A stretch of 64,000 bases of DNA from Levilactobacillus yonginensis (lineage in GTDB: Bacteria; Bacillota; Bacilli; Lactobacillales; Lactobacillaceae), in NCBI RefSeq assembly GCF_003946265.1, contig NZ_RHNO01000002.1, positions 62,001 through 126,000 of the forward strand, in the 5' to 3' direction. The translations under genes and the position numbers were made by a program. Shown piece after piece: positions 1 through 64,000 of this stretch. Each line of letters starts with the position of its first letter. The stretch's first letter is position 1. The notes beneath the pieces are model-generated. The model had not been told where the DNA came from and made no database searches. It worked only from the letters and a program-made list of their open reading frames with translations.

Positions 1-44
1 TCCTGATTTTCTCAGGATTACTGGATAAGTTATGGTTCCAATAA
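1..44 (+). CDS. dltB: DltB C-terminal end (partial, cut by window edge)
   Basis: Frame 3 reads a short tail ending in GLLDKLWFQ and a TAA stop at 42-44, just upstream of dltC. DltB, the membrane-bound O-acyltransferase of the D-alanylation pathway, normally precedes dltC and ends with a similar LWF-type tail. The call rests on these 13 residues plus the dltC-dltD context, so it is an inference from position and tail similarity. The rest of the gene lies outside the window. Confidence 0.7.
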   Translation, partial: LIFSGLLDKLWFQ

Positions 45-80
45 AATACGGGTTTAAATTTCATATAGGGGGAAATCAAA

Positions 81-314
81 ATGGATATCAAAGCAACGGT
101 TTTAGCAATTTTAAGTGACTTAACGGGGAACGATGTTAGCGGGGCAATGGACGACAACCTGTTTGATAGTGGGTTAATGGACTCCATGGGTTCAGTTCAA
201 CTGTTATTACAATTACAAAGTGAATTAGGTGTCAACGTGCCAGTTTCTGAATTTGAGCGGTCAGAGTGGGACACGCCCAACAAAATCGTTGCGAAAGTCG
301 AAAGCCTTGCCTAG
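81..314 (+). CDS. dltC: D-alanyl carrier protein DltC
   Basis: This 77-residue acyl carrier protein accepts activated D-alanine from DltA and passes it towards DltB and DltD for esterification of teichoic acids. The phosphopantetheine attachment site is visible as the DSM motif with Ser35 in [16 protein letters not shown]. The length is typical of DltC. A strong ribosome site (AGGGGGAAA) precedes the ATG. It follows the dltB tail by about 36 bp and precedes dltD by 3 bp, so the three are read as one operon. The cytoplasmic role and pathway are established family knowledge. Confidence 0.96.
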
Positions 315-317
315 CCA

Positions 318-1607
318 ATGGCAAAGCGACTTCTACGGATCTTTGGTCCGTTAATTCTCGCGGCTGTTCTAGTTTTTGCGGTACTGGCAATGCCAGTCAA
401 GTTAGGTTTTAGCCACGTTAGCAAGTCGCACGAGCGGCAGGCAGCGGTCTCGCTGTCGCCCAACGTTCTGCGGGGAAAGCACATTAAGGAGGAAGCTTTG
501 AAGGATGGGTTTGTCCCGTTCTTTGGGTCCTCTGAATGGTCCCGGTTCGATCCGATGCATCCTTCGGTCCTAGCACAGAAATATCACCGGGATTACCGGC
601 CATTTCTGTTAGGTGCCCGGGGGTCACAATCTTTGACGCAGTACTTTGTGATGCAAAACATCCAAGGACAATTGCGGAATAAGAAAGCGGTCTTTGTGAT
701 TTCGCCTCAATGGTTTGTGAAGAGCGGAACGCGAAAGGATGCTTTTGGATTCTACTACTCACAATTGCAGACGGCTGAATGGCTGACGCATTTCCGTAGC
801 GACGCGATTGACCAATACGCGGCCCAACGGTTGCTGCAGATGCCTGCTGCCCAATCGGACCACTTTATTTACGCGGCGCTCCAACGGGTTGCTAGTGGGA
901 AGAAGTTAACGGATTACCAGCGCTTCTACCTGCAGACGCGTAAGAATATGCTGACGCAAGAAGACCAATTCTTCTCCGGCATCGACTTGCCATCGCAAAA
1001 CTTGAAGAAGGTTAACCAGCAAGCCCAGAAGTTACCCACTCATTACTCTTACTCGGCGCTGGATGCCTTGGGAGGCCGGTTAGGGAAAGCGGCAACGAAC
1101 GATAACCGGTTCGGTATTAGCAACAAGTTTTATCATCAAGGTTTGAAGAAAGAATTGAAACACGGGAAGTTGAAGGACTTCCAAAAGAATTTGTCTTACA
1201 CGAAGTCACCAGAATTTGCGGACTTCCAGCTGTGCTTGGATCAGTTTGCGCGTCTGAACACCAACGTGTTGTTTATTATTCCACCAGTCAACGCGAAGTG
1301 GCAGAAGTACACGGGGCTTTCGGCAAGCATGCTCAAGCAATTTGATGAAAAGATTCATTACCAACTTCAGTCGCAAGGGTTTAACAACATTGTCGACTTG
1401 AGCGACAAGGGGAACGTGCCATACTTTATGACTGACACGATTCACTTGGGCTGGCGCGGTTGGCTGGCCGTCGATCAACGGGTCAATCCGTTCTTGACGA
1501 AGCAGCAGGAACAACCAAAATACAGCATCAACGACAAGTTCTACTCGAAGAAGTGGCAACAGTTGGCACCATCAGATTTAAAGCAGTATGAAAATGAAGC
1601 AAAATAA
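318..1607 (+). CDS. dltD: D-alanine transfer protein DltD
   Basis: The product is 429 residues with one N-terminal membrane anchor (about residues 8-28) and a large extracytoplasmic SGNH-like domain. The putative catalytic serine is in FFGSSEWSRFD (Ser71 or Ser72), and the partner Asp and His are in DTIHLGWRGW (about Asp373 and His376). This matches the DltD family, which completes D-alanyl transfer to lipoteichoic and wall teichoic acids at the outer membrane face. The start lies 3 bp after the dltC stop, suggesting translational coupling. A strong terminator follows at 1613-1647, so dltD ends the operon. Confidence 0.95.
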   Translation: MAKRLLRIFGPLILAAVLVFAVLAMPVKLGFSHVSKSHERQAAVSLSPNVLRGKHIKEEALKDGFVPFFGSSEWSRFDPMHPSVLAQKYHRDYRPFLLGARGSQSLTQYFVMQNIQGQLRNKKAVFVISPQWFVKSGTRKDAFGFYYSQLQTAEWLTHFRSDAIDQYAAQRLLQMPAAQSDHFIYAALQRVASGKKLTDYQRFYLQTRKNMLTQEDQFFSGIDLPSQNLKKVNQQAQKLPTHYSYSALDALGGRLGKAATNDNRFGISNKFYHQGLKKELKHGKLKDFQKNLSYTKSPEFADFQLCLDQFARLNTNVLFIIPPVNAKWQKYTGLSASMLKQFDEKIHYQLQSQGFNNIVDLSDKGNVPYFMTDTIHLGWRGWLAVDQRVNPFLTKQQEQPKYSINDKFYSKKWQQLAPSDLKQYENEAK

Positions 1608-1612
1608 AAACG

Positions 1613-1647
1613 TGGTCGCCAATCGCAAGGTTGGCGACCATTTTTTA
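1613..1647 (+). terminator. Terminator of the dlt operon
   Basis: A 10-bp perfect stem (TGGTCGCCAA / TTGGCGACCA) with an 8-nt loop is followed by six T residues, immediately after dltD. Confidence 0.92.
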
Positions 1648-1656
1648 TTGATGCGA

Positions 1657-1692
1657 TAAAAAAATCGCTATTCCCAAATATAAGGAATAACG
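1657..1692 (-). terminator. Terminator of the 1733-2071 gene
   Basis: Read on the minus strand, CGTTATTCC pairs with GGGAATAGCG across an 8-nt loop and is followed by ATTTTTTT. It lies about 40 bp after the stop of the minus-strand membrane protein gene. Confidence 0.8.
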
Positions 1693-1732
1693 ACCGTTGT
1701 CTTTAGAAATAATAGCGAAAATAAACGCAAAG

Positions 1733-2071
1733 TTAGTAGTTGTTTCCGAACAAGCTGGCCAAGATAGTGGCAAAGAAGATCCAGTAAAGCACGACACTGG
1801 CTACCGCCACGATAAAGTTGATCAACCCAGCGCGGTTCCAAGTCTTTTGAACAGCCTTGAAGGTTGCCACGTCTTGGTAGTCACCCTTTTGCCAAGCCCA
1901 TTCATTCCCCTTGAAGCCGACTACAAAGATCCACACGATGTTGAAGATGGGGATGAGCATGAGGAGGGGCAGGTAGGTCTTGTTACCAAGTCCCCAGAAA
2001 ATGTTGTACATAAAGGCGCCCCAGTTCCAGCCCTTGACCTCTTGTGGGACAGTTTTACCGTTCTCTTGCAT
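1733..2071 (-). CDS. Small integral membrane protein of unknown function
   Basis: The 112-residue protein opens with a short soluble stretch (MQENGKTVPQEVKGWNWGAF), followed by hydrophobic segments at about residues 26-52 and 82-108. The WNWGAFMYNIFWGL motif and the following membrane segment are typical of a small Firmicutes family that automated annotation sometimes labels ribonuclease G by error; nothing here supports nuclease activity. A GGGAGGAAA ribosome site precedes the ATG. It stands alone, converging on the dlt operon and diverging from lepA. Function is unknown. Confidence 0.82.
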   Translation of the reverse strand: MQENGKTVPQEVKGWNWGAFMYNIFWGLGNKTYLPLLMLIPIFNIVWIFVVGFKGNEWAWQKGDYQDVATFKAVQKTWNRAGLINFIVAVASVVLYWIFFATILASLFGNNY

Positions 2072-2354
2072 AAATGTTTTCCTCCCTGGAAAAAACAGCT
2101 TTTAGCGTTGGTCAGTTTTGGACGGTTAAATTGCTGCGAAAAGCCCCGATAATAATTAACAAATAAATATTTAGCTAGCTACTTAAAACAGGCTATTTTT
2201 ATTTTACTATAAATCGGCTTGGAAATGGTGTAATAGTTTCATTTTTTAGCTGACAAGCTGAAAACGCTCAGAAACCAGGGCCTAACTCTGATTATAGTTG
2301 ATCCGTCAGATTGGGAAAAAAGCCAGGGTTTTAGCGGATTCAACTGCCTTAAAA

Positions 2355-2383
2355 TTAGGCAAATGCTGGGTCTATGGTATAAT
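2355..2383 (+). promoter_or_regulatory. Probable lepA promoter
   Basis: A TATAAT box at 2378-2383, extended by an upstream TGG, lies 17 bp downstream of a weak -35 (TTAGGC, 2355-2360). It is about 38 bp before the lepA ATG. The 2072-2420 gap holds no other visible feature. Confidence 0.65.
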
Positions 2384-2420
2384 TGTTTAGACATGGCGTT
2401 TAAGAAAGTAGGAAATCAAC

Positions 2421-4253
2421 ATGGATCTTGAAAAATTAAAAGCACATCAAAAATATATTCGCAATTTTTCCATTGTGGCCCATATTGACCACGGGAAATC
2501 TACGTTAGCGGACCGCATCTTGGAACTGACTGATACCATCTCCAAGCGCGATATGCAAGATCAAGTGTTGGATAACATGGACCTTGAACGTGAACGGGGA
2601 ATTACCATCAAGCTGAACGCGGTGGAGCTGACCTATCACGCCAAGGACGGCCACGATTACGAATTTCATTTGATCGATACGCCAGGACACGTCGACTTCT
2701 CCTATGAGGTCTCACGGAGCCTGGCAGCGTGTGAGGGGGCCGTACTGGTCGTCGACGCTGCGCAGGGGGTTGAAGCCCAAACGTTAGCAAACGTTTATTT
2801 AGCATTGGATGACAACCTGGAAATTGTGCCGGTCGTCAACAAGATCGACTTACCAGCGGCTGATCCGGAGAAGGTCAAGAAAGAAATCGAAGACGTCATT
2901 GGGCTCGATGCTTCTGACGCTGTCTTGGCGAGTGCTAAGCAGGGTATCGGGATCGAAGAGCTCCTGGAACAAGTTGTGGCTAAGGTGCCGGCACCAGCTG
3001 GTGATTTAGACGCACCCTTGAAGGCGTTGGTCTTTGACTCCGTCTACGATGATTATCGGGGAGTTGTGTTGAGCATTCGGGTCTTTGAAGGGACCGTTCA
3101 ACCAGGCGATAAGATTCGGTTGATGAACAGTGGGAGTGAATACGAGGTTACTGAGGTGGGGGTTAACTCGCCGAAGCCAATCTCCCGGGATAACTTGATT
3201 GCTGGGGACGTGGGTTACATCACGGCCAGTATCAAAGATATCACGGATACCCGAGTGGGTGATACGGTGACGAACGCTGCTATGCCCGCTGATAAGGCGT
3301 TGCCAGGTTACCGGGAAATGAGTCCCATGGTTTATGCCGGACTTTACCCAACTGACAATGCTAAGCTGAATGACTTGCGGGAAGCGCTGGAAAAATTAAA
3401 ACTGAACGATGCTGCGTTGGAATTTGAACCAGAATCTTCACAGGCGTTGGGCTTTGGGTTCCGGTGTGGGTTCTTGGGGATGTTGCACATGGATGTTATC
3501 CAGGAACGACTGGAACGGGAGTTTAACCTTGATTTGATCACCACGGCACCATCCGTTACGTATCACGCGTACCTGACGGATGGGACGATGAAGGAAGTCG
3601 AAAACCCAGCAGAAATGCCAGAGGCTTCTTCCATCAAGAGTGTTGAGGAACCCATCGTTAAGGCCACGATTATGGCACCTAACGATTACGTTGGGGCAGT
3701 CATGGAACTTTGCCAACATCGTCGCGGTCAGTTCCTGACGATGGAGTATTTGGATGATTACCGGGTCAACATTATCTACAACATGCCACTGTCCGAAATC
3801 ATCTTTGATTTCTTTGATAAGTTAAAGTCCAGCACGCGGGGCTACGCCTCATTGGACTACGAAATGAACGGCTATCAAGCTGCGGACTTAGTGAAGATCG
3901 ATATTCTGTTGAACGGCGACAAGGTTGATGCGTTGAGTTTCATTGCGCATAGAACCTTCGCCCCACAACGGGGTCGGGAAATTGCGTCTCGCTTGAAGAA
4001 GATTATTCCACGGCAAAACTTTGAAATTCCCGTGCAGGCGGCCATTGGGGCGAAGATTATTGCCCGGACGACCATCAAGGCCTACCGGAAGGACGTGACT
4101 GCCAAGTTGTACGGTGGTGACCGAACCCGGCGGATGAAGTTGCTTGAAAAGCAAAAGGTTGGTAAGAAACGGATGAAGGCCGTGGGGAAAGTTGATATTC
4201 CTCAAGAAGCGTTCATGGCCGTTCTGAAGACTGATGAAGACGAAAGCGACTAG
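2421..4253 (+). CDS. lepA: Elongation factor 4 (LepA), ribosomal back-translocase GTPase
   Basis: The 610-residue product has the translational GTPase motifs in order: AHIDHGKST (about 21-29), a GITIK switch I, DTPGHVDF, and NKIDLP. These are followed by EF-G-like domains II, III and V and the LepA-specific C-terminal domain that starts near [10 protein letters not shown] and ends with the basic [18 protein letters not shown] stretch. EF4 acts on stalled or mistranslocated ribosomes. Length is normal for the family. It is transcribed alone here, between its own promoter and a strong terminator. Confidence 0.97.
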
Positions 4254-4302
4254 AAAAAGTTGGTTTGGTTTGTTCTTATGATGATATAAAAACAAGTGAA
4301 AG

Positions 4303-4348
4303 CAGGGTTAGCCATCGAACTATTTTCGATGGCTAACCCTGTTTTTTT
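4303..4348 (+). terminator. Terminator of lepA
   Basis: A long 17-bp stem (CAGGGTTAGCCATCGAA with its complement) with a 5-nt loop ends in seven T residues. Confidence 0.93.
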
Positions 4349-4408
4349 GACTATTGTTTATAATGTTGATTACCATTTTTAAACAACTAATTTTGAAATA
4401 ATATGCCT

Positions 4409-5160
4409 TTAGTTGTACTGTACTGCAGCATCGAGCCTGCGACGATTACATAAATAAAGAATTGCTGTTAAAGGAACAACAAGCAGCATCACTGGGTAAA
4501 AGAACCTGAGTGGGAAAATAGTAGGCAGAATTCCACCAATGATGGGGCCAAGAGACATCCCAATATCAATTCCCAAATAGTAAGTGGCGTTAGCAAGGCC
4601 TTGTTCTTTCATGGGTGCTAGTAAGAGGGCCGTTGATTGGGAAACAGAAACCATAACGCCAAAGCCGACTGCCACTAGTCCCGCTGCCAAGATCATTTCG
4701 AAGTTGTTTTGCATGATGGTTAATAGGATGATGTAACCAATTGTGGCAATGATGCAGATAGAAAACCAAATGCCAAACGAAATCGTATCAAAATAATTTT
4801 TTAATAGAATCCGAATAACAATCAAAGCGAGTGAGTAACATAAAAAGAAGAGACTCACGGTAATGTTCAAATGTCTTTCTTGAACGTACATAACAATATC
4901 AGCTTGGGTCACAAAATAGGGAATAGACAACAGCGAAAAAATCAGTGCTACAGGTAATGCGTCTCGTTGAATAATCTTAAAGTGGTGATCCTTTAACGTA
5001 ACTGAAGGTTCTGCCCGATTGTGGATGAATTGAATGGTAACAACCATCGCAAGTGAACTCAAAGCCGCCAGCACGATAACGAATTTGTATCCGAGACGTT
5101 GATAGATGCTAATTGCTAGAGCGGGCGCAATCGCCATGGCAAGCGCGTTTAATAAATAGA
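4409..5160 (-). pseudogene. 5'-truncated MFS transporter
   Basis: The open frame with an ATG at 5137 encodes 242 residues that match only the C-terminal two thirds of an MFS transporter. It begins inside the motif NALAMAIAPALAISIYQRLGY, which corresponds to about residue 140 of the intact 385-residue MFS protein at 42731-43888 (IANALGMAVGPAVSVYLY). Both also share the IGIDLGMTLGP-like stretch near the end. Upstream of the ATG the frame runs back to a TAA inside a terminator hairpin, with no ribosome site. The first six membrane helices are missing, so transport activity is unlikely. This looks like a deletion remnant. Confidence 0.85.
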
Positions 5161-5164
5161 AAAA

Positions 5165-5197
5165 ACTACCAAGGAATTTTTACCTTGGTAGTCTTTT
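5165..5197. terminator. Bidirectional terminator hairpin at the MFS deletion junction
   Basis: ACTACCAAGG pairs perfectly with CCTTGGTAGT over an 8-nt A/T-rich loop. T runs follow on both strands (CTTTTTG on plus, TTTTTTC on minus). The minus-strand T run runs directly into the truncated MFS frame. Confidence 0.85.
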
Positions 5198-5288
5198 TGA
5201 TATTGGGAGAGTTTTTAACACATAATATGGACTCCCTAAAATGAATTATTTGTCGCTGATCTTTGAAGCAATTAAGTTCTCTTAAAAA

Positions 5289-5789
5289 TCAAAAATCTTG
5301 ATACGAGAATTTAGGATAATGCTTTTGGCCCATTTTTTTAGCAACTTTTTTGCTCCGGTAGTAATGGGCACTGACCCAAATACCAGCGCCCTCAGCGACA
5401 GTAAACACTTTATGTTTGCCAAACTTGTGTAAATTATAATACTCACCATCACCGGCAGATTGTTGCCAACCATATTCATGAATCCAGCGATAACCGGCAA
5501 GCTTACCAGTTTGGGTGGCCGTCCAATATTTTACGGTTTTCATAGCCTTTTTGTTATAGTAGATTTTATGTTTTTTGTATTTACGCAGGTTCTTGTTACT
5601 CATATGTAGTTTATAAATTTTCTTTTTGCCATAACCAAAGTTAGTATAAGTGTACCAAGTCCCACGCATCCCCTTGGGCAGCTTACTATATGAATAGCCC
5701 GCTTTATGAGCTGATGCGGTCGTGGTTAATGCGCCGACTGCGAAAAAACAGACGAGCGCAATTAAAAATAATTTCAATGCTTTTTTCAT
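5289..5789 (-). CDS. Small secreted protein, lactobacillus type, unknown function
   Basis: The 166-residue protein has a clear signal peptide (MKKALKLFLIALVCFFAVGA, cleavage after ASA near residue 27). A basic, tyrosine-rich mature part opens with KLPKGMRGTWYTY. The short P-x-x-(M/L)RG-x-(W/Y)Y motif also starts the mature parts of the two neighbours at 5822 and 6714, so the three may be distant relatives. An AAAGGAA ribosome site precedes the ATG. It is last of four tandem secreted genes on the minus strand. No catalytic motif is recognised. Confidence 0.8.
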   Translation of the reverse strand: MKKALKLFLIALVCFFAVGALTTTASAHKAGYSYSKLPKGMRGTWYTYTNFGYGKKKIYKLHMSNKNLRKYKKHKIYYNKKAMKTVKYWTATQTGKLAGYRWIHEYGWQQSAGDGEYYNLHKFGKHKVFTVAEGAGIWVSAHYYRSKKVAKKMGQKHYPKFSYQDF

Positions 5790-5821
5790 TATTAGTATTC
5801 CTTTCTTGTGTGCAACAAAAG

Positions 5822-6244
5822 TTAAATTCCTTTTGGTAAGCCTTGTAATGGATGGTTGAAATAGTTGTTATAAACGTGCTTGCTAACCTTAGTAACATTA
5901 CTGGACCGTAACTCATGGTTGTAGAAGTGTAAATGGTGATGAGCCAATCGCTTAATTTTGACAGTGACGTTTTGATGGTAAGCAACGATTCGGGTGTGGA
6001 ACCGATAGATTTTGCCAGATTGCTGAATATTTTTAATAGTTCCGCCGTTGATACCAGCCTGGGGGGCACCCAAATATAAGTGATGCTTGGTTATTTTTAC
6101 GACATCACCCTTACCGATGTAGTAGCCACGCATGCTGACGGGCGTGCTCTTGCGTGTTTTCGCATTGGCGTTAGTTGCTGGCAGCGAAACACTTAAGATT
6201 AAGCCAGTTAATATGGCAATCGTGATGATCATAACTTTTTTCAA
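5822..6244 (-). CDS. Small secreted protein, paralogue of 6714-7148
   Basis: The 140-residue protein has a signal peptide (about residues 1-28, ending ANA) and a short mature domain. It shares with the 6714-7148 product the blocks RGYYIGKGD, LGAPQAG, HHHLHFYNH, SSNVTKVS and a C-terminal GLPKG, so the two arose by duplication. The His-rich HHHLHF block could bind metal, but this is speculation. The product is probably extracellular. Function is unknown. Confidence 0.82.
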   Translation of the reverse strand: MKKVMIITIAILTGLILSVSLPATNANAKTRKSTPVSMRGYYIGKGDVVKITKHHLYLGAPQAGINGGTIKNIQQSGKIYRFHTRIVAYHQNVTVKIKRLAHHHLHFYNHELRSSNVTKVSKHVYNNYFNHPLQGLPKGI

Positions 6245-6324
6245 TTTGTAGAACTCCTAACTTGTTAATAAAAAATTGAGTGACTTATTACTTAAGTTCA
6301 CTAGCAGCAGTCAATGTGTATGTA

Positions 6325-6657
6325 CTATTTTCGTAGCCAACTGGTGTTGTAATGTTTCTTAACAACCCATTGATAACCATGCACCGTTCTCAATTTAGAG
6401 GACTTAAGGGTCCAGCTCAAATTTGCCGTATTGGCGACACGAATTTTAGTGCCTTTTTTGAGGTGTTTCTTGGCATGAGTCTTCCAGGTCACAGGATTTA
6501 TTTGGTAGGCAGTGACAGCTTTTTTGACATGCATTGTACGAGTCTTGTACCAATAAGAAGAGTAATAGCCTGGTAAACTAGCAGATGCTGAAGTAGCAGC
6601 TGTTGAGGTTAAAAGCAACGTCAGGCCAACCAGTAACCACGATTTAGTTCTTTTCAT
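6325..6657 (-). CDS. Small secreted SH3-like protein, unknown function
   Basis: I start the gene at the ATG at 6657 (MKRTKSWLLVGLTLLL) because a GGAGG site lies just upstream; the longer in-frame start at 6681 lacks one. The 110-residue product has a signal peptide ending near ASA. Its mature domain has alternating basic and aromatic residues and includes KKGTKIRVANTANLSWTL and GYQWVVKKHYNTSWLRK. That layout resembles the compact SH3-like wall-binding domains of lactobacilli, but similarity is weak. It lies between the two paralogous secreted genes. Confidence 0.75.
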   Translation of the reverse strand: MKRTKSWLLVGLTLLLTSTAATSASASLPGYYSSYWYKTRTMHVKKAVTAYQINPVTWKTHAKKHLKKGTKIRVANTANLSWTLKSSKLRTVHGYQWVVKKHYNTSWLRK

Positions 6658-6713
6658 AGGTTCCTCCATAACTCTAAGCAATAAAGTGAAAGTGGGGATG
6701 TTTTCGCGGAAAC

Positions 6714-7148
6714 TTACTTGACACCCTTAGGCAGGCCATGGAAGGGGTTACCGTTGTAGCTCCGGTAAGTGTGGTGGCTGACCTTAGTGACGTTACTGCT
6801 AAACAGGAATACTTTCTTGTGATTGTAGAAGTGAAGGTGATGGTGTGAGCGCTTTTGAAATTTAATAGTAATGGCTTCCTTGTCCATTTCACTGATAGCA
6901 TGAATACGGTAAGTCTTGCCAGTACGGTGGATACTCTTAATTTTTTGTGGAAGTTGGCCTGCTTGAGGTGCTCCCAAAATAACTTGGTGGGCAGAGAATT
7001 GAACGAGGTCGCCCTTGCCAATATAATACCCTCGTAAGCTCTTCGGTGTTGTCTTGTACGTCTTTGCACTGGCATTAACGGTCGGCAAGGTGGCGCCTAA
7101 CGTTAAACTGGCCAGTAGCGTGGCTGTGATCGTCATAAATTTGTTCAA
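6714..7148 (-). CDS. Small secreted protein, paralogue of 5822-6244
   Basis: The 144-residue protein has a signal peptide (MNKFMTITATLLASLTLGAT, cleavage after ASA near residue 28) and the same blocks as the 5822 product: RGYYIGKGD, LGAPQAG, HHHLHFYNH, SNVTKVS and GLPKG. It carries a small insertion (KKVFLF) before SSNVTKVS. It is first in the run of four secreted genes. An imperfectly spaced dyad at 7236-7262 lies about 90 bp upstream and may serve as an operator. Function is unknown. Confidence 0.82.
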   Translation of the reverse strand: MNKFMTITATLLASLTLGATLPTVNASAKTYKTTPKSLRGYYIGKGDLVQFSAHQVILGAPQAGQLPQKIKSIHRTGKTYRIHAISEMDKEAITIKFQKRSHHHLHFYNHKKVFLFSSNVTKVSHHTYRSYNGNPFHGLPKGVK

Positions 7149-7235
7149 AGTGAACAGCTCCTATCCTGAAAATAATTGTCGTCTTTAACCGGAGAAATTC
7201 ACTTTCTATCTCGTGGTCAGCGATTATGTATTCAG

Positions 7236-7262
7236 TTTACTATTCGAAAGTACGATAGTAAA
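7236..7262. promoter_or_regulatory. Dyad upstream of the secreted-protein cluster
   Basis: TTTACTAT and ATAGTAAA form a perfect 8-bp inverted repeat with an 11-nt spacer. It lies in the gap between the divergent genes at 7148 (minus) and 7446 (plus). Its position fits an operator, but no regulator is assigned. Confidence 0.4.
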
Positions 7263-7445
7263 TGCACCTTTTAACCAAATGGGTCTAACTGTTAGGTTAT
7301 TAGATGCTCATTACTCGTAACTGCTTAGTTTATAAAACATTTTTTCATACGGACTGTTCGTGGAAGGGTCTGACCAGTAAACGTGCTAAGCTACCAGTAT
7401 CGAACTGTGAAAAGACGCACAAAATTTCTTTTTGGGGGAATAATC

Positions 7446-7709
7446 ATGGCGGAGTTTATGTTTAAAAACGGGGTTGGGGCCTTTGTCCGACGATTGAATG
7501 AGGTCCTGGATTATCTAAAGCCCACTGAGATTTCATTGGTAGAAGAGCTGCTTCGTGTGGCAGTGGAACCGGAGCAACCGGTAACAATGGGAGAACTTCA
7601 GCAGCAATTAGGCGTGACCTCAGCAGATCTGGCAATGAGCTTTCGTGAGTTGGTGGCCTGGGACTTAATTGCCTGGGTACCAACTGGTGCGGTCAAAGCT
7701 GCGGGTTAA
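7446..7709 (+). CDS. Small winged-helix-like protein of unknown function
   Basis: I chose the ATG at 7446 because a TTTGGGGGAA ribosome site precedes it; an in-frame upstream start at 7383 lacks one. The 87-residue product is predicted helical. Its second half (VTMGELQQQLGVTSADLAMSFRELVAWDLIAWV) looks like a helix-turn-helix followed by a wing, as in small DNA-binding regulators. No family is recognised. It stands alone and could control its divergent neighbours, but this is inference. Confidence 0.65.
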   Translation: MAEFMFKNGVGAFVRRLNEVLDYLKPTEISLVEELLRVAVEPEQPVTMGELQQQLGVTSADLAMSFRELVAWDLIAWVPTGAVKAAG

Positions 7710-7761
7710 GCGGAGTTGACTGCCTTTTGTCGCACGTTTCGACTATATACGTTTTGGAACA

Positions 7762-7795
7762 CAAAAAGGGTCTGAGACTTTTGTCCCAGACCCTT
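7762..7795 (-). terminator. Terminator of the small membrane protein gene
   Basis: On the minus strand a 13-bp imperfect stem (AAGGGTCTGGGAC with GTCTCAGACCCTT) is followed by TTTGTGTT. It lies 12 bp after the stop of the gene at 7808-7987. Confidence 0.82.
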
Positions 7796-7807
7796 CCTAC
7801 GTTTAGT

Positions 7808-7987
7808 TTAACTGATACCCATAATGCCGACGCCACCGACGCCCATGCCAACGATGGCAAAGCAGATACCGATAATGATGACCCACTTGTGGGTCGTTTC
7901 GGTCTTAGCTTTGTGTGCTTGGCTCATCAGAAAGATGCCAACGGCAAGTAGAAAAATACCATTAATAATGTATTGATAGTAGCTCAT
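7808..7987 (-). CDS. 59-residue two-helix membrane protein
   Basis: This short frame encodes a protein opening MSYYQYIINGIFLLAVGIFL and ending VGGVGIMGIS. There are two hydrophobic helices (about residues 7-21 and 36-57) around a polar KAKTETTHKW turn. The second helix is rich in glycine. A strong TAGGAGGAA ribosome site lies 6 bp before the ATG and a good terminator follows the stop, so the unit looks like a real single-gene transcript. Function is unknown; the size would suit a membrane-complex accessory subunit. Confidence 0.8.
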   Translation of the reverse strand: MSYYQYIINGIFLLAVGIFLMSQAHKAKTETTHKWVIIIGICFAIVGMGVGGVGIMGIS

Positions 7988-8058
7988 GACTAATTCCTCC
8001 TAAGTCGTTCGTTGTTGTGGTTAGTTGGATGCTCGCGCGGGTTAGGGTGACGTAGTGA

Positions 8059-8415
8059 TTATTCTCGCTCGGCGTCTTCGGCTAATTCCAGCCAAATGGT
8101 GAGCGGTGAGGGGATGTAGTCCGGCCAGGCCTCCATCTTTTTGGCGCAACGGGAGAGTAACGTACTCTGCCCATCCACGGCCAAGTCTTCGAAAACACTT
8201 AACGCCTGCGCGTTATCCTCAAGGTCGGCCATCAACGTGGGAACGTTGTGCCGCCATTCTTCGACCAGGTCTTGGTAAATGACGATGCGTCGGGCTTGGC
8301 TGATCGTGTATTCAACACCCTCATCGTGAAGGTGCTTAACAAATCGGTCGTACTCATTGAAAACGGCCAGCTGGGCCCGTTGCCAATCTGTTTTTTCAAA
8401 TTCCTTTTCTTTCAT
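8059..8415 (-). CDS. Conserved-looking cytoplasmic protein of unknown function
   Basis: The 118-residue acidic protein is predicted mainly alpha-helical and has no signal peptide or membrane segment. It opens MKEKEFEKTDWQRAQLAVFN and ends PSPLTIWLELAEDAERE. An AGAGG ribosome site lies upstream. It is flanked by a gene-free strip on each side and does not share an operon with the secreted nuclease genes that follow. No motif is recognised. Confidence 0.7.
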   Translation of the reverse strand: MKEKEFEKTDWQRAQLAVFNEYDRFVKHLHDEGVEYTISQARRIVIYQDLVEEWRHNVPTLMADLEDNAQALSVFEDLAVDGQSTLLSRCAKKMEAWPDYIPSPLTIWLELAEDAERE

Positions 8416-8576
8416 CTTCGTCGACCTCTTTGTTTCGTTAGAATAACATCTTAAAGCGTGGATAAATCTTGAACGTTATCGATTAAGAAATCGTATCAAT
8501 TAATAGTATATCATTTTCATCGCTAATAGTAAGCGGATTCTTTACAGAAAAACGGGTGGCAAAGTTACGGCAACTT

Positions 8577-8613
8577 AAAACGAGGTTAGGAATTTCCGCC
8601 CAACCTCGTTTTT
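8577..8613 (-). terminator. Terminator of the nuclease cassette
   Basis: AAAACGAGGTT pairs with AACCTCGTTTT around a 13-nt loop and lies 12 bp beyond the stop at 8626. It is symmetrical enough to work on both strands. Confidence 0.82.
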
Positions 8614-8625
8614 AAGTTAATGTTG

Positions 8626-8877
8626 TTATTTTTCCCAACCACACAATTTGTAATGATGTTGCTTGGCCCATTTAAGCGAGACGCGTTTTAATTTCTTTGC
8701 ATGATTCAGACCGCGACAGTGCTTGTCGTAGTGGTACTTCTTTCCGTGATTCGGGGCAATCCAGATTTTCTGCGTTTTGGCTTCTGCAGTTGAGGTTGGT
8801 GCGGCCAGCGGTTGGGCGGCGCCACCCAATGTAAAAGTGATGGCCAGTAACATGGCGGCCTTGCGTACTGTTTTCAT
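8626..8877 (-). CDS. Small secreted cysteine-pair protein
   Basis: The 83-residue protein has a signal peptide (about residues 1-33, ending AEA). The compact mature domain reads KYHYDKHCRGLNHAKKLKRV and ends KLCGWEK. The His/Cys pattern (H-x-H, C-R-G-L, C-G-W) matches a small domain that is also found fused to, or beside, secreted nucleases in Firmicutes. The two cysteines plus histidines could bind a metal or form a disulfide. It is the last gene of a three-gene minus-strand set with the nuclease at 8935. Confidence 0.75.
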   Translation of the reverse strand: MKTVRKAAMLLAITFTLGGAAQPLAAPTSTAEAKTQKIWIAPNHGKKYHYDKHCRGLNHAKKLKRVSLKWAKQHHYKLCGWEK

Positions 8878-8934
8878 AAGTCTCCTCCTAGGAATAAATC
8901 AGCTTTTTACGTCATCAGGACTTGGACAAATCGA

Positions 8935-9774
8935 TTAGCTAGCTTGACTATAACCGGTGCTGTAGTCAATTTTGTAGCCAGACTCAACGTTGAAAATGTA
9001 GACATTGAAATGGATGGCATTGGAGCCAATGGACTGGGCCCGCATTTGAACCCCTCGGGCAACCAGTTCCTGTCCCTTGAAGATCGGGGTCACGGCGTAA
9101 CGGACGTAGTTGTGACGGCTCTGCTTGAGGTAGGTGGCAACGTCCATCTCGTTGTGCAACATGGCTGGATTGTTGAGTGACCGGGTCCCAGTCATCAGGT
9201 TTTTCAGATTATTATTTTGACCCGTAAACTGATACCCAATTAAATGGCTTCGATTGTAGAGCCAGCCATGACTCGTACGTTTATTGTGCCAACCAGTCGG
9301 ATCGACTGTCAGGGGTTCTCGCTTGGCAGTGGGCATGAGCGATTGGTTTAAGAGGGCTTCGGCTCCGGTAACCCGGTTGAGGTCATCCAATTGGTGGTAC
9401 GTTTGCCAGGCGCCTGACTTGGTGGCTAGTTGCTTTTTACTGAAACCAGGATTATTTTGATTGATTGTAACTTCTTGTTCCCCCTGGTAAGTGCGGTCAG
9501 CCAATTTCTGCTTAGTTGCTGTTTTCTTTTTAGTGGGTGTCTTTGATGGCTTTTTGGTGGTTTTATTAGTGGCCCGCCGGTGATCCAGCTTCACTTGGGC
9601 AGCGTCTAAGCGCTTCTTTTCCGCTGAGTTGGCCCTTTCCAGTTTGACCGCTTGCTTTTCGGGTGTGTGGTTATAAACGGTCTTGGTTTTGGCAGTATCA
9701 CTAGAATTTGAACAGCCACCCAACCCGAGCAGTAAGAGACTAACGGCAATCCATAAAAACTGTTTTTTCTTCAT
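8935..9774 (-). CDS. Secreted lipoprotein DNA/RNA non-specific endonuclease
   Basis: The 279-residue protein has a lipoprotein signal with lipobox LGGC (Cys21), a Lys/Thr-rich linker to about residue 90, and a beta-beta-alpha-metal nuclease domain. The domain contains TGWHNKRTSHGWLYNRSHLIGYQ, whose NRSHLIGYQ stretch corresponds to the DRGH-type catalytic motif, and NLMTGTRSLNNPAMLHNE, which supplies the metal-binding Asn. The family includes DNA-entry nucleases such as streptococcal EndA. The start codon abuts the stop of the upstream gene (TAAATG), so translation is probably coupled. It should degrade extracellular nucleic acid at the cell surface. Confidence 0.9.
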   Translation of the reverse strand: MKKKQFLWIAVSLLLLGLGGCSNSSDTAKTKTVYNHTPEKQAVKLERANSAEKKRLDAAQVKLDHRRATNKTTKKPSKTPTKKKTATKQKLADRTYQGEQEVTINQNNPGFSKKQLATKSGAWQTYHQLDDLNRVTGAEALLNQSLMPTAKREPLTVDPTGWHNKRTSHGWLYNRSHLIGYQFTGQNNNLKNLMTGTRSLNNPAMLHNEMDVATYLKQSRHNYVRYAVTPIFKGQELVARGVQMRAQSIGSNAIHFNVYIFNVESGYKIDYSTGYSQAS

Positions 9775-10380
9775 TTATCGTAGCGCCTTTCTATAACCGG
9801 CAGCCTGAGCCGCCGCTTCCGACTTGAAGTAGACGGCATTGGCACTGTTCATGTGGTAACCAGCTTGATCAGGAGTATGGTAGATTTTCGAATTTTTGTT
9901 ACCGACAATGGTCCCAGCCTTGTCAGTTTCCAAGTCACCCTTGGGTTTGGCCCGACTAGTCTGTGTGGCATGACTGGTGGCAGTGCTACTACTTGCCGCA
10001 GCCTTGGATGCTGCTCGGCGACTAGCCTGGGCAGCACTGCTGGCCTTGTCAGCTTTGGCAGTTGAGGCGGAGGATGCTGCTTCTTTAGAAGAACTATCAG
10101 CTTCATCCAGAGCTAAAATAGCGGTGGCCTGTTTACTAGAGGAGGCTGCCAGCTTGCGCGATTCTGCTTTGGCCTTGGCTAAGCGGTGCGTGCCGATGGC
10201 AATGGTCTTCGTCTTGGGTGCCGGGTTAGCCGTAGCCAAACTCCCCAGTGCCCCAAAGACTAGTAGACAAGCAAAGACACTCCCCAGAATTTTACGTTTA
10301 CGTGGCCCCTTGAAGGCCCAATAGGTTTCGGCGCCCCATAGAAGCAGCCAGAATATGGTAAAGATAACAATCACTCCCAT
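9775..10380 (-). CDS. Membrane protein with Ser/Ala-rich stalk and C-terminal sunset-like domain
   Basis: The 201-residue protein has two N-terminal membrane segments (about 3-22 and 31-50), then about 90 residues very rich in Ala, Ser, Lys and Thr, predicted to be an extended stalk. The C-terminal domain (GTIVGNKNSKIYHTPDQAGYH through KSEAAAQAAGYRKALR) matches the pattern of the small domain found next to nucleases, in which an IYH..P....Y core precedes an EAAAQAAGYR helix. Its stop abuts the nuclease start. It probably anchors or assists the nuclease outside the cell; this role is inferred. Confidence 0.82.
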   Translation of the reverse strand: MGVIVIFTIFWLLLWGAETYWAFKGPRKRKILGSVFACLLVFGALGSLATANPAPKTKTIAIGTHRLAKAKAESRKLAASSSKQATAILALDEADSSSKEAASSASTAKADKASSAAQASRRAASKAAASSSTATSHATQTSRAKPKGDLETDKAGTIVGNKNSKIYHTPDQAGYHMNSANAVYFKSEAAAQAAGYRKALR

Positions 10381-10636
10381 TTAATATGTACGCCCCGACA
10401 ATTCCCGGTTTAGTGTGAGTTAGTCAAAAGTAGCGAAGGGGCTTCTCTAAGTTTATGGGGTTTGCCCGTAGAATTCAACGAAAAAAAGAATAATTTCTTA
10501 AAGATTTGGGGACTGAACAAAAAAACCAGGCATTTTTACGTACCGGTCTTCACTACTAATAAAAGGGGTGCCACTAACGGTTCATTTGAATCTTTTTACC
10601 GTTTGGATTTGGCCATCAGAATGTCAAAGTTGAAAA
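10381..10636. other. Gap between the nuclease cassette and mscL
   Basis: I see no convincing gene here. A 60-codon open frame at 10462-10644 has no signal peptide, family motif or good ribosome site and runs into the mscL terminator. The promoter of the nuclease cassette should lie in this gap, but no clear box stands out. Confidence 0.5.
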
Positions 10637-10662
10637 AAGGTTGAGAAAAAGTTCTCAACCTT
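10633..10662 (-). terminator. Terminator of mscL
   Basis: AAGGTTGAGAA pairs perfectly with TTCTCAACCTT over a 4-nt loop. On the minus strand it is followed by TTTTTTC. Confidence 0.92.
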
Positions 10663-10699
10663 GCTTTATCTATCTATTGCTGAAACGGGAAACGATTCA

Positions 10700-11086
10700 T
10701 TATTTTTGCAGGTCGTCACGTTTGAGCAGTGTGACGATTTCTTTTAAGTATTTCTCTTCATTGGTTGGTTCCGGTTCGACCGGTTCTTCATCTGCTTTGG
10801 TAGGGGCGACCTTGTTTAAACCCTTGACCAGGATGAAGACGACGAAGGCAATAATCAGAAAGTTAATGATGGAATTGATAAACGCACCGTACTTGAAATG
10901 GGCGTCGCCAACGGTGAAGACGAGATTGGAGAAGTCGATGCTACCAACGAATAGCCCAATGAGGGGGTTAATTAGGTTATTGACTAAGGACTTGACGATG
11001 GCCGTGAAGGCAGCCCCAACAATAACCCCAACGGCTAGATCCATGACGTTACCACGGGCAATGAACTCTTTGAATTCCTTTAACAA
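10700..11086 (-). CDS. mscL: Large-conductance mechanosensitive channel MscL
   Basis: The 128-residue protein starts with [20 protein letters not shown], the conserved N-terminal helix and first pore helix ([20 protein letters not shown]). A second membrane helix follows ([20 protein letters not shown]), then a charged C-terminal helix. This is the full MscL layout. The channel opens under membrane tension to release solutes on osmotic downshift. A TTTAT-spaced GGGAGGA ribosome site precedes the ATG. It forms a single-gene unit with its own terminator. Confidence 0.97.
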
Positions 11087-11217
11087 AATAAATGTCCTCC
11101 CATATGAAATTTTCTTTAACTTCCATTCTTAACGATTCCGGGTGAAATTGCAACAGAAATGCTGGGGCTAGTTTTTCAAGTTATCCAGCGAATTGGGCGG
11201 AAATTGCGTAGCAGCTA

Positions 11218-11310
11218 TGTTATAATGTAAGTGGTTTCACAAACGATAACGGATAGCTGAAAGTTGGTTTCAGAGTTCACATAAAAGTCCTGGCAGCGTG
11301 GACTTTTTGC
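11218..11310 (+). ncRNA. Candidate short leader RNA or small RNA with terminator
   Basis: An extended -10 box (TG-T-TATAAT, 11218-11226) is followed within about 80 nt by two hairpins. The first is CTGAAA/TTTCAG (11257-11262 and 11268-11273). The second is an intrinsic terminator, AAAGTCC/GGACTTT with trailing T residues (11284-11308). The next gene starts 123 bp later with its own ribosome site. The unit could be an attenuator or riboswitch for the 11433-16696 gene set or an independent small RNA. No known family is recognised. Confidence 0.45.
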
Positions 11311-11432
11311 TTGCAATCCTCGCCGAAATCAACTATTATCAATTATTGATACATTTTAATGGGTTTGGGCAACCGAAGAGGCCTTAAAATGTTTTGAGAA
11401 CCGAGTAGATTGTCATTTAGGAGGTGATTACC

Positions 11433-11750
11433 ATGCTGAGTCGAACCAAGGAGTTTTTACGGCAACATAACTATCGTTACGAAAAGTCGTATATTCGGCC
11501 ACTGATGGCGCCAGAGAGCGTCTACGTCTTTAAATTCGGTCAAGATTCGCTCAATAACCGGGTAATCATTCGTTATGGTCACACCTGGACCGGGCGTCAG
11601 CGAATCAACGAGATTGATTTGCGACTGCATAAGCAAAAGCATCCACGGGTGTTTCAAAATGAAGCGGATATGTTAGACTATTTAGAAGTCAACTTGGCGA
11701 AGCGTGAACAACGCAATGCCAAACATCCCAACGATGCCGAGAAAGTCTAA
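11433..11750 (+). CDS. Conserved lactobacillus protein of unknown function
   Basis: The ATG at 11433 is 8 bp from a perfect AGGAGGTGATT ribosome site, which is why I prefer it over the GTG at 11424. The 105-residue basic protein opens MLSRTKEFLRQHNYRYEKSY and contains YVFKFGQDSLNNRVIIRYGH. That alternation of charged and hydrophobic residues suggests a beta-rich core and a C-terminal helix (EADMLDYLEVNLAKREQ). It is cytoplasmic by appearance. It precedes prmA by about 107 bp. No function can be assigned. Confidence 0.75.
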   Translation: MLSRTKEFLRQHNYRYEKSYIRPLMAPESVYVFKFGQDSLNNRVIIRYGHTWTGRQRINEIDLRLHKQKHPRVFQNEADMLDYLEVNLAKREQRNAKHPNDAEKV

Positions 11751-11857
11751 GGCTGTTCCATCAATTATTTAATGTTTAGCGGTGAGCTGGTGACAATGTT
11801 TGGTTGTTACTAGCTCTTTTTTTAATATTTTTTAAAACTATAGGAGGAAATCTATCC

Positions 11858-12808
11858 ATGCAGTGGACTGAAGTCAGCGTTTTGACGACTAACGAGGCCG
11901 TTGAAGCGGTCAGCAATATCTTACAGGAAGCCGGTGCCAGTGGCGTTAAAATTGACGACGCTCTAGACTTTGCCAACCTCAAGCCAGGCAAATATGGCGA
12001 AATTGTCGACTTAACGACGATTCCCCACAGAACGACTGGTGCTGAGATTACGGCGTACTATCCAGAAACGGTGTTCGTTCCAGAAATTTTGCCAACGATT
12101 CGGCAACGTGTTCAGGAACTTGCTAAGTTTGGGCTGGATGCAACACCCGGAAAAGTTACGAGTCAGGCCGTTGACGATGAAAGCTGGGCCACAGCCTGGC
12201 AAAAATACTACCATCCAGTTCGGGTGACCCGCTACCTGACGGTTAGTCCTAGCTGGGAAAATTATCAACCAGTTCAAGACGGTGAACACGTGATTCGCTT
12301 GGACCCTGGCATGGCGTTTGGAACGGGGACCCATCCAACGACGCGGTTATCCATGACAGCGTTGGAAATGGTCGTCCGCGGGGGCGAATCCATGTACGAC
12401 GTTGGGACCGGTTCTGGCGTCCTGAGTATTGCCGCCAAATACATGGGTGTCGACAAGATTACGGCATTTGATTTAGATGACGTGGCCGTTCGTTCAGCCA
12501 AGACTAATTTGGACTTGAATCCCGTGGCTAAGGACATTGTTGCCAAACCCAACGACCTTTTAAAGGGCATTCATCAGCCAGTTGATCTGGTGGTCGCCAA
12601 CATTTTGGCAGAAATCATCCTGCCATTGGTACCACAAGCCTGGGAAAACCTCAATGAGGGGGGCTACTTTCTGACGTCTGGTATCATTGCGGACAAACTA
12701 GATGAAGTGGTGGCTGCACAGGTCAAGCAAGGCTTTATTATTGATAACGTGTTACAAATGAAGGATTGGCGTGGCGTCATTGCCCACAAACCGACGGAGG
12801 ATGAATAG
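11858..12808 (+). CDS. prmA: Ribosomal protein L11 methyltransferase PrmA
   Basis: I start the gene at the ATG at 11858 ([19 protein letters not shown]), which has a TAGGAGGAAA site; the longer frame from 11804 adds unrelated hydrophobic residues. The 316-residue protein has the PrmA N-terminal substrate domain, a SAM-binding GTGTHPTT then [13 protein letters not shown] motif, and the [15 protein letters not shown] motif IV region. PrmA trimethylates ribosomal protein L11. It is followed 2 bp later by rsmE, the usual partner. Confidence 0.96.
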
Positions 12809-12810
12809 GC

Positions 12811-13557
12811 ATGCAACGGTATTTTCTTGAAGATGCCCACCAAGATCAGGATGTCTTAACATTACCAACGGATATTGCCCATCACTGGGTGACCGTTTTG
12901 CGGGCACAGACGGGGGCCGTAGCGGAGTTTGTCGACCAGACGGCTCATTTGTTCCATGGTGAGTTGCAGACGCTGACTGGGGATGAAGCGACGGTCAAAT
13001 TGACGGCTGTGGCGACACCAGCAGTGGAGTTGCCCGTGACGGTCACGATTGCCTGTGGCTTACCTAAGCAGGAGAAGGCCGAGTGGATCACGCAGAAGGC
13101 CACTGAATTAGGTGTTGATCGCATTATTTTCTTCGGCGGTGACTGGTCAGTGGCTAAGTGGCAGCCCAACAAAGTGGCCAAAAAGTTAGCTCGCTTAACC
13201 AAAATCGCGCACGGTGCGGCTGAACAATCACACCGGTTACGACGACCAATGGTGAGCTACGCGCCTAACTTGCGGGTGGTGTTCGAAGCAGCACCGGCGG
13301 ATGTGCGGTTATTAGCCTATGAAGAATCGGCTAAACAGGGTGAACAAAGCGCGTTGAATCAGCAGTTACAGGCGTTAAAACCACAACAAAGTCTCCTAGC
13401 CATCTTTGGCCCCGAGGGCGGAATCAGTCCTGCCGAAGTTCAACTGGCACAGGAAAATCAAGCAATATTAGCGGGGTTAGGTCCGCGGATATTACGAACA
13501 GAGACAGCACCGTTATATTTGCTATCAGCGGTTTCAGTGGTTATGGAACTACAGTAA
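12811..13557 (+). CDS. rsmE: 16S rRNA m3U1498 methyltransferase RsmE
   Basis: The 248-residue SPOUT methyltransferase has an N-terminal PUA-like domain (MQRYFLEDAHQDQD on) and the knotted C-terminal SAM site with IFGPEGGISPAE, GLGPRILRTETAPLY and a terminal VVMEL. It methylates U1498 of 16S rRNA in the 30S subunit. The start lies 2 bp after prmA, so the two are co-translated. A short gap separates it from the membrane protein at 13633. Confidence 0.96.
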   Translation: MQRYFLEDAHQDQDVLTLPTDIAHHWVTVLRAQTGAVAEFVDQTAHLFHGELQTLTGDEATVKLTAVATPAVELPVTVTIACGLPKQEKAEWITQKATELGVDRIIFFGGDWSVAKWQPNKVAKKLARLTKIAHGAAEQSHRLRRPMVSYAPNLRVVFEAAPADVRLLAYEESAKQGEQSALNQQLQALKPQQSLLAIFGPEGGISPAEVQLAQENQAILAGLGPRILRTETAPLYLLSAVSVVMELQ

Positions 13558-13632
13558 CCAAGACAACAAGGTGAAATCTCCCCTGAAACATGCTAAAATA
13601 GTTGCAATTATTAAGAGAGATGGGTGAGTTGG

Positions 13633-13968
13633 ATGGCGTTTTTAGAACGCATTGGGTGGCGGTATTGGGTCGTTGCCTTAATTATGGGATTGGGGTTACC
13701 AGCATTAGCGATGGGAATCGGTTTGAGTCCCGTCTGGCGGTTTGGGGGCCTGCTGGTCATCATCAATGGCTGTTTAGCAATCGTGCTGGGGCGCGATATC
13801 TATCGGCGCACACAACCGGGCTGGTGGCTATTGATTTGGCCCGTGATCTATTTGTTGGGAGCCGTTTGGTTTCTACCAAAGTACACACGGTATTTTGCAA
13901 TTGTTTATCTTTGTCTGTCCTATCTCGCGTATGGATTGACGCAAAACAAGATTGAAAAGGAATCATAA
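13633..13968 (+). CDS. Small four-helix membrane protein of unknown function
   Basis: The 111-residue product has four hydrophobic helices (about residues 8-30, 33-52, 62-80 and 85-105) and short loops (RDIYRRTQPG). I prefer the ATG at 13633 over the GTG at 13624 because both use the same GAGAGATGGG region and the ATG gives better spacing. It lies between rsmE and rel. The larger overlapping frame in another phase (13602-13955) is a shadow. No family is recognised. Confidence 0.72.
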   Translation: MAFLERIGWRYWVVALIMGLGLPALAMGIGLSPVWRFGGLLVIINGCLAIVLGRDIYRRTQPGWWLLIWPVIYLLGAVWFLPKYTRYFAIVYLCLSYLAYGLTQNKIEKES

Positions 13969-13997
13969 TTTAAAAAAACTAAGGGTGGTGGCGTCCA

Positions 13998-16235
13998 ATG
14001 ACCAAAGAACGCGTCTGGACGGCTGATGAAGTAATTGCCAGAGTCAATGAATATATGAATGCTGAACACGTTGAAATGGTGGTGCAAGCCTGTCATTTTG
14101 CGACGATTGCCCACAAAGATCAACACCGCCAATCTGGCGAGCCTTATATTATGCATCCGATTCAGGTTGCGGGTATTCTGGCAGACTTGAACATGGACCC
14201 AGAAACAGTTTCCGCCGGTTTTCTCCACGATATTGTAGAGGACACCGGGGCTACTCTGAGTGATGTTCGAGAACTTTTTGGCGACGACGTGGCTTTGATC
14301 GTTGATGGCGTCACGAAGCTTGGTAAGATCAAGTATAAGTCGAACAGGGAACAATTGGCTGAAAACCACCGGAAACTTTTGCTCGCAATGTCCAAGGACA
14401 TTCGGGTGATGATCGTGAAGCTGGCTGACCGACTGCACAACATGCGGACCCTGGAGCATTTGCGTCCCGACAAGCAACGGCGAATTGCCAATGAAACTTT
14501 GGAAATTTACGCACCACTGGCTGATCGGTTGGGGATTAGTACCATCAAGTGGGAACTGGAAGATATTTCGCTGCGGTACCTAAATCCACAGCAATACTAC
14601 CGCATTGTCCACCTGATGAATTCTCGTCGTGATCAACGGGAAGAATACATTGCGGCGGCCATCAAGGTTATTCAGGAGTCGATTAGTGACTTGAAGATCA
14701 CGCCTGATATTTATGGTCGGCCTAAGCATATTTACTCTGTTTACCGGAAAATGAAGGATCAACACAAACAATTCAGCCAAATCTATGATCTCCTGGCTAT
14801 CCGGGTAATCGTCGATACCATTAAGGACTGTTACGCTGTGTTGGGGGCGATTCACTCACAGTGGAAGCCAATGCCTGGCCGGTTCAAGGATTACATTGCG
14901 ATGCCTAAGGCCAACATGTACCAATCCTTGCATACCACCGTTATTGGTCCAGAAGGTAAGCCACTTGAAGTTCAGATTCGGACCAAGGAAATGCACGCGG
15001 TCGCTGAATACGGGGTTGCTGCACACTGGGCCTACAAGGAAGGTGTCAAGGACAAGGTTCAAGAGACTAATTCTGGTGACAAGTTGAACCTGTTCAAGCA
15101 CATTATTGAACTGCAGGAAGATACCGATGACGCGTCCGACTTCATGGATAGTGTTAAAGGTGAACTCTTTGGTGACCACGTATACGCGTTCACGCCAAAG
15201 GGCGATGTCTTGGAACTGCCTAAGGGTGCTGGACCACTTGATATGGCTTACGCGATTCACACCGAGGTCGGCCACCATACCACGGGGGCGACTATCAACG
15301 GAAAAATCGTGCCGTTGAACTACGAAATTAAGAACGGGGACATCGTGGATATTCGGACATCCTCTAGCTCAGCGGGACCAAGTCGTGACTGGATGAAATT
15401 GGTTTCCACGCGGCGCGCGCGCAATAAAATCAAGCAATTCTTCCGGCAAACTGATCGGGAGCAGAACATTGTGGCTGGTCAAGAAACCATTGAGCGCACG
15501 ATTCGTGAGCTGGGTTATGACCCGAAGCAGTTAATGACCAAAGAAAACATGGACAAGGTCACAGCGAAGCTTCATTATCAACACGGGGATGATCTGCTGG
15601 CCGCGGTGGGCTTTGGTGACATTCAGCCACGTGGGGTCGCTAACCGGTTGACTGATGGCATTCGCCAAGCCGAAGAGGTCAAGCGGCGGCGTCAGGAAGA
15701 AAAGGAATTACTGGAAGAACACCAGACGCTCAAAAATGATGCTGATACGGATAAAAAAGTTCGTAAGGACAAGGATAAGGACTCCGATGGCGTGGTCATT
15801 GAGGGTGTCGATAACTTGCTCATTCGGCTGAGTCACTGTTGTTCACCGGTCCCTGGGGACGATATTGTCGGGTACATTACCAAAGGCCGGGGAGTGTCCG
15901 TTCACCGGACGGATTGCCCGAACGTGAAGAATGCTGAGGATAATGGCGAACGTATCGTGGCGGTTCGCTGGGGCAATATGGCCGGCGATAAGACCAATTA
16001 CAATGCCGATATTGAAGTGCAGGGCTATAACCGTAACGGGTTGTTGAACGATGTCTTACGGACAATTAACAACAATACGAAGTACCTCACCTCCATCAAT
16101 GGAAAAGTTGACCACAATAAGATGGCCACGATTTCTGTGAGTTTGGGTACGCGGAGCACCCTGGAACTGCAACGGATTTTGGATAATATCAAGAACATTG
16201 CGGACGTTTACGTGGTCAAGCGGGCGTTCCACTAG
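13998..16235 (+). CDS. rel: Bifunctional (p)ppGpp synthetase/hydrolase Rel
   Basis: The 745-residue protein has all parts of a long RSH enzyme. The HD hydrolase carries intact HDIVEDTG (His77-Asp78). The synthetase domain carries [13 protein letters not shown] (about 240) and [23 protein letters not shown] domain follows ([19 protein letters not shown], about 395), then the zinc-finger [19 protein letters not shown] (about 615), and a C-terminal ACT domain. Both active sites look complete, so it should both make and break (p)ppGpp during the stringent response. A GGGTGGTG ribosome site precedes the ATG; dtd follows 14 bp downstream. Confidence 0.97.
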
Positions 16236-16249
16236 AAGGGCGGTTGACG

Positions 16250-16696
16250 ATGCGAATTCTATTACAACGGGTCAGTGAGGCACAGGTTGCCATTGACGGT
16301 GACGTTCACGGTGCCATTCAGCAAGGCTTCTTATTGCTAGTGGGAGCCGAAGACAGTGACACGAGTGAACAAGTAGATTACTTGGTGCATAAGATTAGTA
16401 AACTGCGAGTCTTTGAAGATGATGCAGGGAAGATGAATCTGGGTATTTCAGACGTGGGGGGCAGTGTGCTCTCCGTTTCCCAGTTCACATTGTATGCAAA
16501 TACCAAGAAGGGAAACCGTCCAAGCTTTGTCGCGGCCGGCGACCCTAAGCACGCCAATCAGATGTATGAAGAATTTAATCAAAAATTGGCGGCAACTGGT
16601 TTGACCGTTGAGACGGGAGTCTTTGGTGCGGACATGCAAGTGTCTCTGATCAACGATGGCCCCGTCACGATTTGGTTCGACACGGATCAGCCTTAG
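16250..16696 (+). CDS. dtd: D-aminoacyl-tRNA deacylase
   Basis: The family start [17 protein letters not shown] fixes the ATG at 16250; the TTG at 16244 adds only two residues. The 148-residue protein has the active-site SVSQFTLYA motif and the C-terminal [11 protein letters not shown] gly-cisPro region. Dtd removes D-amino acids and glycine from mischarged tRNA. Placement directly after rel is a common Firmicutes arrangement. A terminator follows. Confidence 0.96.
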
Positions 16697-16729
16697 GTTG
16701 TTAGTTGTCATTTTAGCGGATAAACCCAA

Positions 16730-16759
16730 AGGGGCGAGACGTTGGTCTCACCCCTTTTT
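16730..16759 (+). terminator. Terminator of the prmA-dtd gene set
   Basis: AGGGGCGAGAC pairs with GTCTCACCCCT (one mismatch) over a 4-nt loop and is followed by TTTTT. Confidence 0.9.
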
Positions 16760-16773
16760 GTAGGCTACAACTC

Positions 16774-16951
16774 GCCAGTAACAGCCCGAAACGGTGCCTG
16801 CTGTGGGGACGCTTCAGCCAAAGGGCGGGCTTCTCGCTCGGTTTGAAGCCACGGAGAACATGTGTCTTCAAAGCCGCCCATGACCTAAGCTAGCAAACAA
16901 CGCTAGCTAACGTCATTTTCACGGCTGGCACCATCTCGGGCTGCCACTGGC
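16774..16951 (+). repeat. Structured intergenic repeat, copy R1
   Basis: The outer stem pairs 16774-16798 with 16927-16951 through three paired blocks (GCCAGT/ACTGGC, CAGCCCGA/TCGGGCTG, GGTGCC/GGCACC). Inside are a hairpin GGTTTGAAG/CTTCAAAGCC (16840-16875) and a hairpin at 16880-16916 (TAAGCTAGC with GCTAGCTA). It shares CTGCTGTGGGGACGCTTCAG with R5 and R10. It lies after the dtd terminator and fills most of the 16697-17077 gap. Confidence 0.85.
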
Positions 16952-17077
16952 TTAGAATGTCGTCACCTGCGAGAAGCGTAGCGGGCAACAGAATTGATTT
17001 TGTATTTATGTCGTGCATAACACGTCAACAACGTCAGTGTTATTCAAAAAAATTCTTAATCCGAGGAGGGACTTAGT

Positions 17078-17719
17078 TTGCGGTATCAACAAATATTTTG
17101 GGACTTTGATGGCACGTTGGTCGATACATATCCGGGGATGGTGGCCGCCTTTCATCAGGCATTGGTTGCTTGTCGGGTCAATGATTTTGAAATTGACGAC
17201 GATGATGTCTATCGAACTATGCGGCAACATAGTTTGGGGACAACTCTGCAACGCTTCTCTGCGGAGTACCAGTTGGATCAGGACCGGTTGACTAAAATTT
17301 ATCAGCGTAAAGTAGCGCCAATGCTTTCGTCTGCGCAACCTTTCAAAGGGGCTGAAGCTATTCTAGCTAGCATTACCGCTGCTGGTGGGCGTAACTTTTT
17401 GCTGACTCACCGGGATGCTCAGGCTTTAGATCGATTGGATGAATTAAACCTAAAACAGTACTTTACGGGCTTTGTGACGGCTTCTGATAATTATCCGCGT
17501 AAGCCAGATCCAACCAGCCTGCAAGCGTTGTGTCGGCAATTTGATGTCGACCCACAGGCGGCATTGATGGTAGGTGACCGCACTTTAGATGTTACGGCGG
17601 GCCATCGGGCTGGCATGGCCGGTGCGTTATTTGATCTAGACCATTTAATCGTGGCAGATAGCCTACCGGAGCTTCGGACAGCGGAACTGGCCGAACTGCA
17701 AGCTTGGTTATTGGCATAG
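17078..17719 (+). CDS. HAD-superfamily phosphatase (phosphoglycolate phosphatase-like)
   Basis: The 213-residue protein has the HAD catalytic motif WDFDGTLVDT at the start, a helical cap domain, motif II in FLLTHRD, the motif III lysine in YPRKPDP, and motif IV GDRTLDV. It is a subfamily IA hydrolase; the exact substrate cannot be read from sequence. The TTG start at 17078 follows a GAGGAGGG site with good spacing and places the motif at residue 9, as usual. It is a single-gene unit with its own terminator. Confidence 0.88.
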   Translation: MRYQQIFWDFDGTLVDTYPGMVAAFHQALVACRVNDFEIDDDDVYRTMRQHSLGTTLQRFSAEYQLDQDRLTKIYQRKVAPMLSSAQPFKGAEAILASITAAGGRNFLLTHRDAQALDRLDELNLKQYFTGFVTASDNYPRKPDPTSLQALCRQFDVDPQAALMVGDRTLDVTAGHRAGMAGALFDLDHLIVADSLPELRTAELAELQAWLLA

Positions 17720-17724
17720 AAAAA

Positions 17725-17767
17725 GCCTCACGAACAGCTATTCAAAGCGGTTTGTGAGGCTTTTTTT
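17725..17767 (+). terminator. Terminator of the HAD phosphatase gene
   Basis: GCCTCAC pairs with GTGAGGC, with partial pairing further in, followed by seven T residues. Confidence 0.88.
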
Positions 17768-17959
17768 GATAGCTTGCAAAGCGTATCAACAAGTTTTGGT
17801 ACTGGTAAGTTAGCGTGAATTGGTTGGGTTTCAAAAATCAGGGAATATAGCCATCTGCGATTGTGTTTTAGCACGTTCAATATTTAAGTTATTATACGCA
17901 TCCATTTACTGGACTAATTGCTACCACGGATTAGTTGAATTGGTTGCTTACTGTGTAAG

Positions 17960-18127
17960 CCGAGAGGTCGCCAGATATGGGCTCAGGCGCGTCGTTCTGC
18001 TTAGTTAGTAGGCGGGTTTCCTGCTGGCTTAGCAGAAGACCAAGCTTGGAGACTCGGGTGGTCTTTCGAGGCTTCAAGTTGTGTTCGCACCGCACCGTAC
18101 CGGCCCATAGCTGGCGGTCGGCAAGGC
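17960..18127 (-). repeat. Structured intergenic repeat, copy R2
   Basis: On the minus strand the outer arms CGCCAGCTATGGGC and GCCCATATCTGGCG pair almost fully. Inside lie the shared ACAACTTGAAGCCTCG hairpin and a second stem based on TCTGCTAAG/CTAAGCAGA. It closely resembles R7. It begins 36 bp after the stop of the fructosamine kinase gene and has the same orientation, so it would sit in that transcript's 3' end. Confidence 0.8.
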
Positions 18128-18162
18128 GAAAGGACACACTGTGCAGGTCAGGAGCAGAATAG

Positions 18163-19005
18163 TTAACCGCGAGCTAAGATTTCGTTGACGGCCCCGCCAT
18201 AAGTTTCACCGAACAGGTTTAGGTGAGCCAAGAGATAATACAGTTGGTAGTGTGGTAATCGTTCGGCGTAACCTTCAGCCAACGGATAGAGTTCTTGGTA
18301 ACCACGGTAAAAGTCCGCTGAGAAGCCACCAAAAATCGTGGTCATCGCGAGGTCAAATTCACGGTCCCCGTAAAGAACATCGGGATCAATTAAGGTCGGT
18401 GTTCCATCGGCCGTGAACAGGTAGTTACCGGACCATAAATCGCCGTGCAAGAGCGAAGGCACAATCTCTCGGTCCTGGTTCTCAGCAATGATATTTTGGC
18501 GAACGCGGTCGTAGGCCGTCTGTCGTTGTGGATTCCAGAGCTGATGTTGGGTCGCCCGGTCAACCAGTGGGTCGAGGCGTTGGTTGAGATAAAATGTCGC
18601 CCAGTCCGTTTGCCAATGATTACTTTTGGGTAACTTGGCTACCAAATTATCCTGATCAAAGCCAAACTGCTTAGCAGTTACGTGGTGAACGCGAGCAACC
18701 ATTTGTCCCAGGGCGTACTGACTCCCGTGACCAGTTGCTAGAAATTCTAAAATTAAATAGGCATCGCCGTTAATGACGCCAGTGGCAATGACGTCGGGAA
18801 CGTTGGCGGCTTGGCTTAACGCCTGTAATCCCGCAATTTCGTGGGCGTAAAATGAAGCTGGGGTTTGGGGTTGAACCAATAAAAAGTAAGGGCCCTCCGG
18901 TGAATCAAGCTGAAAGGCCTCGTTGATGTCACCGCCACTGACAGGGGTGGCCGTCAATGGTTGGGGCAACGGTAATTGCTCAAGCCAATTCTGTGCAAGC
19001 GTCAC
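18163..19005 (-). CDS. Fructosamine kinase family protein
   Basis: The 280-residue protein has the aminoglycoside phosphotransferase fold of the fructosamine-3-kinase family: VSGGDINEAF near the N-terminus, the catalytic loop LLHGDLWSGNYLF, and the metal-binding LIDPDVLYGDREFDLAMT. The terminal GGAVNEIL is also typical. Members phosphorylate ketoamines formed by glycation so that they break down, but the bacterial substrate is often uncertain. The GTG start at 19005 follows AAGAAGGAA. It lies 39 bp after the amidase gene on the same strand and may be co-transcribed. Confidence 0.88.
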   Translation of the reverse strand: MTLAQNWLEQLPLPQPLTATPVSGGDINEAFQLDSPEGPYFLLVQPQTPASFYAHEIAGLQALSQAANVPDVIATGVINGDAYLILEFLATGHGSQYALGQMVARVHHVTAKQFGFDQDNLVAKLPKSNHWQTDWATFYLNQRLDPLVDRATQHQLWNPQRQTAYDRVRQNIIAENQDREIVPSLLHGDLWSGNYLFTADGTPTLIDPDVLYGDREFDLAMTTIFGGFSADFYRGYQELYPLAEGYAERLPHYQLYYLLAHLNLFGETYGGAVNEILARG

Positions 19006-19044
19006 GAAAATTCCTTCTTTCTGAATAATTTAGTGCTAATTTAG

Positions 19045-19896
19045 TTAACCGGCCGCTGAGAAATACTTGCTGAGGCCCGCAACAACACGGTTAGCCACTT
19101 GTTCTTGGTACTGGGCACTGCTGATATTGCTGAAATCTTTTTTGGTGTTGATATAACCCATCTCTAACAGGAGAGCGGGCCGACTGTTGTCCCGAATAAC
19201 TTCAAAATTACCGTACTTCACGCCCCGATTGGTGAGAGGTAAGTCGTTCATCTCGTTGTTGACGTCAGTCGCTAACTCATAGGATGAGTTCCGATGGTAA
19301 TAGTAGGTGGTGGTGCCAGACCCGAGATTGTCTGAAGGGGCGGAGTCAAAGTGAAAACTGATAAAAGCACTAGCATCGTCGGTGTTGGCCAATGCCGGCC
19401 GATCAGCCAGGCTAACTGTCTTGTCGGTTGAGCGCGTCATGATGACATGCGTTCCCCGGGCCCGGAGCTTCTTGGCCACGCGGTTGGCTAGTTGGAGCGT
19501 ATAGGTCTTCTCTTCATGCTTCTGACCAATAGCGAGGGCTCCTGAGTCGCTACCACCGTGACCAGGGTCGAGGACGATGGTTGCTTCAGACAAGTTGGTG
19601 ACCCGTTTAAGACTTCCGGGATGATCAACCAGCCAGCTGGCAACCCAGCCGAAATGATTCTGACTATCCCGCACGTGATACCAATTATCTTTTTCGCCTA
19701 AAATTGTTAAGCGGGTATTTTTTTTGACCTTGTGAGTGACCTTATAGGTCAGTCCCGGACCGTCCCGAAGGTTAAGATTGGTGAGGGTCGCGGTGACTGA
19801 ATTATGGTGGGTGAAGGCCAGCAACAAACCGCCGGCCACTAAGAGAATGGCGAGACTGGTAATCAGTCCCGTCCAGTTTTTAGGTTTAAAGTGCAT
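19045..19896 (-). CDS. Secreted N-acetylmuramoyl-L-alanine amidase with SH3 domain
   Basis: The 283-residue protein has an N-terminal membrane or signal segment (about residues 10-29), a bacterial SH3 domain (about 34-93, including LNLRDGPGLTYKVTHKV), and an Amidase_3 catalytic domain. Zinc ligands and the active site are visible: His in LDPGHGGSDSG, Glu in KHEEKT, His in SFHFD, and Glu in LLEMGYI. It cleaves the amide bond between muramic acid and the peptide stem. A minus-strand TATAAT (19926-19931) with an upstream TGG lies near the start. Confidence 0.94.
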   Translation of the reverse strand: MHFKPKNWTGLITSLAILLVAGGLLLAFTHHNSVTATLTNLNLRDGPGLTYKVTHKVKKNTRLTILGEKDNWYHVRDSQNHFGWVASWLVDHPGSLKRVTNLSEATIVLDPGHGGSDSGALAIGQKHEEKTYTLQLANRVAKKLRARGTHVIMTRSTDKTVSLADRPALANTDDASAFISFHFDSAPSDNLGSGTTTYYYHRNSSYELATDVNNEMNDLPLTNRGVKYGNFEVIRDNSRPALLLEMGYINTKKDFSNISSAQYQEQVANRVVAGLSKYFSAAG

Positions 19897-19925
19897 ACTG
19901 TGTCTCCTTATTCAAATTAGGTTTC

Positions 19926-19931
19926 ATTATA
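19926..19931 (-). promoter_or_regulatory. -10 box of the amidase gene
   Basis: TATAAT on the minus strand, preceded by GTGG (extended -10), lies about 30 bp before the amidase ATG. No good -35 is visible. Confidence 0.5.
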
Positions 19932-19974
19932 CCACGATTACTTTCAGCACCTGAAGATTCTGTGAGAAAAGGGG

Positions 19975-20003
19975 TTGACTTTTCAGGAGATTTTAATTAT
20001 GCT
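19975..20003 (+). promoter_or_regulatory. Promoter of the hisS-aspS operon
   Basis: TTGACT (19975-19980) and TATGCT (19998-20003) are separated by exactly 17 bp, just upstream of the T-box leader. Confidence 0.8.
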
Positions 20004-20011
20004 TAACGAGA

Positions 20012-20224
20012 ATTAAATATTTGCCAGTGAGAGAGACCAGTAGGAGAAATCACGTTTGTAGAGAGACCGTGTTGATGGGAACGGTTAACGGTGTGACTCC
20101 GAAGACACTTTTGAGGCTAATGACGCTAGTCGTCATTCGTTTGCAACGTTATCCTGCAGAGAATATAAAAGGTGGTACCGTGCATACTTTGCGCCCTTGT
20201 CAAAAGACAGGGGCGCTTTTTATT
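20012..20224 (+). promoter_or_regulatory. T-box leader of hisS-aspS
   Basis: The T-box sequence AAAGGTGGTACCGTGCA (around 20168-20184) is followed by the terminator GCGCCC...GGGCGC plus TTTTT (20191-20221). Upstream is a stem I region with an AGAGAGACC element. By alignment with the glyQ leader (specifier GGC followed by ACATTCGGAG), the specifier here is GAC, Asp, at 20104-20106 followed by ACTTTTGAG; a His codon CAC overlaps at 20106-20108. Uncharged tRNA should stabilise the antiterminator and allow reading into hisS and aspS. Confidence 0.9.
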
Positions 20225-20253
20225 TTCTACAGGCGCAGAAAGGGAGAATGCTC

Positions 20254-21549
20254 ATGCGTTACCAACGACCAAAGGGCACGGCGGACATTTTACCAGGAGA
20301 TTCAGAAACTTGGCAGTTCGTCGAAGCTACTGCGCGCCAGTTGTTTGCTAACTACCGCTTCGCTGAGATTCGAACACCAATGTTCGAAAACTTCGAAGTC
20401 TTCTCACGGACGTCTGGAGATACTTCAGACATCGTGACCAAGGAAATGTACGACTTTAAAGATAAAGGCGATCGGCATTTATCTTTACGGCCAGAAGGAA
20501 CTGCCGGCGTGGTTCGGGCATTTGTTGAAAACAAATTGTACGGGCCTGAAACCACGAAACCCTACAAGGTCTACTACATGGGACCAATGTTTCGGTATGA
20601 GCGTCCGCAATCAGGACGACAACGTCAATTCCATCAAATCGGGGTCGAAGCTTTTGGTAGCGATGCTCCGGAATTAGACGTTGAAGTGATTGCCTTAGGC
20701 ATGAACTTGTTGTCGAAGTTAGGGTTGACACATTTACGTTTAGCCCTGAACACGCTCGGCGACAAAGCGTCCCGTGATGCTTACCGGCAAGCCTTGATTG
20801 ACTTTCTCGAACCGCATTTTGACGAATTAAGTGAAGACTCGAAGGTCCGGTTACACAAGAACCCATTGCGGGTACTTGATAGTAAGGATCAGCACGATCA
20901 AGAGATCGTGGCTGATGCCCCTTCAATCCTCGACTTCTTAACGCCAGAAGCAACGGCTCACTTTGACCGGGTCAAGGCTAGCTTGGACACTTTGGGAATC
21001 GACTACGATGTTGATGCCACGATGGTTCGGGGATTGGATTACTACAATCACACCATCTTCGAAATCATGGCAGACTCACCTGCATTGGGTGAGGGCTACA
21101 CGACCGTCTTAGCGGGCGGCCGGTACAACGGACTGGTTGAGGAATTGGGTGGACCTGAGATGCCTGGTGTTGGGTTTGGATTAGGAGTGGAACGATTAGT
21201 TCTGCTGATGCAAGCAGAAAAGGTTGCCATTCCTGATGTGAATTCGTTAGACGTTTACGTGGTTGGAATTGGTGACGAAACGTCGCTTGAAACACTCAAG
21301 TTAGTTCAAGCGATTCGTCGTGCAGGATTGTCTGCCGACCGTGACTACCTGGCTCGTAAGCCTAAAGCACAGTTCAAAACTGCTAACCGCTTGTCGGCAG
21401 CCTATACACTGACCATTGGGAATCAAGAATTAGCTAACCAAACGGCTAACTTGAAATCAATGGCCACGGGTGAAGAGGTTAGCGTACCATTAGCCGACAT
21501 TTATACAAGTTTTCAGGATGTCGTAAATACCCATTTTGCGACAAAATAA
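20254..21549 (+). CDS. hisS: Histidyl-tRNA synthetase
   Basis: The ATG at 20254 gives the family start [15 protein letters not shown], 8 bp from GGGAG; the ATG at 20248 is also possible. The 431-residue class II enzyme has motif 2 ([21 protein letters not shown]), the HisRS-specific [12 protein letters not shown] and AGGRYNGL signatures, motif 3 ([11 protein letters not shown]), and a C-terminal anticodon domain. It charges tRNA-His. It is first in a T-box controlled operon with aspS 21 bp downstream. Confidence 0.97.
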
Positions 21550-21570
21550 AAAAGGTAAGAGGGGATTACA

Positions 21571-23370
21571 ATGGAACAGAACTTGAAACGAACCACTTAT
21601 GCTGGATTGGTTGATGAAAAATATCTCGACCAAACAGTTGTATTGAAGGGTTGGGTACAAAAGCGTCGTGACCTCGGGAACTTGATCTTTATTGATTTAC
21701 GTGACCGTGAAGGAATTGTCCAATTAGTATTCAGTGATGAATATGGCAAGGATGCTTTGGCTGTAGCTGATCAACTACGGAGTGAGTACGTCATTGAAAT
21801 CCAAGGGACTGTCGTTGCCCGTTCTGCCAAGGAAATCAATCCTGACATGAAGACCGGGAAAGTTGAAGTTCGGGTTACAGGCATCAACCTGTTGAACAAG
21901 GCCAAGACGCCACCATTCTACATCCAAGATGGTATCAACGTTTCCGACGAAGTACGGTTGAAGTACCGTTACTTAGACTTACGTCGTCCAGAAATGCAAA
22001 AGGCTATCAGACTACGTAGCCGGATTCTTCATTCCGTACATAGTTACTTCGATAACAATGGCTTCATTGATATCGAAACGCCTAACCTGACCAAGTCAAC
22101 GCCTGAAGGTGCTCGGGACTACTTAGTTCCTTCACGGATTTACCCTGGTCACTTCTATGCATTACCTCAATCACCACAATTATTTAAGCAACTATTGATG
22201 GGTTCCGGTTTTGACCGTTACTACCAAATCGCACGTTGCTTCCGTGACGAAGACTTGCGTGGTGACCGTCAACCAGAATTTACCCAAATTGACGTTGAAA
22301 CGTCATTCTTAACTTCTGCAGAAATCCAAGACATGACCGAAGGCTTGATCAAGAAGGTTATGAAGGATGCTCTGGGCGTTGACGTGAAGTTACCATTCGA
22401 ACGTCTCGACTGGGACGACTCCATGGCTCGCTTCGGTACCGACCAACCCGATGTTCGGTTTGGTATGGAACTGAAAGACTTGACCGACATCATGGGCAAG
22501 TCAGAATTCAAGGTCTTTGCTGATGCTGCTACTAACGGTGGTCAAGTTAAGGCAATCGCCGTACCTGGTGGTGCTGACAAGTACAGCCGTAAGGAAATCG
22601 ACAAGCATGAACAATACATCGAACGTTTCGGTGCTAAGGGCTTAGCTTGGATGAAGGTTACGGATGACGGTTACAGCGGCCCAATCGCTAAGTTCTTTAA
22701 CGAAGGCGACTGGTCTAAGCAAATCAATGAAAAGACTGGCGCCAAGAGCGGTGACTTGTTACTCTTCGTTGCTGACTCCAAGCGGGTCGTTGCTGCTTCC
22801 CTCGGTTACTTGCGTAAGGCAATTGCCAAGGAACAAGACATGATCGACGAAAGCAAATGGGCCTTCTTATGGGTTGTTAACTGGCCATTGTTTGAATACG
22901 ATGTCGACGCTAAGCGTTGGGTTCCAGCCCATCACCCATTCACGGCACCTGCAATTGGTGACGAACACTTCTTGGACGAAGGCGAAGACCCAACTCAAGC
23001 CTACGCACAAAGCTATGACATTATCTTAAACGGTTTGGAATTAGGTGGGGGTTCAATCCGGATCCACTCACACGAACTGCAAATGAAGATGTTGAGAGCC
23101 TTAGGCTTTACGCCAGAACGTGCTGACAAGCAATTTGGGTTCTTACTAAATGCCTTGGATTACGGTTTCCCACCTCATGGTGGTATCGCCATTGGGTTGG
23201 ACCGTTTCGTCCGGCTCTTAGCAAAGCGTGAAAACATTCGTGACGTTATCGCGTTCCCTAAGAACTCTAAGGCAACGGAACCAATGACTAAGGCACCAAG
23301 TGAAGTTAGCGAAGAACAATTAGGTGAACTTTACTTAAGAGTTGCTGACCCTGAGAAAACGAAGGAATAA
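21571..23370 (+). CDS. aspS: Aspartyl-tRNA synthetase
   Basis: The 599-residue protein has an N-terminal OB-fold anticodon domain ([20 protein letters not shown]), motif 2 ([21 protein letters not shown]), the bacterial GAD insertion domain, and motif 3 ([14 protein letters not shown]). Size and insertion mark it as bacterial-type AspRS. An AAGAGGGG ribosome site precedes the ATG. The codon choice looks more highly expressed than in its neighbours, which suits a synthetase. A long hairpin terminator follows. Confidence 0.97.
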
Positions 23371-23431
23371 GCTAGCTCTTTAAAAATAACCATGGTTGAA
23401 TCGTCTTAGCGCGCTTCGACGTTAGTAAAAG

Positions 23432-23487
23432 AAGATTCGTAACAGACCTTAATTCTGTGAAATTAAGGGTGTTATGAATCTTTTTTT
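23432..23487 (+). terminator. Terminator of hisS-aspS
   Basis: A long interrupted stem pairs AGATTCGTAACA with TGTTATGAATCT and CCTTAAT with ATTAAGG, followed by a T run. Confidence 0.88.
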
Positions 23488-23580
23488 ATGGGATTCGTCA
23501 CCAGAGACAGCGTCATTCGGGTCTTGACGGCGCTTGAAAAAAGCCGTTTAATAGAATCATTAGAAAATGGAGTGATTATG

Positions 23581-24108
23581 ATGAGTGAGATTGAAACAGC
23601 GACGTTTGCTGGCGGTTGTTTTTGGTGCATGGTCCGGCCATTTGATACGTTCCCAGGCATTAAAAAAGTTTTGTCCGGATATAGTGGTGGTACGGTGACA
23701 AATCCGACCTATGAACAGGTTAAGGCGCAACACACGGGGCACACTGAGGCGGTTAAGATTTGGTTTGACCCCGCAGTCGTTAGCTATCGGCAGTTAGTTG
23801 ATTTATATTGGCAGCAAACGGACCCAACCGACGATGGTGGTCAGTTCCAAGACAGGGGCTCGAATTACCGGCCAGTGATCTTCGTGAACAGTGCGGCCCA
23901 GTTGGCTGTGGCTCAAGACTCCCGGGCGGCCCTACAGGCACGGGAACAGTTTAGCAAGCCCATCGTGACTAAGATTCAAGTGGTTCAACCGTTCTTTGTG
24001 GCTGAGGAACGTCATCAACAGTTTTACCGGAAGCAGCCGGAACGCTTCGAACAAGAAGAGGCTGGCGGTCGGGCAGCGTTTGTTGCTGCTAATTGGTCAC
24101 GGGACTAG
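23581..24108 (+). CDS. msrA: Peptide methionine (S)-sulfoxide reductase MsrA
   Basis: The 175-residue enzyme has the catalytic GGCFWC motif at about residues 10-15, followed by the [10 protein letters not shown] and [18 protein letters not shown] signatures. It reduces the S epimer of methionine sulfoxide in proteins. I chose the ATG at 23581 (MSEIETATF) with GGAG 8 bp upstream; the ATG at 23578 adds one residue. The frame continues upstream into the aspS terminator, so the longer start is not credible. Confidence 0.95.
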
Positions 24109-24336
24109 CAATCGGGAATGGGATTAATTGCGGGGGTTTTCGATCTTGGGTAATCATTTGGTCTAAAGATTAAAAGTCGCTAAGAGCCCGCGGGTTGGCG
24201 TGGCCGTCAGCCTAATAAAATGCTATACTAGGCCGAGCAAAGCGTCTACTAAGGAAAATGTTTCGTGTGTGTGATGGCTGAAATTGGTCTAAGCGATACG
24301 TGACATCAAAAAATAAGTGAGGTCTGTTTTTAAATC

Positions 24337-25212
24337 ATGGATGATGTTCAGCAGTTGTTAAAACGACACACATATATGGCAAAGTTTTCGGTTGCCTTCT
24401 TCTATGGGGTGTTGGTCTCCATTGCGGTGAACTTTTTTTGGACACCGGGTCATATCTATTCTTCCGGGGTTACTGGGCTGGCACAATTGGTTAACACGTT
24501 AACTGCCGGGCTGGGTGCCTTTCATATCAATACCGGGTTAGGGCTGTTCCTGATTAACATCCCCATGTTTTTCCTGGCATGGAAACAAATTGGTAAGTCC
24601 TTCACGGTCTTTACGTTTATCTGTGTGCTCTTTGCGTCGGTCATGATTCGGGTGATTCAACCCATTCATTTGACCAGCGATCCGATTATTTGTGCGATCT
24701 TTGGGGGCGCCGTCAACGGCTTTGGGACCGGTTTTGCCTTGAAAAATGGAATTTCTACCGGTGGTTTGGATATTATTGGCATCGTCTTACGGCGCAAGAC
24801 TGGTCGGAGCATGGGGACCATTAACATTGCGTTCAACAGTCTGATCGTATTGAGTGCCGGGTTCGTTTACGGCTGGCCTTATGCACTGTATTCTGCATTG
24901 GGACTGTTCGTCAACGCCAAGGTAATCGACATGACCTTTACGCGGCAACAGCGGATGCAGGTCATGGTTATTACCGATCGGCCGAAAACGGTGATCGATA
25001 GCATTCAAAACCACCTTCGACGAGGCATTACCATTGTCCATGGGGCCGAAGGGGCCTACCATCATGATGAAAAAACGATTCTATTTACGGTCATTACCCG
25101 TTACGAGATGGATGAACTGGAGTCAGCCATGACTGAGGCTGATCCAAAGGCGTTTGTCAGCATTTCGGACACGGTGAAGATCTTAGGACATTTCTACGAA
25201 CCTAAATGGTGA
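24337..25212 (+). CDS. YitT family membrane protein
   Basis: The 291-residue protein has five or six hydrophobic helices in its first 200 residues (AKFSVAFFYGVLVSIAVNFF on), with the family motif FGTGFALKNGISTGGLDIIG. A soluble C-terminal DUF2179-type domain follows (MQVMVITDRPKTVIDSIQNHL and GAYHHDEKTILFTVITRYE). This is the standard YitT layout; the substrate is unknown. A GAGGTCTG site lies upstream. It is a single gene with its own terminator. Confidence 0.92.
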   Translation: MDDVQQLLKRHTYMAKFSVAFFYGVLVSIAVNFFWTPGHIYSSGVTGLAQLVNTLTAGLGAFHINTGLGLFLINIPMFFLAWKQIGKSFTVFTFICVLFASVMIRVIQPIHLTSDPIICAIFGGAVNGFGTGFALKNGISTGGLDIIGIVLRRKTGRSMGTINIAFNSLIVLSAGFVYGWPYALYSALGLFVNAKVIDMTFTRQQRMQVMVITDRPKTVIDSIQNHLRRGITIVHGAEGAYHHDEKTILFTVITRYEMDELESAMTEADPKAFVSISDTVKILGHFYEPKW

Positions 25213-25224
25213 TTTTTTCACCGA

Positions 25225-25262
25225 TCGACTGGTCTTCCACGCGGAGGCTGGTCGATTTTTTT
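25225..25262 (+). terminator. Terminator of the yitT-like gene
   Basis: CGACTGGTC pairs with GGCTGGTCG (G-T pairs) and CTTCC with GGAGG, followed by a long T run. Confidence 0.85.
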
Positions 25263-25355
25263 TGAAAGTAACTAAAGGTTGAAAGTTTGGAAACCGTTGT
25301 CAAACCAAGACTAGTGAAGCACTATAGACTTAAAATTAGTCTCACCCAGCCACCT

Positions 25356-25524
25356 GCGGCGGTCAGAGATTCCGCCTGCTGTGGGGAACGCCTGCGGCCT
25401 GAGAAGCGGTCCTCCGGCTCGGTTTGAAGCCTGGAAAACCACTAGTCTTCAAACTCGTCCCACGCTGTAAGCCGAAAATCGGCTAACACCGTCGACACAG
25501 CTGGCTACACCTCTGACCGCCTCC
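25356..25524 (+). repeat. Structured intergenic repeat, copy R3, nested in the composite element
   Basis: The outer stem GGCGGTCAGAG/CTCTGACCGCC encloses the shared GGTTTGAAG...CTTCAAAC hairpin (25420-25453) and a small GCCGA/TCGGC hairpin. The flanks CAGCCACCT and CCGGTTAAAC are contiguous in the 55 kb copy of the composite element (there ending TTGGTTAAAC), so R3 is an insertion. CCT occurs at both junctions. Confidence 0.82.
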
Positions 25525-25605
25525 GGTTAAACGGGTTCTTGGAAACTAAGCTAGCTTAGGTGTTTGAATGACGTCACTTACTCAGTACTTTTAGCGCGCC
25601 ACTAG

Positions 25606-25780
25606 GTAGCCGAGAGTGAGCTAAATTTGGACTAAGCCGTGGGATTTTCAAGTGTATTTCTTGAAAATGGCGACTTGAAGACGTGCTTTTCGGCTTCAAG
25701 CGAGGGGCAAGACCGTCCTTTGGCTTGTCCCGTCCTTCCCACCGTGTTTCAGTCCAAATTTGGCGAACGGTAAGGCGGGC
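25606..25780 (-). repeat. Structured intergenic repeat, copy R4
   Basis: It lies within the composite element. On the minus strand GCCAAATTTGGACT and AGTCCAAATTTAGC form the outer stem. Inside are GGGACAAG...CTTGCCCC, CTTGAAG...CTTCAAG and ATTTTCAAG...CTTGAAAAT. It is nearly identical to R8. Confidence 0.82.
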
Positions 25781-25908
25781 AATTCCCCACTATGTCTGAC
25801 TAAATCCCAATACCTAATCCTTGTTGCATCAGGTATAGTGGATGTTTCAGTACTTTCAACCTTTTGAAAGTAATAGAACGTTGGAATCGTTTAAAGGCAG
25901 TTGAGCGG

Positions 25909-26035
25909 GTGGTTTTTCCAGATTACAGCACAGGTGACTTTGGCGGCTCGGATTTTTCGTGGCTTCAAATCGAGCGAGAAGCCCGCTCTTGGGCTGAAGC
26001 GTCCCCACAGCAGGCGGAATTCCTGACCGCCGGAG
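25909..26035 (-). repeat. Structured intergenic repeat, degraded copy R5
   Basis: On the minus strand it matches R10 and R1 through the block CTGCTGTGGGGACGCTTCAG and the following TTTGAAGCCACG. The distal outer arm and the second half of the shared hairpin are mutated, so pairing is largely lost. It looks like a decaying copy. Confidence 0.7.
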
Positions 26036-26157
26036 TAGGACCAATTTAGAAGAGGTTGGCGCTGGCTACAGTTGGTAGCTGGCAAGATTTCCAAAGAAAT
26101 TTGGGGTCGAATACTTAAAGGTTCTTAAAAATCCCTAGGTTCACAGGGTAGATGTGG

Positions 26158-26163
26158 TATAAT
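26158..26163 (+). promoter_or_regulatory. -10 box of the teichoic acid cluster
   Basis: TATAAT preceded by TGTGG (extended -10) lies about 45 bp before the first teichoic acid gene. No clear -35 is seen. Confidence 0.5.
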
Positions 26164-26208
26164 TCTCGATGTTATGGGCAGCGAAAATAAGTGATATTGG
26201 TGATTAAC

Positions 26209-27357
26209 GTGAAAGAGATTTATTTATGGTTGATCCGGCTAATGTCGTTTCTGAGTGCGGGCCGTCGGCAAACCGATGTGGTCTACTTAATGAGTTTTAC
26301 GGACAATCTGCCGTTCATTAAGGCACTCGCGGCGGCACTTCCCGCCGGACAACGGTTGGTAGTCTATTATCGGCCGGAACACGAGGCCTCGGCAACCAAC
26401 TTGGCAGCGGTGGGCATCGTCACGCGACCGTTGCGGGATAACCTGCAATTTGTCATGAAGGGCATTCCCCAGATTATGCGAGCGCGAGTCCTGTTTTGCG
26501 ATAATTACTACGCCTTCTTGGGGGGCTTGAGGCACCCCAAAGGCATGCGTATCGTGCAGGTCTGGCATGCCGCTGGTGCCATCAAGCGGTTTGGGTGGGA
26601 CGACCCCACGACCGCCGAACGGTCAAAGAGTGATCAACGACGGTTCCAAGCGGTTTATGATCAGTTTGATGAGTTCGTGGTGGGTTCTGCCGCCATGGGT
26701 GAGGTGTTTGCCCGGAGTTACCGGGTGGCTCCTGAACGCATGCAAGAGCTTGGGTATCCGCGGTCTGACCGTCTACAAGACGTCGGTTGGATCACTCGCA
26801 CCAGGGCACGGGTAACCCGGTTGGCACCGGAGTTAGCCGGCCACCGCGTAATTTTGTACGCGCCAACGTACCGCGAGGGTGTCACATTTACGCCACCAAC
26901 GGGGTTGGGTGCGGCTTTGGCCGCTGATCCGGACTCACGGGTGGTCGTCAAATTGCACCCAGCTTTGCGCGCTAAGGCGACCGCCTTACAGCGGGAACTG
27001 GGAGACCAGGTGGTGGTGGCTCAGCATCTGAGTACAACGGATCTATTGACTGTGGCGGACACGCTCGTCACGGATTATTCGTCCGTCGCGTTTGACTACA
27101 GCTTATTGCCAAACGCCCACAGCCTGTTATTTTTCCTGTACGATTTGGAAGAATATACGCGTAATCCGGGGGTGCAGGCGGATTTGCAAGACTGGTTACC
27201 GGGTCCCGAGTTGCGGACCTGTGAGCAACTAGCCACGGCGATTCGTGCGGACCAACCGACAGATTTAACTGAATTTAATCTTCATTGGAATAGTGCCAAT
27301 GACGGCGCGGCCACGCAACGTGTGATTGACCGTTATGTGGCACTATTATCCGATTAA
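26209..27357 (+). CDS. CDP-glycerol glycerophosphotransferase, TagB-like
   Basis: The 382-residue protein belongs to the CDP-glycerol:poly(glycerophosphate) transferase family. A short membrane-binding N-terminus precedes the catalytic region with VQVWHAAGAIKRFGWDD (the family WHG-type motif, here WHA), VILYAPTYREG, VVVKLHPAL and the C-terminal LVTDYSSVAFDYSLL. The WHAAGAIKRFG sequence is closest to TagB/TarB primases, which add the first glycerol phosphate to the lipid linker. The start is uncertain: GTG at 26191, 26200 or 26209 are all in frame; I chose 26209 (MKEIYLWLIRLMSF). The TagG-like gene follows. Confidence 0.85.
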   Translation: MKEIYLWLIRLMSFLSAGRRQTDVVYLMSFTDNLPFIKALAAALPAGQRLVVYYRPEHEASATNLAAVGIVTRPLRDNLQFVMKGIPQIMRARVLFCDNYYAFLGGLRHPKGMRIVQVWHAAGAIKRFGWDDPTTAERSKSDQRRFQAVYDQFDEFVVGSAAMGEVFARSYRVAPERMQELGYPRSDRLQDVGWITRTRARVTRLAPELAGHRVILYAPTYREGVTFTPPTGLGAALAADPDSRVVVKLHPALRAKATALQRELGDQVVVAQHLSTTDLLTVADTLVTDYSSVAFDYSLLPNAHSLLFFLYDLEEYTRNPGVQADLQDWLPGPELRTCEQLATAIRADQPTDLTEFNLHWNSANDGAATQRVIDRYVALLSD

Positions 27358-27376
27358 ACTAAAGGAGTGCAGTGCC

Positions 27377-28186
27377 TTGAAAGAGGTCATGACCTTATTT
27401 AAAGAACAGATTTCAAGTATCGGGATTATTTTTCGGATTTCTCGTTACGAGGATCAAGCAAGTTACCAAAGCCATTATTTAGGTTTAGCTTGGGAATACT
27501 TATACCCCCTGATTCAAATCGGGATTTACTGGTTAGTCTTCGGTGTTGGGTTGAAACATGGTCAACCATTGAACGGGGTGGGATACCTGCCTTGGATGGT
27601 GATTGGGATTACCCCCTGGTTCTTCATGAACCGGGCAACGTTGGATGCGTCTAAGAGTATCTACCAACGGGTCAACATGGTTGCCAAGATGAAGTTTCCA
27701 GTCTCAGCGTTGCCGACGATTAAAGTGGTCAGCAACCTCAGTTCTTTCTGGACGATGATGGTTTTCTCCATCTTTATCGGTTTGCTGAATGGTGTCTATC
27801 CACAAGTTTCTTGGTTACAGTGGATCTACTACTTCTTCGCCATGATTTGCTTGTTAGTGGCGTTAGGTGTGTTGAACTCTTGTATCAGTGTCCTGGTTCG
27901 TGACTACCACATCCTGTTACAATCCGTGATGCGGATGTTATTCTACGTGTCCGGTGTGCTGTTTAACTTTGTGACTACGTCCTTCCCGGCACCATTCGTG
28001 CATTTACTAGAATTAAACCCGTACTATTACATTGTTAATGGGTTCCGGGAATCCTTTATTGGGACCGGCTGGTTCTGGCAACATCCAATGTTGACGCTGG
28101 AATTTTGGTCCTTCGTTTTCTTCGTGCTGTTGATTGGGTCACACTTGCATTACAAGTTCCGATCACGGTTCGTCGACTTAATTTAA
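27377..28186 (+). CDS. tagG: Teichoic acid ABC transporter permease, TagG-like
   Basis: The 269-residue ABC-2 type permease has six hydrophobic helices and the family start MKEVMTLFKEQISSIGIIFR with RISRYEDQASYQSHYLGLAWEYL. That N-terminus is characteristic of TagG in lactobacilli. It moves lipid-linked teichoic acid across the membrane together with the ATPase TagH. The TTG start at 27377 has AAAGGAG upstream. No tagH lies next to it in this window, which is unusual because tagGH are often paired. Confidence 0.92.
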   Translation: MKEVMTLFKEQISSIGIIFRISRYEDQASYQSHYLGLAWEYLYPLIQIGIYWLVFGVGLKHGQPLNGVGYLPWMVIGITPWFFMNRATLDASKSIYQRVNMVAKMKFPVSALPTIKVVSNLSSFWTMMVFSIFIGLLNGVYPQVSWLQWIYYFFAMICLLVALGVLNSCISVLVRDYHILLQSVMRMLFYVSGVLFNFVTTSFPAPFVHLLELNPYYYIVNGFRESFIGTGWFWQHPMLTLEFWSFVFFVLLIGSHLHYKFRSRFVDLI

Positions 28187-28205
28187 TTGAAAGGAGCAAC
28201 CTCAA

Positions 28206-29426
28206 ATGGCTAAAGGTTTACAAGGTATCATTCGGTCATTGAAGCTTGTTGCTCGCTGTGGGCTCATCGTGTTGAACGATGGGCTTATTTGTTTACCAAT
28301 CAAACGGCAACAAGTCATCTTTGAAAGTTTTAATGGCAAGGACGTCAATGACAATCCAGCCGCAATTTATCGAGAGCTGGTGCGAGAAGATCCCGCGTAC
28401 GCGCAGACAGCCTATTTCAGTGTGAAACCCAGTGAATATGCGAGCTTACACGCTAAGTATCCTGAAATTAAGTTGGTCAAGCGCTTTACACCAGGTTGGG
28501 TTGCGCTGATGGCTCGGGCAGAGTTTTGGGTCTTAAATTCACGGCTGCCTAACTGGTGGCACAAAAATCGGCGGACTACGACGATTCAGACCTGGCACGG
28601 AACGCCCTTGAAAAAATTAGGGGCCGACATCGAACACGTCGCAATTCCCGGAACTACCACGGCAGCCTATCATCAAGAATTTGTGACGGCCGCGCAACGG
28701 TGGGATTACCTCATTGCCCCTAACCAATACTCACAAGATATTTTCAAATCGGCTTTTGGGTTTCGCAACCACGCTTTAGCAATCGGCTATCCCCGTAACG
28801 ATGTGCTATACACAACCAGTGACCAGCAAATTATGGCGATAAAAGCGGCGCTCCTCGGGCCGGTTACTGGACCAGTGGTCACTTATGCCCCAACCTGGCG
28901 TGATGACATGGCGGTTCGGCCGGGCGTCTATCAGTTTGACTTGCCATTTGATCTGGGTGAATTCTTCCAACACGTTCCCGCGGGGACGCACCTGGTTATT
29001 CGACCCCATTACCTGGTAAAGGATGCCATTGATATTCGTGGTTTTGAGGATTGTGTCACGGTACTGGCGGACACGGACATTGCGCAATTGTATTTGATTT
29101 CAGATCTGCTGATTACGGACTACTCGTCGGTCATGTTTGACTTCGCTAATTTAAAACGGCCGGAGCTGTTCTTTGCCTATGACTTGGCACACTATCGTGA
29201 TCAGCTCCGCGGGTTTTACTTTGATTATGAAAAAGAAATTCCGGGACCGTTGGTGACCACGGCGACGGCCTTTTATCAACGACTAGATGATTGGGCAACG
29301 GCCGGTGAGTTTACGGGTTTTGCGGACCGTCAAGCCGCTTTCTATCACAAGTTCTGTGAGTGGGAGGACGGAACAGCAAGTCGGCAGGTAGCACAGATTA
29401 TTCTTCACGGAAGGGATGCAGAGTAA
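28206..29426 (+). CDS. CDP-glycerol glycerophosphotransferase, TagF-like
   Basis: The 406-residue protein has the polymerase-family signature [42 protein letters not shown] and [19 protein letters not shown], with a final [20 protein letters not shown]. The [10 protein letters not shown] motif resembles TagF/TarF/TarL-type enzymes that extend or prime the glycerol-phosphate chain; which one cannot be decided. A GAAAGGAG site lies upstream of the ATG. Its stop overlaps the nfo start by one base (TAATG). Confidence 0.88.
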
Positions 29427-30355
29427 TGGCTGAATTTTTAATTGGATCACACGTTAGTATGAAGGGTAAGGACATGTTGTTGGGTTCAGCCCAAGAGGCG
29501 GCTAGTTTCGGTGAAAATGTCTTCATGGTTTATACCGGGGCACCTCAGAACACACGGCGTAAACCCATTGAAGAATTGAATATTGAAGCGGGTAAGGCGT
29601 TCATGGCGGATCATCAGCAGCGGGCGGTCGTCGTTCACGCGCCATACGTGGTCAACTTAGGCAATACGACCAAGCCGCAAAATTATGGCTTTGCTGTAGA
29701 ATTTTTAACGGCCGAGGTCAAACGGGCAGCGGCCATTGGCGCCACTCAGATTGTCCTGCATCCAGGGGCCCACGTAGGTGCCGGCGCCGACGTAGCCATT
29801 GCGCAAATTGCGAAGGGACTTGACGAAATTCTTGGTTCAGCCAAGGAACCAGTCCAGATTGCGTTGGAAACTATGGCTGGCAAGGGAACCGAAGTTGGTC
29901 GCACCTTTGAGGAGTTAGCGGCCATTATGGACGCCGCTGCGGCCAATGACCGGCTGTCAGTCTGCTTTGACACCTGTCATACTAGTGACGCCGGTTACGA
30001 CATTGCTGGTGATTTTGACGGGGTTTTGCGGGAGTTTGACCAGGTCATTGGGTTGGACAAGTTGAAGGTGATTCACCTGAACGATTCCAAGAACCCTCAG
30101 GGGAGTCACAAGGACCGGCACACCAATATTGGCTTGGGAACACTGGGGTTTGACGTGTTGAATGGCGTGGCCCATCATCCCCAATTGACGTCAGTACCGA
30201 AGATCATGGAGACGCCTGTGATTGGACCAGACCGCAAGCATGGGGTCAATCCTCATGGTTATGAGGTTGCCATGCTAAAGGCTCAGCGGTTTAATCCGGA
30301 TTTAGAAGCGGATGTTTTAGCTGAGAAGCCGGTCGATGCATTTTTAACGCGTTAG
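29426..30355 (+). CDS. nfo: Endonuclease IV (apurinic/apyrimidinic)
   Basis: The 309-residue TIM-barrel enzyme carries the zinc-ligand motifs of endonuclease [74 protein letters not shown]. It cuts DNA at abasic sites in base excision repair. The ATG at 29426 overlaps the preceding stop, with a ribosome site (GGGATG) inside the upstream gene. The longer frame starting at 29360 is a shadow of that gene. Confidence 0.97.
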
Positions 30356-30418
30356 TAATGTAGGATAAACGATTCATTTTTTTCGTAGGAGTAGGAAAAG
30401 TAGGGAGAGAAATTTAAG

Positions 30419-31105
30419 ATGAAAAAAGGTGTCGATGCGCCATTAGTGCCAATCGTGTTTTTACTAGTTGGTATCGTGGGGACGGTGGTGGCAGTTACTT
30501 CTGGGGAGTGGACTAACTACCTTTTTCCACTGGCTCTGTTCTTGTTTGCGGGTATGTATTTGTATACGTCGTTGTGGGGAAAATATAGGCTTATCAAGCG
30601 AGTAGTTGCAGAAATGCAGCTTGGTGGCCATGAGCGGGTACTGGATCTGGGGACAGGTCATGGGGCTTTTCTATTGGAGATTGCTCAACGGTTAAGTGTT
30701 CCGGGAAGCGTGATTGGTTTAGACATTTGGAAACGGGGCGACCAATCAGGCAACGCAATGGCGGAGACGCAGCAGAATATTGATCAAGCTGGTGTTAGCG
30801 ACGTCAGTGAGTTGGTGACCGGAGATATGACTCGTCTGCCTTTCGAGGATAATTATTTTGATGAAGTTGTGGCGAGTCTCTCGATTCATAACGTGAAACC
30901 CAAGGCTAGTCGCCAACAAGCGATTGCTGAGGCCTACCGAGTTCTGAAGCCAGACGGCCACCTGGTGATCTTGGATATTGAACACGTCAACGAATATCGG
31001 AATCAATTGGGTCAACTTGGTTTGAGGGCAGTTAGTGTCCGACATGCTGGCCTCGATGGTATGTACGCGTTGCTGAGTACGCGAGTCTTAGTAGCTAAGA
31101 AGTAA
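30419..31105 (+). CDS. Membrane-anchored class I SAM-dependent methyltransferase
   Basis: The 228-residue protein starts with two hydrophobic helices (about residues 10-27 and 34-53), followed by a Rossmann-type methyltransferase domain with VLDLGTGHGAFLLEIAQ (motif I), VIGLDIW, LPFEDNYFDEVVASLSIHNV (motif IV) and LKPDGHLVILDIE. The substrate is unknown; the domain resembles ubiquinone/menaquinone or sterol type methyltransferases in a general way. The ATG has GGGAGAGA upstream. It converges on the PPDK regulator gene. Confidence 0.87.
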   Translation: MKKGVDAPLVPIVFLLVGIVGTVVAVTSGEWTNYLFPLALFLFAGMYLYTSLWGKYRLIKRVVAEMQLGGHERVLDLGTGHGAFLLEIAQRLSVPGSVIGLDIWKRGDQSGNAMAETQQNIDQAGVSDVSELVTGDMTRLPFEDNYFDEVVASLSIHNVKPKASRQQAIAEAYRVLKPDGHLVILDIEHVNEYRNQLGQLGLRAVSVRHAGLDGMYALLSTRVLVAKK

Positions 31106-31148
31106 GTTAGCGCTGGGACGCATCGATTCTAATTGAGTAGTGATAGCA

Positions 31149-31200
31149 AAAAAGGAAAAACGTTTGTGACTAGTTTCGGTCACAAACGTTTTTCCTTTTT
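31149..31200. terminator. Bidirectional terminator between convergent genes
   Basis: A 22-bp perfect stem (GGAAAAACGTTTGTGAC core and its complement, with A/T ends) with an 8-nt loop serves both 30419-31105 (plus) and 31207-32034 (minus). Confidence 0.95.
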
Positions 31201-31206
31201 AGAAGG

Positions 31207-32034
31207 CTAATCGGCTAAAGGATGAGGAATCAAGTCGTAATCCACACTTTCCATAATTAGTGTGGCAGTTTCTTCAATCGACTTGTTTGAGACGTCGATT
31301 ACTAGGCACCCAATCTTCTTGTAGATTTTCTGAGCGTAGTCCAACTCTTCACTGATCTTCTTAGTATCGGAGTAGGCACTGTCCGCAGGTAGGCCGTAAG
31401 ACAACATCCGTTCCTGACGAATCTTTCTGAGTGATTCCGGCTTGTTGGTCAGACCGAAAATTCGTTTGGGGTCGACCTGCCACAGTTCGTCTGGAAGCTG
31501 CGTAGTAGGACCTAACGGCAGGTTGGCGACCCGTAAGTTCCGGTTGGCCAGGAACAGAGACAACGGTGTCTTAGACGTCCGTGAGACCCCGAGAATGACG
31601 ATGTCAGCCTTAAGAAGACCAGTGGGGTCCTTACCGTCATCGTAGGTCACGGCGAACTCCATGGCGGCAATACGGTCGAAATACGTATCATTCAGGTTGT
31701 GGACCAGTCCGGGAACGCCCTCGGGTTCCAAGTTGGTGGCCTGACGCATCACGGCCATGGCTGGCTGGATGCAATCAAATTGTTGTAATTGATTGGTGGC
31801 AGCGAATTCACGGACGCGCTTGCTGAGTTTGGCATTGACCAGAGTATGGAAAATCATGGCCCGCTGTTTCTTAGCGAGGTTGAGGATACCATCGAGAATC
31901 GAGTCCGTCTGAATGAACGGGAAGCGTTGATAGCTAGCTTTAATCGTGGGAAACTGGGAGATAGCAGTTTGCGCAACGGTCAGGGCCGTTTCACCTGAAG
32001 AATCGGAAACGATGAAGATATTTATCTGTGGCAT
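31207..32034 (-). CDS. ppsR: Pyruvate, phosphate dikinase regulatory protein (DUF299)
   Basis: The 275-residue protein has the DUF299 signatures IFIVSDSSGETA at the start, the P-loop-like LGVSRTSKTPLSLFLAN, and MLSYGLPADSAYSD near the C-terminus. This bifunctional kinase/pyrophosphorylase switches PPDK or PEP synthase activity by ADP-dependent phosphorylation and phosphate-dependent dephosphorylation. The ATG at 32034 has GAGGAG at good spacing; the TTG at 32043 is less likely. No dikinase gene lies in the window. Confidence 0.95.
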   Translation of the reverse strand: MPQINIFIVSDSSGETALTVAQTAISQFPTIKASYQRFPFIQTDSILDGILNLAKKQRAMIFHTLVNAKLSKRVREFAATNQLQQFDCIQPAMAVMRQATNLEPEGVPGLVHNLNDTYFDRIAAMEFAVTYDDGKDPTGLLKADIVILGVSRTSKTPLSLFLANRNLRVANLPLGPTTQLPDELWQVDPKRIFGLTNKPESLRKIRQERMLSYGLPADSAYSDTKKISEELDYAQKIYKKIGCLVIDVSNKSIEETATLIMESVDYDLIPHPLAD

Positions 32035-32111
32035 GGCGAGCAACTCCTCTAAACGTTTTCTTCTAGTTTAACCCGTCTACGAAATCGGTTCAAATTTTAT
32101 TGCCAGCGTTA

Positions 32112-32140
32112 TTGACGCGGTTTGGCTGTTTATGTATAAT
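32112..32140 (+). promoter_or_regulatory. Promoter of rpsU
   Basis: TTGACG (32112-32117) and TATAAT (32135-32140) are separated by 17 bp, a near-consensus promoter. Confidence 0.88.
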
Positions 32141-32214
32141 AGTTAAGAACCGTTACGCCGGTGGAGAGATTCCAACCGACGTTATTACTTGTGCTCGGAG
32201 GGAGGGAATTTTAT

Positions 32215-32403
32215 ATGGCAAAGACAGTCGTTCGCAAAAACGAGTCTTTTGACGACGCTCTTCGGCGCTTCAAACGTACGGTTTCCCGTAGCGGTACTTT
32301 ACAAGAATACCGTAAACGTGAATTTTACGAAAAACCAAGTGTGAAGAAAAAGTTAAAATCAGAAGCTGCGCGTAAGCGTAAAGCCAAGAAGAAGCGTTTC
32401 TAA
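32215..32403 (+). CDS. rpsU: 30S ribosomal protein S21
   Basis: The 62-residue protein [20 protein letters not shown] with a very basic C-terminal tail ([11 protein letters not shown]) is a standard S21. The ATG at 32215 follows GGAGGGAGGGAA; the upstream in-frame start at 32161 adds a non-conserved extension. S21 helps 30S subunits select mRNA. It has its own strong promoter and terminator and stands alone. Confidence 0.98.
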
Positions 32404-32424
32404 TAGCTCTTTTTGCAAGTTAAC

Positions 32425-32462
32425 GAAAAAGCCTCAAGGTCTTCGGACCCTGAGGTTTTTTT
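32425..32462 (+). terminator. Terminator of rpsU
   Basis: CCTCAAGGTC and GACCCTGAGG pair around a TTCG tetraloop, followed by seven T residues. Confidence 0.95.
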
Positions 32463-32546
32463 GTTGCCATTTTAGTGATTCTTGGTCAGTTAGTTAATCG
32501 TTACCAGAAATAATTTTATAAACAAGTTGCGAATATATATGCAGAA

Positions 32547-33581
32547 CTAATCCGCGTTAGTTAACACAACTTTACCGATCATTCGGTTAGTTTCCACCAG
32601 GGCGTGAGCGGCTCGCATGTTGGCCGCATTGATGGGCGTCAATGTTTTGTTGAGGGTGGAGACTAAGGTACCGGCGTCTAGCAGTTGGGCGACGCGCTCC
32701 AAAATTTGGTGCTGACTGATCATGTCCGGGGTCTCAAAGTAGGACTTGGTGTACATCCATTCCCAGGCGAAGGTCGCACGCTTGGTTTTCAACGCCTGCA
32801 GGTCGAGCGGACTATCGGTCTTTCCCGTGATAGAGACAATGGTGCCACTGGGCCGAATCAGCGACACGATTTCTGACCAGTGTTGGTTCAAGTTACTCAG
32901 TTCCAGAATGTAATCCACGGTTGGGTAGCCTAAGGCTTGGACTTGAGCAACCAAGTCTTGACGATGATTGACGACTGCATCTGCCCCATGTGCTTTGGTC
33001 CAGGCAATCGTTTCGGGGCGTGAGGCCGTTGCAATGACCGTCAATCCAGCTAAATGGGCCAACTGGGTGGCCATGGAACCCACGCCACCCGCACCGTTGA
33101 TTACCAGTAAAGTCTTACTGGCGTTGGCTTGGGGGGTGTCGACCTGCAGATGCATTTGTTCAAAGAGGGCTTCCCACGCGGTCAAGGAAGTCAAGGGGAC
33201 TGCTGCAATTTCTGCGGGGGTCAATTGTGTGGGGGCGTGGCCGACGATTCGTTCGTCCACGAGGTGGTACTCACTGTCCGTTCCTGGCCGTTTAAACGAA
33301 CCGGCGTAAAAGACCTGGTCGCCTGGTTCAAAGAGGCTGACCGCCGAGCCAACCGCCTCTACGGTGCCGTACGCGTCCCAGCCGATAACCTTAGGCTGGT
33401 CGAGTGGGTCCGTGGTGCCCCGGCGAACACCAGTGTCCACGGGATTGACGGACGTTGCAATGATTTTGACCAGGATGTCGTGACCAGTGGGTATTGGTTT
33501 GGGTTCAAAAAATTCGATGAAACTTTTTTCATCTGTAAGTGGCAGGTTCTGCGTGAACCCGATGGCCCGCATGTCTGACAT
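32547..33581 (-). CDS. Zinc-independent quinone oxidoreductase-like protein (MDR superfamily)
   Basis: The 344-residue protein has the medium-chain dehydrogenase/reductase layout: SVNPVDTGVRRG and VIGWDAYGTVEAVGSAV in the catalytic half, then the NADPH-binding LVINGAGGVGSMATQLA motif. It lacks the structural zinc cysteine cluster, which fits the quinone oxidoreductase (zeta-crystallin-like) branch. It should reduce quinones or enones using NADPH; the substrate is unknown. AAAGGAAG lies 7 bp before the ATG at 33581. It is a single gene. Confidence 0.9.
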   Translation of the reverse strand: MSDMRAIGFTQNLPLTDEKSFIEFFEPKPIPTGHDILVKIIATSVNPVDTGVRRGTTDPLDQPKVIGWDAYGTVEAVGSAVSLFEPGDQVFYAGSFKRPGTDSEYHLVDERIVGHAPTQLTPAEIAAVPLTSLTAWEALFEQMHLQVDTPQANASKTLLVINGAGGVGSMATQLAHLAGLTVIATASRPETIAWTKAHGADAVVNHRQDLVAQVQALGYPTVDYILELSNLNQHWSEIVSLIRPSGTIVSITGKTDSPLDLQALKTKRATFAWEWMYTKSYFETPDMISQHQILERVAQLLDAGTLVSTLNKTLTPINAANMRAAHALVETNRMIGKVVLTNAD

Positions 33582-33729
33582 AACAAAACTTCCTTTCGGT
33601 TTGACTGAGGGGTGAAAGTGACGCCATTTTGTTGATTTAAGCTAATCTTGGCAATAAGGAATGACTATATCTGACAGAGATTTAAAACTTTCTATTTGCT
33701 ATTGTAACAGTCTGTGTTTCATAATATTG

Positions 33730-33875
33730 AACTAAAGGTCGAAGGCTCGAAAATCAATATCAAACCAGGAATAATAAGGCGTTATAGGCTTCAAGCGAGG
33801 GGCAAGACCGTCCCGTCCTTCCCACCGTGTTCCAGTCCAAATTTGGCGAACGGTAAGGCGGTAAGTTTCCACTAT
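33730..33875 (-). repeat. Deleted derivative of the composite element, copy R6
   Basis: The left end AACTAAAGGTCGAAGGCTCG (33730-33749) corresponds to the 55431 end of the 55 kb element. The rest (GGCTTCAAGCGAGGGGCAAG to CGAACGGTAAGGCGG) matches R4 on the minus strand. The whole middle, including the P3/P4 hairpins and one outer arm, is missing. It occupies the 33582-34003 gap, which shows no gene. Confidence 0.75.
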
Positions 33876-34003
33876 TGTGAGTTCTCACGGCAAGGATAGC
33901 ATGAAAACTGGGACAATCCAATTGAGAAGGATAACTTTACCTGACGCTAGCGCAGATAAGGTGTAAACTTATCTTTAACAATGAAATTTTAGGAGGAACT
34001 ACA

Positions 34004-34450
34004 ATGAGTTTAGAGACCCAACTCAACACTGATTTAAAGACGGCCATGAAGGCCCACGACAAGCTTTCCTTGAACGTTATCCGCATGATGAAGGCGGCTT
34101 TGACGAACGAAAAGGTCAAAGCTGGTCATGACTTAACGTCTGAAGAAGAGTTAACGGTGGTTTCCCGCGAGTTAAAGCAGCGGAAAGAATCCATGACAGA
34201 ATTTGCCAAGGGTAACCGGGATGACTTGGTTGAAGGTGTGAAGGCAGAAATTGAGATCGTTGAAAAGTATGCGCCAAAGCAGTTGAGCGCTGATGAAATC
34301 ACGAAGATCGTTGCCGACAGCATTGCTAAGGTCTCCGCTAGTGGTATGGGTGACTTTGGTAAGGTCATGGGTGCCGTGATGCCTCAGGTTAAGGGGAAAG
34401 CCGATGGCGCCCTGGTTAACCAGACCGTTAAAGCCCAATTGAACAAGTAA
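34004..34450 (+). CDS. yqeY: GatB/YqeY domain protein
   Basis: The 148-residue protein MSLETQLNTDLKTAMKAHDK is a stand-alone YqeY: an N-terminal helical domain (with LNVIRMMKAALTNEKVKAG) and the C-terminal tail domain shared with GatB (EKYAPKQLSADEITKIV and GMGDFGKVMGAVMPQVKGKADGALVNQTVKAQL). The role is likely tRNA-related but not proven. AGGAGG lies 8 bp before the ATG. In Firmicutes yqeY often sits near phoH and ybeY after rpsU, as here. Confidence 0.95.
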   Translation: MSLETQLNTDLKTAMKAHDKLSLNVIRMMKAALTNEKVKAGHDLTSEEELTVVSRELKQRKESMTEFAKGNRDDLVEGVKAEIEIVEKYAPKQLSADEITKIVADSIAKVSASGMGDFGKVMGAVMPQVKGKADGALVNQTVKAQLNK

Positions 34451-34513
34451 AGTTTTTCGATCGCTGCGAATCCGTTTCGTAGCGATTTTTTTGCCAAGTG
34501 AGGAGGGGCACTC

Positions 34514-35002
34514 ATGACATTAACTTATCAGCGGGTTCAGACGCCCAGTGATGATCAGTACACCTTACTTTTACTGGCTGACCCCAGTCAACGATTGCTT
34601 GCATCGTATGTTCCCAAGAGCCACGTGTATGCCGCCAACGATCGGTCAGGGCTAGCCGGAATGTTAGTCTTACGGTCACGGTCTAATCAGGTCATAGAAA
34701 TCATGAACGTGGCCGTGACACCAGCTAAACAGCATCAGGGCTATGGGCGAGCGCTACTCACGTTTGCTCGGCAGTGGGCGATTGAACGGGGCTATCGGAC
34801 AGTTCGAATCGCCACCGGAACGACTAGTCTGTGGCAGCTCTACCTTTATCAGCAATGTGGCTTTCGGGTGGTGGCGGTTGAGCGGGACTATTTCACTGCG
34901 AACTACAGCCAACCCATCGTGGAAAATGGCTTGGTATTACGGGATCGGCTAGTCCTAGAATTGCCAATTACATTGCCGCAATTACCCATTAACGAGCAGT
35001 AG
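34514..35002 (+). CDS. GNAT family acetyltransferase
   Basis: The 162-residue protein has a GNAT core: IMNVAVTPAKQHQGYGRALL contains the acetyl-CoA binding Q-x-x-G-x-G/A motif, followed by ARQWAIERGYRTVRIATG and LYLYQQCGFRVV. The acceptor substrate is unknown. It starts 63 bp after yqeY with GAGGAGGGG upstream, and sits before the phoH promoter. Confidence 0.88.
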   Translation: MTLTYQRVQTPSDDQYTLLLLADPSQRLLASYVPKSHVYAANDRSGLAGMLVLRSRSNQVIEIMNVAVTPAKQHQGYGRALLTFARQWAIERGYRTVRIATGTTSLWQLYLYQQCGFRVVAVERDYFTANYSQPIVENGLVLRDRLVLELPITLPQLPINEQ

Positions 35003-35048
35003 GACGCGCCGTTGAATGGCTACCGAACGAGTTTTCACGCGCAATCCT

Positions 35049-35076
35049 TTTACAATCCCCGGTGTTATGCTAAAAT
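35049..35076 (+). promoter_or_regulatory. Probable phoH operon promoter
   Basis: TTTACA (35049-35054) and TAAAAT (35071-35076) with a 16-bp spacer and an upstream TGC lie about 46 bp before phoH. Confidence 0.6.
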
Positions 35077-35122
35077 TTGAGTATCAGTAACGTCAAAAAT
35101 AAAGACAAAGGAGCCACCGTAT

Positions 35123-36109
35123 TTGACTGAGAACGCGACGATTGAAAAAGAATATATTTTGGAGCGACCAGAGGACGAAGCTGCCCTGTTGGGGGCTCAG
35201 GATCAATTTGTGACCTTGCTTGAAGAGGGACTGAACGTCACCATCAAGCCCTTTGGAAATTCAATCAAAGTTGCTGGGGCCGCTGAAGCGGTCGACCACA
35301 CGTTGGCTATCTTACGCAACATGAGTGACCTCCTGGCTAAGGGCATTAAATTAAATAGTGCTGACGTCATCAGCGCCATGAAGATGGCGGACAAGGGGAC
35401 GCTGACTTACTTTAAAGACTTTTACACCGAGACCTTGATCAAGGATGCCAAGGGTCGGGCCGTGCGGGTCAAGAACTTTGGCCAACGCCAGTACATTGAT
35501 TCCATCAAGCACAACGACATTACCTTCGGGATTGGACCTGCCGGGACCGGGAAAACGTATCTGGCCGTGGTTATGGCGGTGTCCGCGTTAAAGCACGGGG
35601 ATGTGGAAAAATTGATCATTACCCGCCCAGCCGTTGAGGCCGGTGAGAGCCTGGGCTTCTTACCCGGTGACTTGAAGGAAAAAGTTGATCCATACCTGCG
35701 GCCAATCTACGATGCGCTGTACGCTATCCTGGGGGCCGAGCATACGACGCGGTTGATGGATCGTGGGGTCATTGAAATTGCACCACTGGCCTACATGCGT
35801 GGGCGGACGCTGGAATCTGCGTTCGTTATCTTGGACGAAGCCCAAAACACGACGAACATGCAAATGAAGATGTTCCTGACGCGGCTGGGTTTTGGATCTA
35901 AGATGATTGTCAACGGGGATATTTCACAAATTGACTTGCCACACAATGCTAAATCGGGGTTGATTCAGGCCCAAAACATTTTACAAAACGTGTCGCACAT
36001 TAACTTTGTGACCTTTAACGCGGATGATGTTGTTCGGCACCCAGTGGTTGCCCGCATCATTAATGCTTATGAGGCCAACGATACTAAACCAAATGGAGCT
36101 AAAAAATAA
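35123..36109 (+). CDS. phoH: PhoH-like ATPase
   Basis: The 328-residue protein has an N-terminal KH-like segment (TIKPFGNSIKVAGAAEAVD) and a P-loop ATPase with Walker A GPAGTGKTYLAVVMA, ITRPAVEAGESLGFLPGD, and Walker B FVILDEAQNTT. This is the PhoH family, RNA-linked ATPases found beside ybeY. The TTG start at 35123 has AAAGGAG upstream. Its TAA stop overlaps the ybeY ATG by one base. Confidence 0.96.
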   Translation: MTENATIEKEYILERPEDEAALLGAQDQFVTLLEEGLNVTIKPFGNSIKVAGAAEAVDHTLAILRNMSDLLAKGIKLNSADVISAMKMADKGTLTYFKDFYTETLIKDAKGRAVRVKNFGQRQYIDSIKHNDITFGIGPAGTGKTYLAVVMAVSALKHGDVEKLIITRPAVEAGESLGFLPGDLKEKVDPYLRPIYDALYAILGAEHTTRLMDRGVIEIAPLAYMRGRTLESAFVILDEAQNTTNMQMKMFLTRLGFGSKMIVNGDISQIDLPHNAKSGLIQAQNILQNVSHINFVTFNADDVVRHPVVARIINAYEANDTKPNGAKK

Positions 36110-36597
36110 TGGATTTAGAGATTTTTGATAAAACTGCTAACGGTGTTCCAGACAAGCACGTCACGATGATTCGTGAGGTGTTGGAATTTGCCGGCAAGTA
36201 CATTAAATTGGCAGAAAACACGGAAATGTCCGTGACGTTGATGAATAACGAAGACATTCATCGAATCAATAAGGAATACCGGGGCGTTGACCGTGCAACC
36301 GACGTCATCAGTTTTGCGATTGAAGACGACGATGACGAGGATGAAGAGTTCCCGCTGGTCATGGACGAAGAAATGGCTGCTGAAATTCCTGAAAACATTG
36401 GTGATATCTTTGTTTCGATGGATAAAGTTGAAGAACAAGCGGAGTACCTGGGCCATTCCTACGAACGGGAATTGGGTTTTCTCGTGGTCCATGGTTTCTT
36501 GCACCTGAACGGCTACGACCACATGAAGCCCGAAGATGAAAAGGTCATGTTCAAGTTGCAGGCCGACATTTTAGATGCCTATGGCCTCAAGCGATAA
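36109..36597 (+). CDS. ybeY: Endoribonuclease YbeY
   Basis: The 162-residue metalloprotein has the zinc motif HGFLHLNGYDH (three His ligands) and the upstream RGVDRATDVISFA signature. An acidic insertion (EDDDDEDEEFPLV) is somewhat long. YbeY takes part in 16S rRNA 3' end maturation and ribosome quality control. It starts within the phoH stop (TAATG) and its end overlaps the dgkA start by 17 bases, so the genes are tightly coupled. Confidence 0.97.
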   Translation: MDLEIFDKTANGVPDKHVTMIREVLEFAGKYIKLAENTEMSVTLMNNEDIHRINKEYRGVDRATDVISFAIEDDDDEDEEFPLVMDEEMAAEIPENIGDIFVSMDKVEEQAEYLGHSYERELGFLVVHGFLHLNGYDHMKPEDEKVMFKLQADILDAYGLKR

Positions 36598-36970
36598 GCA
36601 AACCGGGAAGAATCGGGCCTTTAAGCAATCGTTAGGCCACGCGTGGGATGGTCTCCGGGCCCTGTTTCACTATGAACGAAACTTTCGTAAACACTTGGCG
36701 GTCGGCAGTTTGGCCATTATTGCCGGGTTGTTCTTACGACTGACGCTGAATGAGTGGTTATGGTTGGTACTGGCCATCTTCTTGGTCCTGATTGCCGAGA
36801 CACTGAACACGATTGTAGAAGCGGTCGTCGACTTAGTGGTGGGCCAGACTTATCACGATTTAGCCAAACGCGCGAAGGACGTTGCCGCGGGTGGCGTCTT
36901 AATGGCAGCCATCTTTGCCGTCATTGTTGGGGCGTTAGTCATGTTGCCAGCGCTAGGCCGCTGGTTCTAA
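36581..36970 (+). CDS. dgkA: Diacylglycerol/undecaprenol kinase family protein
   Basis: The 129-residue membrane protein opens MASSDKQTGKNRAFKQSLGH with a HAWDGLRALFHYERNFRKHL amphipathic N-terminus, three membrane helices, and the family signature AETLNTIVEAVVDLV with AKDVAAGGVL. Gram-positive members act as undecaprenol or diacylglycerol kinases at the membrane. I prefer the ATG at 36581 over 36575. It lies inside the phoH-ybeY-era operon, overlapping ybeY; era follows 12 bp downstream. Confidence 0.93.
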   Translation: MASSDKQTGKNRAFKQSLGHAWDGLRALFHYERNFRKHLAVGSLAIIAGLFLRLTLNEWLWLVLAIFLVLIAETLNTIVEAVVDLVVGQTYHDLAKRAKDVAAGGVLMAAIFAVIVGALVMLPALGRWF

Positions 36971-36982
36971 TTGGAGGAAATT

Positions 36983-37888
36983 ATGGATAATCCAGATTAC
37001 AAATCAGGTTTCGTCGCCATTGTTGGGCGGCCAAACGTGGGGAAATCAACGTTTTTAAACCGGGTGATCGGGCAAAAAATTGCCATCATGTCGAACACGG
37101 CACAGACGACTCGGAACAAGATTCAAGGAATCTATACGACTGATGAATCTCAAATCGTTTTCATCGATACGCCGGGGGTTCACAAACCTAAGAGCAAGTT
37201 GGGTGACTACATGGTGCAGTCAGCCATGTCAGCGTTAAACGAAGTCGATGCCGTTTTGTTCATGGCCAACGCTGCTGAAAAGCGGGGAGCCGGGGACAAC
37301 TTTATTATTGACCGGTTAAAGAACGTGAAGGCCCCCATTTACCTGTTGATCAACAAGATCGACCAAGTAAAGCCGGACGATTTATTACCAGTCATGGAAC
37401 AGTACCAAAAGGCGTTGCCATGGAAGGCAGTTTATCCAATTTCTGCGTTGGAAGGGAATAACGTTGATGAACTGTTGACGGGATTAGTCGACCAGATGCC
37501 AAATGGCCCACAGTACTATCCAGCTGATCAAGTGACCGACCATCCAGAACGTTTCGTGGTCAGCGAATTGATTCGGGAAAAAATCTTCATGTTGACGCGT
37601 GAAGAGGTACCCCATTCAGTAGCCGTCGAAATCGAAAGCATGAAGCAAAAGGACGAGGATCACGTCCGCATTGAGGCCACTATCATCGTTGAACGTCCCA
37701 CCCAAAAGGGGATTATGATCGGTAAGGGCGGTAGCATGCTTAAGAAGATCGGGACGATGGCGCGCCAGGATATTGAGCACTTACTGGGTAGTAAGGTTTA
37801 CCTGGAAATCTGGGTCAAAGTGCAACCAAACTGGCGGGATAAGGCGAGCCTCTTGAAGTCTTACGGTTATCGTAAGGACGACTTATAA
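36983..37888 (+). CDS. era: GTPase Era
   Basis: The 301-residue protein has an N-terminal GTPase domain with [17 protein letters not shown] (G1), the [10 protein letters not shown] switch, [13 protein letters not shown] (G3) and NKIDQ (G4), and a C-terminal KH domain ending [20 protein letters not shown]. Era binds the 3' end of 16S rRNA during 30S assembly. The ATG at 36983 follows GGAGG; a longer start at 36971 lacks one. recO follows after about 60 bp. Confidence 0.97.
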
Positions 37889-37947
37889 AGAGCGGGTTAA
37901 CCTAACTGCAGTGCATTTAAATTTAAGTTAGAAAGTAGGGAGGATTC

Positions 37948-38751
37948 GTGGCGCGGAATGTAACTGATTTTCACGGCATCCTCCTTTTTCGTCGGGACTA
38001 TGCTGAGCGCGATTTTTTAATCAAGTTTCTTACGCAGGAGTTTGGTAAAAAGATGTTTCTGGTGCGGGGTGCTAAGAAGCGTGGATTTAAAATGGTAGCG
38101 GATATTTTGCCATTTACCACGGGGAGTTACGTTGGTGACATTGCCGACGATGGTCTATCTTACATCCGGACGGCCCGCGAGACCAACCAATTTCAAAATA
38201 TTAGCACGGACATTTTTAAAAATGCCTACGCCACGTACATCATGAGTCTGGTTGATCAGGCTTTTCCGGACGGGCAACCGTTGCCAACTTGGTATCATCG
38301 AGTACAACGCGCGCTTACGCTGATTGACGATGGGGTCAACGCCTCGATCGTCACCAATATCATGGAGATTCAGTTGATGCCGGCGTTTGGGGTGGCGCCA
38401 CAATTGCAGGGGTGTGCCATCTGTGGTCGCAATGACCTGCCATTCGACTACTCCGAAAGTTATGGTGGCTTGCTCTGTCAGCAGCATTGGCAGATGGACC
38501 CACGGCGATTGCATCTGGCGCAGCGCACAATCTACTATCTTCGCCAATTTTCGGTGTTAGATTTGGATAAGTTACACACCATTAATGTGAAACCGCAGAC
38601 GGAGCACGCCATGCGCCAGTTAATGAATGAAATTTATGACAGTCAGATTGGGGTGCATCCCAAGAGCAAACGGTTCTTGGATCAGATGCAATCCTGGTCG
38701 GCGCGCTTGACGATGCCGCCGCAGGAGTCGCCGGACGATTCGGCAGACTAG
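37948..38751 (+). CDS. recO: DNA repair protein RecO
   Basis: The 267-residue protein has an N-terminal OB fold (DFHGILLFRRDYAERDFLIK), a helical domain, and a zinc-finger region with CAICGR and a paired CQQH. RecO loads RecA in the RecFOR recombination pathway. The GTG start at 37948 follows GGGAGGA. The order era-recO is conserved in Firmicutes and is usually followed by glyQ; here an accessory block of three genes intervenes. Confidence 0.95.
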   Translation: MARNVTDFHGILLFRRDYAERDFLIKFLTQEFGKKMFLVRGAKKRGFKMVADILPFTTGSYVGDIADDGLSYIRTARETNQFQNISTDIFKNAYATYIMSLVDQAFPDGQPLPTWYHRVQRALTLIDDGVNASIVTNIMEIQLMPAFGVAPQLQGCAICGRNDLPFDYSESYGGLLCQQHWQMDPRRLHLAQRTIYYLRQFSVLDLDKLHTINVKPQTEHAMRQLMNEIYDSQIGVHPKSKRFLDQMQSWSARLTMPPQESPDDSAD

Positions 38752-38794
38752 CTGTCGTCTGGCAGGTAGTTTAGCAAGATAAAATTAGAGTTAG

Positions 38795-38832
38795 CTCTGT
38801 AAAACCACTTTGGTTTTACAGAGTTTTTTTTG
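38795..38832 (+). terminator. Terminator after recO
   Basis: CTCTGTAAAACCA and TGGTTTTACAGAG form a 13-bp perfect stem with a 3-nt loop and eight T residues. The rest of the 38752-39122 gap shows no gene. Confidence 0.95.
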
Positions 38833-39122
38833 CGATGATATTTTGCTGATAAAATTTCCACAAATTGTGAGTTTTGTCCAACGAATATTAGACCATTCTA
38901 ATAGTTATATGCCTAGCGACTGACTGTCAAGCGGCCCCTGTTCTCATTGTCGAGGACGGTTACGACATAGGGCGGATGGTTTCCCCCGTTGGATAATCCC
39001 TTGCCTGGAATTTCAAATCAATCGTGCTACCATGGAAAATATAAGGTCACAACTTGTTAGAAAATTAACCTTTAAATCCAGGGTTTTTGAAGTAGAGGAA
39101 AAGGTAAAGGGAAGAGTTAAGT

Positions 39123-42062
39123 ATGCAGACCAATAATCAGCAAGAACAACGACATGAACATGGGATGCGTCAACAGTTGCTGTACGCCGGCGTGACTTTG
39201 GCCGCCTTGAGTACTGGGCTGATGGTCGGTGCACATTCAGCTCAAGCGGCCACGGTTGCCGAGGATTCGAGCTTAGTAGCGCAGAAAAATGCAACTAATC
39301 AGGAAATGCAAGAACAGTCAAGTGAGGAGCAGCCAGATTCTGAGGGTAATCAGATTAGCAGTCAAGCTGTCCAAAAACAGGCCACCAGCAGTCATGTAAC
39401 CCCCAAACAGAGTGCCGCTGCGCCGGTGAGTCAAGCAGCTCAGCCTGCAAGTAACGTGGAACAGCCAGTGGGTTCCGGTGCGACGGAGACCCCGGCAAAG
39501 CCTAAGCCATCGTCCGTATCACCACAGCCAGTGAAGGCTGCTGATACAGGTACAGGTGAACGGAGAAATTCAGTTGCAGATTTGACTAAATTTAGTCGTT
39601 CACGATTAATGCCGCGAATGATGGCAGTACCGGCCATGGCTGATGTGACGACACCCAGTGGTGCCGCTGATGAGGCCACGACGGATGATGAGTTTACCTA
39701 TGCGTTAAACGCAACTGGTGATGGGTATACCATTACTGGTTATACGGGTAACGCGACGGCTATTGTCATTCCGGATACCCACCTCAACGATGAAGGCAAA
39801 GCAATCAATGTATCGGCAATTGCTGAGAACGTTTTTAAAGGACGCAAATTGACGAGTTTAGTCATGGGCGCGCACGTCGCCACGATTGGCCAGGCGGCGT
39901 TTGAAGATAATTTACTGTCGACCATTGATTTTTCTAAAAATAAAAGTGATCTTTGGGGAATTAGTGCGAATGCTTTTGCAGATAACAAATTAACTGGAAC
40001 GTTGACGTTACCCGCTTCCATTACTCAGATTGGTGAGAACGCCTTTGCTGGTAGTGCTGCTAACGATGGGTCTGGGAATCAACTGACTGGTGTTGATTTC
40101 GGCGACAATTTGAAGACCGTTCAGATTGGGAAAGGTGCTTTTGCGTATAACAGTTTGAAGAATCTGGTACTTCCTGTGGGCACGACTACTATTGGTGAAA
40201 TGGCTTTTGCCAATAACCAATTAGCATCAGTGTCTTTGGGTACCCAATTGACGACAATTGGCGCTAGTGCCTTTAATTCAAATCTCTTGACCACGGTCAA
40301 TTTACCTGACCTCGTGACAACTGTTGGCTCGAATGCTTTTTATCAAAATCAATTGACCAGTATTCATTTGGACGATGCGTTGATAACGATTGGGGCGGGG
40401 TCCTTTGAGGATAATCAATTAGTCAGTATCGTGATTCCTGACAGTGTTACGACAATTGGTGAATCAGCATTTACCAGTAATGAAACGTTAACTAACCTAA
40501 CTTTAGGAAAAATGGTTAATACGATTGGAGCAACCGCTTTCGCTGGGGATGCGATTACTGGTAATCTATTTATTCCTGACTCGGTGGAGACTATTAGTCA
40601 GTCAGCTTTTATGGCAAACCAAATAACCGGACTAACTATTGGTGATGGGGCATCTAAACTGGTGACAATTGATAACCAGGCTTTTCTTGGCAATCCAACG
40701 TTGACAGGTGCCTTGATTCTCTCAGATAAGATGTCCTTTATCGGCAGCAATACTTTTGTCGGTGATTCTCTCACGTCGATTGACTTTGGCAAGTGGCAGA
40801 AAGGGCCAAATGGTGAGGCTACAATTGGTGATAGTGCCTTTTCTGGCAACCATTTAACCGGAACACTGACCCTGGCGGATGGCATTCAACACATTGGGTC
40901 GGCTACTTTTGCTGGTAATCAGCTGACTGGGGTCAAGCTCGGAACCGATTTACTTACGATTGGGGCATCCGCTTTCGCAGCAAACAACCAGCTGACAGGA
41001 ACGTTGACCATTCCGGATCTAGTGACGAGTATTGGCGAGTATGCCTTTACTGACGGTAAGCTCACGGGGCTTATTTTGGGTCAAAAGGTGGATTCCATTG
41101 GGTCATCTGCTTTTGCTGAGAATCAGTTGGCGGGAACGCTGGAGATACCTGATAGTGTCAAGAGTATTGGGGACTCAGCCTTTGCTAGCAACAAGTTACG
41201 AGCTCTTCAACTGGATGGCACTGTAAATAGTGTTGGAATTGGTACCTTTGCCGGCAACGATTTACAGAAAATTCAGGCGGCTCAGCCGGTGACTAATCTC
41301 GGTGACTACGCCTTAGCTGGCCAAAAGACGTTAGCTGTTACCATGAACAAGTCCGGTAATCAATTAACTGGGGTTCGTGCCGCAATTGCCAAGCAACTAC
41401 AATTGCAGAACTTTAATTTAACGGATCCCATGATTTTTAAACTGGGCGATACGCCAGTTACGTATGATTTCAAAACTGATTCATTAACATTGCCGGCGGG
41501 CGTTACGGGAAATAGTTTAACGCTGTCACTATCGAGTGGAACAACTGGTGATGCGACAGACCATTCCGGAAACTATGGGGTGGATGCCCTAACGTTGAGT
41601 TGGTCCGTACCGGGCAGTGGAACGGATCCGACGACGCCAACGACACCGACGGAGCCAACTGATCCGGTCACGCCAACGACACCAACCACGCCTAAGAAAC
41701 CGACTAAACAGCCCAAACCAGGTAAGAAGCCTCAGAAACCGGCGACTCCTAAGGTACATCAACACCGAACAGGGGATACGAAGCGAGCGGGTCAGCAACA
41801 AGTCTTTACCTACACGGGTTCCGTTGGAGGTAAAGGAACGCAACAGGGGTTGAAGCCCACCACATGGTCTTATGGCCGACAAGCGTCCAGCTTAAATGTT
41901 CGTTCTACAATCAGTGGGCTAGAGCACCTAGATAATCAGAATCAGTTGCAATCGCAATTACCGCAAACCAGTGAGCGGACGAGCTACTGGTCAGTAATTG
42001 GTGCGACATTATTAGGCGCATTAAGTTGGCTAGGCGTAGGCGAACGTCGGCGGCGTCATTAG
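39123..42062 (+). CDS. LPxTG-anchored surface protein with BspA-type leucine-rich repeats
   Basis: The 979-residue protein has a charged N-terminus, then a signal peptide (QLLYAGVTLAALSTGLMVGA, cleavage near AQAA, about residue 40). A Ser/Gln/Pro-rich region follows to about 170. A long array of about 23-residue LRR_5 repeats (tIG..AFa.N.Lt.l.lpdsv pattern) spans about 200-740. A Thr/Pro/Lys wall-spanning segment (TPTTPTEPTDPVTPTTPTTP) leads to a sortase signal LPQTS, a hydrophobic helix, and terminal RRRRH. It is probably covalently bound to peptidoglycan and may bind host, plant or other bacterial surfaces; the ligand is unknown. Confidence 0.93.
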   Translation: MQTNNQQEQRHEHGMRQQLLYAGVTLAALSTGLMVGAHSAQAATVAEDSSLVAQKNATNQEMQEQSSEEQPDSEGNQISSQAVQKQATSSHVTPKQSAAAPVSQAAQPASNVEQPVGSGATETPAKPKPSSVSPQPVKAADTGTGERRNSVADLTKFSRSRLMPRMMAVPAMADVTTPSGAADEATTDDEFTYALNATGDGYTITGYTGNATAIVIPDTHLNDEGKAINVSAIAENVFKGRKLTSLVMGAHVATIGQAAFEDNLLSTIDFSKNKSDLWGISANAFADNKLTGTLTLPASITQIGENAFAGSAANDGSGNQLTGVDFGDNLKTVQIGKGAFAYNSLKNLVLPVGTTTIGEMAFANNQLASVSLGTQLTTIGASAFNSNLLTTVNLPDLVTTVGSNAFYQNQLTSIHLDDALITIGAGSFEDNQLVSIVIPDSVTTIGESAFTSNETLTNLTLGKMVNTIGATAFAGDAITGNLFIPDSVETISQSAFMANQITGLTIGDGASKLVTIDNQAFLGNPTLTGALILSDKMSFIGSNTFVGDSLTSIDFGKWQKGPNGEATIGDSAFSGNHLTGTLTLADGIQHIGSATFAGNQLTGVKLGTDLLTIGASAFAANNQLTGTLTIPDLVTSIGEYAFTDGKLTGLILGQKVDSIGSSAFAENQLAGTLEIPDSVKSIGDSAFASNKLRALQLDGTVNSVGIGTFAGNDLQKIQAAQPVTNLGDYALAGQKTLAVTMNKSGNQLTGVRAAIAKQLQLQNFNLTDPMIFKLGDTPVTYDFKTDSLTLPAGVTGNSLTLSLSSGTTGDATDHSGNYGVDALTLSWSVPGSGTDPTTPTTPTEPTDPVTPTTPTTPKKPTKQPKPGKKPQKPATPKVHQHRTGDTKRAGQQQVFTYTGSVGGKGTQQGLKPTTWSYGRQASSLNVRSTISGLEHLDNQNQLQSQLPQTSERTSYWSVIGATLLGALSWLGVGERRRRH

Positions 42063-42256
42063 GATGTTCACAAGCACTTGTAAAATGTCTTGGATAAAGT
42101 CGTAAATTCAAATGGTCGTCAGATTATTCTGACGGCTTTTTTGTGCCATATAGCAGTTATATTGGTAGATACTTCAATACTACCCGGAGTTACTTTGCAA
42201 AAATAAATGAGTTTCAGTGAACCTTACTATTTTGAAAACAAACCAGGTCTTTCAAA

Positions 42257-42278
42257 ATTATACAGCTAGCTGTATAAT
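42257..42278. promoter_or_regulatory. Perfect 22-bp palindrome overlapping the marR promoter -10 box
   Basis: The palindrome is centred on AGCT (TATACAGCTAGCTGTATA core) and includes the TATAAT at 42273-42278. It lies about 20 bp before the marR start. The position predicts self-repression by the MarR-type protein encoded next. Confidence 0.82.
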
Positions 42279-42298
42279 AAATGTAAGAGGTGAGCAAT

Positions 42299-42724
42299 AT
42301 GGAAAGTGAAGGACTGGTAACGTGGAAGCTAGTCTTACTGGGAAGGAAGATTCGACATAAGCGGAATCTATTTGTCCGCCAGTTAGATTTAACTAGCGAG
42401 CAGGCGGACGCGCTCCGATTCTTTGAGGATCACCCACAGCACACGATTTCGGATTTTAAAGACCAACAACAAATTACTCACCAAACGGCTAGGCTTATTG
42501 TAAAACGGTTAGTCGACCGGGGCCTGCTAGTTCTTGACCCTAATCCGAACGATGGGCGCGCCAAACTAGTGGGGTTTACCGCCGCTGGTTTGGCCAAGTG
42601 TCAACAGCTTGATGACCATATTAAGGCCACGAGTCAGGAATCATTTGTTGGTTTTTCACAGGTTGAGCAGCAGGCGTTACTTAAGATGCTTGCCCGAATT
42701 GATCAAAACTTGGAAAGAAGCTGA
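42299..42724 (+). CDS. MarR family transcriptional regulator
   Basis: The 141-residue protein has the winged-helix MarR fold: HTISDFKDQQQITHQTARLI (recognition region), VKRLVDRGLLVLDPNPNDGR (wing with the usual D.R), and helical dimerisation ends. The ATG at 42299 has AGAGGTGA upstream. It precedes the MFS gene by only 6 bp, and a perfect palindrome covers its promoter, so it most likely represses itself and the transporter until a ligand binds. Confidence 0.92.
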   Translation: MESEGLVTWKLVLLGRKIRHKRNLFVRQLDLTSEQADALRFFEDHPQHTISDFKDQQQITHQTARLIVKRLVDRGLLVLDPNPNDGRAKLVGFTAAGLAKCQQLDDHIKATSQESFVGFSQVEQQALLKMLARIDQNLERS

Positions 42725-42730
42725 AGTTGT

Positions 42731-43888
42731 TTGAAAACTCGTTTATATACCAAAGATGTCGTCTTAGTGTTAGCCGCCAGCTTCTTCTTCCTCATGAGTC
42801 CCATGCTGGTCAATCCCATCATTGCCGGATTTTCCAGCAACGTGGGTGCGAATAGCGTCTTGGCGGGGGTCGTCGCTGGGATGATGAACCTGACGTCGCT
42901 GGTGTTGCGACCGGTCGCAGGTAATCTGACTGACCGCTTCTCTAAGTATCGGCTCACGTTGATTGGGGGCAGTCTGATTCTCGTGGCGTGTGTCGGTTAC
43001 GGGTTAACCACTGCCGTACCCTTGATCATGTTCTGGCGAGTTGTCAACGGGGTGGGGTACACGCTGTGCTCAGTTTGCATGGCCACTTGGATGGCTAGCC
43101 TATTGCCACCGGATCGAATTGGTTCGGGGATGGGAATCTATGGAATCGCTAATGCCCTGGGTATGGCAGTCGGTCCGGCCGTCAGTGTCTACCTGTACCA
43201 CCACTATGGGTATCGGAGTATTTTCTGGGTCGCAGCCGGCTTCATCACGTTACTGCTCATCACGATTCAGTTCGTGGGAGACCGTAGCGTGCCTCATCCG
43301 GACTATCGAAATACCAAGGAAAAACAGCCGAAGCTACGGTTGGTTCAGCCGAAAGTGGTTCCAGTCGCGACTATTTTGTTGCTCTTTTCTTTGCCATACT
43401 TTGCGACGATGACCTACCTCGTGAGTTACGTCGACCACCGAGGGTTTGCGATTCCTGCCGGTGCGTTCTTTCCAGTCTATGCGTTGGTATTACTGGCCAT
43501 GCGGCTGGGCCTGCGGGATGCGTTTGACCACGTGCCCTTCAGAAAATTCTTTTGGATCTGTCTCGGCTGTAATTTCGTTGGTCTGATTGGTCTGACTGAG
43601 ATGCGTAATTGGCTGATGTTGGTGATTGGGGCTGTAGGACTTGCAGCGGGCTATGGTTTGATGTTTTCCATCTGTCAGGCAAAGTCGTTAACGCTGGTGC
43701 CACAGGCGGACCGTGGGCTGGCTAATAGCACGTTTTACATAGGCATTGATCTGGGGATGACCTTAGGGCCAATGTTGGCGGGGGTCATTACGACCTTCCT
43801 GCCGTGGGTCTGGCTCTATCCAGTCATGATGATCACGTCCCCACTAATTGTGTTGGTGTACTGGCGAAATCGGCGAGGGCTGGCGTAG
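42731..43888 (+). CDS. MFS drug-efflux-type transporter
   Basis: The 385-residue protein has twelve hydrophobic helices and MFS signatures: GNLTDRFSKYRLTLIG between helices 2 and 3, and GMGIYGIANALGMAVGPAVS in the helix 5 motif C position. It probably exports a small hydrophobic compound or drug in exchange for protons. The start is TTG at 42731. It is co-transcribed with the MarR gene. The truncated minus-strand gene at 4409-5160 is a relative from about residue 140 on. Confidence 0.9.
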   Translation: MKTRLYTKDVVLVLAASFFFLMSPMLVNPIIAGFSSNVGANSVLAGVVAGMMNLTSLVLRPVAGNLTDRFSKYRLTLIGGSLILVACVGYGLTTAVPLIMFWRVVNGVGYTLCSVCMATWMASLLPPDRIGSGMGIYGIANALGMAVGPAVSVYLYHHYGYRSIFWVAAGFITLLLITIQFVGDRSVPHPDYRNTKEKQPKLRLVQPKVVPVATILLLFSLPYFATMTYLVSYVDHRGFAIPAGAFFPVYALVLLAMRLGLRDAFDHVPFRKFFWICLGCNFVGLIGLTEMRNWLMLVIGAVGLAAGYGLMFSICQAKSLTLVPQADRGLANSTFYIGIDLGMTLGPMLAGVITTFLPWVWLYPVMMITSPLIVLVYWRNRRGLA

Positions 43889-43930
43889 CGTTCAGACCTC
43901 GGCAGACCGTCAGCATTTCCACTAAAATTA

Positions 43931-43959
43931 TTGACAACCTTTAGCCAGACGACTATCAT
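43931..43959 (+). promoter_or_regulatory. Promoter of glyQ-glyS
   Basis: TTGACA (43931-43936) and TATCAT (43954-43959) with a 17-bp spacer lie just before the T-box leader. Confidence 0.82.
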
Positions 43960-43971
43960 GAAAATTAGTTA

Positions 43972-44182
43972 AATAAGTCGATTATGATGAATGAAAAACA
44001 CAGTGTGCGTTTTCAGCGAGTCCGGGTCAGTGTTAGCCGGGCAGCGTGTCCTGTGGGTTGGCACATTCGGAGTCGTTTCCAAGAAAGCTGCTAGTCATTG
44101 ACTAGAAGTAGGGTGGAACCGCGAAAATAAAAATTCGTCCCTACGTGAATTTGCCTCGGTGAATTCTCGTAGGGATTTTTTT
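43972..44182 (+). promoter_or_regulatory. T-box leader of glyQ-glyS
   Basis: The T-box AGGGTGGAACCGCG (44110-44123) is followed by a terminator built on GTCCCTACG/CGTAGGGA with TTTTTTT (to 44182). The stem I region carries GGC (44060-44062) followed by ACATTCGGAG, the expected glycine specifier. Uncharged tRNA-Gly should favour antitermination. Confidence 0.93.
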
Positions 44183-44251
44183 GCGCTTATTTGTTCAACC
44201 AAGTTTCCTTGTGCATCTCACGGAACTTAAATTTAAGGAGGAACTGCACCC

Positions 44252-45178
44252 ATGACAGAAAAACTGTCCATGCAAGCAATTATTTTAAAGTTACAACAGT
44301 ATTGGTCCGCACAGGGCTGCATGCTGATGCAAGCTTACGATACGGAAAAAGGGGCCGGTACGATGAGCCCTTACACGTTCCTGCGGGCCATCGGGCCAGA
44401 ACCCTGGAACGCCGCTTACGTGGAACCTTCCCGTCGACCAGCTGATGGTCGTTACGGTGAAAACCCTAACCGGTTGTACCAACACCACCAATTCCAAGTT
44501 GTGATGAAGCCATCACCAGACAACATTCAGGAACTCTACTTGAATAGTCTGCAGGAATTAGGAATCGATCCACTCGAACATGATATTCGGTTCGTAGAAG
44601 ACAACTGGGAAAACCCATCCATGGGTTGTGCCGGTGTTGGTTGGGAAGTTTGGTTGGACGGCATGGAAATCAGTCAGTTCACTTACTTCCAAGTTGTTGG
44701 GGGGATGGAGGTTGATCCCGTGACCTCTGAAATCACTTATGGTTTGGAACGACTCGCTTCTTACGTCCAAGATGTCAACTCCGTCTTTGACCTGGAATGG
44801 GCCGATGGCGTGAAGTACGGGGATATCTTCAAGGAACCCGAATACGAACACTCCAAGTACAGCTTTGAAGAAAGCAACCAAGACATGTTGCTGCGGCACT
44901 TCGATGAATACGAAGCTGAAGCCAAGAAGCAAATTGCAAACGGCTTGGTTCACCCGGCCTACGACTACGTGTTGAAGTGTAGCCATACCTTTAACCTGCT
45001 GGACGCGCGTGGTGCCGTCTCCGTTACTGAACGGGCCGGCTACCTCTCCCGTATCCGGAACATGGCCCGTGCCATTGCTCGGGCCTTTGTGGCTGAACGG
45101 AAGAAGCGTGGTTTCCCATTAGTTAAGGATGAAAAACTACGTGAACAATTATTAGCGGATCCAGAGGAGGCAAAATAA
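44252..45178 (+). CDS. glyQ: Glycyl-tRNA synthetase alpha subunit
   Basis: The 308-residue subunit has the family landmarks [60 protein letters not shown], and [24 protein letters not shown]. It forms the catalytic part of the bacterial alpha2-beta2 glycyl-tRNA synthetase. AGGAGG precedes the ATG. Its stop overlaps the glyS start (TAATG). Confidence 0.98.
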
Positions 45179-47253
45179 TGGCACACACATTTTTACTTGA
45201 AATTGGTTTGGAAGAAATGCCAGCCCACGTGGTGACGCCAGCCATTAAGCAATTGGTCAAGCGGACTGCGGATTATTTAAAGGAACAACGCGTTGACTAT
45301 ACGGACATCAAGCCGTTCTCAACGCCCCGCCGCTTAGCCCTGTTGATCACGGGCTTGGCCGACAAGCAAGAAGACGTTAGTGAATCCGTCAAGGGTCCCG
45401 CTAAGAAGATTGCACAAGACGCCGACGGTAACTGGACCAAGGCAGCCATTGGCTTTACCCGTGGCCAAGGCCTGACCCCTGATGACATTACCTTTAAGGA
45501 AATCAAAGGGACTGAGTACGTTTACGTCGACAAGTTCATTGCCGGTGAAGACGTGGCCACCATTTTAGCTGGCTTGAAGGATGTTATCACAGCGATGACG
45601 TTCCCAACCATGATGAAGTGGAGCACCCACCATTTCCAATACATCCGGCCAATTCGTTGGCTCGTGGCATTATTGGATAGCGACGTGATCCCATTCAGTA
45701 TCTTAAACGTAACGACCGGTCGGACGACTCGTGGACACCGTTTTTTGGGCAAGGAAGTTGAAATTGCCACGGCAGCGGACTACGAGGAAGACTTGACCCA
45801 CGAATTTGTGATTGCCGATGCTGACAAGCGTAAGGCTTTGATCAAACAACAAATCGATAAACTGGCTAGCGACAACGATTGGACGATCAACGTTGACGCT
45901 GGTTTGTTGGAAGAAGTCAACAACTTGGTTGAATGGCCAACTGCCTTTGCCGGGAAGTTCGACGAGAAGTACCTGACCATCCCCGAAGAAGTGTTGATCA
46001 CGTCCATGCGGGACCATCAACGGTTTTTCTACGTGCGGGATGCGGAAGGCAAGTTGTTGCCTAACTTCGTTTCCGTTCGGAATGGGAACGACCACGACAT
46101 CCAAAACGTGGCTGCTGGGAACGAAAAGGTTCTGACGGCTCGCTTGGAAGATGCGATGTTCTTCTACACGGAAGACCAAAAGAAGACGATTGCCGATTAC
46201 GTTGACCGGTTGAAGTCCGTTAGCTTCCATGACAAGATCAGTACCATGGCTGAAAAGATGAACCGAGTAACCGCCATCGTTGGCGTCTTAGCCAAGCATC
46301 TCGGGTTAAACGATGCACAGACTAAGGCCGCTTTACGGGCAAGTGAAATCTACAAGTTTGACCTAGTTACTGGCATGGTCGGTGAATTCGCTGAGTTACA
46401 AGGGGTCATGGGTGAAAAGTACGCCTTACTGCAGGGTGAAGACCCAGCCGTTGCGCAAGCTGTTCGCGAACATTACGAACCAATCTCGGCCGATGGTGCT
46501 TTGCCAACTTCCGTACCAGGTGCTGTCTTGGCCCTGGCCGACAAGTTTGACAGTATCCTGACCTTCTTCGCTGCCGGGATGATTCCTAGCGGTTCCAATG
46601 ACCCATACGCTTTACGGCGTCAAGCTACTGGGATCGTCCGAATTGCCACGGATCAAAAATGGTCCCTGCCAATTGATCAATTAGCCCAAGACTTTATCGC
46701 AGCCGAAACGCAAGCTAACGTCGCACCTGATTTGGACCAAGCTAGTCAAATCGAAGCCGTTATCGGGTTTGTTAAGGACCGGATTCGGAAGATCCTACGT
46801 TCTGCTAAGCAACGCCATGACATCATTGATGCCGTGACAACTGGTTCCAGCAGCGACGTCTTACAGATCTTCACGGCCGCTGACATCTTGGCCAGCCACG
46901 CTGACGACGCAAACTTCAAGGACGTGATTGAATCCTTGACGCGGGTCATTCGCTTAGCTCAAAAGGCACCGGCTGAATTAGCTAGTGCCACGGTCGACGC
47001 CAATCTGTTTGAAAATGACAGTGAAGGCGCCCTGGATAAAGGTGTGGCAGAAGTTGCGACGGCCGCTGGCAAATCACTGGCTGACTTGTACGCTGCCTTA
47101 GCTGACATTCAACCAGCAATTGCGGCTTACTTTGAAGCAACGATGGTGATGGACAAGAACGACGATGTCCGGAACAACCGGTTAACTGAGTTGAGCCGTT
47201 TGGCTACCTTGGCCCTGCAATTAGGTGACTTGGATCAACTGATCGTTAAATAA
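45178..47253 (+). CDS. glyS: Glycyl-tRNA synthetase beta subunit
   Basis: The 691-residue subunit starts [19 protein letters not shown] and contains [31 protein letters not shown] and the HD-like SDPYALRR region, followed by the C-terminal anticodon-binding part. It binds tRNA-Gly for the alpha subunit. Length is normal. It is translationally coupled to glyQ. A structured repeat (R7) and a terminator lie downstream. Confidence 0.98.
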
Positions 47254-47282
47254 TGTGATGAGTACCAGTTAGCAGGTTATTG

Positions 47283-47405
47283 CCGCCTTGCCGGTCGACC
47301 GAGATGGGCTGGAACGGTGTGGGCACAACTTGAAGCCTCGAAATTCACGAGTCTTCAAGCTTGGCCTTATTCTAAGCCTGAGCCCATCTCGGTCGACCTC
47401 TCGGC
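47283..47405 (+). repeat. Structured intergenic repeat, copy R7 (short form)
   Basis: An 18-bp perfect outer stem pairs 47293-47310 with 47381-47398 (GGTCGACCGAGATGGGCT and its complement). Inside is the shared CTTGAAG-C-CTCG...CGAG-T-CTTCAAG hairpin. The P2 hairpin seen in R8 and R9 is absent. It lies in sense orientation directly behind glyS, before its terminator. Confidence 0.85.
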
Positions 47406-47493
47406 TAGACGGTGGTTCCGTATCAGCTATCAGCTTTAGACTAGGCTGTCACTGTGAAGCAAACTACTCACCAAAGTGTAAAATCAACATTAA

Positions 47494-47536
47494 TAACGCA
47501 GTTCTTTTCTCTCTGAGGAAAGGGCTGCGTTTTTAC
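47494..47536 (+). terminator. Terminator downstream of glyS
   Basis: AACGCAG pairs with CTGCGTT, with inner CTTT/AAAG pairing, followed by TTTTA. It lies about 240 bp after glyS, beyond R7. Confidence 0.8.
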
Positions 47537-47714
47537 TTACCTGGGTATTCTGATAACTGGACTGCTGCAATCGCTCTAGTATGGAAGATATAAATCGACA
47601 AGACGGGGATGAGGGAATGCTTCTACCAAGGTTTAAACGGTTTCAGCGCTATTTATTTTGAAGTCTAAACGGCCACTCTGATCAGTGACATGGCTATCGG
47701 TTAAGAGGGGAGAT

Positions 47715-47732
47715 GGTAGCAATGCTGCTACC
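47715..47732 (+). promoter_or_regulatory. Hairpin enclosing the start codon of the SdpI-like gene
   Basis: GGTAGC (47715-47720) and GCTACC (47727-47732) are perfectly complementary. The 6-nt loop AATGCT contains the ATG at 47722-47724. The GAGGGGAG ribosome site is immediately upstream. Confidence 0.45.
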
Positions 47733-48327
47733 AAAGATGACAATGAAAAAAATCATCGGCCTGTTCGCAGGTGATTGGATTGTGGTTGCGATACTCTGGC
47801 TGGGGATGTTGGGTTCCTTACAATGGGGGCCGGGTCACTCTAGTCAGACTTACCTATTACTGTTAGTTCTGACTGGTACACTGGTTGGCCTCAGTTTAGG
47901 CGAATTTTTTTGGTTGAATAAAACGAAATCTCTGTCGAAGAGTCAAAAAATTGTGGCTGATTTGAGTTTGGTTGTGGGCTTGATTGGCCTGTTATTATTG
48001 CTATTTCCGCACGCCCTGACTAGACTAACGGTCATTAGTAATCCCAGCGTTTTGGGCCTGATTTGGCTCATTTTGGCGGTAGCTCTAGCATACGTTCCCC
48101 GCAATCATTTGGTTGGCATTCGGTTACCTTGGACGTATGACTCAGATCGGGTGTGGCAGCAAACGAATCTTCTGGGCGCTCGTCTTGTTCTCGGGACGGG
48201 TTGTCTAACCATTTTAGCCAATGGTCTAGGTGGGCTTAAGTGGGGGATCGGGATGCTCTTGGTTGGCTCGATTGGGATGCTTATCGCGGTGATTCCGTAC
48301 TCCTTGTGGGTGGTCCGTCACCCTTAG
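47722..48327 (+). CDS. SdpI family membrane protein
   Basis: The 201-residue protein has six hydrophobic helices and the SdpI signature YVPRNHLVGIRLPWTYDSDRVWQQTN (positions 48089-48166) just before helix 5. In Bacillus, SdpI gives immunity to a killing factor and works with a regulator; many lactic bacteria have stand-alone homologues of unknown role. I chose the ATG at 47722 (MLLPKMTMKK) for its spacing from GAGGGGAG; the ATGs at 47713, 47737 and 47743 are alternatives. It stands alone between glyS and dnaG. Confidence 0.85.
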   Translation: MLLPKMTMKKIIGLFAGDWIVVAILWLGMLGSLQWGPGHSSQTYLLLLVLTGTLVGLSLGEFFWLNKTKSLSKSQKIVADLSLVVGLIGLLLLLFPHALTRLTVISNPSVLGLIWLILAVALAYVPRNHLVGIRLPWTYDSDRVWQQTNLLGARLVLGTGCLTILANGLGGLKWGIGMLLVGSIGMLIAVIPYSLWVVRHP

Positions 48328-48487
48328 CCACCGGGTAATGGCCTGAGCTATTAAGCTTTTTTAGCGACAGGTTGACCGGAGTAGGGTATACTATACTCAG
48401 CTTGACCAGAAAAGAGCCTATAAGTTGACATAGGCTATAATAGGAGTAATATGTATAGTGTATTTTTGCGCACGAATTCTAATTAAA

Positions 48488-48524
48488 GAGTCGCACTTTT
48501 CGGGTTCCCGGGGTGCGACTTTTC
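48488..48524 (+). terminator. Terminator or attenuator in the dnaG leader
   Basis: GAGTCGCAC and GTGCGACT pair, with a CGGG/CCCG inner stem, followed by TTT. It sits 43 bp upstream of the dnaG start, within the likely leader, so it may attenuate the dnaG-rpoD transcript or end an upstream RNA. Confidence 0.65.
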
Positions 48525-48566
48525 AAGGCTACGGGTGCGATGGACTCACGGTAAGGGAGTGATGGT

Positions 48567-50408
48567 TTGGCGAAGATACCCGAGGACGTGATTGAAACTG
48601 TCCGTTCGGCCACCAACATCGCGGATGTGGTTGGCCAGTACGTTCAGCTCAAAAAGTCTGGTAAGAACCTGTTTGGTCTCTGTCCGTTCCATGAAGAACG
48701 GACGCCCTCGTTTTCCGTGACAGAGGATAAACAAATTTTCCACTGCTTTAGCTGTGGTCGTGGGGGAAACGTCTTCAAGTTCCTGATGGAATTGGAACAC
48801 GTGACTTTCCCTGAGGCTGTGGTCAAGGTCGCGGACTTTAGTCACGTTGATCTGGCTAGTGAATACCGGCAGGATGCGGCGGGACCAGCAGTTGATTCTA
48901 AAACGAGTCAACTGATCGACCTCCAAGAACAGGCAGCCAAGTTGTATCACCATATCTTGGTGAATACCGAGGGTGGGCAACCAGCCTTGGACTACCTGCA
49001 CGACCGAGGATTGACTGACGACACGATTGAGGCCTATCAGTTGGGGTTTGCCCCCAGCCAGCGCCTACTTAAGCCGTTTTTCGATCAACGCCAAAGCGAT
49101 TACCAGCTATTGCGGCAATCTGGCTTGTTTATCGAAAACGCTGAGGGTGAACTCCGCGACCGTTTCTCGGAACGGGTGATGTTTCCCCTGCGGAATGCTA
49201 GTGGTCACGTGGCAGCCTTTTCCGGACGACTCCTGAAGAAGGCGGATGATCAGCCCAAATATTTAAACAGTCCGGAAACGCAACTGTTTAATAAGAGTCG
49301 GCTGCTATTCAACTTCGACCGGGCCCGGTCCGCTATTCGGGCGGCCGGGGAAGTCACCCTATTTGAAGGGTACATGGATGTGATTTCAGCTGCCCAATCA
49401 GGGGTAGAAAATGGGATTGCTTCCATGGGGACCAGCTTAACGACTGAGCAAATCTACGCCATCGAACGGACGACGGATAAGTTGAACGTTTGTTATGACG
49501 GGGATGAACCCGGTCAGCGAGCAATTGCGCGGGCGCTGGATCTGCTCAATCAGCACAGCCATCTCCAACTGAGTGTGATTCAGTTGCCAGAGGGGCAAGA
49601 TCCTGATGAGTACCGGCAAGCGCACGGTGAGCCAGCGTTGAAACAAATGTTGACTACGGCTCGCGAGACGCCCATTCAGTTTCACCTGCGGTACCTGCGA
49701 CGTAACCGGTCCTTGGACACTGACAGCGAACGGCTAGACTACTTAAACCAGATTATGCCGATGCTTGCTCAGGTTCAGGAACCCGTGGAGTTAGATTTGT
49801 ATCTCAACCAGTTAGCGACGGAATTTAAAATCGATAAATCCGCGTTAACGGCACAGTTGAAACAGGTCCAACGCGACACGGCCGCTAAACAAGAACGGTC
49901 CCGTCCAGCGACGAACACAGCGCCCGCACCAGCTGAGCCGCCGGTGACGGTGTATCAGCAGCAACGACCGCTCACCCGGTTGGAACGTGCCGAGCGGGGA
50001 TTGTTGTACCGGTTGCTGCATGACCGGAATGTCTGGGCGAAGATCAGTAGTATTGCTGACTTTAGCTTCGTTCACGACGATTATCAAATGATCTACACCT
50101 TGGCCCAAGGTTATTTTCAAACACATCAGACTTATCAGACCGCGCAGTTTACGGACTTCATTCAAGAAGACCGGCTGCAGCAATTGGTCATCGACTTAGA
50201 AACGGCAACTTACGCGGCGGTCACCCCACGTGAGATCGATGATTATTTAGCGGTCATTATGGATGAGGCTCCGGTCGATGAGCAGCTCCGGTTGAAAAAG
50301 AATCAACTGGCAGAGGCTTCGCGACTTGGAGATGCCGCACAACAACGACAATTAGTCATTGAAATTGTTCAACTGGAGCAACGACGCCAGGCGAACAAGC
50401 AACTTTAG
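48567..50408 (+). CDS. dnaG: DNA primase
   Basis: The 613-residue protein has an N-terminal zinc-binding domain ([20 protein letters not shown], then HCFSCGRGG), a catalytic TOPRIM domain ([17 protein letters not shown], then [13 protein letters not shown]), and a C-terminal helicase-binding domain. It makes RNA primers for replication. The TTG start at 48567 follows AAGGGAG at good spacing. rpoD follows 16 bp downstream, the classic macromolecular synthesis pair. Confidence 0.97.
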
Positions 50409-50424
50409 TCTAGGGGGTATTTTA

Positions 50425-51549
50425 ATGGCAAAAAAAACCACGGATCAACCAATGTTTGACCAGAAAGCATACAACAAAACGGTGCGCGCTTTGATCAAAG
50501 ACAACAAGAAGGCCGGTCACATCTCGTATGATGACCTGTCTGACAAGGTTGCAACGCCTTACACGCTGGATGCTAAGCAGATGGATAAGTTACTCGAAAC
50601 GATTTCCGATGCTGGGATCAGCGTGGTTGATGCTAAGGGTGAGCCAGACCCACGGGCCGTCAAAGCCCAAAAGGCCGTTTCAAAGAAGGAATTAAAAGAC
50701 GCCTCTACCACCACTGGGGTCAAGATCAACGATCCCGTTCGGATGTACCTGAAGGAAATCGGTCGGGTCAACCTGTTAACGGCGGACGAAGAAGTCGCCT
50801 TAGCCTTACGAATCGAAAAGGGTGAGGAAGCAGCCAAGCAAGAGTTAGCTGAAGCCAACTTGCGGCTGGTTGTTTCCATTGCTAAGCGGTACGTGGGTCG
50901 GGGGATGCAATTCCTGGACCTGATTCAAGAAGGGAACATGGGTCTGATGAAGGCTGTCGAAAAGTTCGACTACCGGAAAGGGTTCAAATTCTCAACGTAC
51001 GCTACTTGGTGGATTCGTCAGGCTATTACACGGGCGATTGCTGACCAAGCACGGACGATCCGGATTCCTGTGCATATGGTTGAAACCATTAACAAGTTGA
51101 TTCGGATTCAACGTCAACTTCTCCAAGACTTAGGGCGGGAACCAACGCCTGAAGAAATTGGGGCCGAAATGGATATGCCAACGGAAAAGGTTCGCGAAAT
51201 CTTGAAGATTGCGCAAGAACCAGTTTCCTTGGAAACGCCAATCGGTGAAGAGGACGACTCTCACTTGGGTGACTTCATTGAAGACCAAGATGCGACGAGT
51301 CCTGCCGACCACGCTGCTTACGAATTACTGAAGGAACAGTTGGAAAGTGTCTTGGACACACTGACTGATCGTGAAGAAAACGTTCTGCGGTTGCGGTTTG
51401 GTTTAGACGATGGTCGGACCCGGACTTTGGAAGAAGTTGGGAAAGTCTTCGGGGTTACGCGTGAACGGATTCGTCAAATCGAAGCCAAGGCGTTGCGCAA
51501 GTTACGTCACCCATCACGTAGTAAGCAACTCAAAGATTTCTTGGAATAA
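50425..51549 (+). CDS. rpoD: RNA polymerase primary sigma factor (sigma-70/RpoD)
   Basis: The 374-residue protein has region 1.1, then region 1.2 ([21 protein letters not shown]), region 2 ([20 protein letters not shown] and [20 protein letters not shown]), region 3, and region 4 with the helix-turn-helix [20 protein letters not shown]. It directs most housekeeping transcription. I start at the ATG at 50425 after TAGGGGG; the frame from 50359 overlaps dnaG and is not needed. Confidence 0.98.
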
Positions 51550-51555
51550 ACTTAA

Positions 51556-51613
51556 ATATTGGGGACCAAATCTTAACGGATTTGGTCCTTTTTTTGTGTT
51601 TTTTTTGGATTAG
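51556..51613 (+). terminator. rpoD terminator, first copy of a duplicated segment
   Basis: GGGACCAAATC is followed by TTAAC and GGATTTGGTCC, then a long T run. The segment from ATATTGGGG through the hairpin, and again TTTTTTGGATTAG, recurs at 53888-53934. Confidence 0.92.
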
Positions 51614-52011
51614 GCTGGATTAATTTGCATTTGTCGGACTTCAATCGAGACTCACATCAGGTCAAGCAGGCTTCGTTCATGGCTGATACGTATAAAAAGG
51701 GCGGGTATCCGTCGACGTTTACGATTATTGCCGTGACATTGGCGGCCGGTTTCTGATGATCCAACCAATTAACTTTTCTAAAATGGTGTAACCATGCAAA
51801 CGGTATAAGGGCAGAAGCTTATGTAAATTCACCAGCATTAGTAAGTAGGAAGGCGTTCGTCGGTAACCATTAACACCCCAGTTTGCGCCGCTTTAGCGCG
51901 AGTGATATATTTAATGAGGTGAATGGTTGTGGATTGTCAGTAATTTCAATTCGACCGGTTACCTCGTTTTGTACATAGAATTTTAAAATGAATTTTCGGG
52001 AGGGAAACAAG
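51614..52011 (+). other. Gap with decayed sequence before the CAP-domain gene
   Basis: No intact gene is visible. A 25-codon frame at 51679-51756 (MADTYKKGGYPSTFTIIAVT) has no ribosome site and looks like a fragment. The promoter of the next gene should lie in the last 100 bases. Confidence 0.4.
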
Positions 52012-52827
52012 ATGAAAAAGTTTTATTTAGCTTTAACCATTTTGGCCATTGCAACGGTCGGTTTAAGTGCAACGACTACGCCGGCTGCGGCCAAAACTGG
52101 TGCCAAGGTACTCAGCACCAAGAAGGTCAAGAAGACCGCCTACCATGTCACGAAGGGGACCATTTACAAAACCAATAGGCTGAACAAGGTTGCCCACCAC
52201 GCCAGTAACTACAAATACACGACACTGTACGTGACCAAGCAGAGCACCGTTCGTAAGTCTAACCACAAGAAGGCCGTTTACAGTTATATCAGCACGAAGA
52301 AAGCGCGCGGCTGGATTATGCGGAGTTATTTGAAGAAGGGGGTTGCACCTAAGAAGTCGACCACGACCGGCACGCAGACCACGGCGTCTACGTTTAACGC
52401 CCAAGCGGCCAACGCTGATTTCTTAGCCATGGTCAACAAGGAACGGGCTAAGAAAGGCGCCGCACCACTGATGATTGCGACTGACCTGACGAACTTGGCT
52501 AACCAACGGGCTGCCGACTGTGCTAAATTAGGCGATATTACCCACTACGATAGTGCAGGTGATGTCGCCTACCTACAAGAAGGACCAAAGTTTGGCATCA
52601 ACTTCAACGAGAGCCTGAGCTCTGAATGCTTGTTCATGGCCGATGAGGGTTTTGTGGGTGACTACCAGCAGGCTGGTACCAACGCCGCCGACCAGTACCT
52701 CTACCACGATGCTGAGTCCAACTGGGGTCACCGGGACAACCTGATTGATCCCGAAGCCAAGACGATTGGAATTGGCTGGAAGATTTCTAACGGCACAATT
52801 TACAACGCTGTCGACCAACAAGGATAG
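52012..52827 (+). CDS. Secreted CAP-domain (SCP/PR-1-like) protein
   Basis: The 271-residue protein has a signal peptide (MKKFYLALTILAIATVGLSA, cleavage after AAA near residue 27). A basic, lactobacillus-type SH3-like segment follows (about 30-110), then a CAP domain from FLAMVNKERAKKGAAPLMIA to SNWGHRDNLIDPEAKTIGIG. It ends NAVDQQG, 9 bp before the transposase start, so a few C-terminal residues may have been replaced. I use the ATG at 52012 after GGGAGGG. CAP proteins are extracellular; the role here is unknown. Confidence 0.85.
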   Translation: MKKFYLALTILAIATVGLSATTTPAAAKTGAKVLSTKKVKKTAYHVTKGTIYKTNRLNKVAHHASNYKYTTLYVTKQSTVRKSNHKKAVYSYISTKKARGWIMRSYLKKGVAPKKSTTTGTQTTASTFNAQAANADFLAMVNKERAKKGAAPLMIATDLTNLANQRAADCAKLGDITHYDSAGDVAYLQEGPKFGINFNESLSSECLFMADEGFVGDYQQAGTNAADQYLYHDAESNWGHRDNLIDPEAKTIGIGWKISNGTIYNAVDQQG

Positions 52828-52836
52828 AGAGTATAA

Positions 52837-53823
52837 ATGCAGCCCACCGGAAAATACAAATTTTTCGACTCTTTGTCAACAGGTATTGATGAAGGTTTTT
52901 CAGAGGTTCGGTTCACTTTCGAATTGGGTCTCTTTTCTGTATCACGCAAAATTAAGCGCAACGGTGGCCGTGATGCATATTCAGCTGTCAAAGCACAAGA
53001 GAACTATCAGAGACGGCGACTGAAAAGCCGACGTCCTAGGATCTTAGCTGACTTGAAACTACGAGATTTTGTCCTTCACCGCATCGTTCAATGCCAATGG
53101 TCTCCGGAACAAATCTCAGGCCGTTTAGTTCACGAAAATAGCGAATGGCAAATCAGTTACAATACTATTTATCGCGGAATTAAACTCGATAATTTAGGGA
53201 TTAAACGCAAGAGTCACGGTGCTCGTGGTTTTGCCCGAAAGTTGCGCCACCGTGGCAAAACCCGTAAGGTCAAAGGAACGGTTAACGAACGACGTGGTCG
53301 GTTTAACGAAGTTCTTTCAGTTCATGAACGACCAGTTTCGTGCAATAAACGGAGCTGGTTCGGCCATTGGGAAGGCGACACCGTTCGGGGTAAAACTGGG
53401 CATTCAGCTTTGGTTACGTTGGTGGACCGTAAATCACGGTACTTATTGTCTCAACGAGTTTCCAAAGTAAACGCCAAGAACGTCACGCAAGCTATGATTG
53501 ACCTACTGCATACTGTGACACCCAAACGAATTCGTACGCTTACGCCGGATCGTGGAACTGAATTCGCAGGATACCGCGAAGTTAGTCAAGAACTTGGTAT
53601 TCCAGTCTATTTCCCAGATCCACATGCGCCCCAGCAACGGGGAACCAATGAGAATACCAATGGCCTTATTCGTGAGTACTTCCCCAAGGGAACCGATTTA
53701 GATCAGCTCACTGACCAAGATATTTATCAGTTCGTTGAAGTGCTAAATAACCGACCACGCAAGATTTTAGGCTGGAAGAGTCCATCTGAAGTTTTCTTTG
53801 GGACAAAGTTACACTTGATTTGA
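52837..53823 (+). mobile_element. IS30 family transposase, probably a truncated IS
   Basis: The 328-residue frame has the DDE residues of IS30 transposases: Asp in GHWEGDTVRGKTGHSALVT, Asp in TLTPDRGTEFAGY, and Glu in QRGTNENTNGLIREYFP. The part from VSRKIKRNGGRDAYSAVKAQ onward is normal. Before that, the N-terminal helix-turn-helix is short and poorly conserved (ELGLFSVSRKI), and no convincing inverted repeats flank the frame; only TTGTCAA (52874) and TTGACAA (53820) match. The 5' end is probably lost and fused to local sequence, so mobility is doubtful. Confidence 0.85.
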
Positions 53824-53887
53824 CAATTCGTCATACAAAAAATGGTGCTGACGGATTTCTCCAGCAACACCAAATATCATAGAACCG

Positions 53888-53934
53888 ATATTGGGGACCA
53901 AATCTTAACGGATTTGGTCCCTTTTTTGGATTAG
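53888..53934 (+). repeat. Second copy of the rpoD terminator segment
   Basis: It is identical to 51556-51588 over 33 bases, including the GGACCAAATC/GATTTGGTCC hairpin, and then shares TTTTTTGGATTAG after a small length difference in the T run. The two copies flank the CAP and IS30 genes. Confidence 0.9.
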
Positions 53935-54162
53935 AAGGTGGTGGTGCTCCGGCGACCGGGTATGTGACCCAGCTGAGATTGACCTCTTTTGTGCGACAAA
54001 GGTAGTTGGTCTAAATATAGGGCTTTGATATAAATGATAGGTATTTTGACGCGAATTATGAGTCTGGGATAATAATTAAGCTGCTTAAATAAACCTCACT
54101 GTTAAACGGTTTTTTTCGAAATAGGGTGACAAAATCGCGATGAATTTCGTTAGTAAGTGTAG

Positions 54163-54309
54163 ATGGGAAAACATAAAACGGTAAGTCTTGTTTTGGTGGT
54201 TTAGCAGATAGTGTGGATTGCGGGCGTGTTGATTGTCCTGAAATTATTGGCGATTAGCCGGGAATTGGCAGCCATTTCAGGGGCTAGCAAGCCGCTCAAT
54301 AATCATTAA
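54163..54309 (+). pseudogene. Possible small membrane protein gene broken by an amber codon
   Basis: From the ATG at 54163 the frame reads MGKHKTVSLVLVV, then TAG at 54202-54204. It continues in the same frame as QIVWIAGVLIVLKLLAISRE to a TAA at 54307-54309. The two halves together look like one 48-residue single-helix membrane protein. No strong ribosome site is seen. The rest of 53935-54380 shows no gene. Confidence 0.4.
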
Positions 54310-54381
54310 CCCCATTCTTAGGTTGGAATCGTTTACATAAAGGACTAATCAACATTGAGGTAATTTATTGAGTCAAAAGTC

Positions 54382-54417
54382 TTGAAAAATCGAGATAAGG
54401 GGATATAATGTATCTCG
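54382..54417 (+). promoter_or_regulatory. Promoter and dyad operator of the Rrf2 gene
   Basis: TTGAAA (54382-54387) and TATAAT (54404-54409) are 16 bp apart. CGAGATA (54391-54397) and TATCTCG (54411-54417) form an inverted repeat that spans the -10 box, the expected place for an autoregulatory site. Confidence 0.75.
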
Positions 54418-54468
54418 TTTAGAAAAGCCCATCATTTGTTTAGTGGCTTAGGTGAAAGGAGGTGCACT

Positions 54469-54987
54469 GTGAAAGCCAAGCCAAGTTTGGAGCAGGCGCT
54501 TTGTATCGTTGCGTTACTCGGGATTCAAGATCGCCAAATTCCCTTACATAGCCGTTTAGTTGCGGAGCGTCTGGGAATCTCCACCAGTTATTTGAAAAAA
54601 ATCGTCCAAAAATTAGCCGGTGCCGACATCGTTAAAACGGTTTCCGGCCGGGACGGTGGCATTGTGTTAACTCGCGACCCCCACAAGATTACCTTGCTAG
54701 ACGTCTTTGACGCCATCGAAGGGGCCAGCACGTTTATCAAGAACACGGGATTAGTTAAACGCGTTTTTGGTTTCGACCAAAAGGAAGCCTTTATGAAGAC
54801 TTACGCGTTGAAAGACTTAAATGATCAACAACCGGTCGCCAACGTCCTCGCCGTTTTCGGTGAGGCTGAGCAGCGCTACCGCGAGCAGTTAGCCACACTG
54901 ACCATCAGCGAGATCTTACCGATCACAGAGAACCAACCTCTGCAGCTCGATTGGACCAAGTGGCTTCTGCACCAATCAACAGAATAG
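54469..54987 (+). CDS. Rrf2 family transcriptional regulator
   Basis: The 172-residue protein has the Rrf2 winged-helix domain: VAERLGISTSYLKKIVQKLA (recognition helix) and VSGRDGGIVLTRDPHKITLLDVFDAIEG (wing and linker). The GTG start at 54469 follows AAAGGAGGTG. The three cysteines that bind an iron-sulfur cluster in IscR/NsrR are absent; the only Cys is near residue 11. It therefore more likely senses another signal. It lies upstream of the MMPL exporter gene in the same direction, separated by the element at 55041-55431. Confidence 0.9.
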   Translation: MKAKPSLEQALCIVALLGIQDRQIPLHSRLVAERLGISTSYLKKIVQKLAGADIVKTVSGRDGGIVLTRDPHKITLLDVFDAIEGASTFIKNTGLVKRVFGFDQKEAFMKTYALKDLNDQQPVANVLAVFGEAEQRYREQLATLTISEILPITENQPLQLDWTKWLLHQSTE

Positions 54988-55040
54988 AAGTAAGTTTAAT
55001 TAACTAAGGATTGAAACGAACAAGCTCATTTGATATCAAC

Positions 55041-55431
55041 AACTAAAGGTTGAAAACAATGAAACACCCACTATGCCTGATACAACAGGGATTAGGTATT
55101 GGAGTTTAGTCAGACATAGCGGGAAATTGCCGCCTTACCGTTCGCCAAATTTGGACCGGAACGCGGTGGGAAGGTCGGGACAAGCCAAAAGGCGGTCTTG
55201 TCCCTCGCTTGAAGCCGTAAAGCACGTCTTCAAGTCGCCATTTTCAAGAAAATCACTTGAAAATCCCACGGCTTGGTCCAAATGTGGCTCACTCCCGGCT
55301 ACCTCGTTGAGCACCAATAGTGCTGTCATTCAGGTATCTCAGCTAGCTTAGTTTTCAAGAACCTGTTTAACCAAAGGTGGCTGGCGAGACTAATTTTTTT
55401 GATAACGGTATTCGAGCTTTCAACTTTTAGT
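55041..55431 (+). mobile_element. MITE-like element with terminal inverted repeats, carrying R8
   Basis: ACTAAAGGTTGAAA (55042-55055) is matched by TTTCAACTTTTAGT (55418-55431) with one mismatch. The interior is homologous to 25271-25864 in the opposite orientation, minus R3. No coding capacity is seen; short frames inside are shadows. It splits the Rrf2-MMPL intergenic region. Confidence 0.78.
55129..55302 (+). repeat. Structured intergenic repeat, copy R8 (complete form)
   Basis: The outer stem GCCAAATTTGGACC (55144-55157) pairs with GGTCCAAATGTGGC (55275-55288). A second helix GTGGGA/TCCCAC (55166-55171, 55264-55269) encloses three hairpins: GGGACAAG/CTTGTCCC (55177-55204), CTTGAAG/CTTCAAG (55208-55234) and ATTTTCAAG/CTTGAAAAT (55240-55264). 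Confidence 0.88.
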
Positions 55432-55501
55432 CAATAATCAGTGGAGATCGGTTCAATCATTAGGTCATAGAATTAAGAGAATTGTTTTAGGAGGTTTTCC
55501 C

Positions 55502-58500
55502 GTGCGCTGGATGAATAAGCACTACATCTGGAACGTTATCGGCTGGCTAGTCATTGTCCTCTTGGCCGTCGTGACGATTCCAAACATGAGCAAGTTGGTG
55601 GCTGACAAGGGACAGATTACCGTTCCCAGCAGCTATCAAAGTACTCGTGCAACCAATATGCAAAAGCAGTGGGGTCGTTCCCAACGCGGTACCACTGCCG
55701 TCGTGGTCGTTTTCAGTAATGGTGATTCCGCGTTAACCAATGCGCAGAATACTCAGATTGATAATACCATTCAACGAATCAAGAACCACGAAGATCAATA
55801 TGAAATTCGCTCGGTGACCGCTGCGAGTGATAGTTCCACCGCCGCCTCACAATTAATTTCAAAGGATAAGAGTACGCAATTGCTCCAACTGAACGTGCAT
55901 AAATCGTCCAGCCATTCAATCACAAAGGTGCGTTCAGAAATTACCAGTTTGGCCAAGACCAGTGGTGTGAAAACCTACGTCACCGGGGCCGATGTTTTAA
56001 ACCAAGACTTCTCCGATGCCACGCAGGCCGGGGTCCAGAAGACCGAAATCATTGCTGCCATCTTCATTTTCCTGGTGTTGTGGTTGGTATTCCGTTCGCC
56101 AGTTACGCCGTTGTTCTCACTGTTGACCGTCGGGGTCTCCGTGATCACGTCCATCTCCGTGGTAGCTAACCTGGTCGACCGGTTCAACTTCCCGTTCTCT
56201 AACTTCACGGAAGTCTTCATCGTTATCGTGCTGTTTGGGATTGGGACCGACTATAATATATTGCTCTATAACGAGTTCCGAGAGCGGTTAGCCAAAGGAA
56301 AAGATCGGTACACGGCCACGAAAGAAGCCATTAAGATTGGTGGTCGGACCGTTCTGTATTCCGGATTGTCGGTCTTAATCGGAATGAGCGTGTTGGGATT
56401 CGCCAACTTTTCACTCTACAAGTCAGCAGTCGGTATTGCCGTTGGGGTCGTGGTCCTCTTGGCCGTGCTCCTGACGCTGAACCCATTTTTCATGGCTATC
56501 TGTGGTCGGAAGATGTTCTGGCCAATCAAGAAGTTCTCCGGTGAAGGAGACAGTCGTTTGTGGCACGGGATGGCCAAGCACGCCATGATTCGGCCCGTGA
56601 TTACGCTGATTGTTACCGGTATCGTGTTTATTCCGTTAGCCTTGTCGTCTCACGGGACGTTGGACTTCGACAACTTGGTGGAAATTGGGGATAATGTTCC
56701 CGCCAAGCAAGGGTTTAAAGTGGTGCAACAGCATTTCTCCAAGGGGACCGCTGAGCCAACCACTATTTATATTCAAAGTGATCATAAATTAGACAACGAA
56801 AAGTCCCTACTCTTGATCGACCGGTTAACGAAGCAGTTACAAGCTTCCGACGGGGTCAAGACCGTGGCTTCCGTCACGCAGCCTGGTGGGAAAGCCATCA
56901 AGGAACTGTACGTCAGAAATCAAATGAGTTCAGTGACGAGCGGTCTAGTCAAAGCCCAAAAGGGTGTCGACAAGGTCAACAAGGGACTGAAATCCGCTGA
57001 TAGCCAATTGAGTAAGCAAAACGTTTCGGGGGCGGTTCAGGACGCTAACAAATTAGCCAGTGGGGCTAAGCAAGTCAGCACCGGGACTAACCAGTTACAA
57101 TCCGCAATTTCACAAGTCTCAACTGGGGTTAATTCCTTGAATAGCCAAGTGTCTTCCGCCTCTGGTGGGAAGCAGGCGGCCCAACTTGCTCAGCTGGAAG
57201 CAGCCTTGCCACAACTGAACAATGCCATTCAACAATTAAACCAGCAAGTCTCAGGTAATTCGGCTAGCACCAGCGGGGTCACGAGTTCACTGACGACTAT
57301 CAAGACCAGCACCCAAGACATTGGCAAGCAACTGGCCAATCTGCAGAGTGCTACGGCTAATTTGCCAACCATGAGCACGAGTACGGTGGCCAGTGCTTTC
57401 AGTTCTAACGGGGTACCACTGTCCGCAGCACAGAAGAAGGTATTGGCTGGGTTGTTGCAACAACAATCTACAGCGCAAAGTGCCTTGAAGTCAGCGTTGA
57501 GCACGGCTTTGCCAAAGATCAAGTCGGACGCCACGTCCATCGGTGCTGCTGACCAGAGTGTTGCCACTCAGTTGACTAGCCTACAAAGCTCAACCAATCA
57601 ATTGCAGACTGCGGTGGCCGCGTTGGCACAAAAGTCAAACGTGGTCCTACCTGGTGCGCAAACGGCTTTGCAAAAGGCAGGTTCACAGAGTAGTCAGCTA
57701 GCTAGTGCGACGAGTCAGCTGTCCAGCGCCATGTTTACCATCAACGGGAAGATGCCTTCGCTGGTTTCCGGGGCTAATCAAGTAGCCACTGGTAATCAAA
57801 CCATGGCGGAGAAGTTAGCCGCGATGAGTAAGCAATTAACGGCACTGCGCAAGGGCTTGGGCTCAGCAACGACTGGACTCACGCAAGTTTCCGGCGGGGT
57901 CGGTACCGCTAACGCCTACCTGAAGGGGTTGCAAAAGTCCGCCGCCACCAAGACGTTCTACATTCCAACGAAGCAGTTACACGGCAGTTCGTTTGAGCCA
58001 GCACTGACGACTTACATGTCGCCGAACAAGAAGCTGACCAAGCTGACAGTCGTGCTAAATGATGATCCAAGTTCCGCTGCCGCGATGGCCCGGTTGCCGA
58101 AATTGGAAAAGGTCGTCAACGGGTCGCTAGCTGGAACGAGTCTGAGTGGTGCCAAGGTTGCCTTTGGCGGGAACACCTCACAGACCAACGATATCAACGA
58201 CATGGCTTCCAGCGACTTTACGCGGACGGTCATCATCATGTTGGCAGGTCTCTTTGTCGCCCTGATGGTGGTTACCCGTTCACTGGTTCAACCAATTGTG
58301 ATCGAAGGAATCCTGTTAGTTGCCTACTCTGGGGCTTTGACCATCGTTCATTGGTTGGTCAAACCAGTTTTGGGGGCCGACATGTTGACGTGGAACACAC
58401 CATTCTTCACGTTTGTCATGTTGATCTCACTCGGGGTCGATTACTCGATTTTCCTGATGCGGAAGTATCGTGAGTTCCTACATGAGCCGGGTGCTACCAG

Positions 58501-58783
58501 TGACAAGATGTTGCGGGCAGCCACGGTCATTGGGACAGTTGTTATCTCTGCCGGGATTATCCTGAGCGGGACGTTTGCTGCCTTGATTCCATCCGGGGTC
58601 ATGACGTTGATTCAAATTGCGTTAGCCGTCATCATTGGGATCATCTTGCTGGTCATCCTGTTACCAATCGTGATGCCAGCTGTCATGAAGATCACGTACC
58701 CGTATCCATATTCCAATATGCGGGATGCACCGGTTAATGACACTGATTCTGATCAAGTGACACCTTCACGACGGCAGAAATAG
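55502..58783 (+). CDS. MMPL/RND family exporter
   Basis: The 1093-residue protein has one N-terminal helix and a first block of five helices (about 165-330) with the MMPL signature FGIGTDYNILLYNEFRERLAKG. A large extracytoplasmic loop spans about 385-880 and contains Ser/Gln-rich coiled-coil repeats (VQKAQKGVDKVNKGL-like pattern). A second block of helices (about 890-1070) carries SLGVDYSIFLMRKYREFL. MMPL proteins export lipids, glycolipids or drugs using the proton gradient. The GTG start follows GGAGG. The upstream Rrf2 regulator is the likely controller. Confidence 0.93.
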   Translation: MRWMNKHYIWNVIGWLVIVLLAVVTIPNMSKLVADKGQITVPSSYQSTRATNMQKQWGRSQRGTTAVVVVFSNGDSALTNAQNTQIDNTIQRIKNHEDQYEIRSVTAASDSSTAASQLISKDKSTQLLQLNVHKSSSHSITKVRSEITSLAKTSGVKTYVTGADVLNQDFSDATQAGVQKTEIIAAIFIFLVLWLVFRSPVTPLFSLLTVGVSVITSISVVANLVDRFNFPFSNFTEVFIVIVLFGIGTDYNILLYNEFRERLAKGKDRYTATKEAIKIGGRTVLYSGLSVLIGMSVLGFANFSLYKSAVGIAVGVVVLLAVLLTLNPFFMAICGRKMFWPIKKFSGEGDSRLWHGMAKHAMIRPVITLIVTGIVFIPLALSSHGTLDFDNLVEIGDNVPAKQGFKVVQQHFSKGTAEPTTIYIQSDHKLDNEKSLLLIDRLTKQLQASDGVKTVASVTQPGGKAIKELYVRNQMSSVTSGLVKAQKGVDKVNKGLKSADSQLSKQNVSGAVQDANKLASGAKQVSTGTNQLQSAISQVSTGVNSLNSQVSSASGGKQAAQLAQLEAALPQLNNAIQQLNQQVSGNSASTSGVTSSLTTIKTSTQDIGKQLANLQSATANLPTMSTSTVASAFSSNGVPLSAAQKKVLAGLLQQQSTAQSALKSALSTALPKIKSDATSIGAADQSVATQLTSLQSSTNQLQTAVAALAQKSNVVLPGAQTALQKAGSQSSQLASATSQLSSAMFTINGKMPSLVSGANQVATGNQTMAEKLAAMSKQLTALRKGLGSATTGLTQVSGGVGTANAYLKGLQKSAATKTFYIPTKQLHGSSFEPALTTYMSPNKKLTKLTVVLNDDPSSAAAMARLPKLEKVVNGSLAGTSLSGAKVAFGGNTSQTNDINDMASSDFTRTVIIMLAGLFVALMVVTRSLVQPIVIEGILLVAYSGALTIVHWLVKPVLGADMLTWNTPFFTFVMLISLGVDYSIFLMRKYREFLHEPGATSDKMLRAATVIGTVVISAGIILSGTFAALIPSGVMTLIQIALAVIIGIILLVILLPIVMPAVMKITYPYPYSNMRDAPVNDTDSDQVTPSRRQK

Positions 58784-58796
58784 CCGTTGATTGTCG

Positions 58797-58973
58797 CCTC
58801 CAGTTGCCGGGCGCCACCAGCTGTGGGGACCGGGACAAGCCTGTGAAGCGGTCTTGTCCCGCGACTTGAAGCCTCGGCAAACCACCGAGTCTTCAAGCTC
58901 GTCCCGTGTTCGTCACTCGGTAATTCCGAGCCACGAACACTTTCACTGCTGGCGGCTTGCCCGGCAACCTCCG
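58797..58973 (+). repeat. Structured intergenic repeat, copy R9
   Basis: Outer stem GTTGCCGGGC (58803-58812) pairs perfectly with GCCCGGCAAC (58959-58968), extended by GCCACCAGC/GCTGGCGGC. Hairpins are GGGACAAG/CTTGTCCC (58832-58860), CTTGAAG-C-CTCGG/CCGAG-T-CTTCAAG (58865-58897), and GTGTTCGT/ACGAACAC (58906-58940) with inner CTCGG/CCGAG. It directly follows the MMPL gene in sense orientation. Confidence 0.88.
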
Positions 58974-59066
58974 GCTATGGATTTGTGTGGTTCCTGCTGA
59001 TGTGTTATTAGACAGTAGAATCCACGTCGTCAATTTCCAAACCAATGGTAAAATACCAATAAGTTT

Positions 59067-59118
59067 AAGATATCAGCGTATTCCATGCACAAATGTGGGT
59101 ACGCTGATATCTTTTTTT
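59067..59118 (+). terminator. Terminator downstream of the MMPL gene and R9
   Basis: AAGATATCAGCGTA pairs perfectly with TACGCTGATATCTT across a 19-nt loop that may itself pair, followed by a T run. The remainder of 59119-59340 shows no gene. Confidence 0.88.
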
Positions 59119-59357
59119 CTAACAGTATTAGTGTACGCAATACTACAGCCTGAATTCAGACATTTTAGAACGTTCGATGGCATCACTGAAAAACCGTCTA
59201 TAAGGGTGTTTATATATTTGGTTAAGGTTATACTTAAGAAGATAAGAATCGTCCGTCGAAACGATCTTTAACGGGGGATGCCATGAACCGCAAGCTTTCG
59301 TGGCAGACTAGCTGATTTGATGACTAGTCAAACAAGTTAGTTGGAGGCGTGTTACGA

Positions 59358-59729
59358 ATGAAGAAAACTGTTAGAATTATCTCGTGGATATTGGGGGTCA
59401 TAGGGTTGCTGGTAACTGCTGATTTGGCGGCTAATTGTTTCTTTAACGCATCAGCCGTTTTTTACCATGACTTGGCGTTGTATGTAAACGTTGTTTGGGG
59501 AATCTGGACGCTAGCGACGCTTGTCTTCACGGTGACGTTGTTCTTTAAACGACAACAGGCGATTGGTTGGCTTGCCGCAGTAGTGGCGGTGATTTGTTTA
59601 GGATTTATCGGTATCTGGATTGGCCCCCTGGATACGCATGATTACGCCTACATCGTCTTTTTAGCGCTGGGGATTCTCAACGGTCTCTATGTCAGAAAAA
59701 TGAATCCGGTGGAAGTTCCGGCTAAATAG
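59358..59729 (+). CDS. Four-helix membrane protein of unknown function
   Basis: The 123-residue protein has four hydrophobic helices (about residues 7-25, 42-62, 70-90 and 98-112), with a conserved-looking GPLDTHDYAYIVF loop. The ATG at 59358 follows GGAGG; a GTG at 59349 is too close to that site. It is a single gene between R9 and R10. No family is recognised. Confidence 0.75.
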   Translation: MKKTVRIISWILGVIGLLVTADLAANCFFNASAVFYHDLALYVNVVWGIWTLATLVFTVTLFFKRQQAIGWLAAVVAVICLGFIGIWIGPLDTHDYAYIVFLALGILNGLYVRKMNPVEVPAK

Positions 59730-59989
59730 AAGTGGCGTCTTCGCAAACAAATCCAAGATAATTGGGTTGTCTGTGGGGCGCTTTTTTTAGTTGTCGACAG
59801 AGTGAGAATTTTGAAGATTGGCTAGAAATGTGTCTTTCCACCTTACTGGTTACTAGATATGGGATGAAGCTGTGCTAATCTGACTCCATAGTTGGTGTCT
59901 TTTAGGCTGACATAAAATTTTGCTGTTAAGTAGCTACAAAATCGTTTATCAGTTGGCTCACAAAGGTAGAAATCATGTTAGACCACAAA

Positions 59990-60168
59990 CGGAGCCGGAG
60001 GCGGTCAGGGATGGCGCCAGCCGTGAAGGTGGTGTTAACTGGTGATTTTCCAGTTTACAGCACGGGCGACTTTGAAGACACGAGGTCTTCGGGGCTTCAA
60101 GTCGAGCGAGAAGCCCGTTCTTTGGCTGAAGCGTCCCCACAGCAGGTGCCATCCCTGACCGCCGGAGC
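59990..60168 (-). repeat. Structured intergenic repeat, copy R10
   Basis: A 16-bp perfect outer stem pairs 60000-60015 with 60148-60163 (GGCGGTCAGGGATGGC and its complement). On the minus strand the interior has CTGCTGTGGGGACGCTTCAG, the CTTGAAG...CTTCAAAG hairpin, and a hairpin AACTGG/CCAGTT (60039-60056). It lies 150 bp upstream of trmK in antisense orientation and fills much of the 59730-60321 gap. Confidence 0.85.
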
Positions 60169-60321
60169 GCAACTAATCAGGTATCGTTCCCCACATGTGG
60201 CATACTGCTAGAATTTCCCGCTATTCAATTGCCGACGAGTGCCTTATACTTGAGAGAAGAGACGTGTGTTGGCGGCAACATTGCCAGTCAGCACCGACAG
60301 TAGAAAGGAAGAGTCATTCAT

Positions 60322-61029
60322 ATGGACGCAGATCATCTTTCGGTCCGGTTAGCTACCGTGGCCAAATACGTATTACCGGGGAGCCGTATCGCTGATATCG
60401 GCACGGATCACGCCTATTTACCCGTAAACTTAGCCAAGCGCGGCGTTATCGCCGGCGGAGTTGCTGGTGAAGTCGTGCCCGGTCCGTTTAAGAACGCACA
60501 ACACGAAATTGAACAGACTCAGCTGAACGACAAGATTACTGCCCGGTTGGCTAACGGCTTAAAGGCCATGGAACCCGGGGATAACATCGATACGGTCGTT
60601 ATTGCGGGGATGGGTGGTGCGTTGATCACCCAGATTTTAACGCAGGACTTTGAACGATTGGCCGGCGTTAACCGGTTGATCTTACAGCCCAACGTGGGGG
60701 AAATGACACTTCGAACGTTCCTGATGACCCATGGCTTTCAGCTGCAAGCGGAAGAAATCGTGAGCGAAGATGGTCACGACTACGAAATTTTGGTGGCTGA
60801 CCGTGCCGATCAACCTGAGCAATATACTGAAGAACAGTTGCGGTTTGGACCGTTCTTGTTGGCGGCTCACAACGCAACCTTCATCGCTAAGTGGCAACGG
60901 GAGTTGAATCGTACCAAAGAAGTCCGTCAACAGGTTCAATCTGCCAATGAGGTTCCCGCAGCGAAAATTGCAGAATTAAACACGAAAATCAGTGAAATTG
61001 AGGAGGTCTTGCAACGTGTTGGTGCGTGA
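60322..61029 (+). CDS. trmK: tRNA (adenine(22)-N1)-methyltransferase TrmK
   Basis: The 235-residue protein opens MDADHLSVRLATVAKYVLPG. It has the SAM motif RIADIGTDHAYLPVNLAKRG, the catalytic VVIAGMGGALITQIL, and LILQPNVGEMTLRTFL, followed by a helical C-terminus. TrmK methylates A22 of tRNA in Gram-positive bacteria. GAAAGGAAGAG precedes the ATG. The end overlaps the Nif3-like gene by 14 bases. The order rpoD-trmK-nif3 is common in Firmicutes; here about 8.8 kb separates rpoD from trmK. Confidence 0.96.
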   Translation: MDADHLSVRLATVAKYVLPGSRIADIGTDHAYLPVNLAKRGVIAGGVAGEVVPGPFKNAQHEIEQTQLNDKITARLANGLKAMEPGDNIDTVVIAGMGGALITQILTQDFERLAGVNRLILQPNVGEMTLRTFLMTHGFQLQAEEIVSEDGHDYEILVADRADQPEQYTEEQLRFGPFLLAAHNATFIAKWQRELNRTKEVRQQVQSANEVPAAKIAELNTKISEIEEVLQRVGA

Positions 61030-61822
61030 GTTAGTTGACCGGTTTGAACAATTTGCTCCTAAGACGTGGGCGGAACCGGGCGATCCCGTTGGCCTGCAAC
61101 TAGGTAGCCTCGATGCCGAGGTTCACAAGGTGCTAGTTACCTTGGATGTCCGGCCTGAGGTAGTTGAAGAGGCGATTCAGGTGGGGGCGGACTTTATCTT
61201 TGCCCACCACCCAATGGTTTTCCGTCCGGCAAAAAACTTGGATCTATCTGTGCCACAAAATCAAATGTACGCGACACTCCTAAAACACGACATCACGGTC
61301 TACGGGGCCCATACCAATTTGGATAGCGCGCCGGGTGGCATGAACGATTGGCTGGCCGCAGCGCTCGATTTGCAAAACGTTAGTGGATTGGTACCCAGTG
61401 GTGGCAGTACCGCCACGCCGGCCATCACAATGGGTCGCGTGGGCGACCTCACGGAATCAACGACGGTCATGGCGTTTGCTGAACACTGCAAGGCGGTCTT
61501 CAACGTTCCCGGGTTGCGGCTGATCAGTCATACGCCCGATGCCGTGGTGAAACGCGTTGCCGTTCTTGGTGGCAGTGGTGGGCCGTTCTATCAGGCGGCC
61601 ATTGACCACGAGGCCGATGTTTACGTGACCGGGGACATCTCGTATCATCCCGGCCACGATATGATTGCGGCGGGATTGAACGTTATCGATCCTGGTCACC
61701 ACATTGAAAGTATTTGTAAGCCACACCTGACCCAGCTTTTTCAGGACTGGGCGGCTGAAAATCGGTGGTCAATTACCGTGGTGGCCTCACAATTAAACAC
61801 TGACCCGTTTACTTTTATTTAA
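61016..61822 (+). CDS. Nif3-like dinuclear metal centre protein
   Basis: The 268-residue protein has the Nif3/YqfO metal motifs FAHHPMVF, GAHTNLDSAPGGMNDWLA and GDISYHPGHDM, and the PVGLQLGSLDAEVHKVLVTLD start region. Its biochemical role is unsettled; YqfO-like members bind metal and have been linked to GTP cyclohydrolase-like activity. I start at the GTG at 61016, after GAGGAGG; TTG 61019 and GTG 61022 are possible. It is coupled to trmK. Confidence 0.93.
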   Translation: MLVRELVDRFEQFAPKTWAEPGDPVGLQLGSLDAEVHKVLVTLDVRPEVVEEAIQVGADFIFAHHPMVFRPAKNLDLSVPQNQMYATLLKHDITVYGAHTNLDSAPGGMNDWLAAALDLQNVSGLVPSGGSTATPAITMGRVGDLTESTTVMAFAEHCKAVFNVPGLRLISHTPDAVVKRVAVLGGSGGPFYQAAIDHEADVYVTGDISYHPGHDMIAAGLNVIDPGHHIESICKPHLTQLFQDWAAENRWSITVVASQLNTDPFTFI

Positions 61823-61878
61823 TTTTGAAAACGGGTAAACTAAAACTAGTATCGAATTTGATTGAGGAGTGATTTATT

Positions 61879-63120
61879 TTGGCAAAGTATGAAAACTTGA
61901 TTCCCCGTTTCTTGAAGTACGTCAAGATCAATACGCGGTCTGACCCTAGTTCGACCACGATTCCCTCAACGCCCCGTTTGACGGCGTTCGCTGAGGGCCT
62001 GGTTAAGGATTTAGAGGCCATTGGGTTAGAGAATGTGCACATCAATGCGCAATCCGCTTACGTCTACGCAACCTTGCCAGCCAACACCGACAAGCAGGTC
62101 AAGAAGTTGGGGTTCATTTCCCACTTTGACACGGCTGATTTCAACAGTGAAAACATTGATCCGCAAATCGTTGAAAACTACGACGGCAAGTCTGTCATTA
62201 AATTGGACACTGCCGGGAAATACACCCTAGATCCAGCCGTTTTTCCTAATCTGAAAAATTACCAGGGGCATACCCTGATTACTTCCGACGGGAGCACTTT
62301 GCTGGGAGCTGACGACAAGTCCGGGGTTGCTGAAATTATGGCGGCCATGGAATACCTGTTGGCTCATCCGGAAGTCAAGCACGGTGAAATCGAAATTGGC
62401 CTGGGCCCCGATGAAGAAATCGGTACTGGTGCCGACAACTTTGACGTGGACGACTTTGGGGCTGACATTGCGTACACCGTCGATGGTGGTCCGTTAGGCC
62501 AGTTGGAATACGAAACCTTTAACGCAGCTGACGCGCAGGTAGAGGTTACCGGGACGAACGTGCACCCGGCCGAAGCCAAGGGCGTCATGGTCAACGCGTC
62601 ACAGGTTGCCATGGACTTCCATGCAGCTTTGCCAGAACATGATCGACCTGAAAACACCGAGGGCCGCGAAGGGTTCTTCCACCTGTACAGCATGAACGGG
62701 ACCGTTGATACGGCTCACCTGAGCTACATCATTCGTGACCATGACCGGGCCATCTTTGAAGACCGGAAGAAGCTGTTCCAAGGGGTCGCCGACCAGTTGA
62801 ACCAACAATACGGGTCCGACCGAGTTCAAGTTACCATTAAGGACCAGTACTACAACATGCGTGAAGTGATCGAGAAGGATATGACGGTGGTCGACTTGGC
62901 TAAGGAAGCCATGGAAGACTTGAACATCAAGCCCCTGATTTTCCCTGTTCGTGGGGGGACTGACGGGTCCAAGATTTCCTTCATGGGCTTGCCAACGCCT
63001 AACCTGTTTGCCGGTGGCGAGAACATGCACGGCCGCTTCGAGTACGTTTCCGAACAAACCATGGAACAAGCAACCGACGTGGTGATCAAGATTGCGCAAC
63101 TCGCAGAACAACAGGCTTAA
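61879..63120 (+). CDS. pepT: Peptidase T (tripeptide aminopeptidase)
   Basis: The 413-residue M20 metallopeptidase has the zinc-site motifs [29 protein letters not shown] and [13 protein letters not shown], with a terminal region carrying [21 protein letters not shown]. It frees the N-terminal residue of tripeptides in the cytoplasm, important for peptide nutrition in lactic bacteria. The TTG start follows GAGGAGTG. It is probably transcribed from just upstream (61823-61878). Confidence 0.96.
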
Positions 63121-63127
63121 TTTAATT

Positions 63128-63144
63128 AGTCAAAATTGGTCAAA
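63128..63144 (+). promoter_or_regulatory. CtsR operator of clpB
   Basis: AGTCAAA-ATT-GGTCAAA is a tandem heptad separated by 3 bp, matching the CtsR heat-shock repressor consensus. A further half-site GGTCAAT is at 63159-63165. Confidence 0.9.
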
Positions 63145-63149
63145 TTATT

Positions 63150-63177
63150 TTGATTTTTGGTCAATATCAGTTAGAAT
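63150..63177 (+). promoter_or_regulatory. clpB promoter
   Basis: TTGATT (63150-63155) and TAGAAT (63172-63177) are 16 bp apart, just downstream of the CtsR box. A short GAGG...CCTC hairpin with TTTTTT (63191-63221) follows in the leader. Confidence 0.65.
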
Positions 63178-63263
63178 ATGAGTGAAAAATGGAGGTTAGC
63201 CTAAGGGTGGCCTCTTTTTTAGACCCACTTAAATTTGTTAATTTTAATTGAGGAGGAGTTTTG

Positions 63264-64000
63264 ATGAATCCAGAAAAAATGACTGAAGCCTTAACTGCGG
63301 CCTTGGGTGAAGCACAACGTATTGCGATGACGCGTAAGCACCAAGCGGTCACGGTCGCGCACCTATTCAAATACTTGATTCAACCCGGGGAACTTGGGCG
63401 CGAGATCTTGTCCAATGCCGGTGTGGCTATCAACGCCTTAGACAGCGAACTAGACCGGGAGCTGGATGGTATCAGTACCGTCTCCGGTAGCGGCGTCCAG
63501 TACGGCCAAGAATTTTCCCGGAACCTGACCGACCTCTTACAGAAGGCCGACAGCATTCGTGAACACTACCACGATGAGTTTATGGCGATCGACGTGGTCG
63601 TCATTGCGCTGATGCAGCTGGGTGGCGAGAACCTGACGGATTATCTGAAGAGTCAGGGCATCACCGAGCAAATGGTTCGTAACGCCGTGGATAAATTACG
63701 GGGCGGCGAACGCGTTACTTCAAAGAATCAGGAGGACCAGTACCAGGCGTTGGAGAAATACGGGACCGACCTGGTCAAGGCCATGCGTAGCGGGAAAATC
63801 GATCCCATCATTGGGCGGGACGACGAAATTCTCTCGGTGATCCGCATTCTCTCACGGAAGACCAAGAACAATCCCGTGTTGATTGGGGAAGCCGGGGTCG
63901 GTAAGACGGCCATCGTCGAAGGCCTGGCGCAACGAATCGTGCGGGGGGATGTTCCCGACAACCTGAAGGATAAGACGATTTTCTCCCTGGACATGGGTTC
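63264..64000 (+). CDS. clpB: ATP-dependent chaperone ClpB (partial, cut by window edge)
   Basis: The 245 visible residues start [20 protein letters not shown]. They include the double Clp N-domain (to about 145) and the beginning of the first AAA module with [10 protein letters not shown] and Walker [19 protein letters not shown]. ClpB works with DnaK to dissolve protein aggregates. GAGGAGGAG precedes the ATG. The CtsR box upstream predicts heat induction. The gene continues past the end of the window. ClpB is preferred over ClpC or ClpE because of the N-domain and the absence of a zinc finger. Confidence 0.93.

Follow-up and report, generated by a model that had tools for sequence, protein, structure and literature searches.

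Bacterial MITEs are short, non-coding elements with terminal inverted repeats, a target duplication, strong secondary structure and many intergenic copies, and they share their ends with a full insertion sequence (IS). The element described here is the same in all of these respects, yet it differs in having aboard two members of another dispersed structured-repeat family, each of which can be lost separately. At ~595 bp it is also larger than most MITEs, because it carries these two structured-repeat units. Pneumococcal BOX elements likewise consist of modular small repeats with terminal repeats, a target duplication and a length that depends on the modules present, and a capacity to grow into longer forms is described for them (PMC3049150), whereas the present element belongs to another host, is, as far as is known, different in sequence and modules, and appears to lose its modules. 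REPINs (PMC3116915) also arrange related palindromic units as inverted pairs in many extragenic copies, but theirs are short REP palindromes rather than units of ~190 nt, and the units here travel with IS4-type ends and target duplications. Anabaena sp. 90 similarly has numerous MITEs between its genes, with several inverted repeats inside them and an ISPepr1-type IS alongside; its authors report finding no end similarity between the MITEs and the ISs of that genome (PMC3542288), unlike the Levilactobacillus MITE, whose ends are identical to those of an IS of the genus. The titles and abstract openings that were searched, with subscription papers mostly outside reach, contained no description of this MITE or of its cloverleaf units, and the family seems to be undescribed in the searchable literature, though its kind is known.

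The window analysed here is a stretch of 64,000 nucleotides from Levilactobacillus yonginensis (contig NZ_RHNO01000002.1, positions 62,001 to 126,000), in which a sequence-only reading had paired two elements, at 25 and 55 kb, with common ends and a reversed core. This pairing was confirmed, with coordinates right to within 2 bp. Our preferred reading, to which we give a probability of about 0.85, is that both belong to a genus-wide, IS4-mobilised MITE family whose modules A and B are lost after insertion, the 55-kb copy being a product of such loss. The 25-kb copy runs from left end through module A, spacer and module B to right end, with the following parts.

25272 to 25866, plus strand: full-length MITE, 595 bp (sequence read, genome search, filled site in the related genome G027)
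25265 to 25271: left target site duplication, AAAGTAA (sequence, flank statistics)
25867 to 25873: right target site duplication, AAAGTAA (sequence, flank statistics)
25272 to 25285, plus strand: left terminal inverted repeat CTAAAGGTTGAAAG, 14 bp, identical to the ends of the G018 IS
25853 to 25866, minus strand: right terminal inverted repeat CTTTCAACCTTTTG (sequence)
25346 to 25536, plus strand: module A (R3 of the sequence-only reading), cloverleaf-like, removable (covariance model R1, 138.7 bits; deletion junctions)
25605 to 25776, minus strand: module B, cloverleaf-like, removable (A-type model, 48.3 bits, E 1.6e-12; pair counts; junctions)

The commonest form of the right end among the copies is, by eye, CTTTCAACCTTTAG. 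No ORF of at least 100 amino acids is listed inside 25272-25866, and hence no transposase gene lies within this MITE. The site is also filled in G027 (L021), where the locus is identical over 1600 bp to an L. tongjiangensis record (L070). A protein adjoining the element is 99% like its L. tongjiangensis match and 81-96% like those of other Levilactobacillus. L. tongjiangensis has this copy too; among 29 loci compared at the site (27 from Levilactobacillus, two from Lactobacillus sp.), it was not found in any of the remaining 28, of which four have partial A or B matches at the same place, one also reaching an end. An exact empty site for the 25-kb element was not obtained, since in 12 other loci the sequences are too diverged for the junction to be placed.

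The second copy in the window, together with the remnant of a third, is laid out as follows.

55043 to 55430, minus strand: second copy of the MITE, 388 bp, module A missing (alignment, junction analysis)
55036 to 55042: left target site duplication, TCAACAA, present as a single copy in the G028 empty site
55431 to 55437: right target site duplication, TCAATAA, a single substitution away from TCAACAA
55128 to 55307, plus strand: module B of the 55-kb copy (model R1, 53.6 bits, E 5.3e-14)
33732 to 33875, plus strand: third-copy remnant, in which a left end with 2 mismatches and a portion of module B survive

For the remnant, no right end was found nearby within 4 mismatches. Aligned in opposite orientation, the 25-kb and 55-kb copies share their 14-bp ends and core (I1, 205 nt at 88%; I4, 87 nt at 87%; I6, 62 nt at 81%), and the difference between them is a block of ~170 bp. 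As had been read from the sequence, the extra block is bounded by CAGCCACCT and CCGGTTAAAC, where the minus strand at 55 kb reads CAGCCACCTTTGGTTAAAC. The window also holds two terminator-like 41-nt repeats that are 98% identical (51556-51596 and 53888-53928).

In the L. yonginensis genome (G000), this repeat family is present far beyond chance: the 14-bp end CTAAAGGTTGAAAG, with at most one mismatch, occurs at 46 sites, versus 2 for the pattern read backwards. A 594-bp query against the 2.69-Mb genome gave 60 matched pieces from the 40 of 167 candidates that were scored, which puts the copy number at 40 loci or more. Both modules are whole in 20 of these 40 loci, only A in 13 and only B in seven, and over the main matches the copies are ~8-18% diverged from the 25-kb copy. 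With a simple ORF script, 18 of the 20 A+B copies could be placed between called ORFs, 11 of them between convergent genes, six between co-directional genes and one between divergent genes. A survey of 98 genomes, in which up to six candidates per genome were scored, found matches to the element in 28, all among the 35 genomes of the same genus and none among the 63 from 47 other genera; many of these matches cover block A or B only.

Insertion of the element as a whole was observed at the 55-kb place, where it is absent from G028. When the L. yonginensis flanks are joined minus 7 bp, they align gap-free with 186 bp of G028 at 87.1% identity, whereas removing 4-6 or 8-11 bp leaves a match of only 58-65%; the whole element therefore inserted here with a 7-bp duplication. 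The flanks of the family tell the same length. Agreement between the two sides averaged 3.98 of 7 positions at k=7 versus 2.56 for shuffled partners (z 7.7), with z 4.7 at k=8 and z of -1.0 to 1.9 at k=4, 5, 6, 9, 10 and 11; the comparison used the 40 loci in which both ends could be located, out of 71 taken from L. yonginensis, G027 and, in one case, G028, the other 31 having failed at this step, and because some of the 40 are orthologous to each other these z values are somewhat inflated. A further 15 loci from G000, G003, G014, G027 and G028 yielded 13 end-pairs spanning 266-615 bp, of which, by eye, ten have exact 7-8 bp repeats and three (L212, L218 and L224) have no duplication. A search by eye of six genomes for an autonomous element, as an opposite end-pair 0.9-2.5 kb apart, gave none. 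The sequence-only reading had proposed deriving the target duplication from further empty and filled sites in relatives. It had also taken the CCT on both sides of R3 as a hint of a 3-bp target duplication, a candidate that was rejected: the real duplication lies outside the whole element. The flanking CCT is present, but in the consensus it forms part of a 6-bp CCACCT on either side of the block, which is more in keeping with a repeat at a deletion than with the footprint of an insertion.

A likely partner was reached from a genus search for DDE_Tnp_1 transposases, in which 25 of 35 genomes matched and 30 loci were examined, by way of the relatives of an IS that this search turned up in L. 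yonginensis. On contig C114 of G018, 1559 bp lie between two perfect 14-bp MITE ends (14/14 each) and are flanked on both sides by CTGATTAA, an 8-bp duplication. The interval has one stop-free frame of 489 codons, whose product matches the NCBIfam IS4 family model NF049925.1 with 470 bits against a cut-off of 250, along with the DDE_5 and DDE_Tnp_1 domains. The YREK motif has the spacing Y-2-R-3-E-6-K, and it is found in the translation as YARRWQIEGYFKVAK. Members of the ISPepr1 subgroup of the IS4 family are described as 1500-1600 bp long, with ends of the form YT-AA-YTT---A and repeats of 7-8 bp; their targets are AT-rich (PMC2266710). Compared with that published description, the G018 IS shares the length, the 8-bp duplication, the AT-rich target and the Y-R-E-K residues, and agrees at 7 of the 8 fixed end positions, the difference being a G rather than Y at position 7; it is an IS4-family element that by these features resembles ISPepr1. 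The perfect 14-bp end also occurs on fragments of this kind of IS in G008, G011, G019, G026 and G030, those of G011 and G026 having the same flank, and a relative with one exact end is carried by an L. plantarum plasmid.

The idea that the genome should hold a transposase gene whose IS ends match the repeat was borne out for the genus, by the identical ends in G018, but in L. yonginensis itself only to the extent of an 11/14 match. That IS4-family IS (L250:1156-2717, contig C27) has ends CTGAAACTTGAAAG, which agree at 8/8 of the fixed ISPepr1 positions, with no clear target duplication. At some length, relatives of it are matched in 14 of the 35 genomes of the genus. It is 100% identical in G019 over nearly its whole length and in part in G012, G032 and G028, as expected for a recently spread mobile element. 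A search of the L. yonginensis genome for an IS with exact MITE ends returned only this 11/14-end query itself, so that the present-day mobility of the MITE is unproven. Taken together, the G028 empty site, the 7-8 bp duplications and the G018 IS with identical ends identify the element as a MITE family, and membership in a mobile family, which the sequence-only reading had claimed, is borne out. An IS4-family (ISPepr1-like) DDE transposase most likely acts in trans on the 14-bp ends, and it would insert the non-coding MITE into intergenic sites and duplicate 7-8 bp of target; movement in trans by an IS of the G018 kind is, judging from the matching ends, very probable.

What separates the 25-kb and 55-kb copies is best seen in relatives. 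At the 55-kb site, G027 carries the element with the same right flank (TCAACAA), and of module A it retains the left half, joined there to B. We aligned 30 copies with missing parts to a consensus of 17 full-length copies and found A wholly or partly gone in 13 of them, at 11 sites and with about a dozen breakpoints (consensus positions 97-261, 101-252, 112-244, 119-248, 141-219, 105-250, 109-219, 150-401, 71-326, 179-467, 80-237 and, in two copies, ~80-247). In those two, the 55-kb copy (L049; aligner gap 77-245) and L212, a pair of CCACCT repeats has been joined, and the junction of L213 (80-237) sits on another CCACCT. Overall, the 13 A-loss junctions have a 6-bp repeat in three cases, a 3-4 bp repeat in three and 0-2 bp in seven, so that for most A losses the junctions do not bear out slippage at repeats. 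Of the B losses, five (two in orthologous copies) join at CAAATTTGG, four at TTGGCG and nine elsewhere, with the incomplete L039 left out of the junction counts. The half-block in G027 and the differing A-less junctions make the 55-kb copy most likely a deletion derivative that has lost a hairpin piece, rather than the empty site for which the sequence-only reading had taken it. That reading had itself named loss of R3 by deletion with scars as what would speak against it, and the G027 orthologue and the remnants in A-less copies largely amount to this; the pair consequently gives no support to the claim that the A-type repeats have moved. We infer loss rather than gain more generally: after insertion, the hairpin modules would be deleted repeatedly, probably through slippage during replication, and often at short direct repeats that flank them, namely CCACCT for A and CAAATTTGG or TTGGCG for B.

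Orthologous sites bear on the same point. Comparison of 40 L. yonginensis with 31 G027 loci gave 20 pairs, of which 18 were accepted, four on one flank only; L014/L168 and L043/L163 were dropped for short or one-flank matches. Module content differs in seven of the 18 accepted pairs. One of the seven is the 55-kb pair; in the other six (L032, L034, L036, L040, L041 and L043), L. yonginensis is missing all or part of an A or B that is present in G027. None of the 18 has G027 lacking a whole module that L. yonginensis has, in a G027 set that is biased toward full copies because it comprises the 30 best-scoring loci plus one; the G027 copy L183 is missing its left end and the first part of A. Around the A-less copy at L043, L. 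yonginensis and G028 are 100% identical over 801 bp (L043:355-1155 and L225:1-801), which on the face of these sequences is a recent exchange between species; the deletion shared there accordingly counts once, with its polarity read from G027. G027 differs by ~6-9% over the L043 stretch, and at the 55-kb locus L. yonginensis and G028 differ by ~9%.

The alternative that survives best, though we think it improbable, is that the composite was acquired long ago and then amplified in several ancestral forms (A+B, A only and B only), some of the precise A-less or B-less copies being inherited as such rather than deleted later. The division of the 40 loci into whole, A-only and B-only copies fits such a history, as do junctions that recur (352/485 in five copies, 322/490 in four, ~80/247 in L212 and L049), and the five B losses sharing the CAAATTTGG junction could, by themselves, be an ancestral empty form. 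The recurrent junctions nevertheless sit on direct repeats, where repeated slippage is expected, and orthologous pairs differ in their modules at one and the same insertion site.

Less probable still is nested transposition, in which an A-type repeat entered the 25-kb element and the 55-kb copy preserves the empty site. The clean junction at 55 kb, matched in the G027 copy L212 (CAGCCACCTTCGGTTAAAC), and the homology of block A to free-standing A units are what one would look for, and the earlier view that the element is composite, with R3 related to the free-standing A-type repeats, is upheld. Module A, however, occupies the same position in 33 of the 40 L. yonginensis elements, half of it remains in G027 at the orthologous 55-kb site, which contradicts this history, and other A-less copies retain varied A remnants or have lost more than A. 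The A of the 25-kb copy is also 89.7-96.6% identical to A in 32 other elements of the genome, compared with 66.3-74.8% for 18 free A units (20 free loci were compared, one giving only a short match and one none), and being closer to element A than to free units, it is not the recent arrival of a free unit; these identities (90-97% versus 66-75%) instead point to a single, ancient entry. G014 (597-599 bp, ~70% identical) and G003 (615 bp, 74%) have complete A+B elements that bear the same ends and duplications, and together with the A identities these mark the composite as old. At the two sites that were examined for it, no free A unit had demonstrably moved: the unit at 60 kb is common to L. 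yonginensis, G027 and G028, and L. yonginensis shares that at 16.8 kb with G027, G028 having no more than a remnant of it. That the element might be a non-mobile, old, structured intergenic feature spread by recombination, with its ends and repeats coincidental, accords with the ~8-18% divergence of the copies and with the failure to see an exact-end IS in the L. yonginensis genome, but is contradicted by the empty site with its 7-bp duplication, the flank statistics and the IS with identical ends, and can practically be set aside.

A full-length element, in the preferred reading of a MITE whose modules are lost after insertion, holds a pair of cloverleaf-like units, A and B, which are apparently relatives of each other and point in opposite directions. 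The consensus fold of the A-type unit is a long closing stem with three hairpins (53 pairs, 95.0% of cells paired), from an alignment of 25 units outside the element's A, all from the L. yonginensis genome. In it, 31 pairs have changed on both sides, versus a shuffled mean of 12.9 (0 of 500 shuffles as high) and 3-12 in slid controls. For B, with 32 aligned sequences from elements of several species, the fold has 58 pairs (97.8% paired), 21 of them changed on both sides versus 11.6 when shuffled (0 of 500) and 0-6 in slid controls; each structure was derived from the alignment on which it was counted, which biases these counts in its favour. Hairpin-templated mutation could be an alternative source of the covariation. 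When the model is trained on A-type units only, it recovers B on the strand opposite to A, with 53.6 bits (E 5e-14) at 55 kb and 48.3 bits (E 2e-12) at 25 kb. Because the unit is nearly palindromic, three A units read on their reverse strands also reach 33-41 bits, so that the kinship of B to A and its orientation are likely rather than proven.

All 150 scored candidates in the L. yonginensis genome, out of 1078 at first look, match the unit model at E <0.001, giving at least 150 unit matches, a number that includes the A modules inside MITEs and the units used to build the model. Within the window, the model also matches these units outside the MITE.

16768 to 16960, plus strand
58790 to 58984, plus strand
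59985 to 60175, minus strand
25868 to 26043, minus strand
17950 to 18131, minus strand
47281 to 47413, plus strand

Rfam gave no match in the whole window at gathering scores, and when 25200-26100 was taken to E 5 only a 14.5-bit tfoR match appeared, at 25200-25264, outside the element. A ~50-nt stretch (17950-18001; also in G027 and G028) recurs ~100 bp from several free A units, which suggests that A units are often paired with a second unit type. In the orthologues of unit 59985-60175 in G027 and G028, the stems have changed and pairing is, by eye, seemingly kept. Between L. yonginensis and G027, changes were rarer at paired than at unpaired columns: they fell in 49 of 912 paired columns of B versus 53 of 553 unpaired ones (p 0.003, 8 pairs), and in 74 of 1564 paired columns of A versus 61 of 885 unpaired ones (p 0.027, 14 pairs); these structures came from other sequences, and the effect is weaker than with a structure from the same sequences, which would be circular. 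Single changes break the pair in 55 of 63 cases in A and in 20 of 45 in B, and as those in A are mostly pair-breaking, ongoing selection is suggested for B and is weak for A. It is possible, and we put it forward tentatively, that A and B belong to an undescribed superfamily of cloverleaf-like, ~190-nt units kept folded by natural selection, as RNA or single-stranded DNA, for a function of their own, a pair of which was captured and then spread by the IS4-type MITE; matches to the element were seen only in this genus.

From these results, Levilactobacillus gains a countable MITE family with a likely transposase type. A seemingly filled and empty pair within one genome can arise by loss of a hairpin, and it is the orthologous sites in relatives that decide. 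The structured units are the more novel part of the finding than the MITE itself: with at least 150 matches to a covarying unit that has no Rfam family, the question of what keeps these repeats folded becomes directly testable.
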